DNA of 64,000 bases from Acidobacteriota bacterium (GTDB lineage: Bacteria; Acidobacteriota; Vicinamibacteria; Vicinamibacterales; CAVVIG01): contig QHWB01000043.1 of the NCBI GenBank assembly GCA_003222395.1, forward strand, positions 1 through 64,000, in the 5' to 3' direction. This document shows, piece after piece, positions 1 to 64,000 of the stretch. The notes under the pieces were generated by a model. The model was not told where the DNA came from and made no database searches. It saw nothing but the letters and a program-made list of their open reading frames with translations. Within the stretch, counting starts at the first letter, position 1. The number at the start of each line of letters is the position of its first letter. A program made the position numbers and the translations under genes.

Positions 1-184
1 GCACACCCATCAACGACGGGCTGGACGCTGTCACGGTGACGCCCGGCAGCACGGCGCCGCTGCTATCCGCAACTTTGCCGTTGATGGATCCCGTCGTGCT
101 GGCACCGCCGCCTTGCGCAAACGCGGAAGACGACGCGAACAGACACGCCAGGACCACGGCGACGATGTGGATCCAACGCTTCAT
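1..184 (-). CDS. N-terminus of a secreted carboxypeptidase-regulatory-like / TonB-receptor-type protein (partial)
   Basis: The first 61 residues of a minus-strand gene are visible; the rest lies beyond the left edge. The start ATG at 184-182 is preceded by a strong AGGAGG site. Residues 1-24 form a signal peptide (basic MKRW start, hydrophobic core, cleavage near AFAQ). The mature part begins with a glycine-rich stretch and then reads GSINGKVADSSGAVLPGVTV, which is the opening strand pattern of the carboxypeptidase-regulatory-like domain found at the N-terminus of large acidobacterial TonB-dependent receptors. The family assignment rests only on this short piece, so it could also be a smaller secreted protein with the same domain. 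Confidence 0.7.
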   Translation of the reverse strand, partial: MKRWIHIVAVVLACLFASSSAFAQGGGASTTGSINGKVADSSGAVLPGVTVTASSPSLMGV

Positions 185-428
185 GGAACGCTCCTCCTGA
201 ACCCTGGCAAAAATGGCCTGAAACGGGGAGCTTAGCATCCGAAACCGGAGAACGACGCTATAGAAAGAGGTCGCAAAAGGGACGCTCGTCGGGCGCGAAC
301 AAACAATTGGATTGGAGACCGGCGGGATGGGCAGGAGGGGAGGAATCGGCAGGAGGGGCGGAAAAGGCAGGAGGGCGGAAACGAGGCTTTCCTGCCCTTC
401 CCGCCCGTCGTGGCTCTCCTGCCCAGTC
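185..428. other. Intergenic region between the left-edge gene and atpE
   Basis: No gene was seen in this gap. The left part (185-300) is the leader of the minus-strand left-edge gene and holds its AGGAGG ribosome binding site. The right part (321-425) is a word-repeat island described separately, which may also act as the 3' end of the long nuo-atp transcript because its two halves are complementary. Confidence 0.6.
321..425. repeat. GGGCAGGA / TCCTGCCC word-repeat island
   Basis: The first half repeats purine-rich words of the type GGCAGGAGGGGCGG. The second half holds their complement (CCTGCCCTTCCCGCCC and CTCCTGCCCA). The arms can fold into a long imperfect hairpin immediately downstream of the atpE stop codon. 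The same word family recurs at 34129-34255, inside the penicillin acylase gene (37921-38078) and at 56186-56227. Confidence 0.85.
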
Positions 429-764
429 TTAGAACGGTTTCACGAAGAACAAGATCAGCGAGATCAGCAGCACGTAAATGACGAGCGACTCGATGAGCAC
501 GAGGCCGAGAATCAGGTTGCCGCGAATCTCGCCTGCCGCGCTCGGATTGCGCGCGATGCCTTCAACGGCCGCGCTGAGACCCTTGGCCTGCCCGAGCGCG
601 CCGAACGCCGCCGCGAAGGCGAGCGCGAAGCCCGCGGTGATAATCGACCACTGAGCCACCGTCGACGTGTTCGCGCGGGCGGCCGCTTCCTGCGCGTGCA
701 GCGGCGACACCAGTCCGAGCGCGATCACGAATACAGCCACAATGACAAAACAGCGTTTACTCAC
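429..764 (-). CDS. atpE: F-type ATP synthase subunit c, with an N-terminal signal-like extension
   Basis: This 111-residue protein is longer than the usual 75-90 residues because residues 1-25 look like a cleavable signal (hydrophobic core then LHAQEA). Two membrane helices follow, joined by the polar loop GIARNP. The ion-binding acid is Glu92 in LIESLVIY, followed by Ser93 and Tyr97, and Gln59 lies in the first helix. This Gln/Glu-Ser set resembles sodium-binding c-rings, though the threonine after the serine in known sodium rings is leucine here. It is the last gene of the nuo-atp run, 78 bases after atpB. It forms the rotor ring of Fo with AtpB. F1 genes are not in the window. Confidence 0.95.
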   Translation of the reverse strand: MSKRCFVIVAVFVIALGLVSPLHAQEAAARANTSTVAQWSIITAGFALAFAAAFGALGQAKGLSAAVEGIARNPSAAGEIRGNLILGLVLIESLVIYVLLISLILFFVKPF

Positions 765-809
765 AGCGCCTCCGTTACTTACTTTGCGCGCGGAGCCCCC
801 CGCGGCGTC

Positions 810-848
810 AATCTGAAATCAAAAATCTGCAATCTGAAATTTCAAACT
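810..848. repeat. AATCTGAAAT word-repeat island between atpB and atpE
   Basis: Short words related to AATCTGAAATC and AAATCTGCAATCTG are repeated three times just downstream of the atpB stop. The same vocabulary (AATCTGC) recurs at 37183-37226. No complementary arm of comparable length is obvious here. Confidence 0.7.
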
Positions 849-1630
849 TCCCCCGCGATCATCTCCCCGTGCTCGTGATGCTCGTGCTCGGTGGCCACCG
901 CTCCGCCCAGATAGATCGTCGTCAGCAGCACGAAGATGAACGCCTGCAGCGACGCCGTGACGAGGCCGAGGAACATCATCGGCAGCGGGACGAGGAACGG
1001 AATGATGCTGAAGAGGATGAGGATCACGAGATCTTCGCCGAAGATGTTGCCGAACAGCCGGAGCGACAGCGACAGCACGCGCGACAGGTGGCTGATGATT
1101 TCGATCGGCAGCATGATCGGCGCGAGGAAGATCGGGGCGCCGGGCGGCGCCGCGAAATGTTTCAGGTACGGACCGATGCCCTGCTCTTTCACGCCCTGCA
1201 GGTGATAGTAGACGGAGACCGTCAGCGCACAGCCGAGCGTCACGTTGATGTTCGCCGTCGGCGATTTCAGTCCGGGCACCAGCCCCATCAGGTTTCCCGT
1301 CAGGATGAAGACGAACATCGTCGCGACGATTGCGAGGTAGCGCGGCCCTTTGTGGCCGACGTAATCGTGCAGCACGCCGCGCGCCGCCGCGACGCCGTCC
1401 TCGATCAGCACCTGCAGCTTGCCGGGGTTGTCCACGCTGAGGCTGCGGCGCACGATGAGACAGATGACGGTCCAGAAGAGCACGATGACCGCCGCCATGA
1501 CGAGGTAATCGGGAATGACGTTGCCTGGACCGGCGGGACGGCCCAGTGCGCGCAGGAGCGCGCGCGCCATCGGGCCGAACGCAGCATTGGCCGCCTGGAC
1601 GATCCAGAGATCGTGCTCGAGTTTTTCCAT
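842..1630 (-). CDS. atpB: F-type ATP synthase subunit a
   Basis: This 262-residue polytopic membrane protein forms the proton or sodium half-channels of Fo and contacts the c-ring. The family hallmark LSLSLRLFGNIFGEDLV contains the essential stator arginine, and the conserved TGNLMGLVPG and YYHLQG stretches mark the middle helices. About six hydrophobic segments can be read. The C-terminus is histidine- and acid-rich (EHEHHEHGE). It lies downstream of atpI (42-base gap) and upstream of atpE. Subunits b, delta, alpha, gamma, beta and epsilon are not in the window, so the ATP synthase genes must be split in this genome. Confidence 0.95.
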   Translation of the reverse strand: MEKLEHDLWIVQAANAAFGPMARALLRALGRPAGPGNVIPDYLVMAAVIVLFWTVICLIVRRSLSVDNPGKLQVLIEDGVAAARGVLHDYVGHKGPRYLAIVATMFVFILTGNLMGLVPGLKSPTANINVTLGCALTVSVYYHLQGVKEQGIGPYLKHFAAPPGAPIFLAPIMLPIEIISHLSRVLSLSLRLFGNIFGEDLVILILFSIIPFLVPLPMMFLGLVTASLQAFIFVLLTTIYLGGAVATEHEHHEHGEMIAGEV

Positions 1631-1671
1631 TTCACTTCGTGCGTGGGGCCCGAGCTCCCACGACCTTCCGC

Positions 1672-2058
1672 TCAGTCAACGTTGTGCGGGGGTTTTTTCC
1701 GAAAGGCCTCGATCATGACTGCGACGACCAGCGAGGACGCGCCTCCGAAGACCGCCAACGGGGGCATGCGCAAACGCGCCATTATCACGTACGCAGCGAC
1801 GGCGAGTATACCGTATCTTGTGAAAAACTTCACCAGCCCGACGGCGACGCGCACGCGGCTCGTCGTCCGGTCGCCCAGCGCATCGACGCCGCTCTTGATG
1901 CCGCGGTAGGAAATCCAGACGAGCGCGCCGCCGCCGAGCACGCCAAGCGGCGCGTCGACGCGGCCCCGCGCGATCGCCCAGGCGCCGAGCGCCATGATCG
2001 CGCACGACAGCATCGCGCGGCGTTCGATCCGCCGCAGCATCGGATCCGGTTCAATCAC
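1672..2058 (-). CDS. atpI: ATP synthase subunit I-like small membrane protein
   Basis: This predicted protein of about 128 residues has four hydrophobic segments (MLSCAIMALGAWAI, LGVLGGGALVWISY, KFFTRYGILAVAAYVI, LAVFGGASSLVVAVMIEA). That layout fits the ATP synthase I chain family, which assists c-ring assembly or magnesium uptake. A GTG at 2058 overlaps the TGA of the preceding gene in a GTGA arrangement, which is why it is chosen as the start; the ATG at 2040 is an alternative. A longer open frame extends upstream but is only the other-frame shadow of atpZ. The family is weakly conserved, so the call rests on topology and on its position directly upstream of atpB. Confidence 0.75.
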   Translation of the reverse strand: MIEPDPMLRRIERRAMLSCAIMALGAWAIARGRVDAPLGVLGGGALVWISYRGIKSGVDALGDRTTSRVRVAVGLVKFFTRYGILAVAAYVIMARLRMPPLAVFGGASSLVVAVMIEAFRKKPPHNVD

Positions 2059-2303
2059 GAGCGGGACGAGGATCCGTCCTGACGCAGCGCACGCGACACC
2101 GTTCGATACACGTTCAGGACGCCCGCCGCGAAGCCGAACAGCGAGAAGATCCACGTCAGGAGCGGCGCGGTGCCGAGCCAGCCGTCCAGCGTGCGCCCGA
2201 ACCACCATCCGATCGCAATCGCGACGATGAAGGAAAGCAGTCCGGCGCTCAGCTCCCAGGCGGTACGGAGCATGTTCGCGTCGGACGGGCGGAAGAATGC
2301 CAT
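2055..2303 (-). CDS. atpZ: AtpZ/AtpI-family (ATPase gene 1) protein
   Basis: This is an 82-residue protein with two membrane helices. The segments LSFIVAIAIGWWFGRTLDGWLG and LLTWIFSLFGFAAGVLNVYR carry the G-x-x-x-G and LD pattern of the AtpZ/F0F1 putative Ca2+/Mg2+ transporter family, which forms a small complex with AtpI. Its stop codon overlaps the GTG start of the next gene, which suggests translational coupling. The gene sits between nuoN and atpI, so complex I and Fo genes appear to be one transcription unit. Confidence 0.8.
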   Translation of the reverse strand: MAFFRPSDANMLRTAWELSAGLLSFIVAIAIGWWFGRTLDGWLGTAPLLTWIFSLFGFAAGVLNVYRTVSRALRQDGSSSRS

Positions 2304-2318
2304 TCCGCCTCAAATGCA

Positions 2319-2350
2319 ACCACGAAAACGCGAAGACACGAAGAAGAAAA
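2319..2350. repeat. CACGAAAACGCGAAG word repeat between nuoN and atpZ
   Basis: The short words CACGAAAA, CGCGAAG and ACACGAAG follow one another in the 62-base gap. A related run (ACGCACGAAAACACGAAACG) lies at 29276-29320 between truA and pyrE. No complementary arm is seen. Confidence 0.55.
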
Positions 2351-2365
2351 CCGGCAAAAAGCGGT

Positions 2366-3838
2366 TTAGCGAAGTGCAGTGGTGATGGGCACCATGCCGA
2401 GTGTCCGGGCCGACGCTTCGGCCACCTCGAACAGCAGGCGCGGATAGACGCCGAGGATCAGCGTCGCTGCGACGGCGATCGCCAGCGTGACCGCGAGCGC
2501 CGGCGTCGCTTTCGGCTCCGAGCCGATCGTTTCCTTCTTCAAGTACATGAAGACGACGACGCGCACGTAGTAGTAGAGGGAGACGGCGCTGTTGAGGACG
2601 CCGATCACCGCGAGCCAGTAGTAGCCGGCGTCGATCGCCGAGCTGAAGAGCCAGAACTTGCCCATGAAGCCGGCCGTCGGCGGGATACCGCCGAGCGACA
2701 GCATGAACAGCAGCATCGCGAAGGCGGCGAACGGATTCCGGACATGAAGCCCGCTGAAGTCCTTCAGCTCGTCGCCGACGACGTCCTCGCGGCGCAGCAG
2801 GACGATGACGGCAAAGGCGCCGAGCTGCATGAAGGAGTACACGAGCAGGTAGATCAGCGTCGCCGTGACCCCGCGCGCCGTGCCGGCGACGACGCCGATG
2901 AGGACGTAACCCGCGTGCGCGATCGACGAGTACGCCAGCATCCGCTTCAGATTCGACTGCGTGACCGCGGCGAAGTTGCCGACGGTCATCGTGACGATTG
3001 ACAGCACGTAGAACAGCAGCCGCCAGTCGCCGCTCATCGCCGGCAGCCCCTCGACGAAGATGCGCAGCAGCATCGCGAACGACGCCGCCTTGGACCCGAC
3101 CGAGAGGAACGCGGTAATCGGCGTCGGCGCCCCTTCGTACACATCGGGCGCCCACATGTGGAACGGCACCGCCGCGATCTTGAAGCCGACGCCGGCGACG
3201 ACGAGGATGACGGCGAGCACGAGCAGCGGATTCTGCTCCTGACCGGCGAACCGCGTCGCCATCACGCGCAGGTTGGTCGTGCCCGAGAGCCCGTACATCA
3301 GCGACATGCCGTACAGCAGGATGCCGAGCGAGAAGGCGCCGAGCAGGAAGTACTTCACCGCCGCTTCGTTCGATCGCTGGCTCGGCTTGATGAAGCCCGC
3401 CAGGATGTAGAACGACACGGCCATCGTCTCGAGGCCGATGAAGATCGTGACGAGGTCGATGCCGCCCGCCATGATCATCATGCCGAGCGTGGCGCACAGG
3501 ATGAGGAAGTAGTACTCGCCGGGGGACGCGCCCTCGACCTCGAGATAGCGGACCGACATCAGCACGGTGATCGCGGCGGCCACGAGGAAGAGGATCTTGA
3601 AGAAGAGCGCGAACCGATCGACGGCGATCAGACCGTGCGCGATCTCGACGCGCGTCGACGCGAACGGCGCGAGCGATGCGAGCGTTGCGCCGAGCGCGAT
3701 CAGCGTGACCCACGACAGCGCCGCGCGCCGATCCTTCGGCAGCAGCACGTCGGCGATCAGGACGACGAGCGCGCCGGCGGTCAGCACCAGCTCCGGAAGG
3801 ATGTAATAGAAATCGCTCGTCGAAATCCCGGCGGGCAT
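2366..3838 (-). CDS. nuoN: NADH-quinone oxidoreductase subunit N
   Basis: NuoN (490 residues) is one of three antiporter-like membrane subunits that carry proton-pumping channels in respiratory complex I. About 14 hydrophobic segments can be read. The conserved KYFLLGAFSLGILLYG and YSSIAHAGYVLIG segments hold the lysine and histidine residues of the channel. The ATG at 3838 directly abuts the nuoM stop codon (3839), so translation is probably coupled. It is the last nuo gene before the atp genes. Confidence 0.97.
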   Translation of the reverse strand: MPAGISTSDFYYILPELVLTAGALVVLIADVLLPKDRRAALSWVTLIALGATLASLAPFASTRVEIAHGLIAVDRFALFFKILFLVAAAITVLMSVRYLEVEGASPGEYYFLILCATLGMMIMAGGIDLVTIFIGLETMAVSFYILAGFIKPSQRSNEAAVKYFLLGAFSLGILLYGMSLMYGLSGTTNLRVMATRFAGQEQNPLLVLAVILVVAGVGFKIAAVPFHMWAPDVYEGAPTPITAFLSVGSKAASFAMLLRIFVEGLPAMSGDWRLLFYVLSIVTMTVGNFAAVTQSNLKRMLAYSSIAHAGYVLIGVVAGTARGVTATLIYLLVYSFMQLGAFAVIVLLRREDVVGDELKDFSGLHVRNPFAAFAMLLFMLSLGGIPPTAGFMGKFWLFSSAIDAGYYWLAVIGVLNSAVSLYYYVRVVVFMYLKKETIGSEPKATPALAVTLAIAVAATLILGVYPRLLFEVAEASARTLGMVPITTALR

Positions 3839-5449
3839 CTACTTCTTCTCGGGCAACGGATTGCCATTCGCATCGCACGGCATCGACGCCATGAACTTCG
3901 CCGCAGGATTCGCCGCAATCTGCGCGGCCGTCGGCGCGCCGGCGCCGCAGTCGGCGTACGCCTGCGCGTACTGCGAGTCGACGCGCGTCATGATGTGCTG
4001 CACGGACGTCTCGAGGCGGCGCAGGAACGGCGCGGGGTACAAACCGATCCACACGGCGAGGACGATGAGCGGCGCGAACGTCGCGAACTCGCGGTTCGAC
4101 AGATCCGTCAGCCGCTCGTTCTTCGGGTTCTCCACCTTGCCGAACATCGTCCTCTGATAGAGGTACAGCATATACGCCGCGCCGAGCACCACGCCGCTCG
4201 CCGCGAAGGCCGCCCACGCTTTGCTGGCGACGAACACGCCTTGCAGGATCAGGAACTCGCCGATGAAGCCATTCAGCGTCGGCAGCCCGATCGACGACAT
4301 CGTCATGATGAGAAACACCGCGGCGTACACCGGCATCACCTTCGACAAGCCGCCGTATTCCGAGATCTCGCGCGTGTGCCGCCGCTCGTAGACGATGCCG
4401 ACGATCAGGAAGAGCGCGCCGGTCGAGATGCCGTGATTCAGCTGCTGGACGATGCTGCCGGTGATGCCGACGGGATTGAGCGCGAACATCCCGAGCATCA
4501 CCATCGCCATGTGGCTGACCGACGAGTACGCCACGAGCCGCTTCCAATCCTTCTGCGCGAGCGCGACGAGCGCCCCGTACACGATGCCGATGACCGACAG
4601 GACGACGATCATCGGGACGAAATGCCTCGATGCGTCAGGAAGGATCGGCAGCGAGAAGCGCAGGAATCCGTACGTCCCCATCTTCAGGAGCACAGCCGCC
4701 AGGATGACCGACCCGGCCGTTGGCGCGTCGGTATGCGCGTCGGGCAGCCACGTGTGGAACGGGAACATCGGCACCTTGATCGCGAAGCCGAGGAAGAAGG
4801 CAAGGAAGACCCACCATTGCAGGTTGAACGGCACCGCAAGCTTGTGGTACTGCGTGACGTCGAACGAGTACACGCCGGTGACCGTGTGATTGTGGAAGTA
4901 GAGCGCCAGGATACCGAGCAGCATCACCACGCTGCCGACCAGCGTATACAGGAAGAACTTGATGGCCGAGTACAGACGGCGATCGCTGCCCCAGATGCCG
5001 ATGAGGAAGTACATCGGGACGAGCATCACTTCCCAGAACAGGAAGAACAGCAGGAAGTCGAGCGACATGAAGGCGCCGAGCATCCCCGTCTGCAGCACGA
5101 GCAGGAAGATGTAGAACTCCTTCACACGATCGGTAATCGCGGTCCAGGAGGAGAGCACGGCGATCGATCCCATCATCGTCGTCAGCAGAATCAGCAGGAC
5201 GCTGAGGCCGTCGACGCCGAGGAAGTATTCCGCCCCGACCGAGGGAATCCACGGCGCGCGCTCGACGAGCTGAAAATCGGCGCTCGACGGGTTGTACCAG
5301 AACCAGAGCGGCATCGAGATGACGAACCCGACGAGCGCGGTGACGTTGGCGATCCACCGGATGGCGTCCTCGTTGCGCTTGTTGACGAGCAACAGCACGA
5401 GCGCGCCCACCAGCGGCTCGAAGAGAATCAGCGAGAGATAGTGATTCAT
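3839..5449 (-). CDS. nuoM: NADH-quinone oxidoreductase subunit M
   Basis: NuoM (536 residues) is the middle antiporter-like subunit of complex I. Diagnostic stretches are FFLFWEVMLVPMYFLIGIWG, IKFFLYTLVGSV, PFHTWLPDAHTDAPTAGSV and YSSVSHMAMVMLG, which supply the conserved glutamate, lysine and histidine of the proton path. The C-terminus (about residues 470-536) is a polar tail with two cysteines and little similarity to the usual ending; its role is unknown. The gene lies 31 bases after nuoL and immediately before nuoN. Confidence 0.97.
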   Translation of the reverse strand: MNHYLSLILFEPLVGALVLLLVNKRNEDAIRWIANVTALVGFVISMPLWFWYNPSSADFQLVERAPWIPSVGAEYFLGVDGLSVLLILLTTMMGSIAVLSSWTAITDRVKEFYIFLLVLQTGMLGAFMSLDFLLFFLFWEVMLVPMYFLIGIWGSDRRLYSAIKFFLYTLVGSVVMLLGILALYFHNHTVTGVYSFDVTQYHKLAVPFNLQWWVFLAFFLGFAIKVPMFPFHTWLPDAHTDAPTAGSVILAAVLLKMGTYGFLRFSLPILPDASRHFVPMIVVLSVIGIVYGALVALAQKDWKRLVAYSSVSHMAMVMLGMFALNPVGITGSIVQQLNHGISTGALFLIVGIVYERRHTREISEYGGLSKVMPVYAAVFLIMTMSSIGLPTLNGFIGEFLILQGVFVASKAWAAFAASGVVLGAAYMLYLYQRTMFGKVENPKNERLTDLSNREFATFAPLIVLAVWIGLYPAPFLRRLETSVQHIMTRVDSQYAQAYADCGAGAPTAAQIAANPAAKFMASMPCDANGNPLPEKK

Positions 5450-5480
5450 AGACGTTTTCGGCGATATCTGCGTTCTATCC

Positions 5481-7730
<2,250 letters not shown>

Positions 7731-7763
7731 TTTCTTTCGGCGCCTCGCTCGAGCCGCGGGCGC

Positions 7764-8066
7764 TCACGATCTCATGAGGTTCATTTCGTCGATGTTGATC
7801 GTCTCTTTGTTTCGATAGAACGCCAGGATGATCCCGAGGCCGACGGCCGCCTCCGCGGCCGCGACGGCGATGACGAAAATCGCGAACACCTGTCCGATGC
7901 CGTTCTGCAGCTGCGCCGAGAACGCAACGAGGTTGATGTTCACCGCATTCAGAATCAGCTCGATCGACATGAAGATGATGATGATGTTCTTGCGGACCAT
8001 CACGCCGACGACGCCGATGATGAAGAGCGCCGCGGAGAGCAGCATGTAATGAACCGGAGTAATCAT
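7764..8066 (-). CDS. nuoK: NADH-quinone oxidoreductase subunit K
   Basis: This 100-residue protein has three membrane helices, the normal size for NuoK. Two conserved glutamates take part in proton transfer, seen in [13 protein letters not shown] and [11 protein letters not shown]. The start is set at the ATG at 8066 (MITPVHYM), because the longer frame upstream runs through a repeat island and has no conserved sequence. The gene ends 33 bases before nuoL. Confidence 0.96.
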
Positions 8067-8076
8067 GTCTTCCACA

Positions 8077-8205
8077 TCGGGTAATTGGATAATCGGGTAA
8101 TCGAGTGATTGATTGGTGGATTGACCGATTGATTGCTGGATTGACTGCAGTCCGGCAATCAACAATCAATGACCCGATTACCCAATTACCCGATTATCCA
8201 ATTCA
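8077..8205. repeat. GGGTAATTGGATAATC / GATTATCCAATTACCC island between nuoK and nuoJ
   Basis: The left half repeats words such as ATCGGGTAATTGGATAATCG and GATTGATTG. The right half repeats their complement (CAATCAACAATCAATG, GATTACCCAATTACCC, GATTATCCAATTC). The two halves can pair over most of their length around a short centre near 8150, giving one long hairpin inside the nuo transcript. Confidence 0.85.
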
Positions 8206-8715
8206 TAATTCTCTCTTGGCCAACACGATTGCGCCGATCATGGCGACCAGCAGCAGCATCGACGCGATTTCGAACGGAATCAGGTAGCTCGTATACAACA
8301 GCCATCCGACCTGTTCGGTGTTGCCGGAGACGGGAATCGCGGGCGTCGCCGGCATCGGCGCGGCGGGATTGACGGAGCCGTAGACGGCAATGGCGCCAAG
8401 CTCCAGCAACACGGCGGCGGCAAGGCCGAATCCGAGCTTGGTGCGCCGATGCGGATCCTCGTGCGCCTCCGGCGGCCGCTTCAGATTCACGAGCATGACG
8501 ACGAACAGATAGAGGACGACGATGCCGCCAGCGTAGACGAGCACCTGAATCGCCGCAAGGAATTGAGCGCCGAGGAGCACGTACAGCGCGGCGACGAACA
8601 GGAAATCGAGCACGAGGAACAGAACGCTGTGCACGGTGTCCCTCGTGGTGACCACCAGCACGGCGAACCCGAGGATGCACGCGGCGATGAAGTAAAACGC
8701 GATAGCCTGCGCCAT
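8203..8715 (-). CDS. nuoJ: NADH-quinone oxidoreductase subunit J
   Basis: NuoJ (170 residues) is a five-helix membrane subunit of complex I. The opening MAQAIAFYFIAACILGFAVL and the conserved HSVLFLVLDFLFVAALYVLL and VYAGGIVVLYLFVVML segments identify it. Residues 110-140 form a variable periplasmic loop before the last helix. Its coding end runs into the left edge of the nuoK-nuoJ repeat island. Confidence 0.96.
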   Translation of the reverse strand: MAQAIAFYFIAACILGFAVLVVTTRDTVHSVLFLVLDFLFVAALYVLLGAQFLAAIQVLVYAGGIVVLYLFVVMLVNLKRPPEAHEDPHRRTKLGFGLAAAVLLELGAIAVYGSVNPAAPMPATPAIPVSGNTEQVGWLLYTSYLIPFEIASMLLLVAMIGAIVLAKREL

Positions 8716-8722
8716 AGGTGTC

Positions 8723-8782
8723 GGGGATTTGGGCTTCCGGATTTGGGATTCGCCGAATCCCTAATCCCGAATCCCGAATCAC
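8723..8782. repeat. GGGATTTGGG / AATCCCGAATCCC island between nuoJ and nuoH
   Basis: The left half reads GGGGATTTGGGCTTCCGGATT and the right half holds CGAATCCCTAATCCCGAATCCC. The arms are imperfect complements. The same words build the larger island at 11060-11171 between nuoD and nuoC. Confidence 0.8.
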
Positions 8783-9801
8783 ATGAGCATCACCTTCACG
8801 ATTCCCGTGACCACCAGATTCAGAATTGCCAGCGGGATGAGCACCTTCCATCCGAGCCGCATCAGCTGGTCGTAGCGGTACCGCGGCAGCGTGGCGCGAA
8901 TCCAGATGAAGAGATACAGGAACAGAAACGACTTGATCAGGAACCAGGTCCAGCTCGGTACGTAATAGAGCAAGTGCAGCGCGCCGACGTTCGGGAACGG
9001 CGGCAGCCACCCTCCAAGGAACAACGTCGTCACGACCGACGAGACGACGATCATGTTCGCGTATTCGGCGAGGAAGAACAGCGCGAAGCGCATGCCGCTG
9101 TATTCAGTGTGAAATCCGCCGGTCAGCTCCTGCTCCGCCTCGGGCAGATCGAACGGCGCGCGGTTGGTTTCCGCGAGCCCGCCGATCAGCACGAGGACGA
9201 ACGCGAACGGTTGCGCGAAGACGAACCAGACGTGCTGGTTGTACTGCGCGTTGACGATTTCGACCATGCTGAGCGAGCCGGCCATCAGGATGACGCTGAC
9301 GAGCGTCAGCGTGACGGCGACTTCGTACGAGATCAGCTGCGCCGACGCGCGCAGGCTCGCGAGCAGCGGGTACTTGCTGTTCGACGAATAGCCCGCCAGG
9401 ATGATGCCGTACACGCCGACGGACGCCACCGACACGATATACAGCAGGCCGACGTTGATGTCGGTGATGTAGAGCGAAACCTTGCGTCCGAAGAGACTGA
9501 CCGTCGGACCGAACGGAATGACCGCGTAGACGATCAGCGCCGGCACCATCGAGATGATCGGCGCGGCGGTGAACACCCACTTGTCGGCCCGCACCGGCGT
9601 GATGTCTTCCTTGATCATCAGCTTGATCGCATCGGCGATCGGCTGCAGGACGCCGTACGGACCGACGCGCATCGGTCCGAGCCGCGACTGCGCCCACGCG
9701 ATGACCTTGCGCTCGAGCAGCACCATATACGTGACCGCGACGAGCGTCGCGTTCAGGACGATGACGATCTTGAGCAAAGGGATCAGTACCTGGTCAATCA
9801 T
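8779..9801 (-). CDS. nuoH: NADH-quinone oxidoreductase subunit H
   Basis: NuoH (340 residues) joins the membrane arm to the quinone-binding site of complex I. The conserved quinone-chamber loop RAPFDLPEAEQELTGGFHTE, the N-terminal ERKVIAWAQSRLGPMRVGPY and the C-terminal RATLPRYRYDQLMRLGWK are all present. About eight hydrophobic segments can be read. The gene lies 98 bases after nuoD. In most nuo operons nuoI follows nuoH, but here nuoJ follows directly. Confidence 0.97.
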   Translation of the reverse strand: MIDQVLIPLLKIVIVLNATLVAVTYMVLLERKVIAWAQSRLGPMRVGPYGVLQPIADAIKLMIKEDITPVRADKWVFTAAPIISMVPALIVYAVIPFGPTVSLFGRKVSLYITDINVGLLYIVSVASVGVYGIILAGYSSNSKYPLLASLRASAQLISYEVAVTLTLVSVILMAGSLSMVEIVNAQYNQHVWFVFAQPFAFVLVLIGGLAETNRAPFDLPEAEQELTGGFHTEYSGMRFALFFLAEYANMIVVSSVVTTLFLGGWLPPFPNVGALHLLYYVPSWTWFLIKSFLFLYLFIWIRATLPRYRYDQLMRLGWKVLIPLAILNLVVTGIVKVMLM

Positions 9802-9807
9802 TCTTTA

Positions 9808-9872
9808 CTTTGTCGTGAGGCCCCACCCCCACGACGTGTGCCGCGCTCGCTCGTTCGCTCGCGCGGCATTAT
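9808..9872. repeat. GGCCCCACCCCC...GCTCGCTCG element between nuoD and nuoH
   Basis: The gap contains GAGGCCCCACCCCCACG followed by CGCGCTCGCTCGTTCGCTCG. Its reverse complement resembles the 72-base unit duplicated inside the GT4 gene at 35228-35371 (GAGCGAGCGCG then GTGGGGCCCC), so the two loci appear to carry the same dispersed element. Confidence 0.55.
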
Positions 9873-9899
9873 TTGCAGCAACTTTCCCTTTGACGGCAT

Positions 9900-11030
9900 C
9901 TAGCGGTCGACCTCGCCCAGCACGATGTCGATCGAACCGATCAACGCCACGACGTCGGCGACCAGATGACCGCGCACGAGGCGGCGCAGCCCCTGCAGGT
10001 TGCAGAACGACGGCGGCCGCACGCGGAAGCGGTACGGGTTGGTCGACTTGCCGTCGCTGACGATGAAGTATCCGAGCTCGCCTTTCGGCGACTCGATCGC
10101 GTGGTAGGTCTCGCCGGCCGCCGGTTTGATCAGACGCGGCACTTTGCCGACGATCGGTCCTTCCGGAATCCCTTCCGTCGCCTGACGGATGATCCGCAGC
10201 GACTGGCGGAATTCTTCCATCCGAACCAGATATCGATCGTAAGTGTCGCCGTTGGTGCCGATCACCACGTCGAACTGCACCTCGTCGTACGCGGCATACG
10301 GCTCGTCCTTCCGCACGTCGCGCGCGACGCCCGATCCGCGCAGCGCGGGTCCGCAGAGGCCGAGTCCGGTCGCCTCCGGGCCCGAGATGATGCCGATGCC
10401 TTTGGTCCGCTCCAGCCAGATCCGGTTGTGCGTCAGCAGCTCTTCGTATTCGCCGACCTTCGCCTCCATGATCGTGCAGAACTCGAGCACCTTCTTGGCC
10501 CATCCCGGCGGGACGTCCAGCGGCAGACCGCCGATGCGCATCGAGTTGTACGTGAGCCGCGCGCCGCAGAACTCCTCGAACAGATCGAGAATCAACTCGC
10601 GCTCGCGGAATGCGTAGAGAAACACCGTCATCGCGCCGATGTCCATCGCGTGCGTGCCGACCCACAGGCAGTGGCTCGCGATCCGCTGCAGCTCGCAGAG
10701 AATCGTCCGCACGTATCGCGCGCGCCGCGGCACTTCGAGCTGCAGCAGCTTCTCCACCGTCTCGCAATACCCGACGTTGCTCGTCGCCGCCGCGACGTAG
10801 TCCATGCGATCGGTGAGCAGTACGATCTGCGTCCAGTTGCGGTTCTCGCTCAGTTTCTCGATGCCGCGGTGGAGATACCCGATGACCACGTCGCAGTCGA
10901 CGACCTTCTCGCCGTCGAGTCGCAGCACCACGCGCAGGACGCCGTGCGTGCTCGGATGCTGCGGGCCCATGTTGATCACGAGCTCGTTGGTGTCGAACAT
11001 CGCGCCGTGGTGGACGGTCTGTGTCTCCAT
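9900..11030 (-). CDS. nuoD: NADH-quinone oxidoreductase subunit D
   Basis: NuoD is the 49-kDa-type subunit that lines the quinone site with NuoB and NuoH. The protein is about 376 residues from the ATG at 11030. [20 protein letters not shown] is the family signature, followed by YLHRGIEKL and the C-terminal [13 protein letters not shown]. The longer frame upstream of 11030 reads through a repeat island and is excluded; the ATG at 11000 is an alternative start. NuoB, its direct partner, is missing from the cluster. Confidence 0.96.
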
Positions 11031-11059
11031 CAAGAACTCAGTCGGTGAATGGCGACGTG

Positions 11060-11171
11060 ATTCGGGATTTGGGATTTGGGATTTGCAAAATCCCGAATCC
11101 CAACGAATTCCCAAATCCCAGCGAATCCCAAATCCCCGCGAATCCCGAATCCCGAATCCCGAATCCCGACA
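11060..11171. repeat. GGGATTTGGGATTTG / CAAATCCCGAATCCC island between nuoD and nuoC
   Basis: One arm repeats GGGATTTG three times. The other holds about ten copies of AATCCC or AATCCCGA, several separated by CGAATC. The arms are complementary and can form a long hairpin between two nuo genes. The words match those at 8723-8782, so this island and that one probably have the same origin. Confidence 0.87.
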
Positions 11172-11174
11172 CGA

Positions 11175-12152
11175 TCACTCGATCTCTGCTTCTTCCCTTG
11201 CCTGTCGGAGCTTCAGCCAGTCGAGCGGATTCTCCATCAGCAGCTCGCCCGGACCTTCGAGCGGATAGTCCTTGCGCTCGGGGAATCCCTGCCAGTCTTC
11301 GGGCATGAGGATGCGCCGGCGATCGGGATGGCCGGTGAAGTTCACCCCGAACATGTCGTACACCTCGCGCTCGAGCCAGTTGGCCGCAGCCCATACGCCG
11401 GTGACCGACGGAATCGGCTGATGCTCCGCGACCTTCACCTTCAACCGCACGCGGTGGCGATGCCGCGTCGAGTACAGCATGTACAGAACGTCGAATCGCC
11501 CTTCGGTTCGCGGCGGCCAGTCGGTCGCCGTGAGATCGGACAGGTAGTCGAACGCCGCGTCGGGCGCGTCGCGCAGACGCCGCGCGACGTCGAGCAGCTG
11601 CGCGACCGGCACGATGATCGTCCAGTCGCCGACCCAGAAGCTGAGCGCGGCAACTCCGCCGGGAACCGCAGTCTGCAGTGTCGTGATGAAGGCGGGCGGC
11701 GTTTTGTCGGCCGGCGGCGGCGGATCGGGCGGTCCCGTCGGGGGCGCCGCTTTGGGCACATGCGCTTCAGCGCCACCGGCCGGTGGTTTCGGAGGAGCCG
11801 GCTTCGCAGGAGGAGCCGCCTTCGCGGCCGCGGTCGGTGCGGCCGCTTCGGCGCCCGAGGCTTTTGGCGCCGGCGCCGCGGCACGGACGGCTGGATCGGC
11901 CGGCGCCGTCGGCTGCCCGGTCGCAGAGCTCGTCTCGCTGACCGTCGCTGTGACGGCGGCTTCGATGTTGGCGGGCTTCGGCGCCGGTGGCTCGGTGCGC
12001 GGCGCACCCGGCGGCGCGGCAGACGCGCCGGCGCCTGGCGCATCCGTGCGCGACACCTCTCCCTTCAACGGTTCCGCGGGCGCTTGACTCGATGGCTTGT
12101 CAGCCGCTGCAGTCGGGGGGGTCTCTGGCGGCTTGCGATCGTCTACACCCAC
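11175..12152 (-). CDS. nuoC: NADH-quinone oxidoreductase subunit C with a long Pro/Ala-rich N-terminal extension
   Basis: NuoC is the 30-kDa-type hydrophilic subunit of complex I. The NuoC domain occupies about residues 155-325 and shows DYLSDLTATDWPP, SVTGVWAAANWLEREVYDMF and the C-terminal DRRRILMPEDWQGFPERKDY. Residues 1-154 are a low-complexity extension of Pro, Ala and Lys without cysteines. A GTG at 12152 overlaps the end of nuoA by 10 bases and is taken as the start. The extension keeps frame and contains no stop, so it seems to be translated, but a shorter product from an internal start cannot be excluded. Confidence 0.9.
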   Translation of the reverse strand: MGVDDRKPPETPPTAAADKPSSQAPAEPLKGEVSRTDAPGAGASAAPPGAPRTEPPAPKPANIEAAVTATVSETSSATGQPTAPADPAVRAAAPAPKASGAEAAAPTAAAKAAPPAKPAPPKPPAGGAEAHVPKAAPPTGPPDPPPPADKTPPAFITTLQTAVPGGVAALSFWVGDWTIIVPVAQLLDVARRLRDAPDAAFDYLSDLTATDWPPRTEGRFDVLYMLYSTRHRHRVRLKVKVAEHQPIPSVTGVWAAANWLEREVYDMFGVNFTGHPDRRRILMPEDWQGFPERKDYPLEGPGELLMENPLDWLKLRQAREEAEIE

Positions 12153-12499
12153 TCGAGCGCGCCCTTTTGCCACGCGTAGTAGTAGCCGACGACCAGAATG
12201 AAGATGAAGACCATCATTTCGATCAGCCCGAACAGCGCCAGCTTGTTGAAGATTACTGCCCACGGAAACATGAACACGGTCTCGACGTCGAAAATCACGA
12301 ACAGCATCGCGACCAGGTAGTAGCGGATGCTGTAGCGATCGCGCGCGTCGGTCGCCGGTTCGATGCCGCACTCGTACGGCTCCAGCTTCACCTTGTTGTA
12401 TTTGTGCGGATGCAGCAGGTTCGAGAACACGATCGTGAAGATCGCAAAACCGGTCGCGACAGCGACGAACATGGCGATGGGAATGTAGGCTGAAAGCAT
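12143..12499 (-). CDS. nuoA: NADH-quinone oxidoreductase subunit A
   Basis: NuoA (118 residues) is a three-helix membrane subunit of complex I. It shows the conserved KLEPYECGIEPATDARDRY loop, with the cysteine that tracks the active/deactive transition in homologues, and VIFDVETVFMFPWAV. It is the first gene of the nuo-atp run and is read divergently from the first VWA gene. Its end overlaps nuoC, and nuoB, which normally follows, is absent. Confidence 0.97.
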   Translation of the reverse strand: MLSAYIPIAMFVAVATGFAIFTIVFSNLLHPHKYNKVKLEPYECGIEPATDARDRYSIRYYLVAMLFVIFDVETVFMFPWAVIFNKLALFGLIEMMVFIFILVVGYYYAWQKGALEWV

Positions 12500-12526
12500 G
12501 TGGGTAGCGACCGGCCGGCCGAGCGG

Positions 12527-12556
12527 TTTATATCACACGCAACCGCGCTCATGCAA
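12527..12556 (-). promoter_or_regulatory. Candidate promoter of the nuo-atp operon
   Basis: On the minus strand TTGCAT (12556-12551) is followed after 18 bases by TATAAA (12532-12527), about 28 bases before the nuoA ATG. It is the best sigma-70-like pair in the divergent nuoA/VWA gap. The match is read by eye and transcription start is not proven. Confidence 0.45.
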
Positions 12557-12602
12557 TTTCCTGCAACTCACACATTTCAAATAGTTTTTGCTCGTTCTCG
12601 GC

Positions 12603-12631
12603 TTGCGCCGTTCAAAGCCGGGACCTATACT
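12603..12631 (+). promoter_or_regulatory. Candidate leaderless promoter of the first VWA gene
   Basis: TTGCGC (12603-12608), a 17-base spacer and TATACT (12626-12631) lie with the -10 only six bases before the ATG at 12638. Transcription would therefore begin at or next to the start codon. The same six-base spacing is seen at 20268, 34253 and 37238. Confidence 0.45.
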
Positions 12632-12637
12632 CAATCG

Positions 12638-13564
12638 ATGAACGATCGTCGCGTTTCGGCGGCGGCACTCGCGGTGGCGGCGCTCTGTTCGGCGTCGTGG
12701 TTCGGCGCCGCGTCTCTCTCCGCGCAGGCGATTCAGAAGCAGGTCTACGTCAGCGTCGTCGATCAGAACGGCGCGGCCGTTCCCGATCTCGGACCATCCG
12801 ACATCGTCGTGCGCGAGGACAACGTCGCGCGCGAGGTGCTGCGCGTCGCGCCGGCCGACGACCCGATGCAGATCGCGGTGCTCGTCGACACCAGTCAGAC
12901 CGCGCGAAACGACATCTCCCAGATCAGGCAGGCGCTGCCCCCCTTCGTCGAAGCGCTGACGAGGCCCAACGAGGCCGGCCGGAAGAACGAGGTCGCCATC
13001 ATCTCATTCGGTGAGCGGCCGACAGTGATGGCCGATTACTCGACCAATCCCGGTGCGCTCAAGAAAGGCATCGATCGCCTGTGGCCGCTCGACGGTTCCG
13101 GCGCGTACTTCCTCGACGCGATCGTTGAAACGGTTCAGGGTTTCAGGAAACGCGAGGCGCAGCGTCCGGTGATCGTCGCGATCGTCGTCGAGGGACGGGA
13201 ACTGAGCTACCGGATGTACGACCAGGTGCTCGAGCCGCTGCGCAACAGCTCGGCGGCGCTGTACGCGTTGATGATCGGGCAGCCTATGAGCGGCCTCAGC
13301 GAGGAAACGCGCAGCCGCAACATCGTCGTCGACAGGGGACCGACCGAGAGCGGCGGATCGCGTGAGCAGCTCCTGACGAGCATGGCGCTCGCCGGAAAGT
13401 TGAAGCAGCTCGCCGATCAGCTCACCCATCAATACCTGGTGACCTACGCGCGCCCGCAGACGCTCATTCCACCCGAGCGCGTCACGGTCGGCACGACGAA
13501 GCCCGGGCTCGTCGCGCGCGGCACGCCCGTCAAAGACCAGAAACCAGAGTCGAGACGGCCGTGA
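12638..13564 (+). CDS. Secreted VWA-domain protein (acidobacterial VWFA-related type), first of a pair
   Basis: This 308-residue protein has an N-terminal signal peptide (cleavage near SLSAQA), a short β-rich segment (QVYVSVVDQNGAAVPDL) and a von Willebrand A-like domain from about residue 80. The metal site reads VLVDTSQTARN, a DxSxT form of the usual DxSxS. The C-terminal part HQYLVTYARP is typical of the VWFA-related proteins common in Acidobacteriota, whose function is unknown. It overlaps the next gene by GTGA. Its position upstream of the haem genes is probably transcriptional rather than functional. Confidence 0.85.
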   Translation: MNDRRVSAAALAVAALCSASWFGAASLSAQAIQKQVYVSVVDQNGAAVPDLGPSDIVVREDNVAREVLRVAPADDPMQIAVLVDTSQTARNDISQIRQALPPFVEALTRPNEAGRKNEVAIISFGERPTVMADYSTNPGALKKGIDRLWPLDGSGAYFLDAIVETVQGFRKREAQRPVIVAIVVEGRELSYRMYDQVLEPLRNSSAALYALMIGQPMSGLSEETRSRNIVVDRGPTESGGSREQLLTSMALAGKLKQLADQLTHQYLVTYARPQTLIPPERVTVGTTKPGLVARGTPVKDQKPESRRP

Positions 13565-14496
13565 AGCCACTGATCTGCGCGGTCGCCGCGGCCGCCTTCG
13601 TATCCGCGCAAACGCCCACAAGGGATCAGCAGCCTCAGCGTCAGCAGCCCTCGTTCCGGGCGGGCGTCGAGCTGGTGTCGCTCAACGTGACGGTGACCGA
13701 CGCCGGCAAGTACGTCACCGATCTCGCCGCGACCGACTTCGCCGTGTACGAGGATGGCGCGAAGCAGGACATCACGTTCTTCAACAAGTCGAACCTGCCC
13801 ATCGCGCTGGCGTTTCTCGTCGACACCAGCGCGAGCATGGAGACGAAGCTGCAGACGGCGCAGGAAGCGGCGATTGGATTCGCGCGCAAGCTTCGCAAGC
13901 AGGATCTCGCCGAAGTCGTCGACTTCGACAGCCGCGTCGTCGTGCTCGCGAACTTCACCAACAACATCGGCGATCTCGAGGCGGCCATCAGGAAGACATC
14001 CGCGGGCGGATCCACATCGCTCTACAACGCCGTCTACATCGCGCTGAAGGATTTGAAGAAGGTCGTCGCGAAGAACGTGGACGAAATCCGCCGTGAGGCG
14101 ATCATCGTGCTCTCGGACGGGGAGGACACGTCGAGCCTGCTGCCGTTCGAGGAAGTGCTGGATCTCGCGAAGCGATCCGAGACCGCGATTTACTCCATCG
14201 GCCTGCGCGCGGGCGAGGGCCCTTCGACGACGACGCGCGGCTTCAAGGAAGCCGAGTTCGTCCTCCGGCAGTTCTCCCAGGAGACCGGCGGCCGCGCGTT
14301 CTTTCCCAATCAGCTTTCGGATCTGAACAACGTGTACGGGCAGATCGCCGAGGAGCTGTCGAGTCAGTACACGGTGGGATACTCGTCGCGGAACCCCAAA
14401 CGTGACGGCGCCTGGCGGCGGATCGTCGTCCGCGTGAACCGGCCCAATCTCGTGGCGCGCACCAAACAGGGATACTTCGCCCCAACCAACCACTGA
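13561..14496 (+). CDS. Secreted VWA-domain protein, second of a pair
   Basis: This 311-residue paralogue of the preceding gene starts at a GTG that overlaps its stop codon. It has a signal-like N-terminus (LICAVAAAAFVSAQ), the β segment ELVSLNVTVTDAGKYVTDL, and a VWA domain with a complete metal-ion site FLVDTSASMETKL plus the second loop SAGGSTSLYNAVY and the third acidic position AIIVLSDGEDTSS. The end reads SQYTVGYSSRNPKRDGAWRR, the usual family ending. Its stop codon overlaps the start of hemX (TGATG), so VWA and haem genes are translationally coupled. Confidence 0.87.
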   Translation: MKPLICAVAAAAFVSAQTPTRDQQPQRQQPSFRAGVELVSLNVTVTDAGKYVTDLAATDFAVYEDGAKQDITFFNKSNLPIALAFLVDTSASMETKLQTAQEAAIGFARKLRKQDLAEVVDFDSRVVVLANFTNNIGDLEAAIRKTSAGGSTSLYNAVYIALKDLKKVVAKNVDEIRREAIIVLSDGEDTSSLLPFEEVLDLAKRSETAIYSIGLRAGEGPSTTTRGFKEAEFVLRQFSQETGGRAFFPNQLSDLNNVYGQIAEELSSQYTVGYSSRNPKRDGAWRRIVVRVNRPNLVARTKQGYFAPTNH

Positions 14497-15323
14497 TGAT
14501 GAACATCACGCCTCTCGTTATCTACGCCGCGGCGATGGTCGCGTACGGATGGCATTTCACCGAGCGCAACCCGATGGTCGGCCGCACGGCGACGACGCTG
14601 CTCATCTTCGCCGCGCTCGCGCACACCTTCGTCATCGGGATGCTGACGATGGACGTCGGCCACGTGCCGGTAGCGGGTGCGACCTCCGCGATCTCGACCT
14701 TCGTATGGCTCCTCGCGCTCGCGTACCTCTACATCGAGCTGACGACCGACGAGCGCGCGATGGGCGTGTTCATCCTTCCGCTGCTCGTGTCGCTGCAGGC
14801 CATTCCGGCGCTGCGGCCCGGCGTCGAAGATCTCGCGCCGGTATTGCAGGGACCGCTGTTCGGCGTCCACGTCTCGTCGCTCCTGTTCGCGTACGCGAGC
14901 TTCGCGCTCGCGTGCGTCATCGGCGTCACCTACGTGCTGCTGTTCAAGGAGATCAAGGCGAAGCATCTCGGCTTCTTCTACGCGCGGCTGCCGTCGCTGC
15001 AGGTGCTCGATCGGATGAATCACGTCGCCATCGTCGTCGGCTGGGTCTTCCTCACGATCGGCATCATCGTCGGCGCCATCTGGGCGGCGCAGGCCCAGGG
15101 CGGCTACGCGGGGGATCCGCGCGTGCAGGCGATGTCGCTGAAGGATCCGAAGATCATCGTCGCGCTGGTGTGCTGGCTCGTGTATTCCTTCGAGCTGTTC
15201 GCAGCGCGCCGGATCGGGTGGGGCGGACGCCGGGCCGCGTATCTCTCGACGCTCGGATTCGTGATCGTGCTGTTGAACTTCGTGCCGATCAGCTATTTCT
15301 TCACGCAAAGCCACAATTTCTGA
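14496..15323 (+). CDS. hemX: HemX/CcsA-family membrane protein (cytochrome c assembly type)
   Basis: This 275-residue protein has eight or so membrane helices. It belongs to the CcsA/ResC/HemX family, seen in GVHVSSLLFAYASFALACVI, the RMNHVAIVVGWVFLTIGI stretch and the WAAQAQGGYAGDP segment. HemX proteins lie beside hemA in many bacteria and influence glutamyl-tRNA reductase or haem handling; CcsA proteins deliver haem to apocytochrome c. Its place directly before hemA, with a one-base overlap (TGATG), favours HemX. A role in cytochrome c maturation is the alternative. Confidence 0.83.
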   Translation: MMNITPLVIYAAAMVAYGWHFTERNPMVGRTATTLLIFAALAHTFVIGMLTMDVGHVPVAGATSAISTFVWLLALAYLYIELTTDERAMGVFILPLLVSLQAIPALRPGVEDLAPVLQGPLFGVHVSSLLFAYASFALACVIGVTYVLLFKEIKAKHLGFFYARLPSLQVLDRMNHVAIVVGWVFLTIGIIVGAIWAAQAQGGYAGDPRVQAMSLKDPKIIVALVCWLVYSFELFAARRIGWGGRRAAYLSTLGFVIVLLNFVPISYFFTQSHNF

Positions 15324-16690
15324 TGAAGCTGGTCGTCGTCGGAATCAGCCATCGGACCGCTCCGGTCGAACTGCGCGAGCGCGTCGACTTCAACGTGCGG
15401 GGCGTACGCGAGGCGCTCGTCGCGCTCGCCGAGCGCGGATCGACGCGCGAAGCGGTCATCGTCTCGACGTGCAACCGCGCCGAGATCTACGCCGCCTGCG
15501 ACGACGCGAAGCGCACGCGTGACGACGTGGCCAGGTTCATCAGCGACTTCAACGAGGTGCCGCCGGCCGAAGTCGCGCCGCACGTGCAGGAGCTCGTCGA
15601 TCTCGACGCCGCGCGGCACCTGTTCCGCGTCGCGGGCGGGCTCGACTCGCTCGTCGTCGGCGAGCCGCAGATCCTCGGACAGGTCAAGGAAGCGCACACG
15701 GCGGCGGCCGAGGCGCAGACAGTCGGTCCGATGCTGAACCGGCTGTTTCATTCGTGCTTCGCGGTCGGCAAGCGCGTGCGGACGGAAACGGGCCTCGGCT
15801 CGGGCGCCGTGTCCGTGAGCTACGCCGCCGTCGCGCTCGCGCGAAAGATTTTCGGCGACCTGAGAGGACGTAACGTCGTCGTCATCGGCGCCGGCGAGAT
15901 GGGCAAGCTCACCGCGCTGCACATGAAGACGGAGGGCGTCCACAAGATGACGATCGTGAGCCGCACGATGGCGCATGCCGCCCAGACGGCCGAGGCGATC
16001 GGCGGCGCGAGCGCCGCGCCGTGGGACGAGCTCGACGCCGTCCTCGGCGCCGGCGACATCGTCATCACAGCGACCGGCGCGTCGGCGGCCATCCTCACGA
16101 AGGCGCACGTCGAGGCGATCATGCGCCCGCGGCGCAACCGGCCGCTCTTCATCATCGACATCGCACTGCCGCGCGACGTGGAACCGGCAGCCGGCGAGAT
16201 CGAGCAGGTGTTCCTGTACAACATCGACGACCTCCAGGCGACCGTGCGCGAGAACCTCGCGCGCCGCGCCAGCGAAGTGGCGCGCGCCGAGACGATCGTC
16301 GCCGAGGAAGTCGACAAGTTCGCCGCCTGGCTCCGATCGCGCGGCGCCATTCCGACCGTGGTCGCGCTGCGGCAGCGCTTCGAGGCGATCCGCCGCGCCG
16401 AGCTCGAGCGCCTCGACTTCAAGCTGGCGACGCTTCCGCCCGAAGCGCGCATGCGCGTCGACGAGATCACGCATCTCATCATCGAAAAGCTGCTGCTGAC
16501 CCCGACCGAGCAGCTCAAGGCCATCGGCGACGCCGAGACCGTCGGCGCGTACACCGAAGCGCTCACGCGCCTCTTCGGCCTGACAGACGATGCGGCGGCG
16601 GCCGCTCCACGGGCTCCAGCGACAGGCGCCGCGCAGCAGGACGCCAAGGTCGAGCCGTTCAACCGCAATCGGCCGCGGTCGGGCCGCTGA
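15323..16690 (+). CDS. hemA: Glutamyl-tRNA reductase
   Basis: The enzyme (455 residues) reduces glutamyl-tRNA to glutamate-1-semialdehyde, the first committed step of the C5 haem pathway. It begins VVVGISHRTAPVELRER and has the catalytic cysteine in STCNRAE (Cys50). GLDSLVVGEPQILGQVKEA follows, then the NADPH domain (VVVIGAGEMGKL) and a C-terminal dimerisation helix bundle. The ATG at 15323 overlaps the hemX stop codon. A longer open frame upstream is the shadow of hemX and was discarded. Its product is used by HemL, encoded at 21982. Confidence 0.97.
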   Translation: MKLVVVGISHRTAPVELRERVDFNVRGVREALVALAERGSTREAVIVSTCNRAEIYAACDDAKRTRDDVARFISDFNEVPPAEVAPHVQELVDLDAARHLFRVAGGLDSLVVGEPQILGQVKEAHTAAAEAQTVGPMLNRLFHSCFAVGKRVRTETGLGSGAVSVSYAAVALARKIFGDLRGRNVVVIGAGEMGKLTALHMKTEGVHKMTIVSRTMAHAAQTAEAIGGASAAPWDELDAVLGAGDIVITATGASAAILTKAHVEAIMRPRRNRPLFIIDIALPRDVEPAAGEIEQVFLYNIDDLQATVRENLARRASEVARAETIVAEEVDKFAAWLRSRGAIPTVVALRQRFEAIRRAELERLDFKLATLPPEARMRVDEITHLIIEKLLLTPTEQLKAIGDAETVGAYTEALTRLFGLTDDAAAAAPRAPATGAAQQDAKVEPFNRNRPRSGR

Positions 16691-16693
16691 TCC

Positions 16694-17686
16694 GTGTCGC
16701 GCGAGCTTCGCATCGGCACGCGCGGCAGCCAACTCGCTCTGTGGCAGGCGAACACGGTCAAGCGTCGCATCGAGGAAGCCGGCGGACCGGCCTGCCGCAT
16801 CGTCGTCATCAAAACGTCCGGCGACCGGCTGCAGGAAGCGCCGTTGTCCGAGGTGGGCGGCAAGCGGCTCTTCGTGAAGGAAATCGAAGATGCGCTGCTG
16901 CGCAACGAGGTCGACCTCGCTGTCCACAGCAGCAAGGACATGCCGGCGGTTCTTCCCGAAGCGCTGACGATCGCGGCTGTGCTGCCGCGAGAAGATCCGC
17001 TGGATGCGGTGGTCCTCCCGCTGGGGAGCATCCGGCTGAGGCCGCCCTCGATTGCTTCAATCGACGACCTCGTCGCGGCGCTGGGGCGGTCTCCCGCAAT
17101 CGGAACCGGAAGCGTACGGCGTATTGCTCAGCTGACGCGACTGTTTCCCGGCGCCCGCTTCACACCGATTCGCGGCAACCTCGACACGCGGTTGCGAAAG
17201 CTGGACGAAGGCGTTCATGATGCGCTGGTGCTCGCCGCGGCCGGATTGCGGCGCCTTGGCTTCGCGTCGCGCATCTCGCTGACGCTGCCTGCCGCCGCGT
17301 GCGTGCCCGCGCCGGGACAGGGGATCGTCGCGATCGAAGTCCGCGACGGCGACGACGACACGCGGCGTGCGGTAGTGCACATCGACGACCGAGCGGCCGG
17401 CGCGGCGTTGAAAGCCGAGCGCGCGGTCGTCAAGGCGCTCGGCGGTGGATGTCAGACGCCGATCGGCGCGCTCGCGACGCCCGAGGACGGCGACACTCTG
17501 CAGCTCGTCGCCGTGGTAGTCGCGCTCGACGGCAGCCGCGCCGTTCGCAGGCACGCGCGAGGGCCGCGGGAGCGCGCGGCGGCGCTCGGCGCGAGCGTCG
17601 GCGCGCAGCTGCTCGCCGACGGCGCCGGCGACATCCTCGCGGACGCGCATCGCGCGCAGGCGGCCGTCGAGGGGATACAACCGTAA
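16694..17686 (+). CDS. hemC: Porphobilinogen deaminase (hydroxymethylbilane synthase)
   Basis: The enzyme (330 residues, GTG start) joins four porphobilinogen molecules into hydroxymethylbilane. It shows the opening IGTRGSQLALWQAN, AVHSSKDMPAVLP, GTGSVRRIAQL and the cofactor-attachment cysteine in GGGCQTPIGA (about residue 252), where the dipyrromethane is bound. It lies three bases after hemA and 22 bases before the fused cobA-hemD gene. Confidence 0.97.
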   Translation: MSRELRIGTRGSQLALWQANTVKRRIEEAGGPACRIVVIKTSGDRLQEAPLSEVGGKRLFVKEIEDALLRNEVDLAVHSSKDMPAVLPEALTIAAVLPREDPLDAVVLPLGSIRLRPPSIASIDDLVAALGRSPAIGTGSVRRIAQLTRLFPGARFTPIRGNLDTRLRKLDEGVHDALVLAAAGLRRLGFASRISLTLPAAACVPAPGQGIVAIEVRDGDDDTRRAVVHIDDRAAGAALKAERAVVKALGGGCQTPIGALATPEDGDTLQLVAVVVALDGSRAVRRHARGPRERAAALGASVGAQLLADGAGDILADAHRAQAAVEGIQP

Positions 17687-17708
17687 CGCGCACACGTGAG
17701 TCATCAGG

Positions 17709-19250
17709 TTGTCCATCGTTTACCTCATCGGCGCGGGGCCTGGCGATCCAGGCCTGATCACCGTCCGCGGCCTCCAGTGCCTCGCGGCGGCGGATGTGGT
17801 CCTGTACGACCACCTCGTGCCGGCGCGCCTGCTCCGGTACGCGCGGCCCGATGCCGAGAAGATCGACGTCGGCGTCGCCGCGCCGCAGCCGCTCGAACAG
17901 GAAGCGATCTGTTATCTGCTGGCCGAGAAAGCGCGCGAAGGACGCAACGTCGCGCGATTGAAGTGGGGCGATCCGTTCTTCTTCGATCGCGGCGGCAACG
18001 AGGCGCTGTTCCTGCACGAGCAGCGCGTGCAGTTCGAAGTCATTCCGGGCATCCCCGCCGGCGTCGCGGTGCCGAGTTACGCCGGCGTGCCGATCACGTA
18101 TCCCGGCGGAGGCGACACGCTGACGTTCGTCCGCGGTCACGAAGACGAGGGCAAGGCGCGCGCGTCGATCGACTGGACGAGCCTCGCGCGCCTCGACGGA
18201 ACGATCGTCTGCTACGCAGGACCTGATCAACTGCCGCAGATGCTCACATCGCTGCTGTCGCACGGCCGGAGAGCGGACGATTCGACGGCCGTCGTCTACG
18301 ACGGCACGCTGCCGACGCAGCAAACGATGATCGGCACGCTCGACGAGATCTCTCGGGCGATGCGACAGTCGGAGGACCGCCGTCCGGCGGTTCTCGTGGT
18401 CGGCCGCGTCGCGGGGTTGCGCGAGCACCTGCGCTGGTTCGATGCGCGGCCGCTCTTCGGGAAGCGCGTCCTCGTCACGCGGCCGCGGGAGCAGGCCGCA
18501 GAGCTGGTCGAACAGCTGGAGGCGGTCGGCGCCGACACTATCGTCGCCCCCATGATCCGCATCGTGCCTCCCGACGACTACGCGCCGCTCGACGACGTGT
18601 GCGCGCGCGCGGCGGAGTTCGACTGGATCGTCTTCACGAGCACCAACGCCGTCGACGCGTTCATCGATCGCCTGCTTCTCAGCCCGCAGGATCTGCGCGC
18701 GCTCAAAGGCGTGAGGCTCTGCGTCGTCGGGCCCGCGACGGCGGAGCGGCTCGCGAAGTACGGGTTGAAGGTCGATCTGACGCCGGCCGAGTACCGCGCC
18801 GAAGCGGTCGTGCGCGCGATCACCGAGGCGGGCGACGTCCGCGGGCTCAGGATCCTGCTGCCGCACGCCGACATCGGACGCGAGGTGATCGCCGACGAGC
18901 TGCGCCGCCAGGGCGCCGACGTCACCGAGGTCGTCGCATATCGTACGGTGGTCGTCGAGCCGGAGCGTGAGGGCGAGCCCGATATCTACCGGATGCTGCT
19001 CGAGCGGCGCATCGACGTCGTGACGTTTACGAGCGCGTCCGCCGTCCGCAACTTCGTCCGCGTGCTCGGCCCCGAACCGGCAGCCGATCTGCTCCGAACG
19101 ACGGTCGTCGCCTGCATCGGTCCGGTGACGGCCGAAGCGGCGGCGCAGTGCAACGTGGAAGCGACGATCATTCCGACGGGCTACACGATTCCGGGACTCG
19201 TCGAGGCCATCGTGAAGTACTTCGCGGACAGGAAGAAGGACACGGAGTGA
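17709..19250 (+). CDS. Fused uroporphyrinogen-III C-methyltransferase / uroporphyrinogen-III synthase
   Basis: The 513-residue protein joins two enzymes. Residues 1 to about 250 form a CobA/SUMT methyltransferase with [18 protein letters not shown] and the substrate loop [19 protein letters not shown], which makes precorrin-2 for sirohaem or cobalamin. From about residue 255 a HemD domain ([20 protein letters not shown] to the C-terminus) closes hydroxymethylbilane to uroporphyrinogen III. The fusion places the branch point between haem and corrin synthesis in one polypeptide. The start is a TTG at 17709. Its stop overlaps hemB (GTGA). Confidence 0.93.
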
Positions 19251-20248
19251 CGCATATTCACCTTCAAACCCACACGTCGCTCAATCTCACGAAGCGGCTC
19301 CGCCGCCTGCGTCAATCCGAGCCGATGCGGGCGCTGGTGCGCGAGACGCGGCTTTCGCCGGATATGTTCGTGCTGCCGCTGTTCGTGTGCGAGGGCGAGG
19401 CCGTCCGGCGCGAGATCGCGTCGATGCCCGGTGTCTTCAATCTGTCGGTCGACGAAGCCGTCAAGGAAGTGGCGGCCGCGAAGGGCGACGGCATCAACAG
19501 CGTCCTGCTCTTCGGTCTGCCCGATCACAAAGACGACATCGGATCGAGCGCGTACGACCCGGAGGCGCCGGTGCAGTGCGCGGTGCGCACGATCAAGCGC
19601 GCAGTGCCCGGCACGCTCGTGATGACCGACGTGTGCCTGTGCGAGTACACCGACCACGGCCACTGCGGCATCGTCATCGACAACGAGATCGCGAACGATC
19701 CGACCGTCGATCAACTCGTCCGCGCCGCCGTGTCTCATGCCGCGGCGGGCGCGGACATCGTCGCACCCTCCGACATGATGGACGGACGCGTCGGCGCGAT
19801 TCGACGCGCGCTCGACGAGCGGGGCTTCGAGCACGTCGCGATCATGTCGTACGCCGCCAAGTACTGGTCGGCGTTCTACGGTCCGTTCCGCGAGGCCGCC
19901 AATTCGGCGCCGAGGTTCGGCGATCGCCGATCGCATCAGATGGATCCCGCCAACGCGGCCGAGGCGCTGCGCGAAGTCGAACAGGACCTCGCCGAAGGGG
20001 CCGACATCGTGATGGTCAAGCCGGCGCTGCTCTACCTGGATGTCATCACGCGCGTGAAGGAGTCGTTCGGCTATCCGACCGCCGCCTATCACGTGAGCGG
20101 CGAATACGCGATGCTGAAGGCGGCCGCGCGCAACGGCTGGATCGACGAGCCGCGCGCGATGGTCGAGACGCTCACCGCGATCCGGCGCGCCGGCGCGGAC
20201 GTCATCGTCACGTACTACGCGCGCGACATCGCCCGCGCCATCGCGTGA
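19247..20248 (+). CDS. hemB: Delta-aminolevulinic acid dehydratase (porphobilinogen synthase)
   Basis: The enzyme (333 residues from the overlapping GTG at 19247) condenses two 5-aminolevulinate molecules into porphobilinogen. It shows the metal-binding [14 protein letters not shown] and the two Schiff-base lysine regions ([17 protein letters not shown] and [10 protein letters not shown]). The sequence before [18 protein letters not shown] is variable, so the ATG at 19324 cannot be the start because conserved residues precede it. The cysteine-rich segment suggests a zinc-type enzyme. Confidence 0.96.
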
Positions 20249-20267
20249 TCGGATCGTGTGACCTCGA

Positions 20268-20273
20268 TATAAT
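20268..20273 (+). promoter_or_regulatory. Candidate -10 box six bases before the D-aminoacylase start
   Basis: A consensus TATAAT lies in the 31-base gap after hemB, with six bases between it and the GTG at 20280. No convincing -35 was found. If active, the mRNA would be leaderless, and the amidohydrolase and hemL would have a promoter of their own inside the haem cluster. Confidence 0.4.
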
Positions 20274-20279
20274 CCGCTC

Positions 20280-21959
20280 GTGAAGCACGCATTCATCGCT
20301 TTGGCCGCGTCCGGCCTGCTGGCGGCGCTGTCGGCGCAGCAGCCGCGGCCGTTCGATCTGCTCATCACCAACGCGCGCATCGTCGACGGCACCGGCGGAC
20401 CTTCGGTCAACGGGTCGGTCGGAGTTCGCGACGGACGGATCGCCGGCGTCGGGCGCGTCACGGGCGCGGCGACGCGCACCATCGACGCGCACGGCTTCGT
20501 GCTCGCGCCGGGATTCATCGATCCGCACTCGCATTCCGACTACGCGCTCCTCACCGACGGCAACGCGGAAAGCAAAATCCGGCAGGGCGTCACGACCGAA
20601 GTCATCGGCGAGAGCGGATCGGCGGCGCCGCAGAAGCCGAGCGCGAGCCGGCCGTGGAGCGACTTCGCCGGCTATTTCGGCGCGATCGAGAAATCGAAAG
20701 TCTCGGTCAACCTCCTGTCGTACGTCGGACTCGGTCAGGTGCGCGAGCAGGTCATGGGCAACGACGACCGCGACCCGACCGCTGACGAGCTCGCGAAAAT
20801 GACCGCGCTCGTCGCCGACGCGATGAGGCAGGGCGCGTACGGCGTCGCGACGGGACTGATCTATTCGCCTAACGCCTACGCGAAGCTGCCGGAGCTCGTC
20901 GCGCTCTCGAAGCCGGCCGCCGCCGCCGGCGGCATCTACGTGTCACACCTGCGTTATGACGGCGACAAGCTGCGCGAAGGGCTGGAAGAGGCCATCGCGA
21001 TCGGTGAAGGCGCGCACATTCCGGTGCAGGTGCTCCACATCAAGGTGACCGGCGCGAAGAACTTCGGCCGCATGAAGGAAGTCATCGCGATCGTCGAAGC
21101 GGCGCAGAAGCGCGGCCTGGAAATCTCGGCGAATCAGTATCCGTACGTCGCGAGCAGCACCGGCCTGATCCAAACGATCCCGCCGTGGGCGCATGAAGGC
21201 GGCAACGCGAAGCTCGTCGAACGGCTGAAGGATCCGGCGACGCGCGCGAGGATCCGCAAAGAAATGGACGATCCGAATCCGACGTGGGAAAACCGTCTGC
21301 TCTCGGCCGGCACGTGGCACAACGTCCAGATCGCGTCGATCTCAAACCGCTCGATTGACTCGCGGCGCACCGGAATGGATACCGGCTATAAACGGTTCGA
21401 AGGGTGGCGCGTCGACGATGCCGCCAAGGAGATGGGAAAGGATCCGTACGACTTCGTGTTCGAGATGCTGATTGCCAGCGGCGGCAGCGTGGGCTGCGTC
21501 TGGTTCATCATCGACGAATCCGATTTGAAGCTCGCGCTCGAGCAGCCGTGGGTATCGATTGGATCGGACGGATCGGCGCTCGCGATCAGCGGTCCGCTGC
21601 GGATCGGCGTGCCGCATCCGCGCAATTTCGGCACGTTTCCGCGCGTCCTCGGCAAGTACGTCCGCGAGGAGCGCGTCATCCCGCTCGAACAGGCCGTCTA
21701 CAAGATGAGCGGCCTGACCGCGAAGCAGCTCCACATCGCCGACCGCGGCACGATCAAGGAAGGACTCGCCGCCGATCTCGTCATCTTCGATCCGTCCACG
21801 GTCGCCGACCGCGCGACGTTCACCGATCCGTTCCAGTATCCGGTCGGCATCCCGACGGTCATCGTGAACGGCAAGGTCGTTCTCGACAACATGCGTCATA
21901 CCGGCGAGCGGCCCGGCGTCGTCATTCGCGGCCACGGCTTCGCCGGCGCGAGCCATTGA
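20280..21959 (+). CDS. Secreted N-acyl-D-amino-acid deacylase-type amidohydrolase
   Basis: This 559-residue protein has a short N-terminal signal (MKHAFIALAASGLLAAL) and a D-aminoacylase/amidohydrolase fold. It shows the β-strand entry NARIVDGTGG, the metal motif PGFIDPHSHSDY, GVTTEVIGESG, a metal-site histidine in YVSHLRYDGD and the C-terminal GLAADLVIFDPSTV. Relatives remove acyl groups from N-acyl-D-amino acids and act on the aspartate-metal pair of a TIM barrel. It lies between hemB and hemL, an unusual place that suggests insertion into the haem cluster rather than a haem role. Confidence 0.85.
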   Translation: MKHAFIALAASGLLAALSAQQPRPFDLLITNARIVDGTGGPSVNGSVGVRDGRIAGVGRVTGAATRTIDAHGFVLAPGFIDPHSHSDYALLTDGNAESKIRQGVTTEVIGESGSAAPQKPSASRPWSDFAGYFGAIEKSKVSVNLLSYVGLGQVREQVMGNDDRDPTADELAKMTALVADAMRQGAYGVATGLIYSPNAYAKLPELVALSKPAAAAGGIYVSHLRYDGDKLREGLEEAIAIGEGAHIPVQVLHIKVTGAKNFGRMKEVIAIVEAAQKRGLEISANQYPYVASSTGLIQTIPPWAHEGGNAKLVERLKDPATRARIRKEMDDPNPTWENRLLSAGTWHNVQIASISNRSIDSRRTGMDTGYKRFEGWRVDDAAKEMGKDPYDFVFEMLIASGGSVGCVWFIIDESDLKLALEQPWVSIGSDGSALAISGPLRIGVPHPRNFGTFPRVLGKYVREERVIPLEQAVYKMSGLTAKQLHIADRGTIKEGLAADLVIFDPSTVADRATFTDPFQYPVGIPTVIVNGKVVLDNMRHTGERPGVVIRGHGFAGASH

Positions 21960-21960
21960 C

Positions 21961-21981
21961 GCTCGGCTGAAAGCCTCGCGC
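21961..21981. repeat. GCTCGGCTGAAAGCC hairpin element before hemL
   Basis: The 21 bases that separate the amidohydrolase from hemL are identical to a segment at 27012-27032 near dxr. The core GGCT-GAA-AGCC forms a small hairpin. No Shine-Dalgarno for hemL lies elsewhere in the gap, so the element occupies the normal ribosome-binding position. Confidence 0.75.
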
Positions 21982-23268
21982 ATGAAAACCACCCGGTCCT
22001 CGCGTCTCTTCACGCGTGCGCTCAACATTCTGCCCGGCGGCGTCGACAGCCCGGTTCGGGCGTTCAAGTCGGTCGGCGCCTCGCCGCTCTTCATCCGCCG
22101 CGCATCCGGCGCTTATATCGAAGACATCGACGGCAACCGCTTCATCGACTACGTGATGTCGTGGGGACCGCTGATTCACGGTCATGCGCCGCGCGGGGTG
22201 ATCAAGGCGCTGGCGGCCGTGACGCGCGGCGGGACGAGCTTCGGCGCGCCCAGCCCGCTCGAAGTGGAGCTGGGCGAGCGCGTCCGCGCGCTGATGCCGT
22301 CGATCGAGCGCGTGCGATTCGTCAGCTCGGGCACCGAAGCGACGATGAGCGCCATTCGGGTTGCGCGCGCCGCGACCAGGCGCGACAAGATCGTGAAGTT
22401 CGAAGGCTGCTATCACGGCCACGCGGATCCGTTTCTCGTGAAGGCCGGATCGGGCGCGCTCACGCTCGGCACCCCGACGAGCCCGGGCGTCCCGGCGGCT
22501 TCGTCCAGCGACACGCTCGTCGCCAGCTACAACGATCTCGAATCGGTCGTCCGGCTCTTCGACGCGAACCGCGGGAAGATTGCGGCGGTGATCGTCGAAC
22601 CGATCGCCGGCAACATCGGGGTCGTGCCGCCCGCCGACGGATTCCTTCAGCGGCTGCGCCAGCTGTGTACTGCCGATCGCACGCTGCTGATCTTCGACGA
22701 GGTGATTTCCGGGTTCCGCGCGAGCGCTGGCGGCGCGCAGGAAGTGCTGCGCGTGATACCCGATTTGACGTGCCTCGGAAAAATCATCGGCGGCGGGCTG
22801 CCGGTCGGCGCGTACGGCGGCCGCGCCAACCTGATGGACCTCGTGTCGCCGGCCGGTCCGGTGTACCAGGCGGGAACGCTTTCGGGAAACCCGCTCGCGA
22901 TGACGGCGGGGCTGTGGTGTCTGAATCACCTGACGCCGAAGCTGTACGCGTACTTGGCGTCGCTCGGTGCGCGCCTCGCGGCGGGACTGGCCGATGCCGC
23001 GCGCGATGCCGAGGTCGCGCTGCAGGTCAACGCCTTCGGGTCGCTCGTCACGCCGTTCTTCACCGATCGTCCGGTGCGCGACTACGCATCGGCGACGAGC
23101 TCGGACACGGCGTTGTACGCGCGGTTCTTCCGCGGCCTGATCGCCCGCGGCGTCTATCCCCCGCCGTCGCAGTTCGAGGCATGGTTCCTGTCGGCCGCGC
23201 ACACCCCTCGCGACGTCGACAAGACGATCGCCGCGGCGCGCGCGGCGATGAAAGAGCTCTCGCGCTGA
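21982..23268 (+). CDS. hemL: Glutamate-1-semialdehyde 2,1-aminomutase
   Basis: The enzyme (428 residues) is a PLP-dependent class III aminotransferase that turns glutamate-1-semialdehyde into 5-aminolevulinate. It begins LFTRALNILPGGVDSPVRAF. It has the gating/PLP region YHGHADPFLVKAGSGALT, the aspartate motif IFDEVISGFR and the PLP lysine in CLGKIIGGGLPVGAYGG (about Lys267). It completes the C5 pathway with HemA and ends the haem cluster. Confidence 0.96.
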   Translation: MKTTRSSRLFTRALNILPGGVDSPVRAFKSVGASPLFIRRASGAYIEDIDGNRFIDYVMSWGPLIHGHAPRGVIKALAAVTRGGTSFGAPSPLEVELGERVRALMPSIERVRFVSSGTEATMSAIRVARAATRRDKIVKFEGCYHGHADPFLVKAGSGALTLGTPTSPGVPAASSSDTLVASYNDLESVVRLFDANRGKIAAVIVEPIAGNIGVVPPADGFLQRLRQLCTADRTLLIFDEVISGFRASAGGAQEVLRVIPDLTCLGKIIGGGLPVGAYGGRANLMDLVSPAGPVYQAGTLSGNPLAMTAGLWCLNHLTPKLYAYLASLGARLAAGLADAARDAEVALQVNAFGSLVTPFFTDRPVRDYASATSSDTALYARFFRGLIARGVYPPPSQFEAWFLSAAHTPRDVDKTIAAARAAMKELSR

Positions 23269-23352
23269 TCGATGTGCCGCGCGTCGGACGAATTACGATA
23301 CCGGATTATACGAAACCGGACGTCGCCTTACACGATTTTGGGTTCGAAGTTC

Positions 23353-23394
23353 GGGGGCCGACCGCGGGTGGGGGCCGACGCCCAGGTCGGCCCC
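23353..23394. terminator. Shared hairpin between convergent hemL and the glycine-zipper gene
   Basis: GGGGCCGAC (23371-23379) and GTCGGCCCC (23386-23394) form a perfect nine-pair stem with a six-base loop. A second copy of the left arm, GGGGGCCGACC, lies at 23353-23363. The hairpin sits between two convergent stop codons. There is no T-run, so a classic intrinsic terminator is not certain. Confidence 0.55.
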
Positions 23395-23402
23395 TGCCTG
23401 TG

Positions 23403-24326
23403 TCAGCGTTGAAGGTTCAACGGAGAATCGAGTCTGACGCGCAGCACTGTTCCCGACGGCAGCTCCACGTCCTTCCCTTCGGTCGCCGCCACGGTGCCGC
23501 CGGCGCCGATCAGAATGCCTGCGAGCGCGCCCTTGGCGCCGCCGAGAATTGCGCCGAGGATCGCGCCGGCCCCGGCGCCGATGCCGATCTTTTCCTTCTC
23601 GCCCGCGATCCCTTCGCTCTGCAGCGCCTGGGTGACCGTCGCGCGCATCGGATACGAGCGGCCGTCGATCGTCACCCGATCGAAGGCGACCGTCAGGCTG
23701 CCTTTCCGGTCGACGCGTCCCGCCTTGTTCACCGAGCTGACGATGCCGCGCATCACCGATCCGGCCGGCACCAGTACCCGGCCGCGCTCGTCGCGCAAAT
23801 CGACCATCGTCGTCGCGTCGAAGCGATCTTCGACTTGCGCGGTCGCCGAGCTCAACGACTTCTGCAGACGGACGTCGAACTCCGTTCCGACCGGGATCTC
23901 GTTCGGGTTCTGCGAACGTCCCGTCGTCGGCGTCGGACGCGACTGCTCGGTGCGCGCCGGTTCGCTCGACGATCCTGCCGGAGGCGTGTAGCCGCCGCCC
24001 GAGTCGCCGCGCGCGCGCGACCGAATGTTCTCGATCCTGTCGCGCACGTCCGAATACTCACTGCGGGCGATCGGTTCGTTGCGCCGCAGCTTGACTTTGA
24101 GGTAGGCCGCCTCGTCGCGCGCGTCGTCGAGCTCCGCCTGGAGCTGCGAGGCCAGCGCCTGGTCGCGCGAGCGAACCTGCGAGATGTCGCGCGATGCGTC
24201 GTAGATGGTGTCCTGGAGACGTTGGATATCGGCGCTCGTCACGTTCGACTGCGCGGCGGCGGAACCGCTGATGCCGAGACAGAGCGCCAGGATCACAGCG
24301 AGCCCGGCAAATCTCGTGAGTTTCAT
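23403..24326 (-). CDS. Secreted protein with coiled coil and glycine-zipper tail
   Basis: The protein of about 307 residues starts at MKLTRFAGLAVILALCL with a signal peptide cut near AAAQS. Residues 25-90 are a charged, probably coiled-coil region. Residues 140-230 form a β-rich domain (PNEIPVGTEFDVRL, GRVLVPAGSVMRGIVSSV, DGRSYPMRATVTQ), which resembles VirB10-like or related periplasmic β domains. A glycine-zipper stretch (GAGAGAILGAILGGAKG) follows. The function is unknown; an envelope-stability role is a guess. It lies downstream of rseP on the same strand and converges with hemL. Confidence 0.65.
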   Translation of the reverse strand: MKLTRFAGLAVILALCLGISGSAAAQSNVTSADIQRLQDTIYDASRDISQVRSRDQALASQLQAELDDARDEAAYLKVKLRRNEPIARSEYSDVRDRIENIRSRARGDSGGGYTPPAGSSSEPARTEQSRPTPTTGRSQNPNEIPVGTEFDVRLQKSLSSATAQVEDRFDATTMVDLRDERGRVLVPAGSVMRGIVSSVNKAGRVDRKGSLTVAFDRVTIDGRSYPMRATVTQALQSEGIAGEKEKIGIGAGAGAILGAILGGAKGALAGILIGAGGTVAATEGKDVELPSGTVLRVRLDSPLNLQR

Positions 24327-24388
24327 GGAAGGAACCTCCGGACGGGCTGGCTGCAAGAAGTGGACCTTTGCTTGGCCGGCGACGAGCG

Positions 24389-25753
24389 TCAGCGCCAGGG
24401 CATCAGCCGTTCGATCCAGCTGATTCGCGTGAGGTCGTTATAGATGACCGTCACCATCAACATCAGGATGACCACGAAACCGGCCAGCAGCATCTTCTCT
24501 TTGACGCGCATGCTGAAGTCGCGGCGCGCGAGCCCCTCGAGCGCCATGATGAAGATGTGGCCGCCGTCGAGCACTGGAATCGGCAGGAGGTTCACCAGCC
24601 CGAGGTTGAGGCTGATCATCGCCATGAAGCTGAAGAGCGCGATCCAGCCGAGCGACGCCGATTCGCCCGACATCTGCGCGATCATCACCGGTCCCATCAG
24701 CTGACGCGGCGACGTTTCCCGCGTGACCAGACCCCAAAGCGTCTGGCCGATGAGGCCCGCGTACTCGACATTCTTCCTGACGCTCATCCGAACCGCTTCG
24801 AGCGCGCTCGGCTTGATGCTCTTGGTCGATTCGGAGATCGCGATGCCGATGCATCCGATGTTGCCGGCCACGCCCGAGCAGCCGCCGCGGGCGGTGACAA
24901 TCGGAATATCGAGACGCTTGCCATCGCGCAGGACGGTGACGGTGATCGTTTCGCCGGGATGAGCAGCGATCGCCTTGATCAAATCCGGCCGGAACGTCAT
25001 CGGTTGGTTGTTCAGCGCCAGAATGACATCGCCGGCCTTGATGCCGGCGCGATCGGCCGGCTCGCCCGGATTCACGCGCGGCACGAACGGATGGATGTCG
25101 GGCAGCACGCCGATCTCGCCGATTTCGAAGCGGCTCTGTTCCGGCGGCACCGTAGGCGTCACGGCACGCGTCAGCGTCTGACCGCCGCGCAGCAGTTCCA
25201 CCGTGATTTCGCGGTTCGCCCGCGCGCCAACCGTGACGAAGAACTGCTCCCAGGTGTCGACGCGGTGATCGGCGACCGACATGATGCGGTCGCCGGGCCG
25301 GATGTCGGCTTTCGCCGCCGGCGAGTTCGGCACCACGACGCCGACGACCGGCGGCTGATCCTCGTACGCCGGGACTTCGGCGCCCTGATACAGCACGATC
25401 GTCGAGAGGACCAGCGCGAGCACGATGTTCATCGCCGGTCCCATGATGAGCACCTGGAACCGTTCCCACTTGCTCTTCGACAGGAACTCGTCCGATCGCC
25501 TCACGACCTGACCGTTCGCGTCGCGCTCGACATCCTCGGGCGTGTCGCCGGCCATCTTCACGTAGCCGCCGAGCGGGAGCGCGCCGATGCCGTATTCGGT
25601 ATCGCCTCGCTTGAAGCTGAGGACTGTCGGATTGAAGCCGAGCTGAAACTTCGTCACGCGGATGCCGACGCGTTTCGCGGCCAGAAAGTGTCCGAGCTCG
25701 TGCACGAACACGAGCACCCCGAGCACGAATGCAAAAGCGAGCAGCGTCGTCAC
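24389..25753 (-). CDS. rseP: Site-2 intramembrane zinc metalloprotease
   Basis: The protein (about 454 residues from the GTG at 25753) cuts membrane-bound anti-sigma factors or clears signal peptides. The catalytic HELGH is at residues 18-22 in the first membrane helix. Two PDZ domains follow (VVPNSPAAKADIRPGDRI and DRAGIKAGDVILALNNQ), and LLPIPVLDGGHI near the end gives the third metal ligand. The start overlaps the dxr stop codon (GTGA). In many Gram-negative genomes rseP follows dxr, cdsA and uppS in the same order as here. Confidence 0.96.
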   Translation of the reverse strand: MTTLLAFAFVLGVLVFVHELGHFLAAKRVGIRVTKFQLGFNPTVLSFKRGDTEYGIGALPLGGYVKMAGDTPEDVERDANGQVVRRSDEFLSKSKWERFQVLIMGPAMNIVLALVLSTIVLYQGAEVPAYEDQPPVVGVVVPNSPAAKADIRPGDRIMSVADHRVDTWEQFFVTVGARANREITVELLRGGQTLTRAVTPTVPPEQSRFEIGEIGVLPDIHPFVPRVNPGEPADRAGIKAGDVILALNNQPMTFRPDLIKAIAAHPGETITVTVLRDGKRLDIPIVTARGGCSGVAGNIGCIGIAISESTKSIKPSALEAVRMSVRKNVEYAGLIGQTLWGLVTRETSPRQLMGPVMIAQMSGESASLGWIALFSFMAMISLNLGLVNLLPIPVLDGGHIFIMALEGLARRDFSMRVKEKMLLAGFVVILMLMVTVIYNDLTRISWIERLMPWR

Positions 25754-26931
25754 AGCTTCAATTCTACCGTGCCCGCCACATCCTGAGAAAATGCGCGGGC
25801 CCATGTATCCACGGCGCGTACCGCCGCCAGAGTCGTCACTTCTGCAGGCCGGTGCGCATCGAGGCTCCGTTCAATCACGACAGGAATGTCGTTGAACGAA
25901 ATCCGGCCGTCGAGAAATCGCGCGACGGCGACCTCGTTCGCCGCGTTCAACACGACGGGCAGGCTGCGCTCCGCTTCGAGCGCGCGATAGGCGAGCCGCA
26001 GGCACGGAAAGGCGGCGGTGTCGGGCGCCTCGAACTCGAGACGGCCAGCCCGGGCGAGATCGATCGGCGGCAGCGGCCCGCCCCACCGCTCGGGATACGA
26101 GAACGCGTACTGAATCGGCAGCCGCATGTCGGTAACGCCGAGCTGCGCCACGATCGATCCGTCCACCAGCTCCACCATCGAGTGCACGACCGACTGCGGG
26201 TGGATGACGACGTCGATTTGATCCGCGCGGACGCCGAAGAGCCACCGCGCCTCGATCACCTCGAGACCTTTGTTCATCAGCGTCGCCGAGTCGACGGTGA
26301 TCTTGCGACCCATGCGCCACGTTGGATGTTTCAGCGCGTCGGCCGCGGACACGGCGGCGAGCTCCGCGGCCGTGCGTCCGCGAAACGGTCCGCCCGACGC
26401 CGTCAGCACGAGGCGCCGGATTTCCGCGAGGCTGCGGCCGTGAAGACACTGGTGAATCGCGTTGTGCTCGCTGTCGACCGGCAGAATCGTCGCGCCTCTG
26501 CGGCTCGCCGCCTCCGTCACCAGCGCGCCCGCCATGACGAGCACTTCTTTGTTGGCGAGGGCGATCGTCTTCCCGCAGTCGATGGCCGCGAGCACCGCCT
26601 CGAGCGCTTCGGTGCCGCTCGACGCGCACAGCACGACGTCGGCGTCCACGTGCGTCGCAACCGACACGAGGCCGTCGCGTCCGGTGTCGGCGATCGTCAC
26701 TCCGGCAGTCGACCCGTTCTGCCTCAGGCGATCGACGGCGGCGCCCGTGGCCATCGCCGCGATCCGGGGCTTGTACTGCGCGATCTGCGACGCGAGCAGC
26801 TCCGCGTTCTCGCCGGCCGCAAGGGCGACGACCTGCAGCCTGTCGGGATGCGCGTCGACGACCGCCAGCGCGCTCTGGCCGATGGAGCCGGTCGATCCGA
26901 GAATCGCGATCCGTTTCATTGCCGGTTTCAT
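25750..26931 (-). CDS. dxr: 1-deoxy-D-xylulose 5-phosphate reductoisomerase
   Basis: The enzyme (393 residues) makes 2-C-methyl-D-erythritol 4-phosphate from DXP in the non-mevalonate isoprenoid pathway. It shows the NADPH motif ILGSTGSIGQSAL, the active-site loops LANKEVLVMAG and LPVDSEHNAIHQCL, and LTASGGPFRG. Either the ATG at 26931 or that at 26919 could be the start, and neither has a clear ribosome binding site. The product feeds undecaprenyl phosphate synthesis, made by the neighbouring UppS. A hairpin-repeat block lies immediately upstream. Confidence 0.96.
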   Translation of the reverse strand: MKPAMKRIAILGSTGSIGQSALAVVDAHPDRLQVVALAAGENAELLASQIAQYKPRIAAMATGAAVDRLRQNGSTAGVTIADTGRDGLVSVATHVDADVVLCASSGTEALEAVLAAIDCGKTIALANKEVLVMAGALVTEAASRRGATILPVDSEHNAIHQCLHGRSLAEIRRLVLTASGGPFRGRTAAELAAVSAADALKHPTWRMGRKITVDSATLMNKGLEVIEARWLFGVRADQIDVVIHPQSVVHSMVELVDGSIVAQLGVTDMRLPIQYAFSYPERWGGPLPPIDLARAGRLEFEAPDTAAFPCLRLAYRALEAERSLPVVLNAANEVAVARFLDGRISFNDIPVVIERSLDAHRPAEVTTLAAVRAVDTWARAFSQDVAGTVELKL

Positions 26932-26938
26932 CGACAGC

Positions 26939-27036
26939 GTAGCGCGAGCCTTTTAGGCGAGCGTGATCGCCCCGCGAGGCGAGCGTGACCGCTCGTGAGG
27001 CGAGCGAGACCGCTCGGCTGAAAGCCTCGCGCTACT
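26939..27036. repeat. Inverted pair of CTGAAAGCC-type hairpin elements between dxr and cdsA
   Basis: The left end reads GTAGCGCGAGCCTTTTAGGC and the right end reads GCTCGGCTGAAAGCCTCGCG then CTAC, so two copies of one element face each other. Between them a GAGGCGAGCG(T/A)GACCGCTCG unit is repeated about twice. The block lies between the cdsA stop codon and the dxr start. Its right half is identical over 21 bases to 21961-21981. Confidence 0.8.
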
Positions 27037-27649
27037 CTGCATATTTCAATACGAGGTAATAGAGCGGTGCGGCAAAGAGCAGCGCATCGATGCGGTCGAG
27101 CACCCCGCCGTGCCCCGGAATGAGCGCCGAGCTGTCTTTCACGCCGGCGCGGCGCTTCAGGAACGATTCGAACAAGTCGCCGCCAATGCCGAGCGCGACG
27201 ATGGCGAGGCCGAGAACGACGCGCGTTGCGATCCGCAGCTGGGGCGCCCACCACGCGCCAATCACGACCAGCGCGACGGTGCCGAAGACGAATCCGCCGA
27301 TCGCGCCTTCGATGGTTTTCTTCGGGCTGACGGCCGGCGCCAGCGGCCGCCGGCCGAACGCGCGCCCGGTGTAGAACTGCGCTGTGTCGCTGATCATGAT
27401 GGTCAGCATCACCAGAAACACCGCCTCGGGTCCGGCAATCAGACGAATTTGCACGAGCGCCGCAAGCGGCAGCGCGATGTACACGAGCGCGATGAGAATG
27501 GCGGGCGCCACCCGCACGAGCCGGACCAACTCCCAGACCGCGAGCAGTCCAACCACGATCGCGAACGATTCGAACGCCAGCGGAGACGCGAACCAGACAA
27601 GGGCAACGGTAAGAGCAATGAGCACTGCGCCGCTGATGACGCGGGTCAC
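27032..27649 (-). CDS. cdsA: Phosphatidate cytidylyltransferase
   Basis: This 205-residue membrane enzyme makes CDP-diacylglycerol from phosphatidate and CTP. The C-terminal signature is complete: SPKKTIEGAIGGFVFG, then GDLFESFLKRRAGVKDSSAL and IPGHGGVLDRIDALLFAAP. Five or six hydrophobic segments can be read. It is shorter than the E. coli enzyme at the N-terminus, which is common outside Proteobacteria. The GTG start lies four bases after the uppS stop. Confidence 0.94.
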   Translation of the reverse strand: MTRVISGAVLIALTVALVWFASPLAFESFAIVVGLLAVWELVRLVRVAPAILIALVYIALPLAALVQIRLIAGPEAVFLVMLTIMISDTAQFYTGRAFGRRPLAPAVSPKKTIEGAIGGFVFGTVALVVIGAWWAPQLRIATRVVLGLAIVALGIGGDLFESFLKRRAGVKDSSALIPGHGGVLDRIDALLFAAPLYYLVLKYAE

Positions 27650-27653
27650 GTGG

Positions 27654-28445
27654 TCATTTCACGCCGAGAGCAATTGGCGACGGCTTGATGCCGCCGTACC
27701 GCCGGTCGCGCTTCTGATAGGCGAGGACCGCTTCGAGCAGATGGCGGCGGCGAAAGTCGGGCCACAGCGTTTCGGTGACCCAGATCTCGGAATACGCGAT
27801 CTGCCACAGCAGGAAATTGCTGACGCGCATCTCGCCGCTCGTCCGGATCAGCAGATCCGGATCGGGCTGTCCCGCGGTGTAGAGGAATTCGCCGAACTTC
27901 CGCTCGTCCAGATCGTCCGCGCAGACGCCGGCCGCGATGACGCGTCTGGCGGCGTCGACGATCTCCGCGCGGCCGCCGTAGTTCAGCGCGATGTTGAACA
28001 GCATCCCGGAGTTCGCTTCGGTCTGGCGAATGCCGATTTCGAGCTCGTGGCGCACGTCGGGCGACAGCTCGTCGCCGCGACCGATCACCTGGAACCGGAT
28101 GTTGTTCTTGAGGAGCGTTCCGAGCTCGAGCCGCAGATAGCGCTTCAGCAGCGTCATCAGCGTGTTGATCTCGGTGCGAGGACGTTTCCAGTTCTCGACC
28201 GAGAAGGCGTACAGCGTGAGCACGTCGATCCCGAGACGCGCCGACGATTCGACGACGTCGCGCACCGAATCGATGCCGGCGCGATGCCCCTCGACGCGCG
28301 GTAAGTGGCGCTGCGCCGCCCACCGTCCGTTGCCGTCCATGATGATCGCGATGTGCGCGGGCAGCTGGTCGAAATTGACCCGTCGCGCCAGCGCTTCGTC
28401 CGGCGACCCCGGCGGGATCCACGCCAGGAGCTGCTCAAGGGACAT
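27654..28445 (-). CDS. uppS: Undecaprenyl pyrophosphate synthase (isoprenyl transferase)
   Basis: The enzyme (263 residues) elongates farnesyl diphosphate to the C55 lipid carrier of wall and O-antigen synthesis. IAIIMDGNGRWAAQRHLPR holds the catalytic aspartate and the diphosphate-binding residues, and LTLYAFSVENWKRP and LLIRTSGEMRVSNFLLWQ are both conserved. The start is the ATG at 28445 with AGAAGGA ahead of it. The much longer upstream frame is a shadow of truA. Confidence 0.96.
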   Translation of the reverse strand: MSLEQLLAWIPPGSPDEALARRVNFDQLPAHIAIIMDGNGRWAAQRHLPRVEGHRAGIDSVRDVVESSARLGIDVLTLYAFSVENWKRPRTEINTLMTLLKRYLRLELGTLLKNNIRFQVIGRGDELSPDVRHELEIGIRQTEANSGMLFNIALNYGGRAEIVDAARRVIAAGVCADDLDERKFGEFLYTAGQPDPDLLIRTSGEMRVSNFLLWQIAYSEIWVTETLWPDFRRRHLLEAVLAYQKRDRRYGGIKPSPIALGVK

Positions 28446-28468
28446 GGGGCATCCTTCTGCGGTAAACC

Positions 28469-29272
28469 CTAATTGTAATCCACACGGACGAGAAACAGCC
28501 CTCGAGGCGGCGCCGTCGGGCCCGCTTTCGTCCGATCGCGCGACGCGAGCACGTCGTTCATCCACGCGCTCGGAAAGCGTCCGCGTCCGATCTCGACCAG
28601 CGTGCCGACGATCGTGCGGACCATGTGGCGGAGAAAGCCGGTGCCGCTGATCTCGTATTCGATCATTGCGGATTGCGGATGTGGGATCCGTCCCTCGACA
28701 AGCTCGGGACGCCCTGAGCTCGTCGAAGGGCGAAATCCGCAATCCGAAATTCGTGAAACAGTCACTTCCCGCACAGTCGAGTGGGTCTTGCTGTCGGTAC
28801 CCTGGAACGCCCTGAAGTCGTGCCGGCCTTCGATCATCGCCGCCGCTTCGCGCATCGCCGCGACGTCGAGCGCGCCGATGATGTGCCACCCGTAGCGACG
28901 CTCGAAGGGACTGAGCACGTCGCCATTCCAGATGCGATAGCGGTACGTTTTTGCCGACGCGTCGAAGCGCGCGTGAAACGATGCTGGCACTGTTTCTGCC
29001 GCGATCACGCGGACGCTCGCCGGAAGGCGCACGTTCATCGCGCGCACCAGCGCGTCGGGCGCGATCGCGCGTTCGAGCGAGAAGCCCGCGACCTGGCCGA
29101 GCGCGTGAACGCCGGCGTCGGTTCGGCCGGCGCCCATGACGGCGACCTCGCGCCCGTCGAGCTCGCGCAGCGCCTCCTCGAGCAGACCTTGAACGGAGAT
29201 GCCCGACGCCTGACGCTGCCAGCCGACGAAGTCGGTGCCGTCGTACGCCACCGTGATTTTGAAGGTCGGCAT
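28469..29272 (-). CDS. truA: tRNA pseudouridine(38-40) synthase with an in-frame repeat insertion
   Basis: TruA modifies uridines in the tRNA anticodon arm. The protein (267 residues from the ATG at 29272) begins TFKITVAYDGTDFVGWQRQ and has the catalytic aspartate in MGAGRTDAGVHALGQ. The C-terminal signature GTGFLRHMVRTIVGTLVEIG is intact. Residues about 176-202 are not part of the family; they are encoded by a nested palindromic element (28668-28746) and read RPSTSSGRPELVEGRI. The insertion falls between two β strands and keeps the frame, so the enzyme is probably still active. Confidence 0.93.
   Translation of the reverse strand: MPTFKITVAYDGTDFVGWQRQASGISVQGLLEEALRELDGREVAVMGAGRTDAGVHALGQVAGFSLERAIAPDALVRAMNVRLPASVRVIAAETVPASFHARFDASAKTYRYRIWNGDVLSPFERRYGWHIIGALDVAAMREAAAMIEGRHDFRAFQGTDSKTHSTVREVTVSRISDCGFRPSTSSGRPELVEGRIPHPQSAMIEYEISGTGFLRHMVRTIVGTLVEIGRGRFPSAWMNDVLASRDRTKAGPTAPPRGLFLVRVDYN
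28668..28746. repeat. Nested palindromic element inserted in frame in truA
   Basis: Outer arms GCGGATTGCGGAT (28668-28680) and ATCCGCAATCCG (28735-28746) are perfect complements. Inner arms CCCTCGACAAGCTCGGG and CCCTGAGCTCGTCGAAGGG pair with a few mismatches. A relative lies inside pyrE (29480-29551). Elements with the TCGACAAGCTC core are known as dispersed repeats in many bacterial genomes, but the class is not named here. Confidence 0.8.
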
Positions 29273-29275
29273 CAG

Positions 29276-29335
29276 CGTGGCCACGGAACGCACGAAAACA
29301 CGAAACGCACGAAAAACATCTTGTACAAGCGTGTG
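29276..29335. repeat. CACGAAAACACGAAACG word repeat between truA and pyrE
   Basis: Words of the type CGCACGAAAA and CACGAAACG follow one another in the 72-base gap. A related run is found at 2319-2350. No clear complementary arm is visible. Confidence 0.5.
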
Positions 29336-29344
29336 CGTTGGCGA

Positions 29345-29989
29345 TCACGTCGCAACGGGTCTTGAACCCGGTTTGATCACCGGCAGCCGCTGCGCGCAAA
29401 GCGGACACTTGTCGGGCTCATACGCTGGCAGATCGATGTCGAGGAGCGAAACGTACGGCACACCGAGGTCGCGGGCCGCCCGCCCTGAGCCTGTCGCCCC
29501 TCGACCGTGCTCGGGGCGATCCTGAGGCTCTCGAAGGATCGAAGGGCCCGACCGATCCACGATCGACGCCGCGCCGACGACCTGGCCGCCCGACGCCGCG
29601 GCGACCTGCATCGTCTCGCGTGTCGAGCCGCCCGTGGTCAGCACGTCTTCGACGACGAGGACGCGATCGCCTTCGCCGATGATGAACCCGCGCCGCAGCG
29701 TGAGCGCGCCGTCCTGCCGCTCGGCGAAGATCGCGCGGACGCCGAGCGCTCGTCCGACTTCCTGGCCGATGACGATGCCGCCCAGCGCGGGAGAGAGCAC
29801 CAGCGTCGGCCGCAGGCCGCGCGTCCGTTCCCCGAGCGCGCGGCCGAGCGCCTCGGCGTGCTGCGGATGTTGCAGCACCAGCGCGCATTGAAGGTATCCC
29901 GAGCTGTGCAGGCCCGACGTCAGCCTGAAATGACCTTCGAGCAGCGCGCCCGAACGCTTGAAGACGTCAAGAAGCTCGTCGCGCGTCAT
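29345..29989 (-). CDS. pyrE: Orotate phosphoribosyltransferase with an in-frame repeat insertion
   Basis: The enzyme (214 residues) makes OMP from orotate and PRPP. It shows EGHFRLTSGLHSSGYLQCAL, the PRPP loop VLVVEDVLTTGGSTRET and a C-terminal CPLC motif before LPVIKPGSR. Residues about 147-170 derive from an inserted palindromic element (29480-29551) and sit between the strand after the PRPP loop and LGVPYVSLLDIDLP. The ATG at 29989 lies 23 bases inside the upstream peptidase gene. A second PRTase with a similar C-terminus is encoded at 47327-47947. Confidence 0.92.
   Translation of the reverse strand: MTRDELLDVFKRSGALLEGHFRLTSGLHSSGYLQCALVLQHPQHAEALGRALGERTRGLRPTLVLSPALGGIVIGQEVGRALGVRAIFAERQDGALTLRRGFIIGEGDRVLVVEDVLTTGGSTRETMQVAAASGGQVVGAASIVDRSGPSILREPQDRPEHGRGATGSGRAARDLGVPYVSLLDIDLPAYEPDKCPLCAQRLPVIKPGSRPVAT
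29480..29551. repeat. Palindromic element inserted in frame in pyrE
   Basis: The element contains CGCCCTGAGCCTGTCG, CCCCTCGACCGTGCTCGGGG and CCTGAGGCTCTCGAAGG. The parts pair with one another as nested imperfect palindromes. The vocabulary (CCTGAG, TCGAAGG, CTCGAC) matches the truA insertion. The insertion keeps the pyrE frame and adds about 24 residues. Confidence 0.75.
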
Positions 29990-32312
29990 GTGACTTCAGG
30001 TACTGCTCGAACAGTTGCAGGATGCGCTTGTACTCGTCGGCCCAGCTCGTCTCCTCCTCGAACCCGTGATTTTCGACCGGAAACATCGCAACCGACCAGT
30101 TCTCCTTTCGCAGCTCGATGAGACGCTGCGCGAGGCGCACCGTGTCCTGGAAGAGCACGTTCGTGTCGACCATGCCGTGATTGATCAGCAGCGCGCCCTT
30201 GAGTCCCTGCGCGAAATAGATCGGCGAGCTCTGGCGGTACGCCTCCGGATCGATCTGCGGCTCGTTGAGGATGTTCGACGTGTACCCGTGGTTGTAGTGC
30301 GACCAGTCGGTCACCGGCCGGTTGGCCGCGCCCGCCGCGAACGTGTCGGGCGCGGTGAACATCGCCATCAGCGTGATGAACCCGCCGTAGCTGCCGCCGT
30401 AGACGCCGATGTGCTTCGCGTTCACCTTCTGCGTCTCGACGAGATATTTCGCGCCGTCGACGACGTCGTCGAGATCCTTGCCGCCCATGTGCCGGTAGAT
30501 GGCCGTCCGCCAGTCGCGTCCGTAGCCGGCGCTCGCGCGGTAATCGGGATCGAGCACGACGTATCCCTTCGACGCGAGGAGATTGTTGAACATGTACTCG
30601 CGGTAGTACCCGCCGGCCCAGTACTTGTGCGCGTTCTGCAGGTATCCGGCGCCATGGACGAAGATCACCGCCGGCGCGGACGGATCGCGCCGCGCGCCGA
30701 CCATCTCCGGCGTGTACAGGCGCGCGTGGACGTCGACGCCGTCGCGGGTCCGGTACGTCACGATCTGCGGATCGATCCACTTGAACGATCGCCATTCGTC
30801 GCTCGTCGAGGTCGTCACCTGCTTCGCAGTCGCGTTCGGCGCGTTCGGCATCACATAGACCTCGGGCGGCTTGTTGCTGTACGAGTGCACCATCCCAATC
30901 GTGCGATCGTCGGGCGAGACCTCGCCGACATTCGATCCGGTCATCGCCGTCAGTTTCGTCCGCTCGCCGCCGTCGATCGGAAGAGCGTACAGATGCCGCT
31001 CGCCCGGATGCCGCTCGTTGCTGACGACGTAGAACCGGCGGCGATCGTGTGAGAGGTCGACCGATTCGATCTCCCACCTGCCTTGCGTCAGCTGTCGGGC
31101 CGCCGGATGGTCGTCGCTCGCGTCGATGACGTAGAGGTGCATCCAGCCATCGCGCTCGGAGAGGAACCAGACGCGCTTCGCGTCGAGCCAGCCGAACGAC
31201 GGATCGTTCGGCCCGAATCCGCCGACTTCCCTCACCCATGCGTCGTCGTGCAGCGCGTCGAGCACCTGCGTCCTGCCCGTCTCGGCGTTCACCCTCACGA
31301 GCCAGCGATCCTTATTGTCGTGCGCGCGCACGTTGGCGACCGCGACCGTATCGTCCGGTGAAACCTGCGGCATACTCCAGCGCACGTCGCGCTGGCCCGC
31401 GAACGACGCGTCAGCGGCCTCGCTCTTGCAAGTTTCGAGATTCATCACCGCGAGCGTTCGTTTGTCCTGCGTGTCGCCGACGAACGCCCGCGCCGGAACG
31501 TCCTCGGTGTAGCTCGACCCGGTGACGTAGTTCGGCACGTTGGGACGCTTCGCCGCGTCGCTGCGCTCCGTCAGCAGGATGAACACGTGCTTCCCGTCCG
31601 GACTCAGCTGAAGGTCGGTCGCAGACTGCCGTTCCGCCAGCTCGTATTTCGGCAGCGCATTCGCCTTCTCCTTTTCGTCTCTTCTTTTTTTCTTCTCGGC
31701 CTCGACGCGCGTGTGATCGATCAGCTTCTCTTCTTCGTTCTTGACGAACTTCTGGCTGTCGGTCTCGCGTGCGTCCCGCTTCCGCGGACCGATATCGGTC
31801 AGCTGTTCGATCGACCCGCTATCGAGCGGGACGAGGAACAGGTTGTTGTCGCGAACGAATGTGACTGCAGTCTCGTGCTTCGCCCACCGTGGATTCGATT
31901 CGCCGCCGGTCATCCTCGTGATTTGACGCCGCGTGCCGGTCACCGAATCGACCAGCACGATATCGCCCTCATTGGCAAAGAGCGCGCGGCGATGCGCGGC
32001 GTCCCAGATGCCGGCGACGGGCGGCGCGCTCCGTCGCTCGGCATCCGTGAGGCGGCGCGGCTCGCCTCCGTCGCGCGCGACGACCCAGGTCGACGGCTCA
32101 TCCTCTCCCGGCCGTCGCCATTCGAAGTAGAGCCGCGCGGAATCGCCGGACCATCGAAGGCCCGTCGGCGGATACCCGACCAGTTTCGGGCCGCGCATGA
32201 TGCTGTCGACGCTCAGAGAAAACGGCGCGTCCGCCAGTCGAGCTGTCGGCTCTGCGAACGTCACCACAGCCGCGACGGCCAGCGCCGTCGTCACACGTGA
32301 AGAAATGTGCAT
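29967..32312 (-). CDS. Secreted S9 family peptidase (dipeptidyl-peptidase IV / acylaminoacyl type)
   Basis: This 781-residue serine peptidase has a signal sequence, a long β-propeller region (about 30-520) and a C-terminal α/β-hydrolase domain. The nucleophile lies in GVYGGSYGGFITLMA (Ser about 642), the aspartate in NHGMVDTNVLFQ and the histidine in PVENHGFEEE. It probably trims peptides in the periplasm. A lysine/glutamate-rich insert (EKKKRRDEKEK) interrupts the propeller near residue 210. The ATG at 32312 has a GAGG site. The gene is divergent from the TolC-like gene. Confidence 0.92.
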   Translation of the reverse strand: MHISSRVTTALAVAAVVTFAEPTARLADAPFSLSVDSIMRGPKLVGYPPTGLRWSGDSARLYFEWRRPGEDEPSTWVVARDGGEPRRLTDAERRSAPPVAGIWDAAHRRALFANEGDIVLVDSVTGTRRQITRMTGGESNPRWAKHETAVTFVRDNNLFLVPLDSGSIEQLTDIGPRKRDARETDSQKFVKNEEEKLIDHTRVEAEKKKRRDEKEKANALPKYELAERQSATDLQLSPDGKHVFILLTERSDAAKRPNVPNYVTGSSYTEDVPARAFVGDTQDKRTLAVMNLETCKSEAADASFAGQRDVRWSMPQVSPDDTVAVANVRAHDNKDRWLVRVNAETGRTQVLDALHDDAWVREVGGFGPNDPSFGWLDAKRVWFLSERDGWMHLYVIDASDDHPAARQLTQGRWEIESVDLSHDRRRFYVVSNERHPGERHLYALPIDGGERTKLTAMTGSNVGEVSPDDRTIGMVHSYSNKPPEVYVMPNAPNATAKQVTTSTSDEWRSFKWIDPQIVTYRTRDGVDVHARLYTPEMVGARRDPSAPAVIFVHGAGYLQNAHKYWAGGYYREYMFNNLLASKGYVVLDPDYRASAGYGRDWRTAIYRHMGGKDLDDVVDGAKYLVETQKVNAKHIGVYGGSYGGFITLMAMFTAPDTFAAGAANRPVTDWSHYNHGYTSNILNEPQIDPEAYRQSSPIYFAQGLKGALLINHGMVDTNVLFQDTVRLAQRLIELRKENWSVAMFPVENHGFEEETSWADEYKRILQLFEQYLKSHDARRAS

Positions 32313-32335
32313 GGAAGCCTCAAAAAAGGGCGGTC

Positions 32336-32341
32336 ATTATA
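32336..32341 (-). promoter_or_regulatory. Candidate -10 box of the S9 peptidase gene
   Basis: TATAAT on the minus strand lies 23 bases before the ATG at 32312, in the gap with the divergent TolC-like gene. No good -35 could be matched. The overlapping plus-strand TTATAC could serve the TolC-like gene. Confidence 0.35.
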
Positions 32342-32427
32342 CAATTTGCTCGAACCGAAGATTCCTGCCCTACGTCTACAGATCAGAATTGCGCCAGATT
32401 TTTCTTTTCCTGATGGAGCTGTCAGCA

Positions 32428-34128
32428 ATGCGTGTCGATCACTTCCAACGTGACCTTCGAATCATCGTCCTGGCGTGTGCACTCGTGCTGCCGTCGGTGT
32501 CCGCTTTCGCGCAGAGCGGACAGTTGCGGTTCGACAGCACGACGCTCGCCGCGGCCGCGCAGAACGCGGCGCAGCAGTCGACCGAGATCGTCCGGCGCCT
32601 GACGATGGACGAAGCGGTGAAGCTGGCGCTGGAGCAGAACCTCGGCATCCGGATCCAGCGGATCGATCCGCAGATTCAGGATGTCGGCGTGATGCAAGCG
32701 AAGTCGTTCTGGGCGCCGAGCCTCATCTCCGGCGTCTCGAAGCAGTCACAGTCGCAGCAGGCGACCAGCGCGCTGTCGGGCGGCGCCACCTCGATCGAAA
32801 ACAGCTCGTTTGGGACTCAGGCCGGCATCAATCAGCAGCTCCCCTGGGGCGCCAGTTACAGCGCGACCTGGAACAGCTCGCGCTTTTCGACGACGAACCT
32901 CTTCAACAACTTCTTCCCGCAGCTGAATTCGACGCTGAACCTGCAGGTCTCACAGCCGCTGCTGCGGAACTTCTCGGTCGATCAGATTCGCCAACAGGTG
33001 CAGAACAGCAAGAAGACGCGCGACCTGTCGGACATCCAGCTGCAGGCCGTCATCACGCAGACGATGCGCAACGTGCGCAACGCGTACTGGGATCTGGTGT
33101 ACACCATCAACAACCTGAAGGCGCAGCAGCAGTCGCTGGCGCTTTCGCAGCAATTCCTCAGGGACAACCAGAAGCGCGTCGAGATCGGAACGCTGGCGCC
33201 GATCGACATCGTCCAGGCGCAGGCCGAAGTGGCGAGCAACGAGTCGGGCGTCATTGTGGCCGACGCCGCGATCAAGACGGCACAGGACAACTTGCGGAGC
33301 CTGATTCTCGACCCCGGCACGGCCGACTTCTGGAACATCGCGTTCGATCCGACCGATGCCGCGTCGTTCGCCGAGCAGGCGATTGACGTCGACGCCGCCG
33401 TCCGCAACGCCCTCGACAAGCGGTCGGATCTCCGGTCCGCGAAGAACAGCCTCGAACAGAGCGATGTGAACATTCGCTATTTCCGCAACCAGGTCCTGCC
33501 CGAGGTCAACGCCAACTTCAACTACATCACGACGGCGTCAGGCGGCGTGCAGTTGTCGCCGGTGAACATCGCGGCCGTATCGGCGGGGCTGCCCATCGGC
33601 GATCGATCGATCGTGTCGGACCGAGGATTCGGATCGGTACTCGGCGATGTGCTCGGTGCGGCGTATCCGAACTGGACTGTCGGCTTGCAAATCGCCTATC
33701 CGCTCGGCGCGAGCACCTCGCACGCCAACCTCGCCCGCGCGAAGCTGCAGTACGAGCAGGCGCAGACGCAGCTCAAGGCGCTCGAGATGGGGGTGGCCAC
33801 GCAGGTGCGCGCCGTCGGGCGCAACGTGCAGACGAACCTGAAGCGGGTGCAGTCGGCGCGCGCCTCGCGCGAGCTGCAGGAAAAGAAGCTCGAAGCGGAA
33901 GAGAAGAAGCTTTCCGCAGGTATGTCGCAGAGCTTCTTCGTCTTCCAGGCGCAGCGCGATCTCGCGGTCGCGCGCGTCGTCGAAATTCAGGCAATCTCGG
34001 ACTACAACAAGTCGCTCGTCGACTTCGAGGCGGTGCAGGAAGTGCCGATCGGCGGTGGCGGCGGCACGATCACGACCGCAGGGTCGGGCGCCATTCAGGC
34101 GGGTGGGTCGGCGATCATCAGACAGTAG
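32428..34128 (+). CDS. TolC-family outer-membrane efflux protein
   Basis: The protein (566 residues) has a signal peptide (IIVLACALVLPSVSAFAQ) and two long helical repeats characteristic of outer-membrane efflux channels. TMDEAVKLALEQNLGIRIQR opens the domain, NAYWDLVYTINNLKAQQQSL marks one coiled-coil helix pair, and a second set begins ASTSHANLARAKLQYEQAQT. The ATG at 32428 is preferred because GGAG lies nine bases before it. The end is glycine-rich. It would be the outer-membrane part of a tripartite pump, but no inner-membrane partner is encoded nearby. Confidence 0.9.
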   Translation: MRVDHFQRDLRIIVLACALVLPSVSAFAQSGQLRFDSTTLAAAAQNAAQQSTEIVRRLTMDEAVKLALEQNLGIRIQRIDPQIQDVGVMQAKSFWAPSLISGVSKQSQSQQATSALSGGATSIENSSFGTQAGINQQLPWGASYSATWNSSRFSTTNLFNNFFPQLNSTLNLQVSQPLLRNFSVDQIRQQVQNSKKTRDLSDIQLQAVITQTMRNVRNAYWDLVYTINNLKAQQQSLALSQQFLRDNQKRVEIGTLAPIDIVQAQAEVASNESGVIVADAAIKTAQDNLRSLILDPGTADFWNIAFDPTDAASFAEQAIDVDAAVRNALDKRSDLRSAKNSLEQSDVNIRYFRNQVLPEVNANFNYITTASGGVQLSPVNIAAVSAGLPIGDRSIVSDRGFGSVLGDVLGAAYPNWTVGLQIAYPLGASTSHANLARAKLQYEQAQTQLKALEMGVATQVRAVGRNVQTNLKRVQSARASRELQEKKLEAEEKKLSAGMSQSFFVFQAQRDLAVARVVEIQAISDYNKSLVDFEAVQEVPIGGGGGTITTAGSGAIQAGGSAIIRQ

Positions 34129-34255
34129 TTGGGCAGGACGGGCGGGAAGGGCAGGAGGGGCGGGAAGGGCAGGAAGGGTAAGACGTAGGAACCATCCCGC
34201 CCATCTGCCTATCCCGCCCATCCCGCCCATCCTGCCCATCCAGCCCTCAGGTTAC
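34129..34255. repeat. GGGCAGGAAGGG / CCCGCCCATCC island after the TolC-like gene
   Basis: The left half is GGGCAGGACGGGCGGGAAGGG and similar words. The right half repeats CCCGCCCATCCTGCC. The arms are complementary, giving a large hairpin directly after the TolC-like stop codon, where it could end transcription. The island shares its words with 321-425 and 37921-38078. Confidence 0.87.
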
Positions 34256-34258
34256 ACT
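34253..34258 (+). promoter_or_regulatory. Candidate -10 box six bases before the GT2 start
   Basis: TACACT lies with six bases before the GTG at 34265, immediately after the repeat island. The spacing matches three other genes in the window. No clear -35 was found because the region upstream is repeat. Confidence 0.3.
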
Positions 34259-34264
34259 CCGAGA

Positions 34265-35101
34265 GTGCCGAAGCTCTCGGTCACCGTCATCACCAAGAAC
34301 GAAGCGGCAGGCATCGACGACGCGCTGGCGTCCGTCGCGTTTGCCGACGAGATCGTCGTCGTCGACGCCTTCAGCACCGATGAGACCGTTCGGATCGCGA
34401 AGCGGCACACCGACCGCGTGATCGTCCGCGACTGGCCCGGCTACATCGATCAGAAAAACTACGCCGCGTCGATTGCGCGGTACGACTGGATCCTGTCGCT
34501 CGACGCTGACGAACGCGTGACGCAAGAGCTCGCGGGCGAGATCCGATCGCTGATGAGCGGCGCGCCGCGCGAGATGGCGTACCGGATCCCGCGTGTCACG
34601 TTTCATCTCGGACGCTGGATTCGTACGACCGACTGGTACCCCGACTACCAGCTGCGCCTTTACGATCGCCGCGCGGCGCAGTGGACCGGCAGGTACGTGC
34701 ACGAAGCGGTCACCGTTCGGGGAGAGATAGGTCGCCTGCGCGGCGAGCTGCAGCACTACGCATACCGCGACATCAGCGATCATCTCGAAACCATCGATCG
34801 CTATACGACCTATGCTGCGCGGCAGATGCACGAGGTTGGACGGAAGACGAGTGTCTTACAGATTGCAGGACATCCGCCGCTCGCGTTCCTGCGCAACTAC
34901 CTCGCGCACGGCGGAATCCGGGACGGAGTCCCGGGCCTCATCATCTCGGTGCTCAACAGCTATTACGTGTTCCTGAAATTCGCGAAATTGTGGGAGCTGC
35001 AGCGGACCGCGCCTCATTCCCGAGCAACCCGCTCCCAGCAACCAGTAACCAGCAACCAGCAACCAGCAACCAGCCCCCGCGATGTTCTCCCTTCACGTTG
35101 A
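34265..35101 (+). CDS. Family 2 glycosyltransferase (lipopolysaccharide core type)
   Basis: The protein (278 residues, GTG start) carries a GT-A domain: LSVTVITKNEAAGIDDALAS, the nucleotide-binding FADEIVVVDAFSTDETVRIA and the metal-binding DADERV. WYPDYQLRLYDRRAAQW and YVHEAV are typical of WaaE/KdtX-like transferases that add sugars to the inner lipopolysaccharide core. The substrate is unknown. The last 20 or so residues are encoded by a CCAGCAA word repeat and overlap the next gene by 20 bases, so the C-terminus has been rewritten by repeat DNA. Confidence 0.88.
   Translation: MPKLSVTVITKNEAAGIDDALASVAFADEIVVVDAFSTDETVRIAKRHTDRVIVRDWPGYIDQKNYAASIARYDWILSLDADERVTQELAGEIRSLMSGAPREMAYRIPRVTFHLGRWIRTTDWYPDYQLRLYDRRAAQWTGRYVHEAVTVRGEIGRLRGELQHYAYRDISDHLETIDRYTTYAARQMHEVGRKTSVLQIAGHPPLAFLRNYLAHGGIRDGVPGLIISVLNSYYVFLKFAKLWELQRTAPHSRATRSQQPVTSNQQPATSPRDVLPSR
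35029..35080. repeat. CCAGCAACCAG word repeat at the GT2 3' end
   Basis: ACCAGCAACCAG and variants (CCAGTAACCAG) are repeated about five times. The repeat is translated in frame as a Q/P/T/S-rich tail of the GT2 protein. The complementary arm is weak or absent. Confidence 0.75.
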
Positions 35102-36386
35102 CACCGCACGCACCTGGCGCGGCGGTCAGAACCAGGTGCTGCTCACGGTCAACGGACTGCGGGCGATTGGACACCGCGCGGCGCTCGTCGCGCACCCTGA
35201 CGGCGAGCTGCGGCGGCGCGCGGCACCCCTGAGCCCGAGCGAGCGCGACAGCGCGAGTGAGCGCGGCCGGAGGTGGGGCCCCGGTCGCATGAAAGCAGCC
35301 CTGAGCCCGAGCGAGCGCGACAGCGCGAGTGAGCGCGGCCGGGGGTGGGGCCCCGGCCGCATGAAAGAGGAACGGCTCGAGCTCGTCCCGCTGGCCCCGC
35401 GCACCGAAATGGACTTCGCGGCGGCGTGGCGGTTCGCGCGCGTCGTCAAACGGCTGCAGCCCGACGTCATCCACGCGCACGATCCGCACGCCATCGCGAT
35501 GGCGGGCGTCGCGCTGTCGTTCGGCGCGGCGGCGGGCGGCCGCGCGCCGGCGCTCGTCGCGTCGCGCCGCGTCGACTTCCACCTGAAGGGCAATTCGTTC
35601 TCGCGGTGGAAACACCGGCAGGTCGACTGCTTCATCGCGGCGTCGGACGCGATCCGCCGCCTGCTCCTGGCGGATGGAGTGCCGGCGGATCGGACCGTCA
35701 CCGTTCATGAAGGCATCGACGTCGAGCACGTCGCCGCCGCGCCGCCGGTGAACGTGCACGAGACGTTCTGGCTGCCGCATCGCGCGCCTGTGGTCGGCAA
35801 CGTCGCCGCGCTCGTGCCGCACAAAGGGCAGCGCTACCTGATAGAAGCGGCCCACCTCGTCGTCCAGGAAATTCCCGACGCGCGCTTCATCGTGCTCGGC
35901 GAAGGCGAGCTGCGCGAGCACCTCGAGCATCTCGTGCGCGACCGCAATCTGGAGAAGCACGTGCTGCTGCCAGGATTCCGTACCGACGTCATCGGCTGCA
36001 TCAAGGGCTTCGACCTCTTCGTCATGAGCTCGGTCACCGAAGGGCTCGGCACGTCGCTCCTCGACGCGATGGCGTGCGCACGCCCCATCATCGCGACCGC
36101 GGCAGGCGGCATTCCCGAAGTCATCGAACACGACGTGAACGGACTGCTCGTGCCGCCACGCGACCACACCGCGCTCGCGCGGGCGATCGTGCGCGCATTG
36201 AAGGACGAGGCGCTGCGTCGCCGGCTCGGCGAGTCAGGACTGGCGCGCGTCCGCGACCGCTTCACCGTCGAGCGGATGGTCGCCGCGACGGCCGCGGTGT
36301 ACGCACGCGTGGCCGGCACAGGCCGCGAAGCGGACAATGAGCATCCGGGGGCCCCCCGCAGTTCGAATCAGCCTCCGCGCGATTGA
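35082..36386 (+). CDS. Family 4 glycosyltransferase with a 24-residue tandem duplication
   Basis: The 434-residue protein is a GT-B enzyme. The N-terminal half begins FSLHVDTARTWRGGQNQVLL and holds DVIHAHDPHAIAMAGVAL. The C-terminal half has the nucleotide-sugar site with FDLFVMSSVTEGLGTSLLDA and IIATAAGGIPEVI. Residues about 49-97 are two copies of a 72-base repeat unit (LSPSERDSASERGR motif) and are not part of the fold. The last 40 residues after AATAAVYARVAG are likely non-native, since the gene runs 125 bases into the convergent TIGR02757-type gene. Confidence 0.88.
   Translation: MFSLHVDTARTWRGGQNQVLLTVNGLRAIGHRAALVAHPDGELRRRAAPLSPSERDSASERGRRWGPGRMKAALSPSERDSASERGRGWGPGRMKEERLELVPLAPRTEMDFAAAWRFARVVKRLQPDVIHAHDPHAIAMAGVALSFGAAAGGRAPALVASRRVDFHLKGNSFSRWKHRQVDCFIAASDAIRRLLLADGVPADRTVTVHEGIDVEHVAAAPPVNVHETFWLPHRAPVVGNVAALVPHKGQRYLIEAAHLVVQEIPDARFIVLGEGELREHLEHLVRDRNLEKHVLLPGFRTDVIGCIKGFDLFVMSSVTEGLGTSLLDAMACARPIIATAAGGIPEVIEHDVNGLLVPPRDHTALARAIVRALKDEALRRRLGESGLARVRDRFTVERMVAATAAVYARVAGTGREADNEHPGAPRSSNQPPRD
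35228..35371 (+). repeat. 72-base tandem duplication inside the GT4 gene
   Basis: Two head-to-tail units of exactly 72 bases (24 codons) differ at only a few positions. Each holds GAGCGAGCGCGACAGCGCG then GTGGGGCCCC. A reverse-complement relative occurs between nuoD and nuoH (9808-9872). The duplication preserves the reading frame. Confidence 0.85.
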
Positions 36387-37182
36387 AGCCGCATGCGTTC
36401 ATCATGCCGATGTGGCAGAGCGCGAAATCGTACTTGACCGGATCGTCGGGATCGAGCCGGCGCAGCGACGCGGTGATGTCGACGGCCATCCGCCATCCGG
36501 GACTCGTGTAGCGCGTCAGCCGGAGGCAGCGGCCGACGCGGATCACGTGAGTATCGAGCGGGACGATCAGCTGCGACGGCGCCACGCGCGACCAGACGCC
36601 GAGATCGAGCGCGTCGCGGCGCACCATCCACCGGAGAAACAGGTTGAGCCGCTTGCAGCCCGATCCGGCCGACGGACGCGGAAAGAAGTAGCAGACACCC
36701 GGCCGCTTCGGCACGCGCCCGTACGCGGACTTCAGATCGAGCTTCAGTGCTCGCGTCGAGAAGCTGTCGAGCGCGCGCGCGACGTTCTCGCCCGACGCCT
36801 CGTGCCCCTCGAGAAAGAATCGTTCGATTGAACCGGCGCGATCGATCATCTGCCGCATGACCCAGAGGAGCGCGACGAGATCGGGGGCGCGCGTCCATCG
36901 GTGCACGACGCCGGCAAACGCGGCGGCGTCGCGCCTGGGTTCGAACGCGCGAACGTAGTCGGCGGGACGCGGACCCATGATCGCCAGCACGCGCTCGATC
37001 GATTGAAGGACGCTGGCGACGCGCCCGAACGCGAGCGAGGCCGCGACGAACGCGACCACCTCGCGATCCTCGGACGCGGCGTACCGCCGAACGGTATGAA
37101 TCGGATCGGCAGCCGACTCGGGATAATTGAACTCGGCGTACAGCCGGTCGAGCACCGGCTTCAAATCGAAGATCTGCACCAA
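36262..37182 (-). CDS. TIGR02757 family (DUF2400) protein
   Basis: This 306-residue protein matches a conserved family of unknown function found in several Gram-negative phyla. It has the helical core DPIHTVRRYAASEDREVVAF and the middle LFLRWMVRRDALDLGVW. LIVPLDTHVIRVGRCLRLTR and a C-terminal cysteine cluster (CGGPPDAHCPLRGLC) resemble the helix-hairpin-helix and iron-sulphur layout of DNA glycosylases, though this is only a resemblance. The start is TTG at 37182 or GTG at 37179. It converges with the GT4 gene and overlaps it by 125 bases. Confidence 0.85.
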   Translation of the reverse strand: MVQIFDLKPVLDRLYAEFNYPESAADPIHTVRRYAASEDREVVAFVAASLAFGRVASVLQSIERVLAIMGPRPADYVRAFEPRRDAAAFAGVVHRWTRAPDLVALLWVMRQMIDRAGSIERFFLEGHEASGENVARALDSFSTRALKLDLKSAYGRVPKRPGVCYFFPRPSAGSGCKRLNLFLRWMVRRDALDLGVWSRVAPSQLIVPLDTHVIRVGRCLRLTRYTSPGWRMAVDITASLRRLDPDDPVKYDFALCHIGMMNACGFNRAEADSNCGGPPDAHCPLRGLCRPRVRTPRPSRRPSARR

Positions 37183-37226
37183 TCAGCAATCAATCTGCAA
37201 TCTGCAATCTGCAATCTGCAATCGCG
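37183..37226. repeat. AATCTGC word repeat before the penicillin acylase gene
   Basis: AATCTGC is repeated five times in the short divergent gap (CAATCTGCAATCTGC). The same words are found at 810-848. The complementary arm is absent. It lies just upstream of the candidate -10 at 37238. Confidence 0.8.
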
Positions 37227-37237
37227 GTCCCAATGAG

Positions 37238-37243
37238 TATGAT
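37238..37243 (+). promoter_or_regulatory. Candidate -10 box six bases before the penicillin acylase start
   Basis: TATGAT is followed by six bases and the ATG at 37250. No -35 was matched. The spacing repeats that of 12626 and 20268 and predicts a leaderless mRNA. Confidence 0.35.
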
Positions 37244-37249
37244 TCTGCC

Positions 37250-39751
37250 ATGCGAACGCTGCTGCTGAAAGCGTTGGCCGTGATCGTCGTGCTCGTCGCG
37301 ATCACCGCGGCCGCGATCTACAACTACGCACGGCGCTCGCTTCCTGTCGTCGACGGCACCGTCACGGTCGCTGGCATCACGGCGCCGGTCGAGATTATCC
37401 GCGACGCCGACGCGATCCCTCACATCTTCGGCGCGACCAAACAAGACGCGTTCTTCGGGCTGGGCTACGCGCACGCGCAGGATCGCCTGTGGCAGATGGA
37501 GTTTCAGCGCCGCATCGGCCACGGACGGCTGTCGGAAATTTTCGGCCCCGCGACGATCCCGCAGGATCGGTTTCTCCGCACGGTCGGCTTCGGCCGCGCC
37601 GCGCGCGCGGCCTGGAACGCGACGCCCGACTGGGCGAAACAGCAGGTGAACGCCTACGTCGCCGGCGTCAACGCGTTCACTTCGACGCATCACGGCAGCC
37701 GGCTTCCACCCGAGTTCTCGCTCCTTCGCTTCGAGCCCGAACCATGGACGGGCCCCGACGTCGTCGCGTGGGTCAAGATGATGGCGTGGGATCTCAGCGC
37801 GAACTACTCGTTCGAGCTGCTCCGCAACGATCTCGTGCGGGCGGTCGGCGTCGATCGGATGAAGCAGCTCATGCCGCTGTACGCGAAGCACGGGCTCAGC
37901 ATCCTGAGCGACGGTGCTGATGCGGGAGAGGCAGGACAGGCGGGAGGGGCGGGAGGGGCGGGAAAGGCAGGACAGGCGGGACAGGCAGGAGAGGCATTCG
38001 TGGCGCACCAGTCCTACCTGTCCTTCCTAGCGATCCCGCCCGTCCAGCCCTTCCTGCCCTTCCTGCCCTTCCTGCCCCAAGACGGTCTGGGCTCCAACAA
38101 CTGGGTCGTCGACGGCACGATGACCGCGAGCGGCAAGCCGATGCTCGCCAACGATCCGCATCTCGGCTCACGCATTCCGTCGACGTGGTATCTCGCGCAC
38201 GTGACGGCGGCCGATTTCGAGATCATCGGCGCGACGCTGCCCGGCGCGCCGGCCGTGGCGCTCGGGCGCAATCGTCGGATCGCATGGGGCGCGACGAACG
38301 TCGCGGCGGACGTCGAAGATCTCTATCGCGAACGGCTCGACGCCGGCGGACGCGCCGCCGAATTCCGCGGCGCGATGGAGCCGGTGACCGTGATTCCCGA
38401 AACGATCGCCGTCAAGGGCGCGGATCCCGTACACATCGACGTCCGCGTGACGCGACACGGACCGCTGGTCTCGGACGCGCTCAACGCGAACGCCGCGGAG
38501 TCGAAGCGGACGCCGAAGCCGCCGCCGATGGAGCCGCTCGCCTTCCGCTGGACCGCGCTCGATCCGGACGACTCGACGCTCGTGTCGATTCTGAAGATGA
38601 ACGAGGCGCGAAACTGGAACGACTTCACGACCGCGCTGCGCGACTTCGTCGTGCCGTCGCAGAACTGGGTGTATGCAGACGTCGATGGGCACATCGGTTA
38701 TTACGCGCCGGGGCGGATTCCCATTCGCAGGACCGGCGACGGTACGCTCCCGGCCGACGGGTGGAGCGGCAACGCTGAATGGATCGGATGGGTACCGTTC
38801 GATCAACTGCCGCATCTGTACGATCCGCCGTCGCATATCATCGTCACGGCCAACCATCGTCCGGCGCCGGCCAGTTATCCCTACAACCTCGGATTCGATT
38901 GGTACGAACCATATCGCGCGCAGCGGATCGTCGATCTCCTGAAAGGGCGAACGAAGCTGACGCCGGACGACTTCGCGCGCATGCAGGCCGACACGATCTC
39001 GCTTCACGCGAAGACGCTCGTCCCGCTGCTGCTCGCGCGCGCGCGTCCGGCTGCCGACGCCGATCGGAAAGCCGTCGAGACGCTCCGTGCATGGAATTTC
39101 GACGCGACGGCCGACAGCGCGGCGACCGCGATTTTCCAGGCGTGGTTCTGGCATCTCGTGCCCGCGATCGCGGCCGACGACCTCGGTCCGCTCATCACCG
39201 ACCTGTATCAGGCGAAGTTCTCGTTCACCACGCGTTTCATCATCAACACGCTGACGACCAACGACACGTCGTGGTGCGACGACAAGACGACGAGCCACGT
39301 GGAATCGTGCGACGACGCGGTGACGACTGCGCTGCACGAGGCGGTGGTCGATCTGACGCGGCGCCTGGGCGGCGAGATGGACCGCTGGCGCTGGGACGCG
39401 GTGCACCACGCCGTGTTCCCCCATCAGGGACTCGACGCCGTCGCCGCGCTGCGTCCCCTGCTCAGTCGATCCGTTCCCGCCGCCGGCGACTGGAGCACCG
39501 TCAACATCGGAACCGTCGCTGCCGACCTGCGCTACGAACAGCATCTCGTGCCCGGCTACCGCGAAATCATCGATCTTTCACCCGCCAACGACAGCCGCTT
39601 CCTCGACGCGATCGGCGAGTCCGGCCACGCGCTGTCGCCGCACTACGACGATTTCCTCGCCGACTGGCGTCTCGTCCGTCACCGCAAGATGCGGATGATT
39701 CGTTCCGACATCGAAAACGGCGCGATCGGACGGCTGCGACTCGTGCCCTGA
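37250..39751 (+). CDS. Penicillin acylase-family N-terminal nucleophile hydrolase with a repeat in its spacer
   Basis: The precursor (833 residues) is a periplasmic amidase with a signal anchor (residues 1-25). The alpha part holds DADAIPHIFGATKQDAFFGL and GYAHAQDRLWQMEFQRR. The beta part begins at Ser282 in GLGSNNWVVDG, the autocatalytic nucleophile, and continues with the conserved WGATNVAADVEDLY and ITVTANHRPAP-like segments. Residues about 224-277, immediately before the nucleophile, are encoded by a GGGCAGGA-type repeat island. That stretch lies where the family has a spacer that is cut out during maturation. The substrate is unknown (acyl-homoserine lactones or β-lactams are options). 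Confidence 0.9.
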   Translation: MRTLLLKALAVIVVLVAITAAAIYNYARRSLPVVDGTVTVAGITAPVEIIRDADAIPHIFGATKQDAFFGLGYAHAQDRLWQMEFQRRIGHGRLSEIFGPATIPQDRFLRTVGFGRAARAAWNATPDWAKQQVNAYVAGVNAFTSTHHGSRLPPEFSLLRFEPEPWTGPDVVAWVKMMAWDLSANYSFELLRNDLVRAVGVDRMKQLMPLYAKHGLSILSDGADAGEAGQAGGAGGAGKAGQAGQAGEAFVAHQSYLSFLAIPPVQPFLPFLPFLPQDGLGSNNWVVDGTMTASGKPMLANDPHLGSRIPSTWYLAHVTAADFEIIGATLPGAPAVALGRNRRIAWGATNVAADVEDLYRERLDAGGRAAEFRGAMEPVTVIPETIAVKGADPVHIDVRVTRHGPLVSDALNANAAESKRTPKPPPMEPLAFRWTALDPDDSTLVSILKMNEARNWNDFTTALRDFVVPSQNWVYADVDGHIGYYAPGRIPIRRTGDGTLPADGWSGNAEWIGWVPFDQLPHLYDPPSHIIVTANHRPAPASYPYNLGFDWYEPYRAQRIVDLLKGRTKLTPDDFARMQADTISLHAKTLVPLLLARARPAADADRKAVETLRAWNFDATADSAATAIFQAWFWHLVPAIAADDLGPLITDLYQAKFSFTTRFIINTLTTNDTSWCDDKTTSHVESCDDAVTTALHEAVVDLTRRLGGEMDRWRWDAVHHAVFPHQGLDAVAALRPLLSRSVPAAGDWSTVNIGTVAADLRYEQHLVPGYREIIDLSPANDSRFLDAIGESGHALSPHYDDFLADWRLVRHRKMRMIRSDIENGAIGRLRLVP
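37921..38078 (+). repeat. GGGCAGGA / CCTGCCC island in frame in the penicillin acylase gene
   Basis: The left half reads GGCAGGACAGGCGGGAGGGG and similar words, translated as a G/A/Q-rich stretch. The right half repeats CCCTTCCTGCCCTTCCTGCC, translated as a P/F/L-rich stretch. The arms are complementary and could form a hairpin in the mRNA. Confidence 0.87.
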
Positions 39752-39982
39752 AAAGTGTGAAGTTGGAAGTACGAAGTTCGAAGTGCGAAGTTCGAAGCAC
39801 GAGAGTACGAAGGGGAGACGAAGATCGAGTCCTGAAATCTCTCCAGACCTCGTACTTCGTACTTCAGACTTCGTACTTCAGACTTCGTACTTCAGACTTC
39901 GTACTTCTGAGATTTGAGCCTGTTGGGGCGCCCTTTGCGCATTCCCCGGTAGCGGCGCTCTCCCCGCCGCACGGAGGATTCG
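39752..39982. other. Intergenic region with a GAAGTACGAAGTTCG / GTACTTCAGACTTC island
   Basis: The gap after the penicillin acylase gene carries a word-repeat island at 39758-39908: GAAGTTCGAAGTGCGAAG on the left, and CTTCGTACTTCAGACTTCG in about four copies on the right, complementary to the left. The remaining 70 bases hold GTAGCGGCGCTCTCCCCGCC and a weak GGAGG before the next start (39983). No gene is seen. Confidence 0.8.
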
Positions 39983-40957
39983 ATGCGCAGTCATCTTCTT
40001 CGCTCGTCGCTCGTTACCGCCGTTCTCGTGTGCGGCGTCGCTACGGCGGCCAGTGCACAGATCTGCATCTCGATCGACCAGGCGCGCGACATGCTCTCGC
40101 CCGACGAACGGAGCGCGGCGCTCCTCCTCGTCGAGAAGCAGTTCGAGCTGGCGGGACACCGAATCGCGGCGGCCGGCTGCCCGGCGGCTTACGAGCTCTC
40201 GCACGTGCGGCTCGGCAACACGATCGTCGTGACGCTCGCCGGACCGCTCGGCCATCGCGAAACGACCGCAATCGGGCTCGACGATCTGCCGGCGGTATAC
40301 AGTCAGATGGTGCGATCGCTCGTCACAGGCGACGCGTTGGGCAGCATGGCGATCGTGGATCGCACGAACGTGACGGCGTCGCAGGATCTGCCCGCACGGC
40401 GCGTGCAGTCCGACACGTACTGGCACGCGCGGCTCGGATACGGCGGCGTCTTCGGCAATCAAACGCACGGTGTCCCGGCGCTCGGCTTCGGCTATCGCGC
40501 CGAATTCGATCGATTCGGCGTCGACTTCTCGTTCTTCAACTATCACTTCGACCAGGGCGGCGGGTACGACGCGTCACGCGGCAGCGCCATCGCCGGATCG
40601 CTGCTGAAGCTCGAAGGGCTCTACTTCACCAGTCCAACCGCCAACCGCACGGCGTACTTCGGCGGTGGCCTCAGCTGGGGCGGGACGAATCTCGGCGAAG
40701 GACAGAAATCGTGGAACGGCCAGGGACTGCAGGGCGAGCTGACGACCGGCTACGAGCTGGCGCGCGCGACGAACGTGCGCCTGTTCGTCCAGGGCGACGC
40801 GACGCTTCCGTTTTACAACACCGTCTCGCAGACGTACTCATATCCGCAGCGATTGCCGAACGGCAGCTATCTCGTTCCGACGGTCAGCACCGAACGCCGG
40901 TATACACCGTCTGTGGTCGTCTCGATTGGTCTCGGATGGCAGCGGCACCGGCCGTGA
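39983..40957 (+). CDS. Secreted protein, probably an outer-membrane barrel
   Basis: This 324-residue protein is not recognised by family. It has a signal peptide (SLVTAVLVCGVATAASAQ), an N-terminal mixed region with two cysteines, and from about residue 150 a run of alternating polar/apolar segments rich in Tyr, Phe and Gly (YWHARLGYGGVFGNQTHGV, FGVDFSFFNYHFDQGGGYD). It ends with VVSIGLGWQRHRP. These features fit an outer-membrane β-barrel of eight or so strands. It has a GGAGG ribosome binding site and converges with the methyltransferase gene. Confidence 0.6.
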   Translation: MRSHLLRSSLVTAVLVCGVATAASAQICISIDQARDMLSPDERSAALLLVEKQFELAGHRIAAAGCPAAYELSHVRLGNTIVVTLAGPLGHRETTAIGLDDLPAVYSQMVRSLVTGDALGSMAIVDRTNVTASQDLPARRVQSDTYWHARLGYGGVFGNQTHGVPALGFGYRAEFDRFGVDFSFFNYHFDQGGGYDASRGSAIAGSLLKLEGLYFTSPTANRTAYFGGGLSWGGTNLGEGQKSWNGQGLQGELTTGYELARATNVRLFVQGDATLPFYNTVSQTYSYPQRLPNGSYLVPTVSTERRYTPSVVVSIGLGWQRHRP

Positions 40958-40986
40958 ATGTCGGGATGAGGTAACTCGGTCGGTAG

Positions 40987-41565
40987 TCAGATGTCAAATA
41001 CCTTGAGCACCTCGTCGCCGTAGTGATTGATCACCTTGACGGCGATCTTGTCGGTCTCGGGCGGTGCGAATGGACGACTCACGGTACTGTAAAGCGTTGC
41101 CCAGGCGCCTTCGTCGATCTCGGCGCGCAGCGCGCGCTTCAGCTTCTCGTAGGGTTCGTCACCGCCGGTGAAGTAGGCGTGGCGGACGAAGAAGCTCTCG
41201 CCGTTGTAGTCGGTGTCGATGAACCAGCAGGCGATGTCGTCCGTCGAGCTGCTTCGGATTTGCCCCGTGGTCGGGTCGTAGACGTCAACGCCCTTGACTT
41301 CGACCGTCATCTGATGCTCGCCGTTCACATCGGCCGCACTGATCCGAATGTCCGGCTCGCCGAACACCATGAACAGATTGCCGGCGCTGGTTTTTTTCAG
41401 GAGCTCGTCGCCCATCGAGAGATCGGGATTCATCCGGGCAGCGAGGACGGTCAGATTGCCGTAGCGCTTCGCTTCCTCGGACACGTGCGGATCGAACGCG
41501 AAGCCGCACACGACGAGGACGTCGAAGCCAACGCCCTGAACGGCTTCTTTCGCCGCTTCCTTCAC
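40987..41565 (-). CDS. C-terminal part of the type III-like DNA methyltransferase, after an in-frame amber codon
   Basis: This 192-residue frame follows the TAG codon (41568-41566) of the methyltransferase gene with no gap and in the same reading frame; the next codon is GTG. VKEAAKEAVQGVGFDVLVVC is the natural continuation of the C-terminal domain seen in the family, and the end reads VINHYGDEVLKVFDI. The residues could be added by amber readthrough or by restarting at the GTG, or they may be lost, leaving a truncated enzyme. The sequence otherwise looks undamaged, which argues against long decay. Confidence 0.75.
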   Translation of the reverse strand: MKEAAKEAVQGVGFDVLVVCGFAFDPHVSEEAKRYGNLTVLAARMNPDLSMGDELLKKTSAGNLFMVFGEPDIRISAADVNGEHQMTVEVKGVDVYDPTTGQIRSSSTDDIACWFIDTDYNGESFFVRHAYFTGGDEPYEKLKRALRAEIDEGAWATLYSTVSRPFAPPETDKIAVKVINHYGDEVLKVFDI

Positions 41566-43635
41566 CTACTGAGGGCCGACCGTCCCGTGCTCGGGACCGA
41601 TTGAGACGGCGACGCGGCGGGATTTGCCGTCCGCGTCGGCGTACTCGCCCGTCGCGTGGATCCACTTGCCCGCATGCAACTCGATGCGCGTGAAGACGAG
41701 GCGCTCGTTCTTGACCGTGTTCTGCACGCCGGCCTTCCGCAGGTTGTCGAGAATCATCTGCTCGAACTGAACCGCTGAATCGCGCTGGCCGTTCTTCTCC
41801 GCCACCGGACGATCGTCGTCCGTCTCCAGCACACGATGAGGTGAGAGACTCTCGACGGTGAAAGGTCCCGAGACGCGAATACGTTTGTTGTCTTCGTAAG
41901 GCTTGTCATAGAGGAGCTCCGTCTCGGCGTGACGCTGAATCGCCGCGTCGATCTCCTCGCGCGACATGCCCTCCTTGATGTCCGGGTTGTTCGCGATCGA
42001 CTTCAGTGTGACGTGCGGGACGCGCTTGTAGACGAAACCTTTTCTGATGTCGTTGTCGGTCTTGTACTCGGGCGGAATCTTGCCGGTGATCTCGGCTTCC
42101 TTCTTCACGCCTTCAGGAGAGTCGGCGAGCAGATAGTACGGATAGCGCGCCGCCATGAGACGCGTGCGCGCGAGCGCGGGGGCGACGCGGCTCGTGTCGA
42201 TGGTGATCCACCGTCTTCCCCACTGCTCGGCGACATAGGCGGTTGTTCCGGATCCACATGTTGGGTCTAGAACAAGATCACCGGGATCGGTGGTCATAAG
42301 CAAACAACGCTCCGCAGCAGTGCCGGAGGTCTGAACAACGTAAACTTTTGGATCGGATCGACTCTGGATGCCGCCAATATCCGACCATGTATTTGTCAAC
42401 GAAAAGGCTGGAAAATCGTCGATGAACCTCACATAGTTCAAGGAATTTGAGCTCGGTTGAACGCGACCGGCAAGCAGGAGTCGTGACATACCCTCACGGT
42501 TCGTCTTCCACTCACCTTGTTGAGGCCAAAACGATCCGCCGTTAAACTTCACCTCGTAATAGCCGGTACGCGCTTCACGAATGCGAGGAGAGGTGAGGTT
42601 ATCCAAGCGAAACGGTCGCCCACCCGCCGGCACACTGTCGACATGAGATCTCTCCTCAGTCGTCATAACTCTGCGTGTTCCGTTGGCGAGTTGAACTTGA
42701 TCGTATTTCGAACTGCCAAACCCTCCGATGATTTTCTCGTAGAACAGAGGACGGTACTTTGCTCTACTGCGTTCCTTGGCATACCAAAGTAGATAGTCGT
42801 TTGTCGCCGGCAAGAACTCGCCAGTTGTTGTCGTCGTTTTCGAGTAAGAGATCAGCGCGACGAAGTTCTCGGCGCCAAACATCTCATCCAGCACGCAGCG
42901 CACAAGATGGACGTTCTCGTCGCCAATCTGCACGAAGATGCTTCCGCTCTCCGTCAGCAGCTGTCGCGCAATCATGAGTCGATCACGCAGATACGCGAGA
43001 TATGAATGGATCCCGAGCTTCCACGTGTCGCGGAACGCGCGGATCTGTTCGGGCTGGCGCGTCGCGTCCTCCACCTTTCCATCTTTCACGTCGCGCTTCC
43101 TCGTCGACACCTGCCAGTTCGATCCGAACTTGATGCCGTACGGCGGATCGAAATAGATCGTCTGGACCTTGCCCTTCAGCCTTTCCTTCTCCGCGAGGCT
43201 CGTCATCACCAGCAGCGAGTCGCCGAGGATCATCCGGTTCGACCAGTGCTGATCGTGGTGGTAGAAATCCACCTTCTTGTCGAACGCCGCATCGTCGAGG
43301 CCGTTGAAATCGTCGAACAGCGTCAGCTCGGGCTCCTTCTCTCCGGCCTTCGCCGTGTGGCGCAGGTTCTCGACGAGCGCCTGCGGATGCACCTTCTCCT
43401 GGATGTAGATCGGAACGACGGGCACCTCGAGCGCGCTCGCATCCTGCTCGTCCTTCCCTTTCCACACGAGCTGCGGATCGAGCGACGCATCGCGCGGATA
43501 GCGCATCGCCTTCGGCGCCTGCTCGTCTTCCGCGACGAAGTCGCGCAGCTCCTCGGTCGGAATGTTGACGCGCGTATCTTTCTTGTGGCGAATCGACGTG
43601 ATCTCGGTCGGCGATTTCGGTGAGCGTTTTGCCAT
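41566..43635 (-). CDS. N6-adenine DNA methyltransferase of a type III-like restriction system (amber-truncated)
   Basis: The protein (689 residues up to the amber codon) is a β-class methyltransferase. The catalytic motif DPPYGIKFGSNW (about residue 165) precedes the SAM-binding motif DPTCGSGTTAYVAEQWGRRW (about 451). The target-recognition region lies between them (about 42290-42850), and its DNA is visibly AT-richer than both flanks. The N-terminus (IPTEELRDFVAEDEQAPKAM) resembles Mod subunits paired with large DEAD-box restriction proteins. It modifies the host's own sites so that the restriction enzyme encoded upstream does not cut. The gene follows the toxin-like gene by nine bases. Confidence 0.88.
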   Translation of the reverse strand: MAKRSPKSPTEITSIRHKKDTRVNIPTEELRDFVAEDEQAPKAMRYPRDASLDPQLVWKGKDEQDASALEVPVVPIYIQEKVHPQALVENLRHTAKAGEKEPELTLFDDFNGLDDAAFDKKVDFYHHDQHWSNRMILGDSLLVMTSLAEKERLKGKVQTIYFDPPYGIKFGSNWQVSTRKRDVKDGKVEDATRQPEQIRAFRDTWKLGIHSYLAYLRDRLMIARQLLTESGSIFVQIGDENVHLVRCVLDEMFGAENFVALISYSKTTTTTGEFLPATNDYLLWYAKERSRAKYRPLFYEKIIGGFGSSKYDQVQLANGTRRVMTTEERSHVDSVPAGGRPFRLDNLTSPRIREARTGYYEVKFNGGSFWPQQGEWKTNREGMSRLLLAGRVQPSSNSLNYVRFIDDFPAFSLTNTWSDIGGIQSRSDPKVYVVQTSGTAAERCLLMTTDPGDLVLDPTCGSGTTAYVAEQWGRRWITIDTSRVAPALARTRLMAARYPYYLLADSPEGVKKEAEITGKIPPEYKTDNDIRKGFVYKRVPHVTLKSIANNPDIKEGMSREEIDAAIQRHAETELLYDKPYEDNKRIRVSGPFTVESLSPHRVLETDDDRPVAEKNGQRDSAVQFEQMILDNLRKAGVQNTVKNERLVFTRIELHAGKWIHATGEYADADGKSRRVAVSIGPEHGTVGPQ

Positions 43636-43644
43636 CGTCTTGGC

Positions 43645-43962
43645 CTACCAGCTCAGTTCCCGATATTCGCCAGGCTGAATCGAAGCCAGTGCATCGGCGA
43701 CATCTTCGGCATGCCGGCGAATCTGCGCCCACCGCGTCGTCGGCAACACGATCAAGGCAACCTGCCGGCCCGTCAGGTTCTGCTGACTGCGCAGATTCTG
43801 ATCGGTGGTGACGAACACGTCGAACGAAGAGGCTTGTGCCGCCGTCAGCAGATCCCCGTTGCTCAACTTCGACCAGCCGCGTTCGTAGACCGTTTCGACG
43901 GTATGACCGGCAAGCAGGGTGCGCAACGGCACCGGCGTGCCTTGGTCGAAAAGGACTTTCAT
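43645..43962 (-). CDS. DUF5615 PIN-like protein, probable toxin of a toxin-antitoxin pair
   Basis: This 105-residue protein matches the DUF5615 PIN-like family: it opens MKVLFDQGTPVPLRTLL and has the acidic site VFVTTDQNLRSQQNL followed by the hydrophobic strand VALIVLPTTRW. PIN-domain proteins are often RNases that act as toxins. It lies 22 bases downstream of the DUF433 gene, the usual antitoxin partner, and between the restriction and methyltransferase genes. No toxin activity is shown by sequence alone. Confidence 0.82.
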   Translation of the reverse strand: MKVLFDQGTPVPLRTLLAGHTVETVYERGWSKLSNGDLLTAAQASSFDVFVTTDQNLRSQQNLTGRQVALIVLPTTRWAQIRRHAEDVADALASIQPGEYRELSW

Positions 43963-43984
43963 CGATGCGCGCGGAAGGCAGCCG

Positions 43985-44203
43985 TCAGACAGGCGTGAGA
44001 CTTCGCTCCGCGTGGGCCAGCACCGCGATCGCCTGGTCGCGCGTGACGCCGGGGAACCACTTCAGAAAATCATCCACGCTCGCGCCCTCTTCGAGGTTTT
44101 CGAAAAGCGCACGCACCGGAATGCGCGTCCCCTTGAACACCCAGGCGCCGCTGACGCGATCGGCCGCTCGTTCAACCGCGGGACAACTCTGCCAATCCAG
44201 CAT
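43985..44203 (-). CDS. DUF433 protein, probable antitoxin
   Basis: This 72-residue protein has the DUF433 core: CPAVERAADRVSGAWVFKG then TRIPVRALFENLEEGASVDD and DFLKWFPGVTRDQAIAVLAH. DUF433 proteins have a winged-helix fold and are found upstream of DUF5615 toxins. The gene lies 50 bases after the restriction subunit and 22 before DUF5615. Its presence inside a restriction-modification operon could keep the operon from being lost. Confidence 0.82.
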   Translation of the reverse strand: MLDWQSCPAVERAADRVSGAWVFKGTRIPVRALFENLEEGASVDDFLKWFPGVTRDQAIAVLAHAERSLTPV

Positions 44204-44253
44204 GGCGCAAGCTTAGACCCGTTCCAGGCGACCATCAAGCCTGACGAGGACGG

Positions 44254-47200
44254 TCACACTTCCTGCATCGCCTTCGACAAGGCGGCGCGGATCGTCCGCT
44301 GTGCATCCCACGGATCGGTCACTTCCACGAACGCCCACCGGCCGAAGCCGCCGTGGTTGTTCACCGCAGGCACCCACAGCGTCCGCGCCGTCGTCACTTT
44401 CGCGGCCTTGTCCTTCCGCGCCTCGCCGGAGACTTCGACAATCACGTTGAGAACATCCGGCTGAAGCCGGACGCCACTGGAGCCAATTCGAATCTGCGCG
44501 ATGAAGTCTGGATAGTACTGCTTCTCCTCGCCGTTCAAGGTGTACGGAATGGTGAAACCGACGCTCTGGTTCTTCACGTAGCGCGCCACCTCGGGCATCT
44601 CTTCGAGCGCCTGCGCCATCTTCTGCTCCCACGATCCGGTGTCGGCCACGACATGCGAGACGTGGCACTTGTCTGGATCTGTCGGGTACACGGCCTTTGT
44701 TGTATCGAAGTCCACATACCGCGTCGATCCGACGACGTCGTACGGACGCAGGATGGGTCTGAGCGCTGGCGTTCCCGCGGCGCTCTCGACGATCGCCTTG
44801 TAGATCCGATCGGCGGCATCGTGCGCGAACTCGACCAGCAGCAGAAGCTGCGGGAATGTGTTGTCCTTGCAGGTGACACACTCGGACAGCCAACGCTTCG
44901 CGATGGCCAGCATCTGCGGAAACAGCCATCCCTTCACGTCGGCGTCGAAGCGATGCACAGCGGAGCGCTCGATCTTTTGTTCGTTGTCCTGCCGGAAGTA
45001 TTTTTCGAGCGTCAGCTTCGCCAGGAGGAATGCCACCTCATTTTCCCTGTGTCGCTTCAGATCGTCCAGGGTGTGGATGCTGCGCTCGCCGACGATGGGC
45101 GCGTTCTCCGTACGCGTCGGAATGTCGCCGGTGGACAGCGCCAGCTTCGAGTCGTCCGTGAACGTCGCGGACAGCCGTTCGCTCGGCACGTCGTACCGGT
45201 AGCCGACCAGACGCGGGAACGTGATCTCGCAGGCGATGCGATCCTCGAGCGCCCGCACCCGGGTCGGCAACGGACCAGGTCGAGGTTCGCGCGTCGACCC
45301 CGAGCAGGGAATGAACGAGAACGGGACGCCGTACACCTCCGCGTATTCGGCGTCGAATTTTCCGTCGTCGTTGACGGCGTAGCTCATGCGGCGGAGCCCG
45401 CGGCCGACAACCTGTTCGCACAAGAGTTGCGTGCCGAAGGCTCGCATGCCGAGAATGTGCGTCACCGTGTTCGCGTCCCAGCCTTCGGTCAGCATTGACA
45501 CCGACACGACGCAGCGTATGCGCTCGCCGAGCTTCCCGGCCTTGCCGACCGTGTTCATGACTTCGCGCAGCAGATCCTCGTCGCGCAGATCGTCCGCGCT
45601 GCGCCCGGGGAACCGCGCGCGGTATTCGGCCTTGAACTCCTCGATCTCTGCCTCGGCAATCTTCTTGAACTCGGGGCTCATACCTTCGCCCGATTCGAGC
45701 TGCTCGGAATCGACGAGAATCGTGTTTGGCCGCTCAGACCAGCGGCCGTCTTCTTCGTTGCTGAAGAGCGGCAGCGCGCCGGGCACGACCACCTCGGAGC
45801 CGTCGGCCAGCGGCTTGGTCCAGCCCGCGATGTAGTCGAACACCATCTTGGAGACGTTCGTGTTGTTGCAGACGACGACGAAGACCGGCGGCGTGAGGCC
45901 GCGGGCCTTTGCGTCCGTGTTGCCCTGCCATCGCTCGAACGACACGCGGTAGTTGTCGTACAGACTGTGAAGCGCGCCCTGAAGCTCCGCCGGCGGCTTC
46001 GGCTCGCCGCCGATTGCGTCCGTCTTGCGCCCCTTCTTCGGCAGACCGTCGCGGATGCGCAGCCACAAGTCGCGGTACGTCGGCTGTTCGCCGGTCATTG
46101 AATTGTCGGCCACGGGTACCCGCGGAACCTTGACGACGCCCGCTTCGATCGCGTCGACGAGGGAGAAGTCGGACACGACCCACGGGAAGAGCGTGCCTTC
46201 CGGGTACCCGGATCCCTGCAGAAAGAACGGCGTCGCTGAGAGATCGTAGATCGCCTTCACACCAATCTTGTTTTTTACCGCTTCAAGGCCCGACAGCCAC
46301 ACGCGAGCCTCCTCGTCGCGTTTCTCGGCTTCCCTTCGCTCCTCGCCAATCAGCGTCGCCGCCTCGGGATCGGGACGGTGCCGGTAGCAGTGATGCGCCT
46401 CGTCGTTGATGATGACGACGTTCTTCTTGGCGGCCAGATCGCGGCAGACGCGCCGCACGACCTGATCGGGCGTCTCGAGAAACGGGCTCGGCTCGCCCTT
46501 CGTCAGGATCGACTTCGTCAGGCGCGCCGCGTCTCCGCGCTCGTGAGCGAGAAAGGCGTGATAGTTCGTGATCACGATCTTCGCGCGCGCGAGCCGCTCC
46601 AGCAAGTCGCCCGGCAGGATGTCGCGCTGGCGATAGTAGTTATCCGGATCGGTCGGCAGGAGCACCCTCAAACGGTCGCGGATGGTGATGCCCGGCGTCA
46701 CGATCAGAAACGCGTCCGAGAAACGGGCATCCTGTCGATAGTCGAGCTTGTTGAGCGCCTGCCACGCGATGAGCATCGCCATCACAACCGTCTTGCCCGA
46801 GCCGGTCGCCATCTTCACCGCCATGCGCGGAAGGCCGGGGTTCGAGGTGTCGTTGGCGGCGCGCAGATCGTTGTCGATCCACACATCTCCGTACTTGTGC
46901 GCAACCTCGGTGATGTAAATGGCGGTCTCGACGGCTTCGAGCTGACAGAAAAAAAGCGGCTTCTCGCGGCCCTCATGCGTCCAGTACGAAAGGAGCCGTG
47001 AAGTCGCGGCCGTGACGCCGACGTATCCTCCGGTCCGCCACGCGCCGACGCGCTCCCTGATCCGATCCACGACCGGGTTCGGCTCGATACGATCCCGCGT
47101 CCATTCGGTTTCGAACTGGAGCTGCTTCCCTCTTTTCTTTGCGCGGGCGATGGGAACGAAGTGGGAGCTGGGCCGACGGCCGTTGAGGATCTCGTTGGTG

Positions 47201-47280
47201 ATGCCCTCGTCGTCGAACTTGAAGTGGCGGGTCGGCTCGCGGAACGGCGAGTTGAGAATCGGATTTTCGATCAGCGCCAT
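44254..47280 (-). CDS. Type III-like restriction endonuclease (DEAD/DEAH helicase plus nuclease)
   Basis: This 1008-residue protein carries a superfamily 2 helicase: motif I KMATGSGKTVV, DEAH-type NDEAHHCYRH, YDLSATPFF and the later MLTEGWDANTVTHILGMRAF and QVVGRGLRRM. The C-terminus contains a PD-(D/E)xK-like site: YYPDFIAQIRI, then VIVEVSGEARKD, where the usual lysine is replaced by serine. The pattern GRWAFVEVTDPWDAQRTI closes the protein. A short REP-type palindrome inserted between the two catalytic strands codes for SSGVRLQPD. It lies 46 bases after the second PRTase gene. Confidence 0.88.
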   Translation of the reverse strand: MALIENPILNSPFREPTRHFKFDDEGITNEILNGRRPSSHFVPIARAKKRGKQLQFETEWTRDRIEPNPVVDRIRERVGAWRTGGYVGVTAATSRLLSYWTHEGREKPLFFCQLEAVETAIYITEVAHKYGDVWIDNDLRAANDTSNPGLPRMAVKMATGSGKTVVMAMLIAWQALNKLDYRQDARFSDAFLIVTPGITIRDRLRVLLPTDPDNYYRQRDILPGDLLERLARAKIVITNYHAFLAHERGDAARLTKSILTKGEPSPFLETPDQVVRRVCRDLAAKKNVVIINDEAHHCYRHRPDPEAATLIGEERREAEKRDEEARVWLSGLEAVKNKIGVKAIYDLSATPFFLQGSGYPEGTLFPWVVSDFSLVDAIEAGVVKVPRVPVADNSMTGEQPTYRDLWLRIRDGLPKKGRKTDAIGGEPKPPAELQGALHSLYDNYRVSFERWQGNTDAKARGLTPPVFVVVCNNTNVSKMVFDYIAGWTKPLADGSEVVVPGALPLFSNEEDGRWSERPNTILVDSEQLESGEGMSPEFKKIAEAEIEEFKAEYRARFPGRSADDLRDEDLLREVMNTVGKAGKLGERIRCVVSVSMLTEGWDANTVTHILGMRAFGTQLLCEQVVGRGLRRMSYAVNDDGKFDAEYAEVYGVPFSFIPCSGSTREPRPGPLPTRVRALEDRIACEITFPRLVGYRYDVPSERLSATFTDDSKLALSTGDIPTRTENAPIVGERSIHTLDDLKRHRENEVAFLLAKLTLEKYFRQDNEQKIERSAVHRFDADVKGWLFPQMLAIAKRWLSECVTCKDNTFPQLLLLVEFAHDAADRIYKAIVESAAGTPALRPILRPYDVVGSTRYVDFDTTKAVYPTDPDKCHVSHVVADTGSWEQKMAQALEEMPEVARYVKNQSVGFTIPYTLNGEEKQYYPDFIAQIRIGSSGVRLQPDVLNVIVEVSGEARKDKAAKVTTARTLWVPAVNNHGGFGRWAFVEVTDPWDAQRTIRAALSKAMQEV
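44450..44478. repeat. REP-type palindrome in frame in the restriction gene
   Basis: TCCGGCTGAAGCCGGA (44456-44471) is a perfect palindrome with seven-pair arms and a two-base centre. It codes in frame for part of SSGVRLQPD, between the two catalytic strands of the nuclease domain. The same word is not repeated elsewhere in the window. Confidence 0.7.
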
Positions 47281-47326
47281 GCGTTCTTCGCGTCCCTCAG
47301 GGCCGTTGTTGCGAGCCCGCAGCGTA

Positions 47327-47947
47327 TCAGAACCGCGTAATCGGCGTGCCAGCTGCGCAAAGAGGGCATTCGCTGGACTTGTAATTTACCGGCGCTTTGT
47401 ATTCCACGAGCGCGATATTCGGCACGCCGAGATCGGTGAGCACCTCGCAGCGATCGTAGATCTCGGCGGTCGCGACGATCGATCCGCCCGCCTCCTGCAC
47501 GAGCGCGGCGCACCGTGCGAACGTCTCGCCGGTGTTCCGCACGTCGTCGGCCAGCAGAACGCGTCTGCCTTTGAGCTCGGCGCGGTAGAACGCGCGCAGG
47601 GCGAATCCGCGCGTCGGATCGGAGTTGAACGGCGCGAAGCTGCAGGGCGGATGCGTGAGGCTGCGGCGGCTGTCGAGGAGGCCCGCGATCGTGTGTGCGA
47701 GCAGCGCCCCGCCGGTCACGGGTCCGGCGACGACTTCGGTCTTCTGGATCAGATCGGCCGGCAGCAGGTCGATCAGGTCCTGCGCGAAGCGCCAGATCGT
47801 CGACGGATGCCGGAACAGCTGATGCGGGTTCACGTACACGCGGCCGTGATACCCGTTGCCGTAATCGAAGTGGCCGTCGAGCATCAGGATCTCGGACTGC
47901 TGCAGGTCGGCCAGCGCCTTCTCACGAATGTCCGCGCGTCTGTTCAC
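47327..47947 (-). CDS. Orotate phosphoribosyltransferase-like protein, second copy
   Basis: This 206-residue protein is a type I PRTase. LLADDVRNTGETFARCAALV is the PRPP-binding loop, and the N-terminal part (HFDYGNGYHGRVYVNPHQLF, FAQDLIDLLPADLI) is that of a distinct orotate-PRTase-like group. The C-terminus ends CPLCAAGTPITRF, close to that of PyrE at 29345 (CPLCAQRLPVIKPG). It is the last gene of the pyrR-pyrB-pyrC run, so it may be the operon's own OMP-forming enzyme or a base-salvage enzyme. Confidence 0.82.
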   Translation of the reverse strand: MNRRADIREKALADLQQSEILMLDGHFDYGNGYHGRVYVNPHQLFRHPSTIWRFAQDLIDLLPADLIQKTEVVAGPVTGGALLAHTIAGLLDSRRSLTHPPCSFAPFNSDPTRGFALRAFYRAELKGRRVLLADDVRNTGETFARCAALVQEAGGSIVATAEIYDRCEVLTDLGVPNIALVEYKAPVNYKSSECPLCAAGTPITRF

Positions 47948-47958
47948 GTCGCGTTCTC

Positions 47959-47982
47959 GCTCGCCTGAAAGGCTCGCGCTAC
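47959..47982. repeat. GCTCGCCTGAAAGGCTCGCG hairpin element between the PRTase and pyrC
   Basis: The element matches those at 21961 and 27012 except that GGCT/AGCC is replaced by GCCT/AGGC, so the hairpin stem is kept by paired changes on both arms. It lies across the end of pyrC (stop at 47979) and the PRTase leader. Confidence 0.78.
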
Positions 47983-49283
47983 AAGCGTAGGCGCGAGTCG
48001 CCGTTCACGAACACCACGCGGCCGCCGACGATGGTGGCGGCGACGCCGCCGCGCAGTTTCCAGCCGCCGAACGGCGTGTTCTTCGATTTCGATCGCATGC
48101 GCGCGACATCGACCGTGACGTTCATGTCCGGCGCGAGGATCGAGATGTCGGCCGGGGCGCCGTCGCTCAGCGCGCCGCCGGGGATCTTGAGAATTCGCGC
48201 GGGGTTCACCGACAGCAGCTCGATCATCCGCGCCAGCGAGACGCAGCCCGCGTGCACCAGCCGATCGAAGCAGAGCGATACGGCCGTCTCGAGACCGGTG
48301 ATCCCGAATGGCGCGCGGTCGAATTCCACCTGCTTCTCGTCGTAATGGTGCGGCGCGTGATCGGTGGCGATGACGTCGACGCTGCCGTCGGCGATGCCGG
48401 CGACGATCGCGTCGCGATCCGCCGCGTCGCGCAGCGGCGGATTCATCTTCACGTTGGTGTCGTATGGCACCGGGGCGGCCAGCAGCGCGTCGGTGAGCAC
48501 GAAGTGATGCGGCGTCACTTCGCAGGTGACGCGGACGCCGCGCGCCTTCCCGAACCGCACCGCATCGAGCGTCTGGCGCGCGCTCATGTGCGCGACGTGG
48601 ACGCGGCCCCCCGTCAGCTCGGCCAGGGAGATGTCTCGCAGCGCCATGATCGACTCGGCCTCGCCCGGAATGCCGCGCAGGCCGAGCGCCGACGCGTGGT
48701 AGCCCTCGTGGGCGACGCCGTCGACCTTCAGCGTCTGTTCCTCGCAGTGCTCGATGACCGGTATGTCGAACATGCGCGTGTACTCGAGGGCGCGGCGCAT
48801 CAGCATGGCCGTCGCGACCGGATGGCCGTCGTCGGTGATCGCCACGCAGCCGGCCTGCCGCAGCTCGGCGATGTCGGCGAGCTGCTCGCCCTGCTGTCCG
48901 CGCGACACCGCGCCGATCGGATACACGCGCGCGAGGTTCGCTTCCGACGCCTTCTTCAGGATGTATTCGGTGACGCCGGCGTTGTCGTTCACCGGGCTCG
49001 TGTTCGGCATGCACGCGACCGCCGTGAATCCGCCCGCGACCGCGGCGGCGGTTCCGGTGGCGACCGTCTCCTTGTGTTCCTGGCCCGGCTCGCGCAGATG
49101 CACGTGCATGTCGATCAGCCCGGGACAGACGACCAGGCCGCTCGGGATCTCGACGACGGTGGCGCCGTCGACCGCCAGATCGCGGCCGACGCGCGCGATG
49201 CGATCGCCGTCGATCAATACGTCGAACGAACCGTCGCGGCCGTTGACCGGATCCACGACGCGTCCGCCTTTCAGCAACATCAT
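47979..49283 (-). CDS. pyrC: Dihydroorotase
   Basis: The enzyme (about 434 residues from the ATG at 49283) closes carbamoyl-aspartate to dihydroorotate. The zinc site PGLIDMHVHLREPGQEHKET and the metal-bridging region with HCEEQTLK are seen, and VATGTAAAVAGGFTAVACMP and ATDHAPHHYDEKQVEFDRAP are typical of class I enzymes. The ATG at 49316 would overlap pyrB by 20 bases; 49283 is preferred because MLLKGGRVVDP is the normal start. It pairs with PyrB in the same operon. Confidence 0.95.
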   Translation of the reverse strand: MMLLKGGRVVDPVNGRDGSFDVLIDGDRIARVGRDLAVDGATVVEIPSGLVVCPGLIDMHVHLREPGQEHKETVATGTAAAVAGGFTAVACMPNTSPVNDNAGVTEYILKKASEANLARVYPIGAVSRGQQGEQLADIAELRQAGCVAITDDGHPVATAMLMRRALEYTRMFDIPVIEHCEEQTLKVDGVAHEGYHASALGLRGIPGEAESIMALRDISLAELTGGRVHVAHMSARQTLDAVRFGKARGVRVTCEVTPHHFVLTDALLAAPVPYDTNVKMNPPLRDAADRDAIVAGIADGSVDVIATDHAPHHYDEKQVEFDRAPFGITGLETAVSLCFDRLVHAGCVSLARMIELLSVNPARILKIPGGALSDGAPADISILAPDMNVTVDVARMRSKSKNTPFGGWKLRGGVAATIVGGRVVFVNGDSRLRL

Positions 49284-49296
49284 CGGCGTGCCATCG

Positions 49297-50217
49297 CTAA
49301 TCTTCCTCGCTGCCACCGGCCAGCAAGTACAGCACCGCCATGCGGACGGCGACGCCGTTCGCGACCTGCTCGAGTATCACGGAGTAGGGACCGTCGGCGA
49401 CTTCGGAGTCGATCTCGACGCCGCGGTTCATCGGCCCGGGATGCATGATGATGACGTCGGGCTTCGCGCGCGCGACGCGCGCCTTGGTCATGCCGAACGT
49501 GAAGAAGTACTCGCGCAGCGACGGGAAGAAGGCGCCGTGCATCCGCTCCTGCTGAATGCGGAGCATCATGACGACGTCGGCGTCGGCGACCGCTTCGTCG
49601 ATGGAACTGGACACGTGGACGCCGTGCCGTTCGAGGCCGACCGGCACCAGCGTCGGCGGTCCGCTCACCCACACCTCCGCGCCAAGGCGCGTCAGCAGCA
49701 GCACGTTGGACCGCAGCACGCGGCTGTGCAGGAGGTCGCCGACGATCGTCACTTTCAGGCCGTCGATCTTCTTCTTGTGCTCACGAATCGTGAACGCGTC
49801 GAGCAGCGCCTGCGTCGGGTGCTCGTGCATCCCGTCGCCGGCGTTGATGATGCGCGAGCGGCAGATCCGCGACAGCAGGTGCGGCGCCCCGGACGAGGCG
49901 TGGCGGATGACGATCATGTCGGGCGCCATCGCCTCGATGTTGCGCGCAGTGTCGGCGAGCGTCTCGCCTTTCACGACGCTCGAGACGGCAACGGCGATGT
50001 TCAGCGTGTCTGCGCTGAGCCGCTTCTCGGCGATCTCGAACGACGTCCGCGTGCGCGTGCTCGGCTCGTAGAACAGATTGACGACCGTCTTGCCGCGCAG
50101 CGTCGGGACTTTCTTGATCGGCCGCTGCGCGATCTCGCGCATCGCTTCGGCGGTGTCGAGCACCAGGTGGATTTCGTCTTCCGTGAGGTCGCCGATGCCG
50201 AGGAGATCCTTCTTCAT
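49297..50217 (-). CDS. pyrB: Aspartate carbamoyltransferase catalytic subunit
   Basis: The enzyme (306 residues) joins carbamoyl phosphate and aspartate in the first specific pyrimidine step. [19 protein letters not shown] holds the carbamoyl-phosphate site, and [19 protein letters not shown] and [18 protein letters not shown] supply the aspartate site. No pyrI regulatory gene is nearby, so it is probably the unregulated or dihydroorotase-complexed class. Its start overlaps the pyrR stop codon (ATGA). The N-terminus [20 protein letters not shown] is normal. Confidence 0.96.
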
Positions 50218-50747
50218 GACTCGGTGATCTCCACTTCGTCGCGGCCGTCCACCTCGGTCAGGTGCACCTGCACGCTCTGGGTCGGCGACGTCGGCACGTT
50301 CTTGCCGACGTAGTCGGCCTTGATCGGCAGCTCGCGGTGACCGCGGTCGACGAGCACGACGAGCTGAATCGCCTTCGGCCGGCCGAAATCGATCAGCGCA
50401 TCGAGCGCCGCCCGAATCGTGCGCCCCGTGTACAGCACGTCGTCGACGAGCAGGATCTTCTTGTCGTCGATCGAGAAGGGGATCTCGGTCTTCCGGATGA
50501 GCGGCTGCGGTCCGACCGCGTGCCGCATCAGATCGTCGCGATACAGGGTGATGTCGAGGGCGCCGGTCGGGACGTCGTGCCGGTTGATGTCGCGGATCGC
50601 GCGCGCGAGCCGCTTCGCGATCGGCACGCCGCGGGTCCGGATGCCGACGAGCGCGAGCTCGTCGACGCCGCGGTTGCGTTCGAGAATCTCGTGGGCGATG
50701 CGCGTGAGGGTTCGACTGATGCGGTCGGCGTCGAGGACGACTGGCAT
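50214..50747 (-). CDS. pyrR: Bifunctional pyrimidine operon regulator / uracil phosphoribosyltransferase
   Basis: PyrR (177 residues) binds UMP/UTP and represses pyr genes through their mRNA, and it also converts uracil to UMP. It has [35 protein letters not shown] and the PRPP loop [20 protein letters not shown]. The C-terminal [16 protein letters not shown] is typical. It is the first gene of the pyr operon and is itself preceded by a hairpin with the PyrR-binding loop consensus, so it is expected to regulate its own translation. Confidence 0.96.
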
Positions 50748-50752
50748 GACAC

Positions 50753-50785
50753 CTCTTCGCGCTCTCGCTGGAGCGCGTTAAAGAG
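50753..50785 (-). promoter_or_regulatory. PyrR-binding RNA hairpin that covers the pyrR ribosome binding site
   Basis: In the pyrR leader (minus strand) CUCUU pairs with AAGAG in a five-pair lower stem. After a UAA bulge on the 5' side, a seven-pair upper stem CGCGCUC/GAGCGCG carries the hexaloop CAGCGA. The loop fits the CNGNGA consensus of known PyrR sites, and UCCAGCGAGA fits the extended consensus. The lower stem's 3' arm overlaps the ribosome binding site (AGAGG). With UMP, PyrR would lock the hairpin and block translation of pyrR-pyrB-pyrC. This is inferred from the consensus, not shown. Confidence 0.8.
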
Positions 50786-50795
50786 TTCGCGTTCG

Positions 50796-50801
50796 ATTAT
50801 A
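50796..50801 (-). promoter_or_regulatory. Candidate -10 box of the pyr operon
   Basis: TATAAT on the minus strand lies just upstream of the PyrR hairpin. A start near 50789 would give a leader of about 42 bases made up almost entirely of the hairpin and ribosome binding site. The -35 is not clear. Confidence 0.5.
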
Positions 50802-50810
50802 TCGCACGCA

Positions 50811-51422
50811 TCAGTCCAGATCCTTGAAATCTATCGCCGCGCGCGCGAGCTCGGCGTCGCGCAACCGGACCGCCACGGTGTGTGTCGTCTGACCGATCGA
50901 GGCGCTGGTGAAGACGGCCTCGATGTCCGCGCCGATCAGCGTGCCGTCGAGCGCGTAGATCGGCGCGCGCCGCAGGTCGATCGCGCGCGGCGCGTCCGGA
51001 TCCGCGAAGGCGAGGTCGATGTCGGGCACGCCGGCGACGTGCGGGCCGAACCTGAGGTGCGCGACAATCGAGAGCCGCCCGCGGTACGCCCGCAGCGCCT
51101 CCTCGGCTTCCTGAATCCGACCGCCGCGCGCGAACATGTCGTTCAGCCGCGCGTGCTCCTCCGCGATGATGACCATCCGGCGAAATTCGGTGATCGTCTC
51201 GATCGTGTCGACGGAGGTCTGGTGCAGGGGCGCGCTGCCGACGCGAACGACGTACCGCGCGTGGAAGCGCGCGCGATCCTGATCCGTGCGCGGCCACTGA
51301 GCCAGCTCCAACGCGCGTCTGGTGGCGCCACGGTCGAGCGATACCAGCAGCGCATCGGCCGAACCCGCCATCACGGCGAGCGCCGCGACCGCGAGAAGCG
51401 CCTTCTCAAAACCTCTTCTCAT
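50811..51422 (-). CDS. Hypothetical secreted protein
   Basis: This 203-residue protein begins with a signal sequence (ALLAVAALAVMAGSADALLV). The rest has a mixed α/β composition with a helical middle (FRRMVIIAEEHARLNDMFA, IQEAEEALRAYRGRLSIVA) and β-rich flanks (HLRFGPHVAGVPDIDLAFAD). Such features are frequent in acidobacterial secreted proteins of unknown role. No family is recognised. Its start lies inside the end of a decayed iminopeptidase gene, and it ends upstream of the pyrR leader on the same strand. Confidence 0.55.
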   Translation of the reverse strand: MRRGFEKALLAVAALAVMAGSADALLVSLDRGATRRALELAQWPRTDQDRARFHARYVVRVGSAPLHQTSVDTIETITEFRRMVIIAEEHARLNDMFARGGRIQEAEEALRAYRGRLSIVAHLRFGPHVAGVPDIDLAFADPDAPRAIDLRRAPIYALDGTLIGADIEAVFTSASIGQTTHTVAVRLRDAELARAAIDFKDLD

Positions 51423-51655
51423 TCACATCCTGGATGAATTCGACCAGGCCGGCGAAGCAGGTCTTCTGATCGTCGTACATCGCCGGGTGGCTGCCGTTCG
51501 GGCAGAACAGATGCCGGCCGTGCTGCACGAGCCTCGACATCTTCTATGTGCGCCGGATCCATCGTCTCGTACTTCGCGCCGATGACGACCGTCGGCACCG
51601 AGATCTTCGACAGGTCGGCGACTGGTGCGCCGTCGACCGGCTGGCATCGCGTCAC
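51406..51655 (-). pseudogene. Remnant of a proline iminopeptidase-type α/β hydrolase
   Basis: About 80 C-terminal codons of a proline iminopeptidase remain. SKISVPTVVIGAKYETMDPA is in one frame; then a frameshift near 51540 moves the rest (VQHGRHLFCPNGSHPAMYDD, QKTCFAGLVEFIQDVNE) to another frame, ending at TGA (51408-51406). The catalytic histidine (GSH) is in the shifted part. The 5' part of the gene has been lost, and the phosphodiesterase gene now ends at the boundary. The remnant overlaps the start of the hypothetical gene at 51422. Confidence 0.8.
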
Positions 51656-53400
51656 CGGTCGTACGTCGGGATGAAGGCGATTGGACGATCTTCGGTGAAC
51701 GACGGTTGAAAGAGATCGGTCCGGACGTAGCCGTCCATGTCGCGCCCCGTCGGCAGGCCGAGGAAATACAGAATCGTCGGCACGACGTCGACGACCGAGG
51801 CGCGCGCCTGCAGACGGCCGCGCGCCACGGCGGCGCCGTACGCCATCAGGAACCCGTCCGGCGCGTTCTCATGCGTTCCGCTCAGCTCCGGATCGCCGAT
51901 GACTCGCTCGAGCAGCCGTTTGCCGAGCCCGAGCGGCTCCATCCCGTAGCCCGAGACGACGAGCAGCAGATCGTCGGGCTCGAGGCTCGCGATCGCCCGG
52001 CCCACCGCTTCGTCGATCAACGCGTAGTGATGCTCGAGCACCGGACCGAGCCGCCGCCGCTCGTCGTCGGTCACATCGCCGAACTCCGACGGCGTCGCGT
52101 AGCGCAGGAAGTAATGACCGATCGGATCGAGGCTCTGATAGCGCGTCAACATGACCTGTGGAGGCCGCGAGCGCGCGAGCGCCCGTGCGATGCGTTCGTA
52201 CGCGCGATCGATCCGTGCCGGCGTTTCGTACCGTTCCTCGAGACCCGCCGATGCCGTCACGATGCCCGCGCTCTCGGCGGACTTCACGTTTTCCATCGCG
52301 GCCACCGCCTCCGGCTGCAGTTCCGGCGGATAGATCGCCGACGGATCGTCGAGCCCCGACGGCATCGCCGCGGCGCGATGAAACGTGTCGCTCACCAGAT
52401 AACCACGGACGATCGGCGCCGGCTGCGTGAGCGGCCAGCCGACGACAGCGACCGAGAAGCCGTGCGTGCTCAGAATCGTCCAGAGCGTGCGGGTGCGGAA
52501 CGTCGACGACGAATGCGGCTGCTCGAGGAGGAATCCGAAGCGCACGAGACCGCGCGCGAAGCAGAAGCCAGGAAGGAGCTCGATCGATTCGTCGCTGCCG
52601 GCGATTTGATAGTTGCTGGCGGAGCGGACGCCGTTCTTCTGCGGCAGCTTTCCCGTCGCGACCGCCGCCCACACCGCTTCCGCCGATGTCGGATGCAACG
52701 TCGCCAGATGGCGCACCGCGCCTGCGTCGAGCAGCCTCCCGAAGTTCGGCAGCCGTCCTTCAGCCGTCGCGCTCGTGATGAAGTCGAGCGATCCGCCGTC
52801 GATCGCGATGACGACGACGCGGGCGGAACGCTCGGCTTCCGACGCGGTGAGCGGCGCGTCGATTGGCCTCGCTTCGAGCGGCGGAGGCGTGCCGCGGCCG
52901 CGCAGCGCCATCGGTGTCGCGACCGACGCCGCGGCAATCAACAGGAACATCGACACCCACGCCGCGCGCGCGCGTGGTCGGCCGCGGTGCAGCACGGCGA
53001 CGATGAAGCAGCACGCCGCGGCCGCCGCGAGTGCGTACCCGCTGCGAACGATCGTCGACGCCGTCGCCGGGTCGAGCACGAGGCTCGACGCCGCAACGTT
53101 TCGCCACATCAGCAGCGCTCCCGCGGATGCTGAAATCGCCGTGAGCCAGGCGAGGACGTCGACGCTGATCCACGCCGGCGAGAAGAGCTCGCGCGCGAGG
53201 AGCTGCCGCAGCACGAGCAGGACGTAGAAGATGACGGTCAGGTGAAAGCCATAGAAGAGGCCGACGGTCGCCACGAGCGGGATCAGCCGCGACGGATGCA
53301 GCGGCAGCGCGGGATTGAGCTCCACCACCAGCGCGAGCACGTACGCCGTGGCGAGGACCGCCGCGGCCACACAGTTGCTCAGCATGCGGAGGTAGCGCAC
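51652..53400 (-). CDS. Membrane-anchored AlkP-superfamily phosphodiesterase
   Basis: The protein (about 582 residues) has four or five N-terminal membrane helices and a large periplasmic type I phosphodiesterase/nucleotide pyrophosphatase domain. VVVIAIDGGSLDFITSATAE is the metal/nucleophile strand, with the normal threonine region as HPTSAEAVWAAVATGKLPQK. Later ligands are near RYQSLDPIGHYFLRY and LLLVVSGYGMEP, and VVDVVPTILYFLGLPTGRDM is typical. The start may be GTG at 53400 or ATG at 53385. It is divergent from pyrK, with promoter sequence between them. The substrate is unknown. Confidence 0.85.
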   Translation of the reverse strand: MRYLRMLSNCVAAAVLATAYVLALVVELNPALPLHPSRLIPLVATVGLFYGFHLTVIFYVLLVLRQLLARELFSPAWISVDVLAWLTAISASAGALLMWRNVAASSLVLDPATASTIVRSGYALAAAAACCFIVAVLHRGRPRARAAWVSMFLLIAAASVATPMALRGRGTPPPLEARPIDAPLTASEAERSARVVVIAIDGGSLDFITSATAEGRLPNFGRLLDAGAVRHLATLHPTSAEAVWAAVATGKLPQKNGVRSASNYQIAGSDESIELLPGFCFARGLVRFGFLLEQPHSSSTFRTRTLWTILSTHGFSVAVVGWPLTQPAPIVRGYLVSDTFHRAAAMPSGLDDPSAIYPPELQPEAVAAMENVKSAESAGIVTASAGLEERYETPARIDRAYERIARALARSRPPQVMLTRYQSLDPIGHYFLRYATPSEFGDVTDDERRRLGPVLEHHYALIDEAVGRAIASLEPDDLLLVVSGYGMEPLGLGKRLLERVIGDPELSGTHENAPDGFLMAYGAAVARGRLQARASVVDVVPTILYFLGLPTGRDMDGYVRTDLFQPSFTEDRPIAFIPTYDR

Positions 53401-53412
53401 GGCGGGACCAAG

Positions 53413-53418
53413 TATACT
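53413..53418 (+). promoter_or_regulatory. Candidate -10 box shared by pyrK and the divergent phosphodiesterase
   Basis: AGTATACT is self-complementary, so a TATACT box is offered to both strands in the narrow divergent gap. On the plus strand it lies ten bases before the pyrK ATG. No -35 could be matched on either side. Confidence 0.35.
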
Positions 53419-53428
53419 GGCCGCCAGA

Positions 53429-54241
53429 ATGCCGGTCGACGTTGCGGCCGAAGTCATTGTGAACCGCGCGCTCTCGGCGGACTACAACCTCGTCGCGCTC
53501 GCTGCGCCGGCGATCGCCGCTGCGGCGGCACCGGGGCAGTTCGTGATGCTCAAGGCGAACGCCGGGTTCGATCCGCTGCTGCGCCGTCCGTTTTCCATCT
53601 TCGAGATTCTGCGTGACGGCGGCGGGACGCCGAGCGCGCTGACGATCCTCAGCAAGCGCGTCGGCCCGTCGACGAATCTGCTGTACGACGCGCGGGCCGG
53701 ACAGCGCATCGCGTGCCTCGGACCGATCGGCCGGCCGTTCACGATCGTCGACGCGCCGGTCGAGGGGTGGATGATCGCCGGCGGCGTCGGTCTCGCGCCG
53801 TTCGCGACGCTCGCCGAATCGCTCCGTGCGCGCCGCGTCGAGACGACGCTCTTTTACGGCGCGCGCCGCGCGGCGGAACTCTTCCATCTCGATTTCTTTC
53901 GTGCGCTCGGCGTCGCGCTCGTCCTGACGACCGAAGACGGCAGCGCGGGCGAGACCGGACGTGTCGTCGCGCCGCTCGATCGGAAGCTCGCCGCGCGCGA
54001 TCGACAGGCGCCCGTGATGCTCTACGCCTGCGGTCCCGAGGCGATGCTGGCGGCGACGGCGCGGATCGCCGCACGGCACCAGCGGCCGTGCCAGGTATCG
54101 GTCGAGCGCGTCATGGGATGCGGCCTCGGCGGCTGCTACAGCTGCGTCGTTCCGATGCGCGGCGAGGACGGCGGCCGACACCACGTGCGATCGTGCATCG
54201 CGGGACCGGTGCTCGCGGCGGATCAGATAATCTGGGACTGA
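53429..54241 (+). CDS. pyrK: Dihydroorotate dehydrogenase electron-transfer subunit
   Basis: PyrK (270 residues) carries FAD and a [2Fe-2S] cluster and passes electrons from PyrD to NAD+. The FAD site lies in RRPFSIFEIL and the NAD-binding part opens MIAGGVGLAPFATLAESL. The cluster cysteines are in MGCGLGGCYSCVVP and later HHVRSCIAGPV, the usual C-x4-C-x2-C...C order. Its stop overlaps the pyrD start (TGATG). Its presence shows the class 1B, NAD-linked type of dihydroorotate dehydrogenase. Confidence 0.95.
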   Translation: MPVDVAAEVIVNRALSADYNLVALAAPAIAAAAAPGQFVMLKANAGFDPLLRRPFSIFEILRDGGGTPSALTILSKRVGPSTNLLYDARAGQRIACLGPIGRPFTIVDAPVEGWMIAGGVGLAPFATLAESLRARRVETTLFYGARRAAELFHLDFFRALGVALVLTTEDGSAGETGRVVAPLDRKLAARDRQAPVMLYACGPEAMLAATARIAARHQRPCQVSVERVMGCGLGGCYSCVVPMRGEDGGRHHVRSCIAGPVLAADQIIWD

Positions 54242-55179
54242 TGGATCTCTCCGTCCGGATCGGCTCGCTCCTCCTCAAGAATCCGCTCATTGCTGCGAGC
54301 GGCTGCTTCGGCTACGGCGTCGAGTACGCCGACGTCGTCGATCTCTCGTCGCTCGGAGCGATTGCGGTCAAGGGACTTTTCCTGTCCGAGCGGGAAGGAC
54401 ACGCGGCGCCGCGCATCGTCGAGACACCTGCGGGGATGTTGAACGCCATCGGGTTGCAGGGCATCGGCGTCCGCCGATTCGTCAGCGAGAAATTGCCGGA
54501 GCTTCGCGCGCGCAACGCAACGGTCGTCGTGAACGTCTGCGGAACGACGCTCGACGAATACGTCGAGGTGTCGCGCATTCTGTCGGACGCCGAAGGCGTT
54601 GGCGCCATCGAGCTGAACATCTCGTGTCCCAACATCAAGGAGGGCGGCATCCAGTTCGGCTGCAGCCTGAACGGCACGTACGACGTCGTCAGCGCCGTCC
54701 GCAAGGTGACGCGCCTGCCGGTGATTCCGAAGCTGACGCCGAACGTCACCGACGTCCCTTCGTTCGCGCGCGCGGCCGAAGAGGGCGGCGCCGACGCCGT
54801 ATCGCTCGTCAACACGTTCCTGGCGATGGTCATCGACATCGAGACGCGCCAGCCGAAGATCTCGAATGTCGTCGGCGGCCTCAGCGGTCCGGCCATCCGT
54901 CCCATCGCCGTGCGGATGGTGTACGAATGCCGGCAGACGGTCAGAATTCCGATCATCGGCATGGGCGGCATTGCCGACGCGCGAGACGCCCTGGAGTTCA
55001 TGATCGCCGGCGCAACCGCCGTTCAGGTCGGCACCGCCAACTTCGTCGATCCGTTCATCTGGACGAAGCTCGTCGACGGCATCCGCGACTACCTGCAGCG
55101 GCATCGGATCGCGCGCGTGTCCGATCTCGTCGGCACGATCGACACGCATGCGTCCGCGACGGAGCGGAGCGGGGTATAA
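54241..55179 (+). CDS. pyrD: Dihydroorotate dehydrogenase catalytic subunit (class 1B)
   Basis: PyrD (312 residues) oxidises dihydroorotate to orotate with FMN. LSVRIGSLLLKNPLIAASGC opens the barrel, and GAIAVKGLFLSEREGHAAPR and the active-site cysteine region IELNISCPNIKEGG identify class 1B. FMN-phosphate binding is by IIGMGGIADARDALEFMIAG. It is translationally coupled to pyrK and followed immediately by pyrF. Confidence 0.96.
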   Translation: MDLSVRIGSLLLKNPLIAASGCFGYGVEYADVVDLSSLGAIAVKGLFLSEREGHAAPRIVETPAGMLNAIGLQGIGVRRFVSEKLPELRARNATVVVNVCGTTLDEYVEVSRILSDAEGVGAIELNISCPNIKEGGIQFGCSLNGTYDVVSAVRKVTRLPVIPKLTPNVTDVPSFARAAEEGGADAVSLVNTFLAMVIDIETRQPKISNVVGGLSGPAIRPIAVRMVYECRQTVRIPIIGMGGIADARDALEFMIAGATAVQVGTANFVDPFIWTKLVDGIRDYLQRHRIARVSDLVGTIDTHASATERSGV

Positions 55180-55944
55180 GTGGAGCAACTGCTGGTTGCG
55201 CTCGACGTCGACTCGATCGGCGAAGCGCGGTCGCTCGTGGATCGCCTTCGCGGCGGCGTGGTTGGCGGGTTCAAGATCGGCAGCCGACTCTTCACGCGTG
55301 AAGGACCGGCGTTGGTCGAAGAGCTCGCGTCGCGCGGCGACCGCGTGTTCCTCGATCTCAAGTTTCACGACATTCCCAACACCGTCGCCGGCGCTGTCGC
55401 GGCTGCCACGCGGCTGGGCGCCTGGATGATCAACGTCCATGCGTCCGGCGGCAGCACGATGATGCGCGCCGCGCACGACGCCGCCGCCGACGAGGCGGCA
55501 AAGCGATCGCGGCCGCGCCCGCTCGTGATTGCCGTGACGATGCTCACGAGTCTGAGTCAGGAGACGCTCGGCGAGATCGGCGTCTGCGATCCGATGCTCT
55601 CGCAGGTCGGGCGGCTGGCGGCGCTGACGCAGACCGCCGGACTCGACGGCGTCGTCGCATCGCCGCAGGAAATCGATCTCATTCGCCGCCGGTGCGGACG
55701 GCAGTTCGCGATCGTGACGCCGGGCATCCGCGCCGCCGCCGACGTCAAAGGCGATCAATCGAGGACGATGGCGGCCGCAGAGGCGCTGGCCGCCGGCGCC
55801 ACGTATCTCGTCGTCGGCCGCCCGATCATCGCGGCCAAAGATCCGCGGGCCGCCGCGGATCGGATCGCCGCCGAATGCCGGACAGTGATAGGGTCGGACC
55901 CCTCCGGCGTCGGGCGACACGTTCGAGGGATCAGAGGGGTCTGA
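55180..55944 (+). CDS. pyrF: Orotidine 5'-phosphate decarboxylase
   Basis: The enzyme (254 residues, GTG start abutting the pyrD stop) makes UMP from OMP. The signature DLKFHDIPNTVAGAVAAATR holds the catalytic lysine and aspartates, and ATYLVVGRPIIAAKDPRAAA binds the phosphate. The last 14 residues (GSDPSGVGRHVRGIRGV) are encoded by inverted-repeat DNA and look like an addition. With pyrK and pyrD it forms a second pyrimidine operon, 2.7 kb from the pyrR operon. Confidence 0.95.
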   Translation: MEQLLVALDVDSIGEARSLVDRLRGGVVGGFKIGSRLFTREGPALVEELASRGDRVFLDLKFHDIPNTVAGAVAAATRLGAWMINVHASGGSTMMRAAHDAAADEAAKRSRPRPLVIAVTMLTSLSQETLGEIGVCDPMLSQVGRLAALTQTAGLDGVVASPQEIDLIRRRCGRQFAIVTPGIRAAADVKGDQSRTMAAAEALAAGATYLVVGRPIIAAKDPRAAADRIAAECRTVIGSDPSGVGRHVRGIRGV

Positions 55945-55948
55945 TCCC
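55891..55948. repeat. GGGATCAGA-GGGG-TCTGATCCC hairpin across the pyrF stop codon
   Basis: GGGATCAGA (55927-55935) and TCTGATCCC (55940-55948) form a perfect nine-pair stem with a GGGG loop. The hairpin includes the pyrF stop codon and ends next to the ATG at 55949. A related GGGTCGGACCCCTCC lies at 55891-55905. The hairpin could end transcription or limit translation of the next gene. Confidence 0.75.
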
Positions 55949-56239
55949 ATGACGTTGACGCTCTACTCTCGACCCGGCTGTCATCTCTGCGACGACATGA
56001 AAGCCGTCGTGCAACGCGTGAAAGAGTCGTCGCGTCAGCCCATCTCAGTCGAGGAAATCGATATCTCGACCGATCCGGACCTCGAGAGGCGTTATGGCGT
56101 CGAGATTCCCGTGCTGCTGGTGAACGGGACCAGGGCCGCGAAGTACCGCGTGACCGAGGAGCAACTGATGCGAATTCTGGCGGGGCGGATGGACGAGTCT
56201 TCCTGCCTTTCCCGCCCTTCCTGCCCTACTTCGCCGTGA
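55949..56239 (+). CDS. Glutaredoxin-like thiol protein
   Basis: The 96-residue protein has the short thioredoxin fold of glutaredoxin-like (DUF836) proteins: LTLYSRPGCHLCDDMKAVVQ with a CxxC site, VEEIDISTDPDLERRYGVEI and the cis-proline strand PVLLVNGTRAAKYRVTEEQL. The last 15 residues are encoded by a CCTGCCTTTCCCGCCC repeat and overlap the convergent pal gene by 14 bases. The physiological partner is unknown. Confidence 0.8.
   Translation: MTLTLYSRPGCHLCDDMKAVVQRVKESSRQPISVEEIDISTDPDLERRYGVEIPVLLVNGTRAAKYRVTEEQLMRILAGRMDESSCLSRPSCPTSP
56186..56227. repeat. CCTGCCTTTCCCGCCC word repeat at the glutaredoxin 3' end
   Basis: GGCGGGGCGG on the left and TTCCTGCCTTTCCCGCCCTTC on the right belong to the word family of 321-425 and 37921-38078. 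The repeat is translated as the C-terminal tail of the glutaredoxin-like protein. Confidence 0.65.
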
Positions 56240-56807
56240 TCACAAAGTGTCCCCGCCGGTTCTGCTGCCAGCACGACTCGCTTTCTTCGCTGCAGAAGGG
56301 CTGTTCCTTGCCTTTGCTGACGACCGTGATCCGGCTCGCAGGGATGCCGATGTTCACCAGATATGCTTTCACGGCATCCGCGCGGCGCGATCCGAGTCCG
56401 AGGTTGTATTCGGAGCTGCCCCGCGAGTCGCAGTGGCCCTCGATCGTGACCGCGACGCTGTTCCACCGCTTCAGATAGTCGGCGTCCTTCTGCAGCGGGC
56501 CACGCGCGTCGTCGCGCATGTCTGATTTATCGAGATCGAAGAACACGTCGTCGAGCGGGCGCTCGGCGTTGAGCTGCTCCACCGATTTGCGCGCAAAAAT
56601 TTCGTCTTCGGTCAGCGGGCGCGGTGCGGGAGCGGCCGTGGGAGGAGCGGGCGGCGGTGGCGGCGGCGGTGGCGCTGGTGTAGCCGCCGGGGGAGGCGGT
56701 GGAGGCGGCGGCGCCTGCGGGGGAACCTTCTTATGACATCCGGCGGCGAATGCCGCGATGGCCGTGCTCAGTAACAGCAGAGAAACGAGTCGACGAGCGC
56801 GAGTCAT
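56226..56807 (-). CDS. pal: Peptidoglycan-associated (OmpA-like) lipoprotein
   Basis: The protein (193 residues) has a lipoprotein signal with cleavage before the cysteine in AAFAAGCHKK, then a proline-rich linker (about residues 28-65). An OmpA-like peptidoglycan-binding domain follows: DDVFFDLDKSDMRDDARG, VAVTIEGHCDSRGSSEYNLG and GSRRADAVKAYLVNIGI. Pal anchors the outer membrane to the wall with the Tol system, whose genes are not nearby. It converges with the glutaredoxin-like gene. The extra EESESCWQQNRRGHFVI ending fits the Pal family. Confidence 0.92.
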   Translation of the reverse strand: MTRARRLVSLLLLSTAIAAFAAGCHKKVPPQAPPPPPPPPAATPAPPPPPPPPAPPTAAPAPRPLTEDEIFARKSVEQLNAERPLDDVFFDLDKSDMRDDARGPLQKDADYLKRWNSVAVTIEGHCDSRGSSEYNLGLGSRRADAVKAYLVNIGIPASRITVVSKGKEQPFCSEESESCWQQNRRGHFVITAK

Positions 56808-56879
56808 TGATCACTCCTCATTTTGCGTCGCAGCTTACCAAGAATAAGGGAAACGATACAATCTCCGTCACCCGAGACG

Positions 56880-57644
56880 ATGGAACATCTTCTGCGCGCG
56901 ACCGCGCGAGCTGAAGCGCGCCACTTCTGGTTCCGCGGTTTCCGTTCGTTCGTCACGCCCTTGATCGCGCAAGCAGCGGACGGCCGATCCGATCTCCGTC
57001 TGCTCGATGCCGGATGCGGCACCGGCGCAAACGTCGAACTGCTGCAGCGATTCGGGCGCGGCTTCGGCTTCGATCTCTCTGAAACGGGCGTCCGGCTCGG
57101 ACGCGAGGCCGGGCGCACGCGGCTCGCGCGCGCAACGGTCACGGCCGCGCCGTTTCCGAGCGGCGCATTCGACGTCGTGACCTCGTTTGACGTGCTCTAT
57201 TCACTTCAGGACGACGCGGAGCGCGCGGCGCTCCGCGAGATGTATCGGCTGTTGAGGCCGGGAGGTTACGCCGTCATCAGTGTCGCGGCGATGGAGATGC
57301 TGCGGGGCGACCACTCGGTGCTCGGGCGGGAAGTCCGCCGCTACAGCCGCGACGTTCTGCGGAACCACGTGACCGGCGCCGGCTTCACGGTGGTTCGTCT
57401 CACCTACGCGTTCGCGACGTTGTTCGTGCCGCTGGCGGTGTTGCGCGCGTGGCAGCGGCGCCGAGGACTGGTGCGCGAGGACGACGCGCGGGCGCAGAAC
57501 GAGATTTCGGTTCCGTCGGCGCCGGTCAACGCGCTCCTCGCCGGCGCGCTTCGTCTCGAAGCGGCGTGGCTGCGGCGGTTCGACGTGCCGTTCGGCAGCT
57601 CGCTGCTGTGCGTCGCGCGAAAACCTACGGCTGCACGAACGTGA
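56880..57644 (+). CDS. Class I SAM-dependent methyltransferase
   Basis: This 254-residue protein has the Rossmann motif LLDAGCGTGANVELLQRFGR, the acidic loop GFGFDLSETGVRLG and the motif ALREMYRLLRPGGYAVISVA. The N-terminus is ARHFWFRGFRSFV, as in several small-molecule methyltransferases linked to surface polysaccharide genes. The substrate is unknown. The start is set at the ATG at 56880; a longer frame upstream to 56823 is less plausible. It overlaps the convergent glycoside hydrolase gene by 20 bases. Confidence 0.82.
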   Translation: MEHLLRATARAEARHFWFRGFRSFVTPLIAQAADGRSDLRLLDAGCGTGANVELLQRFGRGFGFDLSETGVRLGREAGRTRLARATVTAAPFPSGAFDVVTSFDVLYSLQDDAERAALREMYRLLRPGGYAVISVAAMEMLRGDHSVLGREVRRYSRDVLRNHVTGAGFTVVRLTYAFATLFVPLAVLRAWQRRRGLVREDDARAQNEISVPSAPVNALLAGALRLEAAWLRRFDVPFGSSLLCVARKPTAART

Positions 57645-59001
57645 CCGTGAAGGTCTCCCACGGCCCGCGGTTGGTGCTGTTCACGTTGACGTTCCGGCCG
57701 CCGCCGCTCTCCGCGATGACGTACCACGGGGTCGTGTTCGCCCGCAGCGACATCGAGTCGCCCCGCCACACCACGCCGCCGTCCTCCCGCTCGACCACGA
57801 ACGTCTCCCACGGGCCGACGCTCGTGCCCGTCGCGCGCAACGTCGCGCCTCCGCCGTTGATCGCCTGCAGATAATGCGCGCCATCGGAGGTCGCGAACGC
57901 CACGCGATCGCCCGACACCATCGGTCCGCCTGCCGGGACGAGCACGCGGAACGTCTCCCACGCGCCTGCGGCCGGACGATCGGCGTGCACCTCGCCACCG
58001 CCGCCGGTCTCGGCGGTCAGGTAATTGACGCCGTTGCTGGCCCGGAGCACGACGCGCGGCAGCAGCCAGTCGACGAAGGTCCACTCGGGCTCGGGCAGCG
58101 CGCGCAGCCGGTCCTCGAGCAGCGCCGGACCCTCCCGGAAATCGATCGCGACGTCGGTGTGAAAGCACCACGCCGCGGCGCCGGCGAGCTTCGAGTTGGC
58201 GATCGCCTTCTCGAAGTACTCCGAGCGATCATGCGACGGATAGGCGAACCGCGAATCGCGCGTCGTCATCGGCTCCTGGAGATACACCGGCCGTCCGCTC
58301 GTCTTGAGCGTGCCCACCATCGACTGGATGACGTCGCGCTCGTACCAGAACCTGCCGCGCGGATCGTGGTACGCCACGACGTCGAGCCCGACGTCCCGGG
58401 CGAATGCGGCCGTGCTGGCGTCGGTTTCGATTGGACTGTTCGACGCCGTCACGATGCGGTCCGGATCGATCGCCTTGATGCCGGCCAGAATGCTCGCGAC
58501 GTCGTTGGCCGCGAGGCCGCGGCCGCCCGGTCCGTAGATGTTGCGCTCGTTCTGGATGTCGATCAGCACGTTGCGGTACGGCTTCAGCGCCGCCGCCGTC
58601 GCCACGATTTCGTTGCGCGCTCCTGCCGCCGTCATGCCGCCAATATGTTCCGCCGTGAAGGTGACGTCGACGATGATGCGCTCGTCGCGCGCTCGATCGA
58701 GGATGAACAGGAGCCGCGACAGCACATCGGGCCTCAGCGACCCGTCGCCGTTCGGCAGTTGCGGCCCGGTGGACAAGTTCGGCCAGAGGCGGATGCCGTC
58801 GAACCCGCGGCTTCGCATGAAGCGGAAGTCGGCGGCGACATCGGGCGCACCCATTCCCCCGTAATAAGAAATGAACGTGAGAAACTTCGGTACGCCGTCG
58901 ACGGCGAAGCGGTCGCCTTGAATCGACAGCGTCTGCGCGTCAGCGTGTGTGGCGGCAAGCGTGAAACAGGCAAGTAGGACGAAGCGTGTCAGGGTACCCA
59001 T
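57625..59001 (-). CDS. Secreted glycoside hydrolase (clan A type) with a fascin-like β-trefoil tail
   Basis: The 458-residue protein has a signal peptide (LLACFTLAATHADAQ), an N-terminal TIM barrel and a C-terminal β-trefoil. The barrel has VLIDIQNERNIYGPGG, with the Asn-Glu acid/base pair, and PVYLQEPMTT with the likely nucleophile glutamate. The tail shows three repeats of the type YLTAETGGGG...GAWETFRV, YLQAINGGGA...GPWETFVV and YVIAESGGGR...GPWETFTV, as in fascin-like domains. The substrate is unknown, probably a β-glycan. It lies downstream of the GT39-like gene. Confidence 0.82.
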   Translation of the reverse strand: MGTLTRFVLLACFTLAATHADAQTLSIQGDRFAVDGVPKFLTFISYYGGMGAPDVAADFRFMRSRGFDGIRLWPNLSTGPQLPNGDGSLRPDVLSRLLFILDRARDERIIVDVTFTAEHIGGMTAAGARNEIVATAAALKPYRNVLIDIQNERNIYGPGGRGLAANDVASILAGIKAIDPDRIVTASNSPIETDASTAAFARDVGLDVVAYHDPRGRFWYERDVIQSMVGTLKTSGRPVYLQEPMTTRDSRFAYPSHDRSEYFEKAIANSKLAGAAAWCFHTDVAIDFREGPALLEDRLRALPEPEWTFVDWLLPRVVLRASNGVNYLTAETGGGGEVHADRPAAGAWETFRVLVPAGGPMVSGDRVAFATSDGAHYLQAINGGGATLRATGTSVGPWETFVVEREDGGVVWRGDSMSLRANTTPWYVIAESGGGRNVNVNSTNRGPWETFTVTFVQP

Positions 59002-59032
59002 ATGGATGAGGATAGCAAGACCTGAACGCCGG

Positions 59033-61384
59033 TCAGAAGGTCAATCGACAATTCCAAATTCGTAATCCAAGATGCCGGCGATCCAGCGTCCGCCGGCTCC
59101 GTTCGGCCGGTACGTGGATTTGATTGGTCTCCAATACGATCGTCTGGTCCCCCTGCGCCAACGGCACCGGCACGTCGAGCGCAAAGTCGGTGGCCATCTC
59201 TCGATCGAGCAGGATCCTGTCGCCGGCGCGCACGACGAGTCGCGACGCGCGCGGATAGTATTTTCGCGGCGATTCACCCTCGACGTGGAGCGTCGCCGGT
59301 GCGGCTGCGGGCGCGTGGACGCGCAGCTCGCCGTGCTCGGTGAGCCATCGCCACCGCTGACCGGTTTGCGGATTGTATTCCTGCTCGTTCCATCCGTCGC
59401 CGAACCCGAGCAGCGCACGCGTCATCGAGGCGTCGAACTGCTCGATGGCGACACGCGCCGGCGGCGTCGTGCGGACGGTCACCTTGACGAAATCGGGACC
59501 GGCGAAGGAGGGGAGCTTCAGCGCATGAAGAAAAAAGCCGGGTGCGACGGTCCATTCCGCGTACGGCCGGCCGTCGAGCTCGAGCGTCAGCCCGCGATTG
59601 GCGGACGGTTCGAAGTTGCGGCCGCCGATCATCAGAGTTCCGCCGCCGGTGAGGCGCGCGATCCACGCATCGATCGGCCCCGCGTTCAGGCCGCGGCGGT
59701 CGCGCTCCGACACACCGGCCGCCTCGGGCGTCAGCGCCCAGCCCTCGCCGACGTACCAATCAGGTGATGCGATCGGGTACGAATCCATTTCGTTCGGACG
59801 AACGCCGTCGATCAACACCGCGTACGGCAGGTTCCATCGGTACTGCGATGCGGGCGGATGCTGAACGAGATCGATGTCGGTCCGCTTTGGATCTGCGATG
59901 AACACGACCGGCCTTCTGCCGCCGCCGTTCCAGTACTGCACCAACGGCAGCCATTCGTGCTGCGGCGGCGCGGGCAGGCGATCCGCAAACTGCGGTAACG
60001 CCTCGCCCATCCACACGATCGGCCGTCGCAGATCGAGGTTCTCGCGCCGATCCATCGCGAGGATCGGCGCGGAGCTCGCGGCCGCGGCCTGCGTTCGAAG
60101 ATCGTCGAGCAGGCGGAACGCGGGCGCCTTCTGCCGGGAAAACGCGGCAACCGACGTTCCACCGATGTGGGCGCTGAGTGCCGCGATCCCAATCGCGATC
60201 GCGAGGCCAGCGCCAACGGGCGCCGCGCGTGCGCCGGACGCGGCGAGGTACGCAAGCGGAATCGCGAGCGGCAGCGCGTAGCGGCTCGTGACGCTCTCCT
60301 GGAAGACGAGATCGAACAACAGATATGGTCCGAACGATATCGCGAGCCGCGCGAGTGCCCGACGATCGCGGAGCCACAACCTGACGAGGCCGACTATCGC
60401 GAGCGCCAGAACGGCTGTCGCAAGCCACCAGACGGCCCACGGCGCGACCAACGCGTAGTACAGCGCGTCGACGAGTTGACGCGCGGTCGGCGTCGTCCAC
60501 AACATGCGGACGCCGCTGAAATCCTCCGAACCTTGAGTGAACAGGGCGCGCCAGTACGCGCGCGGTCCGCCGCTGACGACGACGAGCGGAACGAACCACG
60601 CGAGGGCGCCGACGACATAGAACAGGATGGGAACTAGGGGCTGGGGGCTGGGGGCTGGCCGTTTTTCCGGCGTCCGCTTTCCAGTCCCCAGCCCTGGATC
60701 CCCAGCCTCCAGCTCCCAGCCCCCAGTCCCCAGTCCCCAGCCCCCAGCCCCCAGCCCCCACATGCGAAACACCAACAACGGAAGCGTCAGCCATACGGCC
60801 TGCGATCGCAGACCGACGACGAACGCGGCCAGGAAGGCGGCGACGTACAGCTTCCGAGGCGTGTTCGCGCGGAGGATCACGACCTGCACGGCGACCGCTG
60901 CCGCAAGTCCTGCCGCGTCGCTCAACGGGCGCGCGGCCGTGAACCAGTACATCGGCGCGGTAATCGCCACTGCCGTCGCCACGAGCGGCCACCAATTCCG
61001 ATCGCCGTTTGCGATGCCCGGCGGCTCGAGGCGTCGAAACAACGCGGCGATCGCCAGCACGCCGAGCGCTCCGCCGGCGATGCTTACCGCCGCGAGCGCG
61101 TGAGCTTCGGAAGGGATGAGCGCGTGCGCCGCTTTCGCCGCGACGATGAACAGCGGGTACCCGGGCGGATGGGGCTGATGTTCGGCGACGTCGAAGTGGC
61201 GGACGCCCAGCGCGAAGTTGATGGAATCGAGATCCTCGAGCGACGCTGGAAGATACGGCAGGTGAAACGCGAGGAAAACGAGCGCGAGGAGCACGGAGAC
61301 CGCGACGCTTTCAACCGAGCGTCCGCCTTCAACCGAGCGTTTCGGGCTCGTCTGAAAGGCTCGCCCTCCGATCGTGTTCGTCAC
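59033..61384 (-). CDS. Polytopic glycosyltransferase of GT39/ArnT type with a repeat insertion
   Basis: This 783-residue protein has about ten membrane helices and a C-terminal β-rich region. The N-terminal SLEDLDSINFALGVRHFDVA then EHQPHPPGYPLFIVAAKAAH is the catalytic-loop signature of PMT/ArnT-like transferases using lipid-linked sugar donors. Residues about 208-252 are a repeat (RMWGLGAGGWGLGTGGW) in a loop between helices. The GTG at 61384 overlaps the larE stop codon. The N-terminal 25 residues (RAFQTSPKRSVEGGRSVE) are also encoded by repeat DNA. The acceptor is unknown. Confidence 0.83.
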   Translation of the reverse strand: MTNTIGGRAFQTSPKRSVEGGRSVESVAVSVLLALVFLAFHLPYLPASLEDLDSINFALGVRHFDVAEHQPHPPGYPLFIVAAKAAHALIPSEAHALAAVSIAGGALGVLAIAALFRRLEPPGIANGDRNWWPLVATAVAITAPMYWFTAARPLSDAAGLAAAVAVQVVILRANTPRKLYVAAFLAAFVVGLRSQAVWLTLPLLVFRMWGLGAGGWGLGTGGWELEAGDPGLGTGKRTPEKRPAPSPQPLVPILFYVVGALAWFVPLVVVSGGPRAYWRALFTQGSEDFSGVRMLWTTPTARQLVDALYYALVAPWAVWWLATAVLALAIVGLVRLWLRDRRALARLAISFGPYLLFDLVFQESVTSRYALPLAIPLAYLAASGARAAPVGAGLAIAIGIAALSAHIGGTSVAAFSRQKAPAFRLLDDLRTQAAAASSAPILAMDRRENLDLRRPIVWMGEALPQFADRLPAPPQHEWLPLVQYWNGGGRRPVVFIADPKRTDIDLVQHPPASQYRWNLPYAVLIDGVRPNEMDSYPIASPDWYVGEGWALTPEAAGVSERDRRGLNAGPIDAWIARLTGGGTLMIGGRNFEPSANRGLTLELDGRPYAEWTVAPGFFLHALKLPSFAGPDFVKVTVRTTPPARVAIEQFDASMTRALLGFGDGWNEQEYNPQTGQRWRWLTEHGELRVHAPAAAPATLHVEGESPRKYYPRASRLVVRAGDRILLDREMATDFALDVPVPLAQGDQTIVLETNQIHVPAERSRRTLDRRHLGLRIWNCRLTF
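60629..60762. repeat. GGGGGCTGG / CCAGCCCCC island in frame in the GT39-like gene
   Basis: One arm reads GGGGCTGGGGGCTGGGGGCTG. The other arm repeats CCCCCAGCCCCCAG and CCCAGTCCCC about ten times. The arms are complementary and would form a hairpin in the mRNA. The insertion is translated as a G/W/L-rich stretch between two membrane helices. Confidence 0.87.
61346..61365. repeat. GCTCGTCTGAAAGGCTCGCC hairpin element at the GT39-like start
   Basis: The element is a fourth locus of the CTGAAAGCC family. Its stem is GTCT/AGGC with one G-T wobble, so pairing is kept. Next to it TTTCAACCGAGCGTCCGCC is repeated twice. The element is translated as part of the GT39-like N-terminus. Confidence 0.65.
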
Positions 61385-62190
61385 GCGGGCCGCAGCAACA
61401 ACCCTTCGTTCAAGCTCCCGGTGCGGTAACCCTGCAGATCGAGGCTGACGTAGCGGTACCCGGCGGCCTTGAGCTCGCGGACAATCGCGGCGCCGATCTC
61501 GGGGTCGAGCGCGCGCGCCATTTCTTCGCGCGCCAGCTCGATCCGCGCGACCTCGTGGTGGTGCCTGACGCGGAACACGCGGAACCCGAGCGCGCGCAGC
61601 GCCTCTTCGGCGCGCTCGATGGTGCGCAGCTTCTCGTCGGTCACTTCGGAATGATACGGAATCCGCGACGACAAACACGCCGACGCCGGCTCGTTCCATG
61701 TCGGCAGTCCGGCTCGGTGTGACAGCTCGCGGATTTCGGACTTGGTCAGATCCACTTCGTCAAGGGGACTCCTGACGCCGAACTCGCGCGCCGCCTGGCG
61801 GCCCGGCCGGTAGTCGGCGCGATCGTCGGCGTTATTGCCGTCGACGACGACGGCATCGCGCGCGGACGCAAGGCGCGTGAGATGAGTGTAGAGCTCGTGC
61901 TTGCAGTAGTAGCAGCGGTTCGACGGGTTCGCGCGGTACTCGGGCCGTTCGAGCTCGCGGGTGTGGATGATTTCGTGGCGCAGCCCGAAGTCGCGCGCGA
62001 TCTGGACGGCGAACTGCCGGTGCCGCTCAGGATAACTGGCGCTGTCGGCGGTCACCGCCAGCGCGCGATCGCCGAGCGTGCGGTCGGCGATATAGGCGAG
62101 GTAAGCGCTGTCGACGCCGCCGCTGTAGGCGACGACGACCGATCCAATCGAAGCGAGCGTCTCGCGAAGCGCAGTCTCCTTCTCGATCAT
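61381..62190 (-). CDS. larE: LarE-type ATP-dependent sulfur transferase / PP-loop protein
   Basis: This 269-residue protein is a PP-loop ATPase of the LarE family. VVAYSGGVDSAYLAYIADRT is the ATP-binding loop, NRCYYCKHELYTHL a conserved dicysteine motif, and ASACLSSRIPYHSEVTDEKL holds the cysteine that in LarE gives up its sulfur to the nickel-pincer cofactor. LarB, LarC and the racemase are not in the window, so the substrate could differ. Its start overlaps the stop of the LysW-like gene (ATGA), so the two are expressed together. Downstream is the GT39-like gene. Confidence 0.87.
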   Translation of the reverse strand: MIEKETALRETLASIGSVVVAYSGGVDSAYLAYIADRTLGDRALAVTADSASYPERHRQFAVQIARDFGLRHEIIHTRELERPEYRANPSNRCYYCKHELYTHLTRLASARDAVVVDGNNADDRADYRPGRQAAREFGVRSPLDEVDLTKSEIRELSHRAGLPTWNEPASACLSSRIPYHSEVTDEKLRTIERAEEALRALGFRVFRVRHHHEVARIELAREEMARALDPEIGAAIVRELKAAGYRYVSLDLQGYRTGSLNEGLLLRPA

Positions 62191-62450
62191 TCCTCCCAGT
62201 CCTCGTCCTCCTCCGTGTCCTCCTCGTCGTCGTCGCCCTCTTCGTCGCCCTCTTCGTCGCCGAGATCGTCGTCGTCGACATCGTCGTCGTCTTCTTCATC
62301 CTCGTCTTCCGGCGCGAGATCGAGCTCGAGCGGCGCCAGGCTGACGACTTCGAGGTTCGAGCCGCACTCAGGGCAACTCAATTGGTCGCCCTTGTCGACA
62401 TCGAACTCGTCGACCTCGATTTCGGCGTCGCATTCGGGGCACGTCGCCAT
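62187..62450 (-). CDS. LysW-like zinc-ribbon carrier with a long acidic tail
   Basis: The protein (87 residues) starts TCPECDAEIEVDEFDVDKGD then QLSCPECGSNLEVVSLAPLE, with cysteines 4, 7, 26 and 29 placed as in the amino-group carrier LysW. LysW ends EDWGE; this protein ends DEDWEE after an acidic stretch of about 30 Asp/Glu residues that LysW lacks. The gene lies upstream of larE with a four-base overlap rather than among lysine genes. AAGGAG lies before the ATG. A carrier role for LarE or an unrelated PP-loop substrate is inference. Confidence 0.8.
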   Translation of the reverse strand: MATCPECDAEIEVDEFDVDKGDQLSCPECGSNLEVVSLAPLELDLAPEDEDEEDDDDVDDDDLGDEEGDEEGDDDEEDTEEDEDWEE

Positions 62451-62482
62451 AGATCTCCTTGACGATCTCGGTAAGACCTCGG

Positions 62483-62513
62483 ATTATAGCGACACTCTGC
62501 GCGGATCTGTCAA
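62483..62513 (-). promoter_or_regulatory. Consensus promoter of the lysW-like/larE/GT39 operon
   Basis: On the minus strand TTGACA (62513-62508) and TATAAT (62488-62483) are both perfect, with a 19-base spacer. The -10 lies 32 bases before the ATG at 62450, leaving a leader that holds AAGGAGATCT. It is the strongest sigma-70-like promoter seen in the window. Confidence 0.7.
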
Positions 62514-62558
62514 TTTCACGTTAACGCGCGATGCGTCCAGTTCCGATACGTTGTGACT

Positions 62559-63278
62559 ATGCCGGACGACTCGGTGAGCATGAAGACGATCGTCATCGCC
62601 GACGACACCGCCTTCGTGCGTGATCGGTTCCGTTCGGCGGTCGAGAACGCGGGGCACAAAGCGGTCGCCGTCAAGAGCGCCGCCGAGCTGCTGGCGCGCG
62701 TGCGCGCCGACCTCGCTCGCATCGACCTCATCGTGCTCGATCTGCGTTTGCCGCACGCGCCGGGCGTCGACCTCGTACGCGGCATCCGCAAGCTCGATGA
62801 CGGGCGGCTGCCGGTGCTGATCTTCAGCGGAACGATCGCGAGCGCGGAGGAGGTCAAGGAGCTCGCGGCGCTCGGCGTCGCCGGCTACATCAACGAGTAC
62901 AGCGCCGTGCAGCACATCCTGCCGTCGCTGGCGCCGCATCTCTTCCCGGACAACTTCAACCGCCGCGGCAGCCCGCGCGTCGTCCTCGGCATCCCGATTC
63001 AGTATCGCTTCGGCAACACGATCGCCGCGGCGCTGACGCTCAACTTGAGCCACGGCGGCATCGCGATCCGCACGACGAGCCCGCTCGAGAACGGCGCGAA
63101 GATCAAAGTGCGCTTCCGCATGCCGGGCAGCAAGAAGGACATCGACGCCGAGGGACGCGTGGCGTGGAGCGATCGCCGCGTCGGCATGGGGATCCAGTTC
63201 GAGACGGTCGATCCGGCCAATCAATCGATCATCGACAACTTCGTCGACGCGCACTTCTTTTCGAACCGAAAAGCGTAA
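62559..63278 (+). CDS. Response-regulator receiver plus PilZ domain protein
   Basis: The 239-residue protein joins a receiver domain (TIVIADDTAFVRDRFRSAVE, phosphorylation aspartate in LIVLDLRLPHAPG, then LIFSGTIASAEEV) to a PilZ domain from about residue 125 (RRGSPRVVLGIPIQYRF, TLNLSHGGIAIRTTSPLENG, RVAWSDRRVGMGIQFE). PilZ domains usually bind cyclic di-GMP; the RxxxR and D/NxSxxG motifs are close to consensus. It is likely a switch for motility or envelope properties. The ATG at 62559 is preferred. It is divergent from the LysW-like gene and followed by a CNNM transporter. Confidence 0.85.
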   Translation: MPDDSVSMKTIVIADDTAFVRDRFRSAVENAGHKAVAVKSAAELLARVRADLARIDLIVLDLRLPHAPGVDLVRGIRKLDDGRLPVLIFSGTIASAEEVKELAALGVAGYINEYSAVQHILPSLAPHLFPDNFNRRGSPRVVLGIPIQYRFGNTIAAALTLNLSHGGIAIRTTSPLENGAKIKVRFRMPGSKKDIDAEGRVAWSDRRVGMGIQFETVDPANQSIIDNFVDAHFFSNRKA

Positions 63279-63288
63279 CATCTCAGCC

Positions 63289-64000
63289 ATGGACGTGTTG
63301 TGGCGGCTCGCCGGCCTCGCGGCCCTCGTGTGTGCGAACGGGTTCTTCGTCGCCGCCGAATTCTCGATTGTCACCGTCAGGAAGACGCGGATCGATCAGC
63401 TGATCGCCGAAGGGCACCGCGGCGCGCGCGCGGTCCGCCGCGCGGTCAGCGCGCCCGATCGGTACATCGCGGCGACGCAGCTCGGGATCACGATGGCGAG
63501 CCTCGGCCTCGGCTGGATCGGCGAGCCGGCGCTCGCGTCGATGATCGAGCGGCCGATCGAGTTCCTTCCGCCGTACGTCGCGGCGGCGACCGCGCACACC
63601 ATCGCGGTCGCGATCGCGTTCACGACGATCACCGCTGTCGAGATCGTCTTCGGCGAGCTGACGCCGAAATGGATCGCGCTCGAGCGATCCGAGATGACGG
63701 CGATGTGGGTTGTCAGGCCGCTCGAGCTGTTCATGCGCTCGCTGTGGCCGTTCATCCGGCTGGTCCACGGCGCGGCCCATGCCGTGATCTCCGCGCTCGG
63801 ATTCAAGCGCGCCGACAACCGCGCGATGGTGCACTCCGAAGAGGAGCTGAAGATGCTCGTGACCGCGAGCCAGGAAGCCGGCGTGCTCGAGGAGCACGAG
63901 GAGCAGATGCTCCACCGCGTGTTCGGGTTCGCGGACCTGACGGCGGGTCAGGTGATGGTGCCGCGCACCGAGCTCGTCGCCGCCGCCTCGGGCGCGCCGC
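63289..64000 (+). CDS. CNNM/CorC-type transporter, N-terminal part (partial)
   Basis: The gene starts at ATG 63289, ten bases after the REC-PilZ stop codon, and is cut by the right edge after about 237 codons. The DUF21/CNNM membrane domain is seen: VCANGFFVAAEFSIVTVRKT, TQLGITMASLGLGWIGEPAL and EIVFGELTPKWIALERSEMT. The end of the visible part reads VFGFADLTAGQVMVPRTELV, which leads into the CBS pair. Family members move Mg2+ or Co2+ or are named hemolysins. Confidence 0.88.
   Translation, partial: MDVLWRLAGLAALVCANGFFVAAEFSIVTVRKTRIDQLIAEGHRGARAVRRAVSAPDRYIAATQLGITMASLGLGWIGEPALASMIERPIEFLPPYVAAATAHTIAVAIAFTTITAVEIVFGELTPKWIALERSEMTAMWVVRPLELFMRSLWPFIRLVHGAAHAVISALGFKRADNRAMVHSEEELKMLVTASQEAGVLEEHEEQMLHRVFGFADLTAGQVMVPRTELVAAASGAP

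Follow-up and report, generated by a model that had tools for sequence, protein, structure and literature searches.

REP and REPIN elements, which go together with a RAYT transposase, are small dispersed hairpin repeats. The Rickettsia palindromic elements (RPE) were reportedly treated by Ogata in 2000 and again in 2002. In the passages cited here, RPE are dispersed palindromic repeats of ~150 bp that form several families and lie in frame in unrelated protein-coding genes (PMC10969869, PMC1950309); in-frame palindromic elements are already known and, according to one of these passages, best studied in Rickettsia (PMC10969869). A passage on mitochondrial genes of Nematomorpha describes coding palindromes, inverted repeats that are read as protein and in which each arm encodes conserved protein sequence (PMC6649704). 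For the penicillin acylase family, the relevant part of one account has a first cut freeing the beta-chain serine and a second removing the spacer (PMC3461476).

Here we describe an acylase gene whose spacer is largely made of repeat DNA. The gene lies in a window of 64,000 nucleotides, the whole stretch of DNA analysed. The genome is assigned to the Acidobacteria through relatives in the family with DNA identical to records named as Acidobacteria. G000 denotes the window's own genome, G002–G026 those of relatives, and L numbers denote loci.

The acylase gene and its repeat island

The features discussed are the following.

37250..39751, + strand: gene for a penicillin-amidase family (Ntn-hydrolase) precursor of 833 aa, by PF01804 profile match
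37907..38092, + strand: spacer between the alpha- and beta-chain parts, residues 220-281, 186 nt, set by the anchors LSIL and GSNNWV, which are common to family orthologues
37921..37995, + strand: left arm of the island, tandem 9-nt word GGCRGGANR, coding (G-x-A)n
38010..38078, + strand: right arm of the island, degenerate inverted word copies ending in (CTTCCTGCC)n, coding (F-L-P)n
38093..38095, + strand: Ser282, by homology the N-terminal nucleophile of the beta chain, aligning with residue 1 of solved beta chains

The reading frame is open from the ATG at 37250 through the stop ending at 39751. Its 833-aa product matches PF01804 over residues 46-822 (E 3.9e-231), and with 770 bits against a cut-off of 21.3 and profile positions 1-674 of 675 covered it belongs to the family. 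In model comparison the closest solved relative is D-succinylase (7ea4_B, Z 48.7, rmsd 2.6, 697 aligned), 4hst_B gives Z 30.1, and Ser282 is the start of the aligned range for many beta chains; the gene product has both the Gly-Ser nucleophile at the beta-chain start and the shared Ntn-hydrolase fold.

The island spans 158 nt (37921-38078) and is an array of the 9-nt word followed by its degenerate inverted copy. The left array comprises eight tandem words (37921-37992), the first of them degenerate, then GGC and a short loop, and the degenerate inverted arm reaches to about 38078. An exact-repeat search detected the direct array and listed 0 inverted pairs; the inverted arm is visible in the RNA fold, in the reverse complement and in reverse-strand genome matches. 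Over 75 nt, self-identity at period 9 reaches 0.77, whereas 40 Markov-1 surrogates of the 64-kb window never exceed 0.53, and the array is far from chance. The island RNA folds into a long hairpin at -122 kcal/mol (shuffles -96.2 +/- 4.96; z -5.2), and an Rfam search of 37000-40000 found nothing at gathering score.

The island is read in frame as 53 residues (224-276). The original prediction of a word-repeat island of about 53 residues in the acylase spacer is borne out by the open reading frame, the period-9 array and the dispersed copies described below, with one correction: five residues (QDGLG), not four, remain ahead of Ser282. An AlphaFold model of the acylase (47 relatives in the alignment) has a mean pLDDT of 90.4 and falls below 50 only at residues 224-278, which is the island; the well-modelled portion of the alpha region ends at about residue 223. 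Hand-chosen subsets of 47 and 38 loci were used in two analyses, and 61 of 80 loci had a usable ORF in another.

What the island replaced

Inspection by eye shows, in 12 of 13 other aligned orthologues (all but G008), a related stretch of ~25-30 residues directly before the nucleophile, W..AF..ALS.GdPaVrdFLlGga.tEgLG, in stronger or weaker form. In the model of the G023 orthologue (L070) this stretch is two helices (281-290 and 294-305) that follow the repeat part and lead to Ser311; pLDDT there is below 50 only at 223-277, the repeat part itself. The window acylase lacks the stretch and has the island's right arm in its place. The island had been described as inserted exactly in the spacer. 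The position holds, since the island takes up the segment that separates the alpha from the beta part and is the sole stretch with pLDDT below 50; with the semi-conserved helical piece gone, "inserted" should read "replaced". Conserved sequence at this place in homologues had been named in advance as a sign against the spacer explanation, and the stretch kept by those 12 orthologues is in part such a sign. Its loss here may not be neutral.

The gene does not look dead, to judge by a codon-position pattern that points to purifying selection: over 770 codons, it differs from its G025 counterpart at 145, 108 and 359 sites in codon positions 1, 2 and 3, respectively. The residues around the nucleophile are conserved (14 of the 20 family loci aligned).

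Dispersal of the word in the window's own genome

The 7.7-Mb genome contains at least 61 matches to the island, itself included (40 of 77 candidates scored), and 99 matches to the word pattern, again with the island's own included, against five for a reversed-pattern control. When the whole acylase gene was compared with its own genome (40 of 589 first-look candidates scored), all 50 scored non-self matches among those listed fell at gene positions 670-840, the spacer being positions 658-843 of 2502. A BLAST search of the gene that kept every match, run on 469 kb of the genome, placed 206 non-self rows in the spacer and 0 in the remainder of the gene; these stretches were chosen around islands, so that the 206 is inflated and just the 0 elsewhere is informative.

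Of 45 tested islands of the word (one of 46 was omitted at an edge), 14 test as in frame inside genes, 13 genes in all. For this call it is enough that a single open frame scores best on both flanks, so a few calls among the 14 may be in error; doubtful ones are L164 and L168, with weak flank scores, and L174, which has no Pfam match. Besides the acylase, the word-bearing genes include a pump (ACR_tran), a Rieske dioxygenase, an amidase, a prolyl-oligopeptidase, a multihaem cytochrome, and Mg-chelatase-like and amylase-type genes. By Pfam limits, one island separates the Rieske from the catalytic domain and another the ChlI from the Mg_chelatase domain; others lie within the ACR_tran match of the pump and at the edge of the domain match of the amidase. 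The arrays measure 24-207 nt, vary in word number and are read in different frames, and some copies do not have both arms. In a sortilin/BNR-type protein (L165:3233-6616) the word forms in-frame islands at two separate places.

As to a possible RAYT link of the word repeat, we found one Y1_Tnp gene in this genome, with no word array in its 3.3-kb locus. The idea that 9-nt words enter genes and 7-nt words stay out is unsupported: 7 of 17 period-9 islands and 5 of 16 period-7 islands are in genes by a crude codon-usage test, in a sample centred on the 9-nt word.

Other repeats occur in the window. Islands of 7-nt words lie on both sides of the acylase gene (37173-37222 and 39748-39901), the downstream ones forming an inverted pair, and further islands with periods of 7 or 9 nt, some with inverted arms, lie at 11055-11166, 34127-34240, 35020-35078 and 60693-60769. 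At 35239-35440 a glycosyltransferase ORF (35082-36386) contains another repeat in two copies, both in frame (57 nt, 96% alike), with matches to this repeat in three more of the sampled genome stretches.

Spacers in family relatives

Spacers were read at 20 family loci, the window's own included, and measure 105 to 441 nt. Spacer lengths among homologues had been proposed as a check, and in the 14 of 20 loci with complete genes, which were used for alignment and length spread, the spacer is indeed the most length-variable segment: residues 218-281 have a spread of 56 residues, followed by 668-675 (29) and 557-575 (16).

The acylase genes of G000, G024, G011, G010, G023, G014, G025 and G019 were scanned against their own genomes with 40 candidates scored in each, so that counts are lower bounds and absences partial too; G026, G005 and G002 were judged through a relative's query. 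In 8 of these 11 genomes the spacer holds a dispersed repeat of the genome's own, of several unrelated kinds, a figure that covers the scanned or query-read genomes (9 of the 20 loci lie outside the scan) and is not a rate, as genomes were partly chosen for repetitive-looking spacers. Four of the relatives are metagenome assemblies, where repeats are error-prone.

In G011 every listed non-self row is in the spacer and belongs mainly to a ~170-bp element (81-95% identity, dozens of copies) that lies there in frame (L025:1277-1455); a second palindrome in this spacer matches only itself in G011, plus two places in G023. In G023, 22 of 24 rows are in the spacer and represent two repeat families, the other two being on a contig with a paralogue. 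All listed rows of G010 are in the spacer, and the G005 spacer matches the G010 word family, one family of 9-nt words present in opposite orientations. G024 and G026 have a CACGGAGGA palindrome in the spacer and, among the matches listed, also rows at a second site and in a paralogue. In G014, whose repeat is a GGGTCC palindrome, the spacer accounts for 15 of 59 rows, and the others lie upstream of the start or at two further sites within the gene. In-gene repeat sites outside the spacer are at gene positions 1725-1778 of L013 (G024) and at 1830-1866 and 2164-2221 of L022 (G014). With 40 candidates scored, the spacer of G025, the closest relative, gave no dispersed repeat and no such array, and it fails to align with the window spacer; that of G019 gave one weak match (E 5.8e-4). 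No close empty site came to light to set beside the terminal inverted repeats and target-site duplications of a MITE. With the G024 gene as query, no repeat match was found in the G002 spacer.

The G010 locus (L021) has its alpha and beta parts in different frames because its 220-nt spacer is not a multiple of three; an assembly error in the word array, a frameshift or a broken gene may lie behind this. Three of 22 sampled G010 islands test as in-gene (three edge islands omitted), and the acylase's own island, one of the 22, fails the test due to its frame.

Against 60 mononucleotide shuffles each, the spacer mRNA forms unusually stable hairpins in G000 (z -6.3), G024 (-4.2), G026 (-3.1), G011 (-9.9), G014 (-3.1) and G023 (-2.7); the repetitive spacers of G005 (2.4), G010 (1.7) and G013 (-0.2) have no unusual hairpin.

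Likely number of arrivals

A beta-chain tree of 18 of the 20 family loci (G002 and G013 left out) with three outgroups joins G000 with G025 (89/85) and G024 with G026 (87/90), both with moderate support, and places G011, G014 and G023 elsewhere. As the repeats differ in sequence, about six separate arrivals in the spacers of the family are likely; G005 and G010, with their common word family, need not be independent. At a chance of 3% per gene, a ceiling that we set from 13 in-gene islands in the biased 469-kb sample, repeats in 8 of 20 orthologues would have a probability of 6e-8, and in 7 of 19, 8e-7. Among insertion sites in the acylase genes that were scanned, 7 of 10 lie within about 10% of the gene (chance about 1e-5); these sites were tallied by hand in genomes partly picked for repetitive spacers, and this, with the biased ceiling, makes all these odds orders of magnitude only.

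Probable excision of the spacer

In the window acylase, a cut before Ser282 is expected from homology, and it is the only cut that is. The second cut varies widely, as the spacers of the E. coli, A. faecalis and T. thermophilus enzymes (EcoPGA, AfaePGA, TthPAC) are given as 54, 37 and 9 residues in the part of PMC3461476 that deals with them. It is plausible that the enzyme loses the entire island on maturing. Partial retention of island residues in the alpha chain might be harmless; a passage of PMC2845550 reports that the E. coli enzyme, when produced in Pichia pastoris, carried 1 or 18 additional spacer residues on its alpha chains and retained 49% activity.

Interpretation

We think it likely that a dispersed hairpin repeat took over a tolerant, disordered and probably excised spacer, and that this spacer is a recurrent safe harbour in the family. 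The island is one copy of a genome-wide, hairpin-forming repeat of 9-nt words; this copy would have entered the spacer in frame, in an acylase from an autoprocessed family, and written over most of the spacer sequence, the 9-nt period keeping the reading frame. Its persistence would be due to the nature of the spacer, which is disordered, tolerates changes in length and sequence, and is probably lost as the precursor matures. Within this bacterial family, that segment appears to have taken up unrelated dispersed repeats repeatedly, and would thereby act as a recurrent safe harbour; it stands out by this recurrence across species, not as the sole site in one genome. A wider proposal, that the propeptides which Ntn-hydrolases excise from themselves serve as recurrent safe harbours in which autoproteolysis clears a selfish repeat after translation, we put forward only tentatively; such a harbour would be a protein-level analogue of a self-splicing element, with the host enzyme doing the excising.

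Autoprocessing may instead be irrelevant, with repeats landing randomly and surviving in any tolerant loop or linker, of which the spacer would merely be the most tolerant. By the frame test, the word also lies in frame in 12 other genes of the window's own genome (Rieske, Mg-chelatase-like and ACR_tran pump genes among them), where no excision is expected, and this weakens the spacer explanation of the original prediction even as the other dispersed repeats in the same segment of relatives strengthen it. Random landing would also account for the period-9 in-gene fraction (7 of 17), which is near that of random stretches (430 of 1000), and for the sites outside the spacer in G014 and G024. It fits poorly with the crowding of 7 of 10 hand-tallied acylase sites (genomes partly picked) into about 10% of the gene and with the mere 3 of 22 sampled islands that are in-gene in G010, and we regard it as rather unlikely. 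We find it quite improbable that the gene is decaying, the island having wrecked part of the propeptide so that precursor maturation was lost: the missing semi-conserved helical stretch would agree with decay, but the 833-aa open frame, the conserved surroundings of the nucleophile and the codon pattern of purifying selection argue against it.

Two further readings concern the repeat itself. Its peptide could have been domesticated, replacing the propeptide helices and tuning folding or self-cleavage, or its mRNA hairpin could pace translation between alpha and beta parts; the replaced helical stretch and the stable hairpins of several spacers (z -2.7 to -9.9) might be taken this way, but neither repeats nor hairpins are conserved, and with the repeat-bearing spacers of G005, G010 and G013 lacking an unusual hairpin, an mRNA-hairpin function is unsupported. 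We give domestication very little weight, and hardly any to an ordinary low-complexity linker that grew by slippage within the gene with no incoming repeat, a notion to which the tandem 9-nt structure lends itself; against it, copies of these words, with inverted arms as well, are scattered over the genome, and no such array is present in G025, the closest relative.

If the spacer is a safe harbour as we propose, a disordered and probably excised segment with unrelated repeats in several species is a natural test, in that the mature enzymes should be repeat-free. What looks like a linker in these acylases may be repeat DNA, not evolved protein.

Comparison with known systems

Since the Rickettsia elements, bacterial proteins have been known to contain in-frame palindromic repeats, and the acylase spacer bears on why such repeats are tolerated; recurrent repeat use of a probably self-excised segment was not found in the open-licence literature searched, and searches there for coding palindromes or repeats led to the known kinds treated in this section. 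Like the penicillin acylase spacer as characterized in part of PMC3461476, the segment here is a variable peptide between the alpha and beta chains, before the nucleophile serine, but in the window acylase it is mostly dispersed repeat DNA. The window repeat resembles REP and REPIN in being a small dispersed hairpin and differs from them in consisting of 9-nt word arrays, with the one Y1_Tnp gene found in the genome free of them in its 3.3-kb locus. Inverted repeats are translated here as in the Nematomorpha, whereas the arms in the window are foreign and modelled as disordered. The likeness to RPE is one of description: the window repeat is dispersed, palindromic and in frame in unrelated genes, but its copies are variable arrays of 9-nt words where RPE are elements of fixed length with a conserved peptide, and the site that recurs across species is here one spacer.
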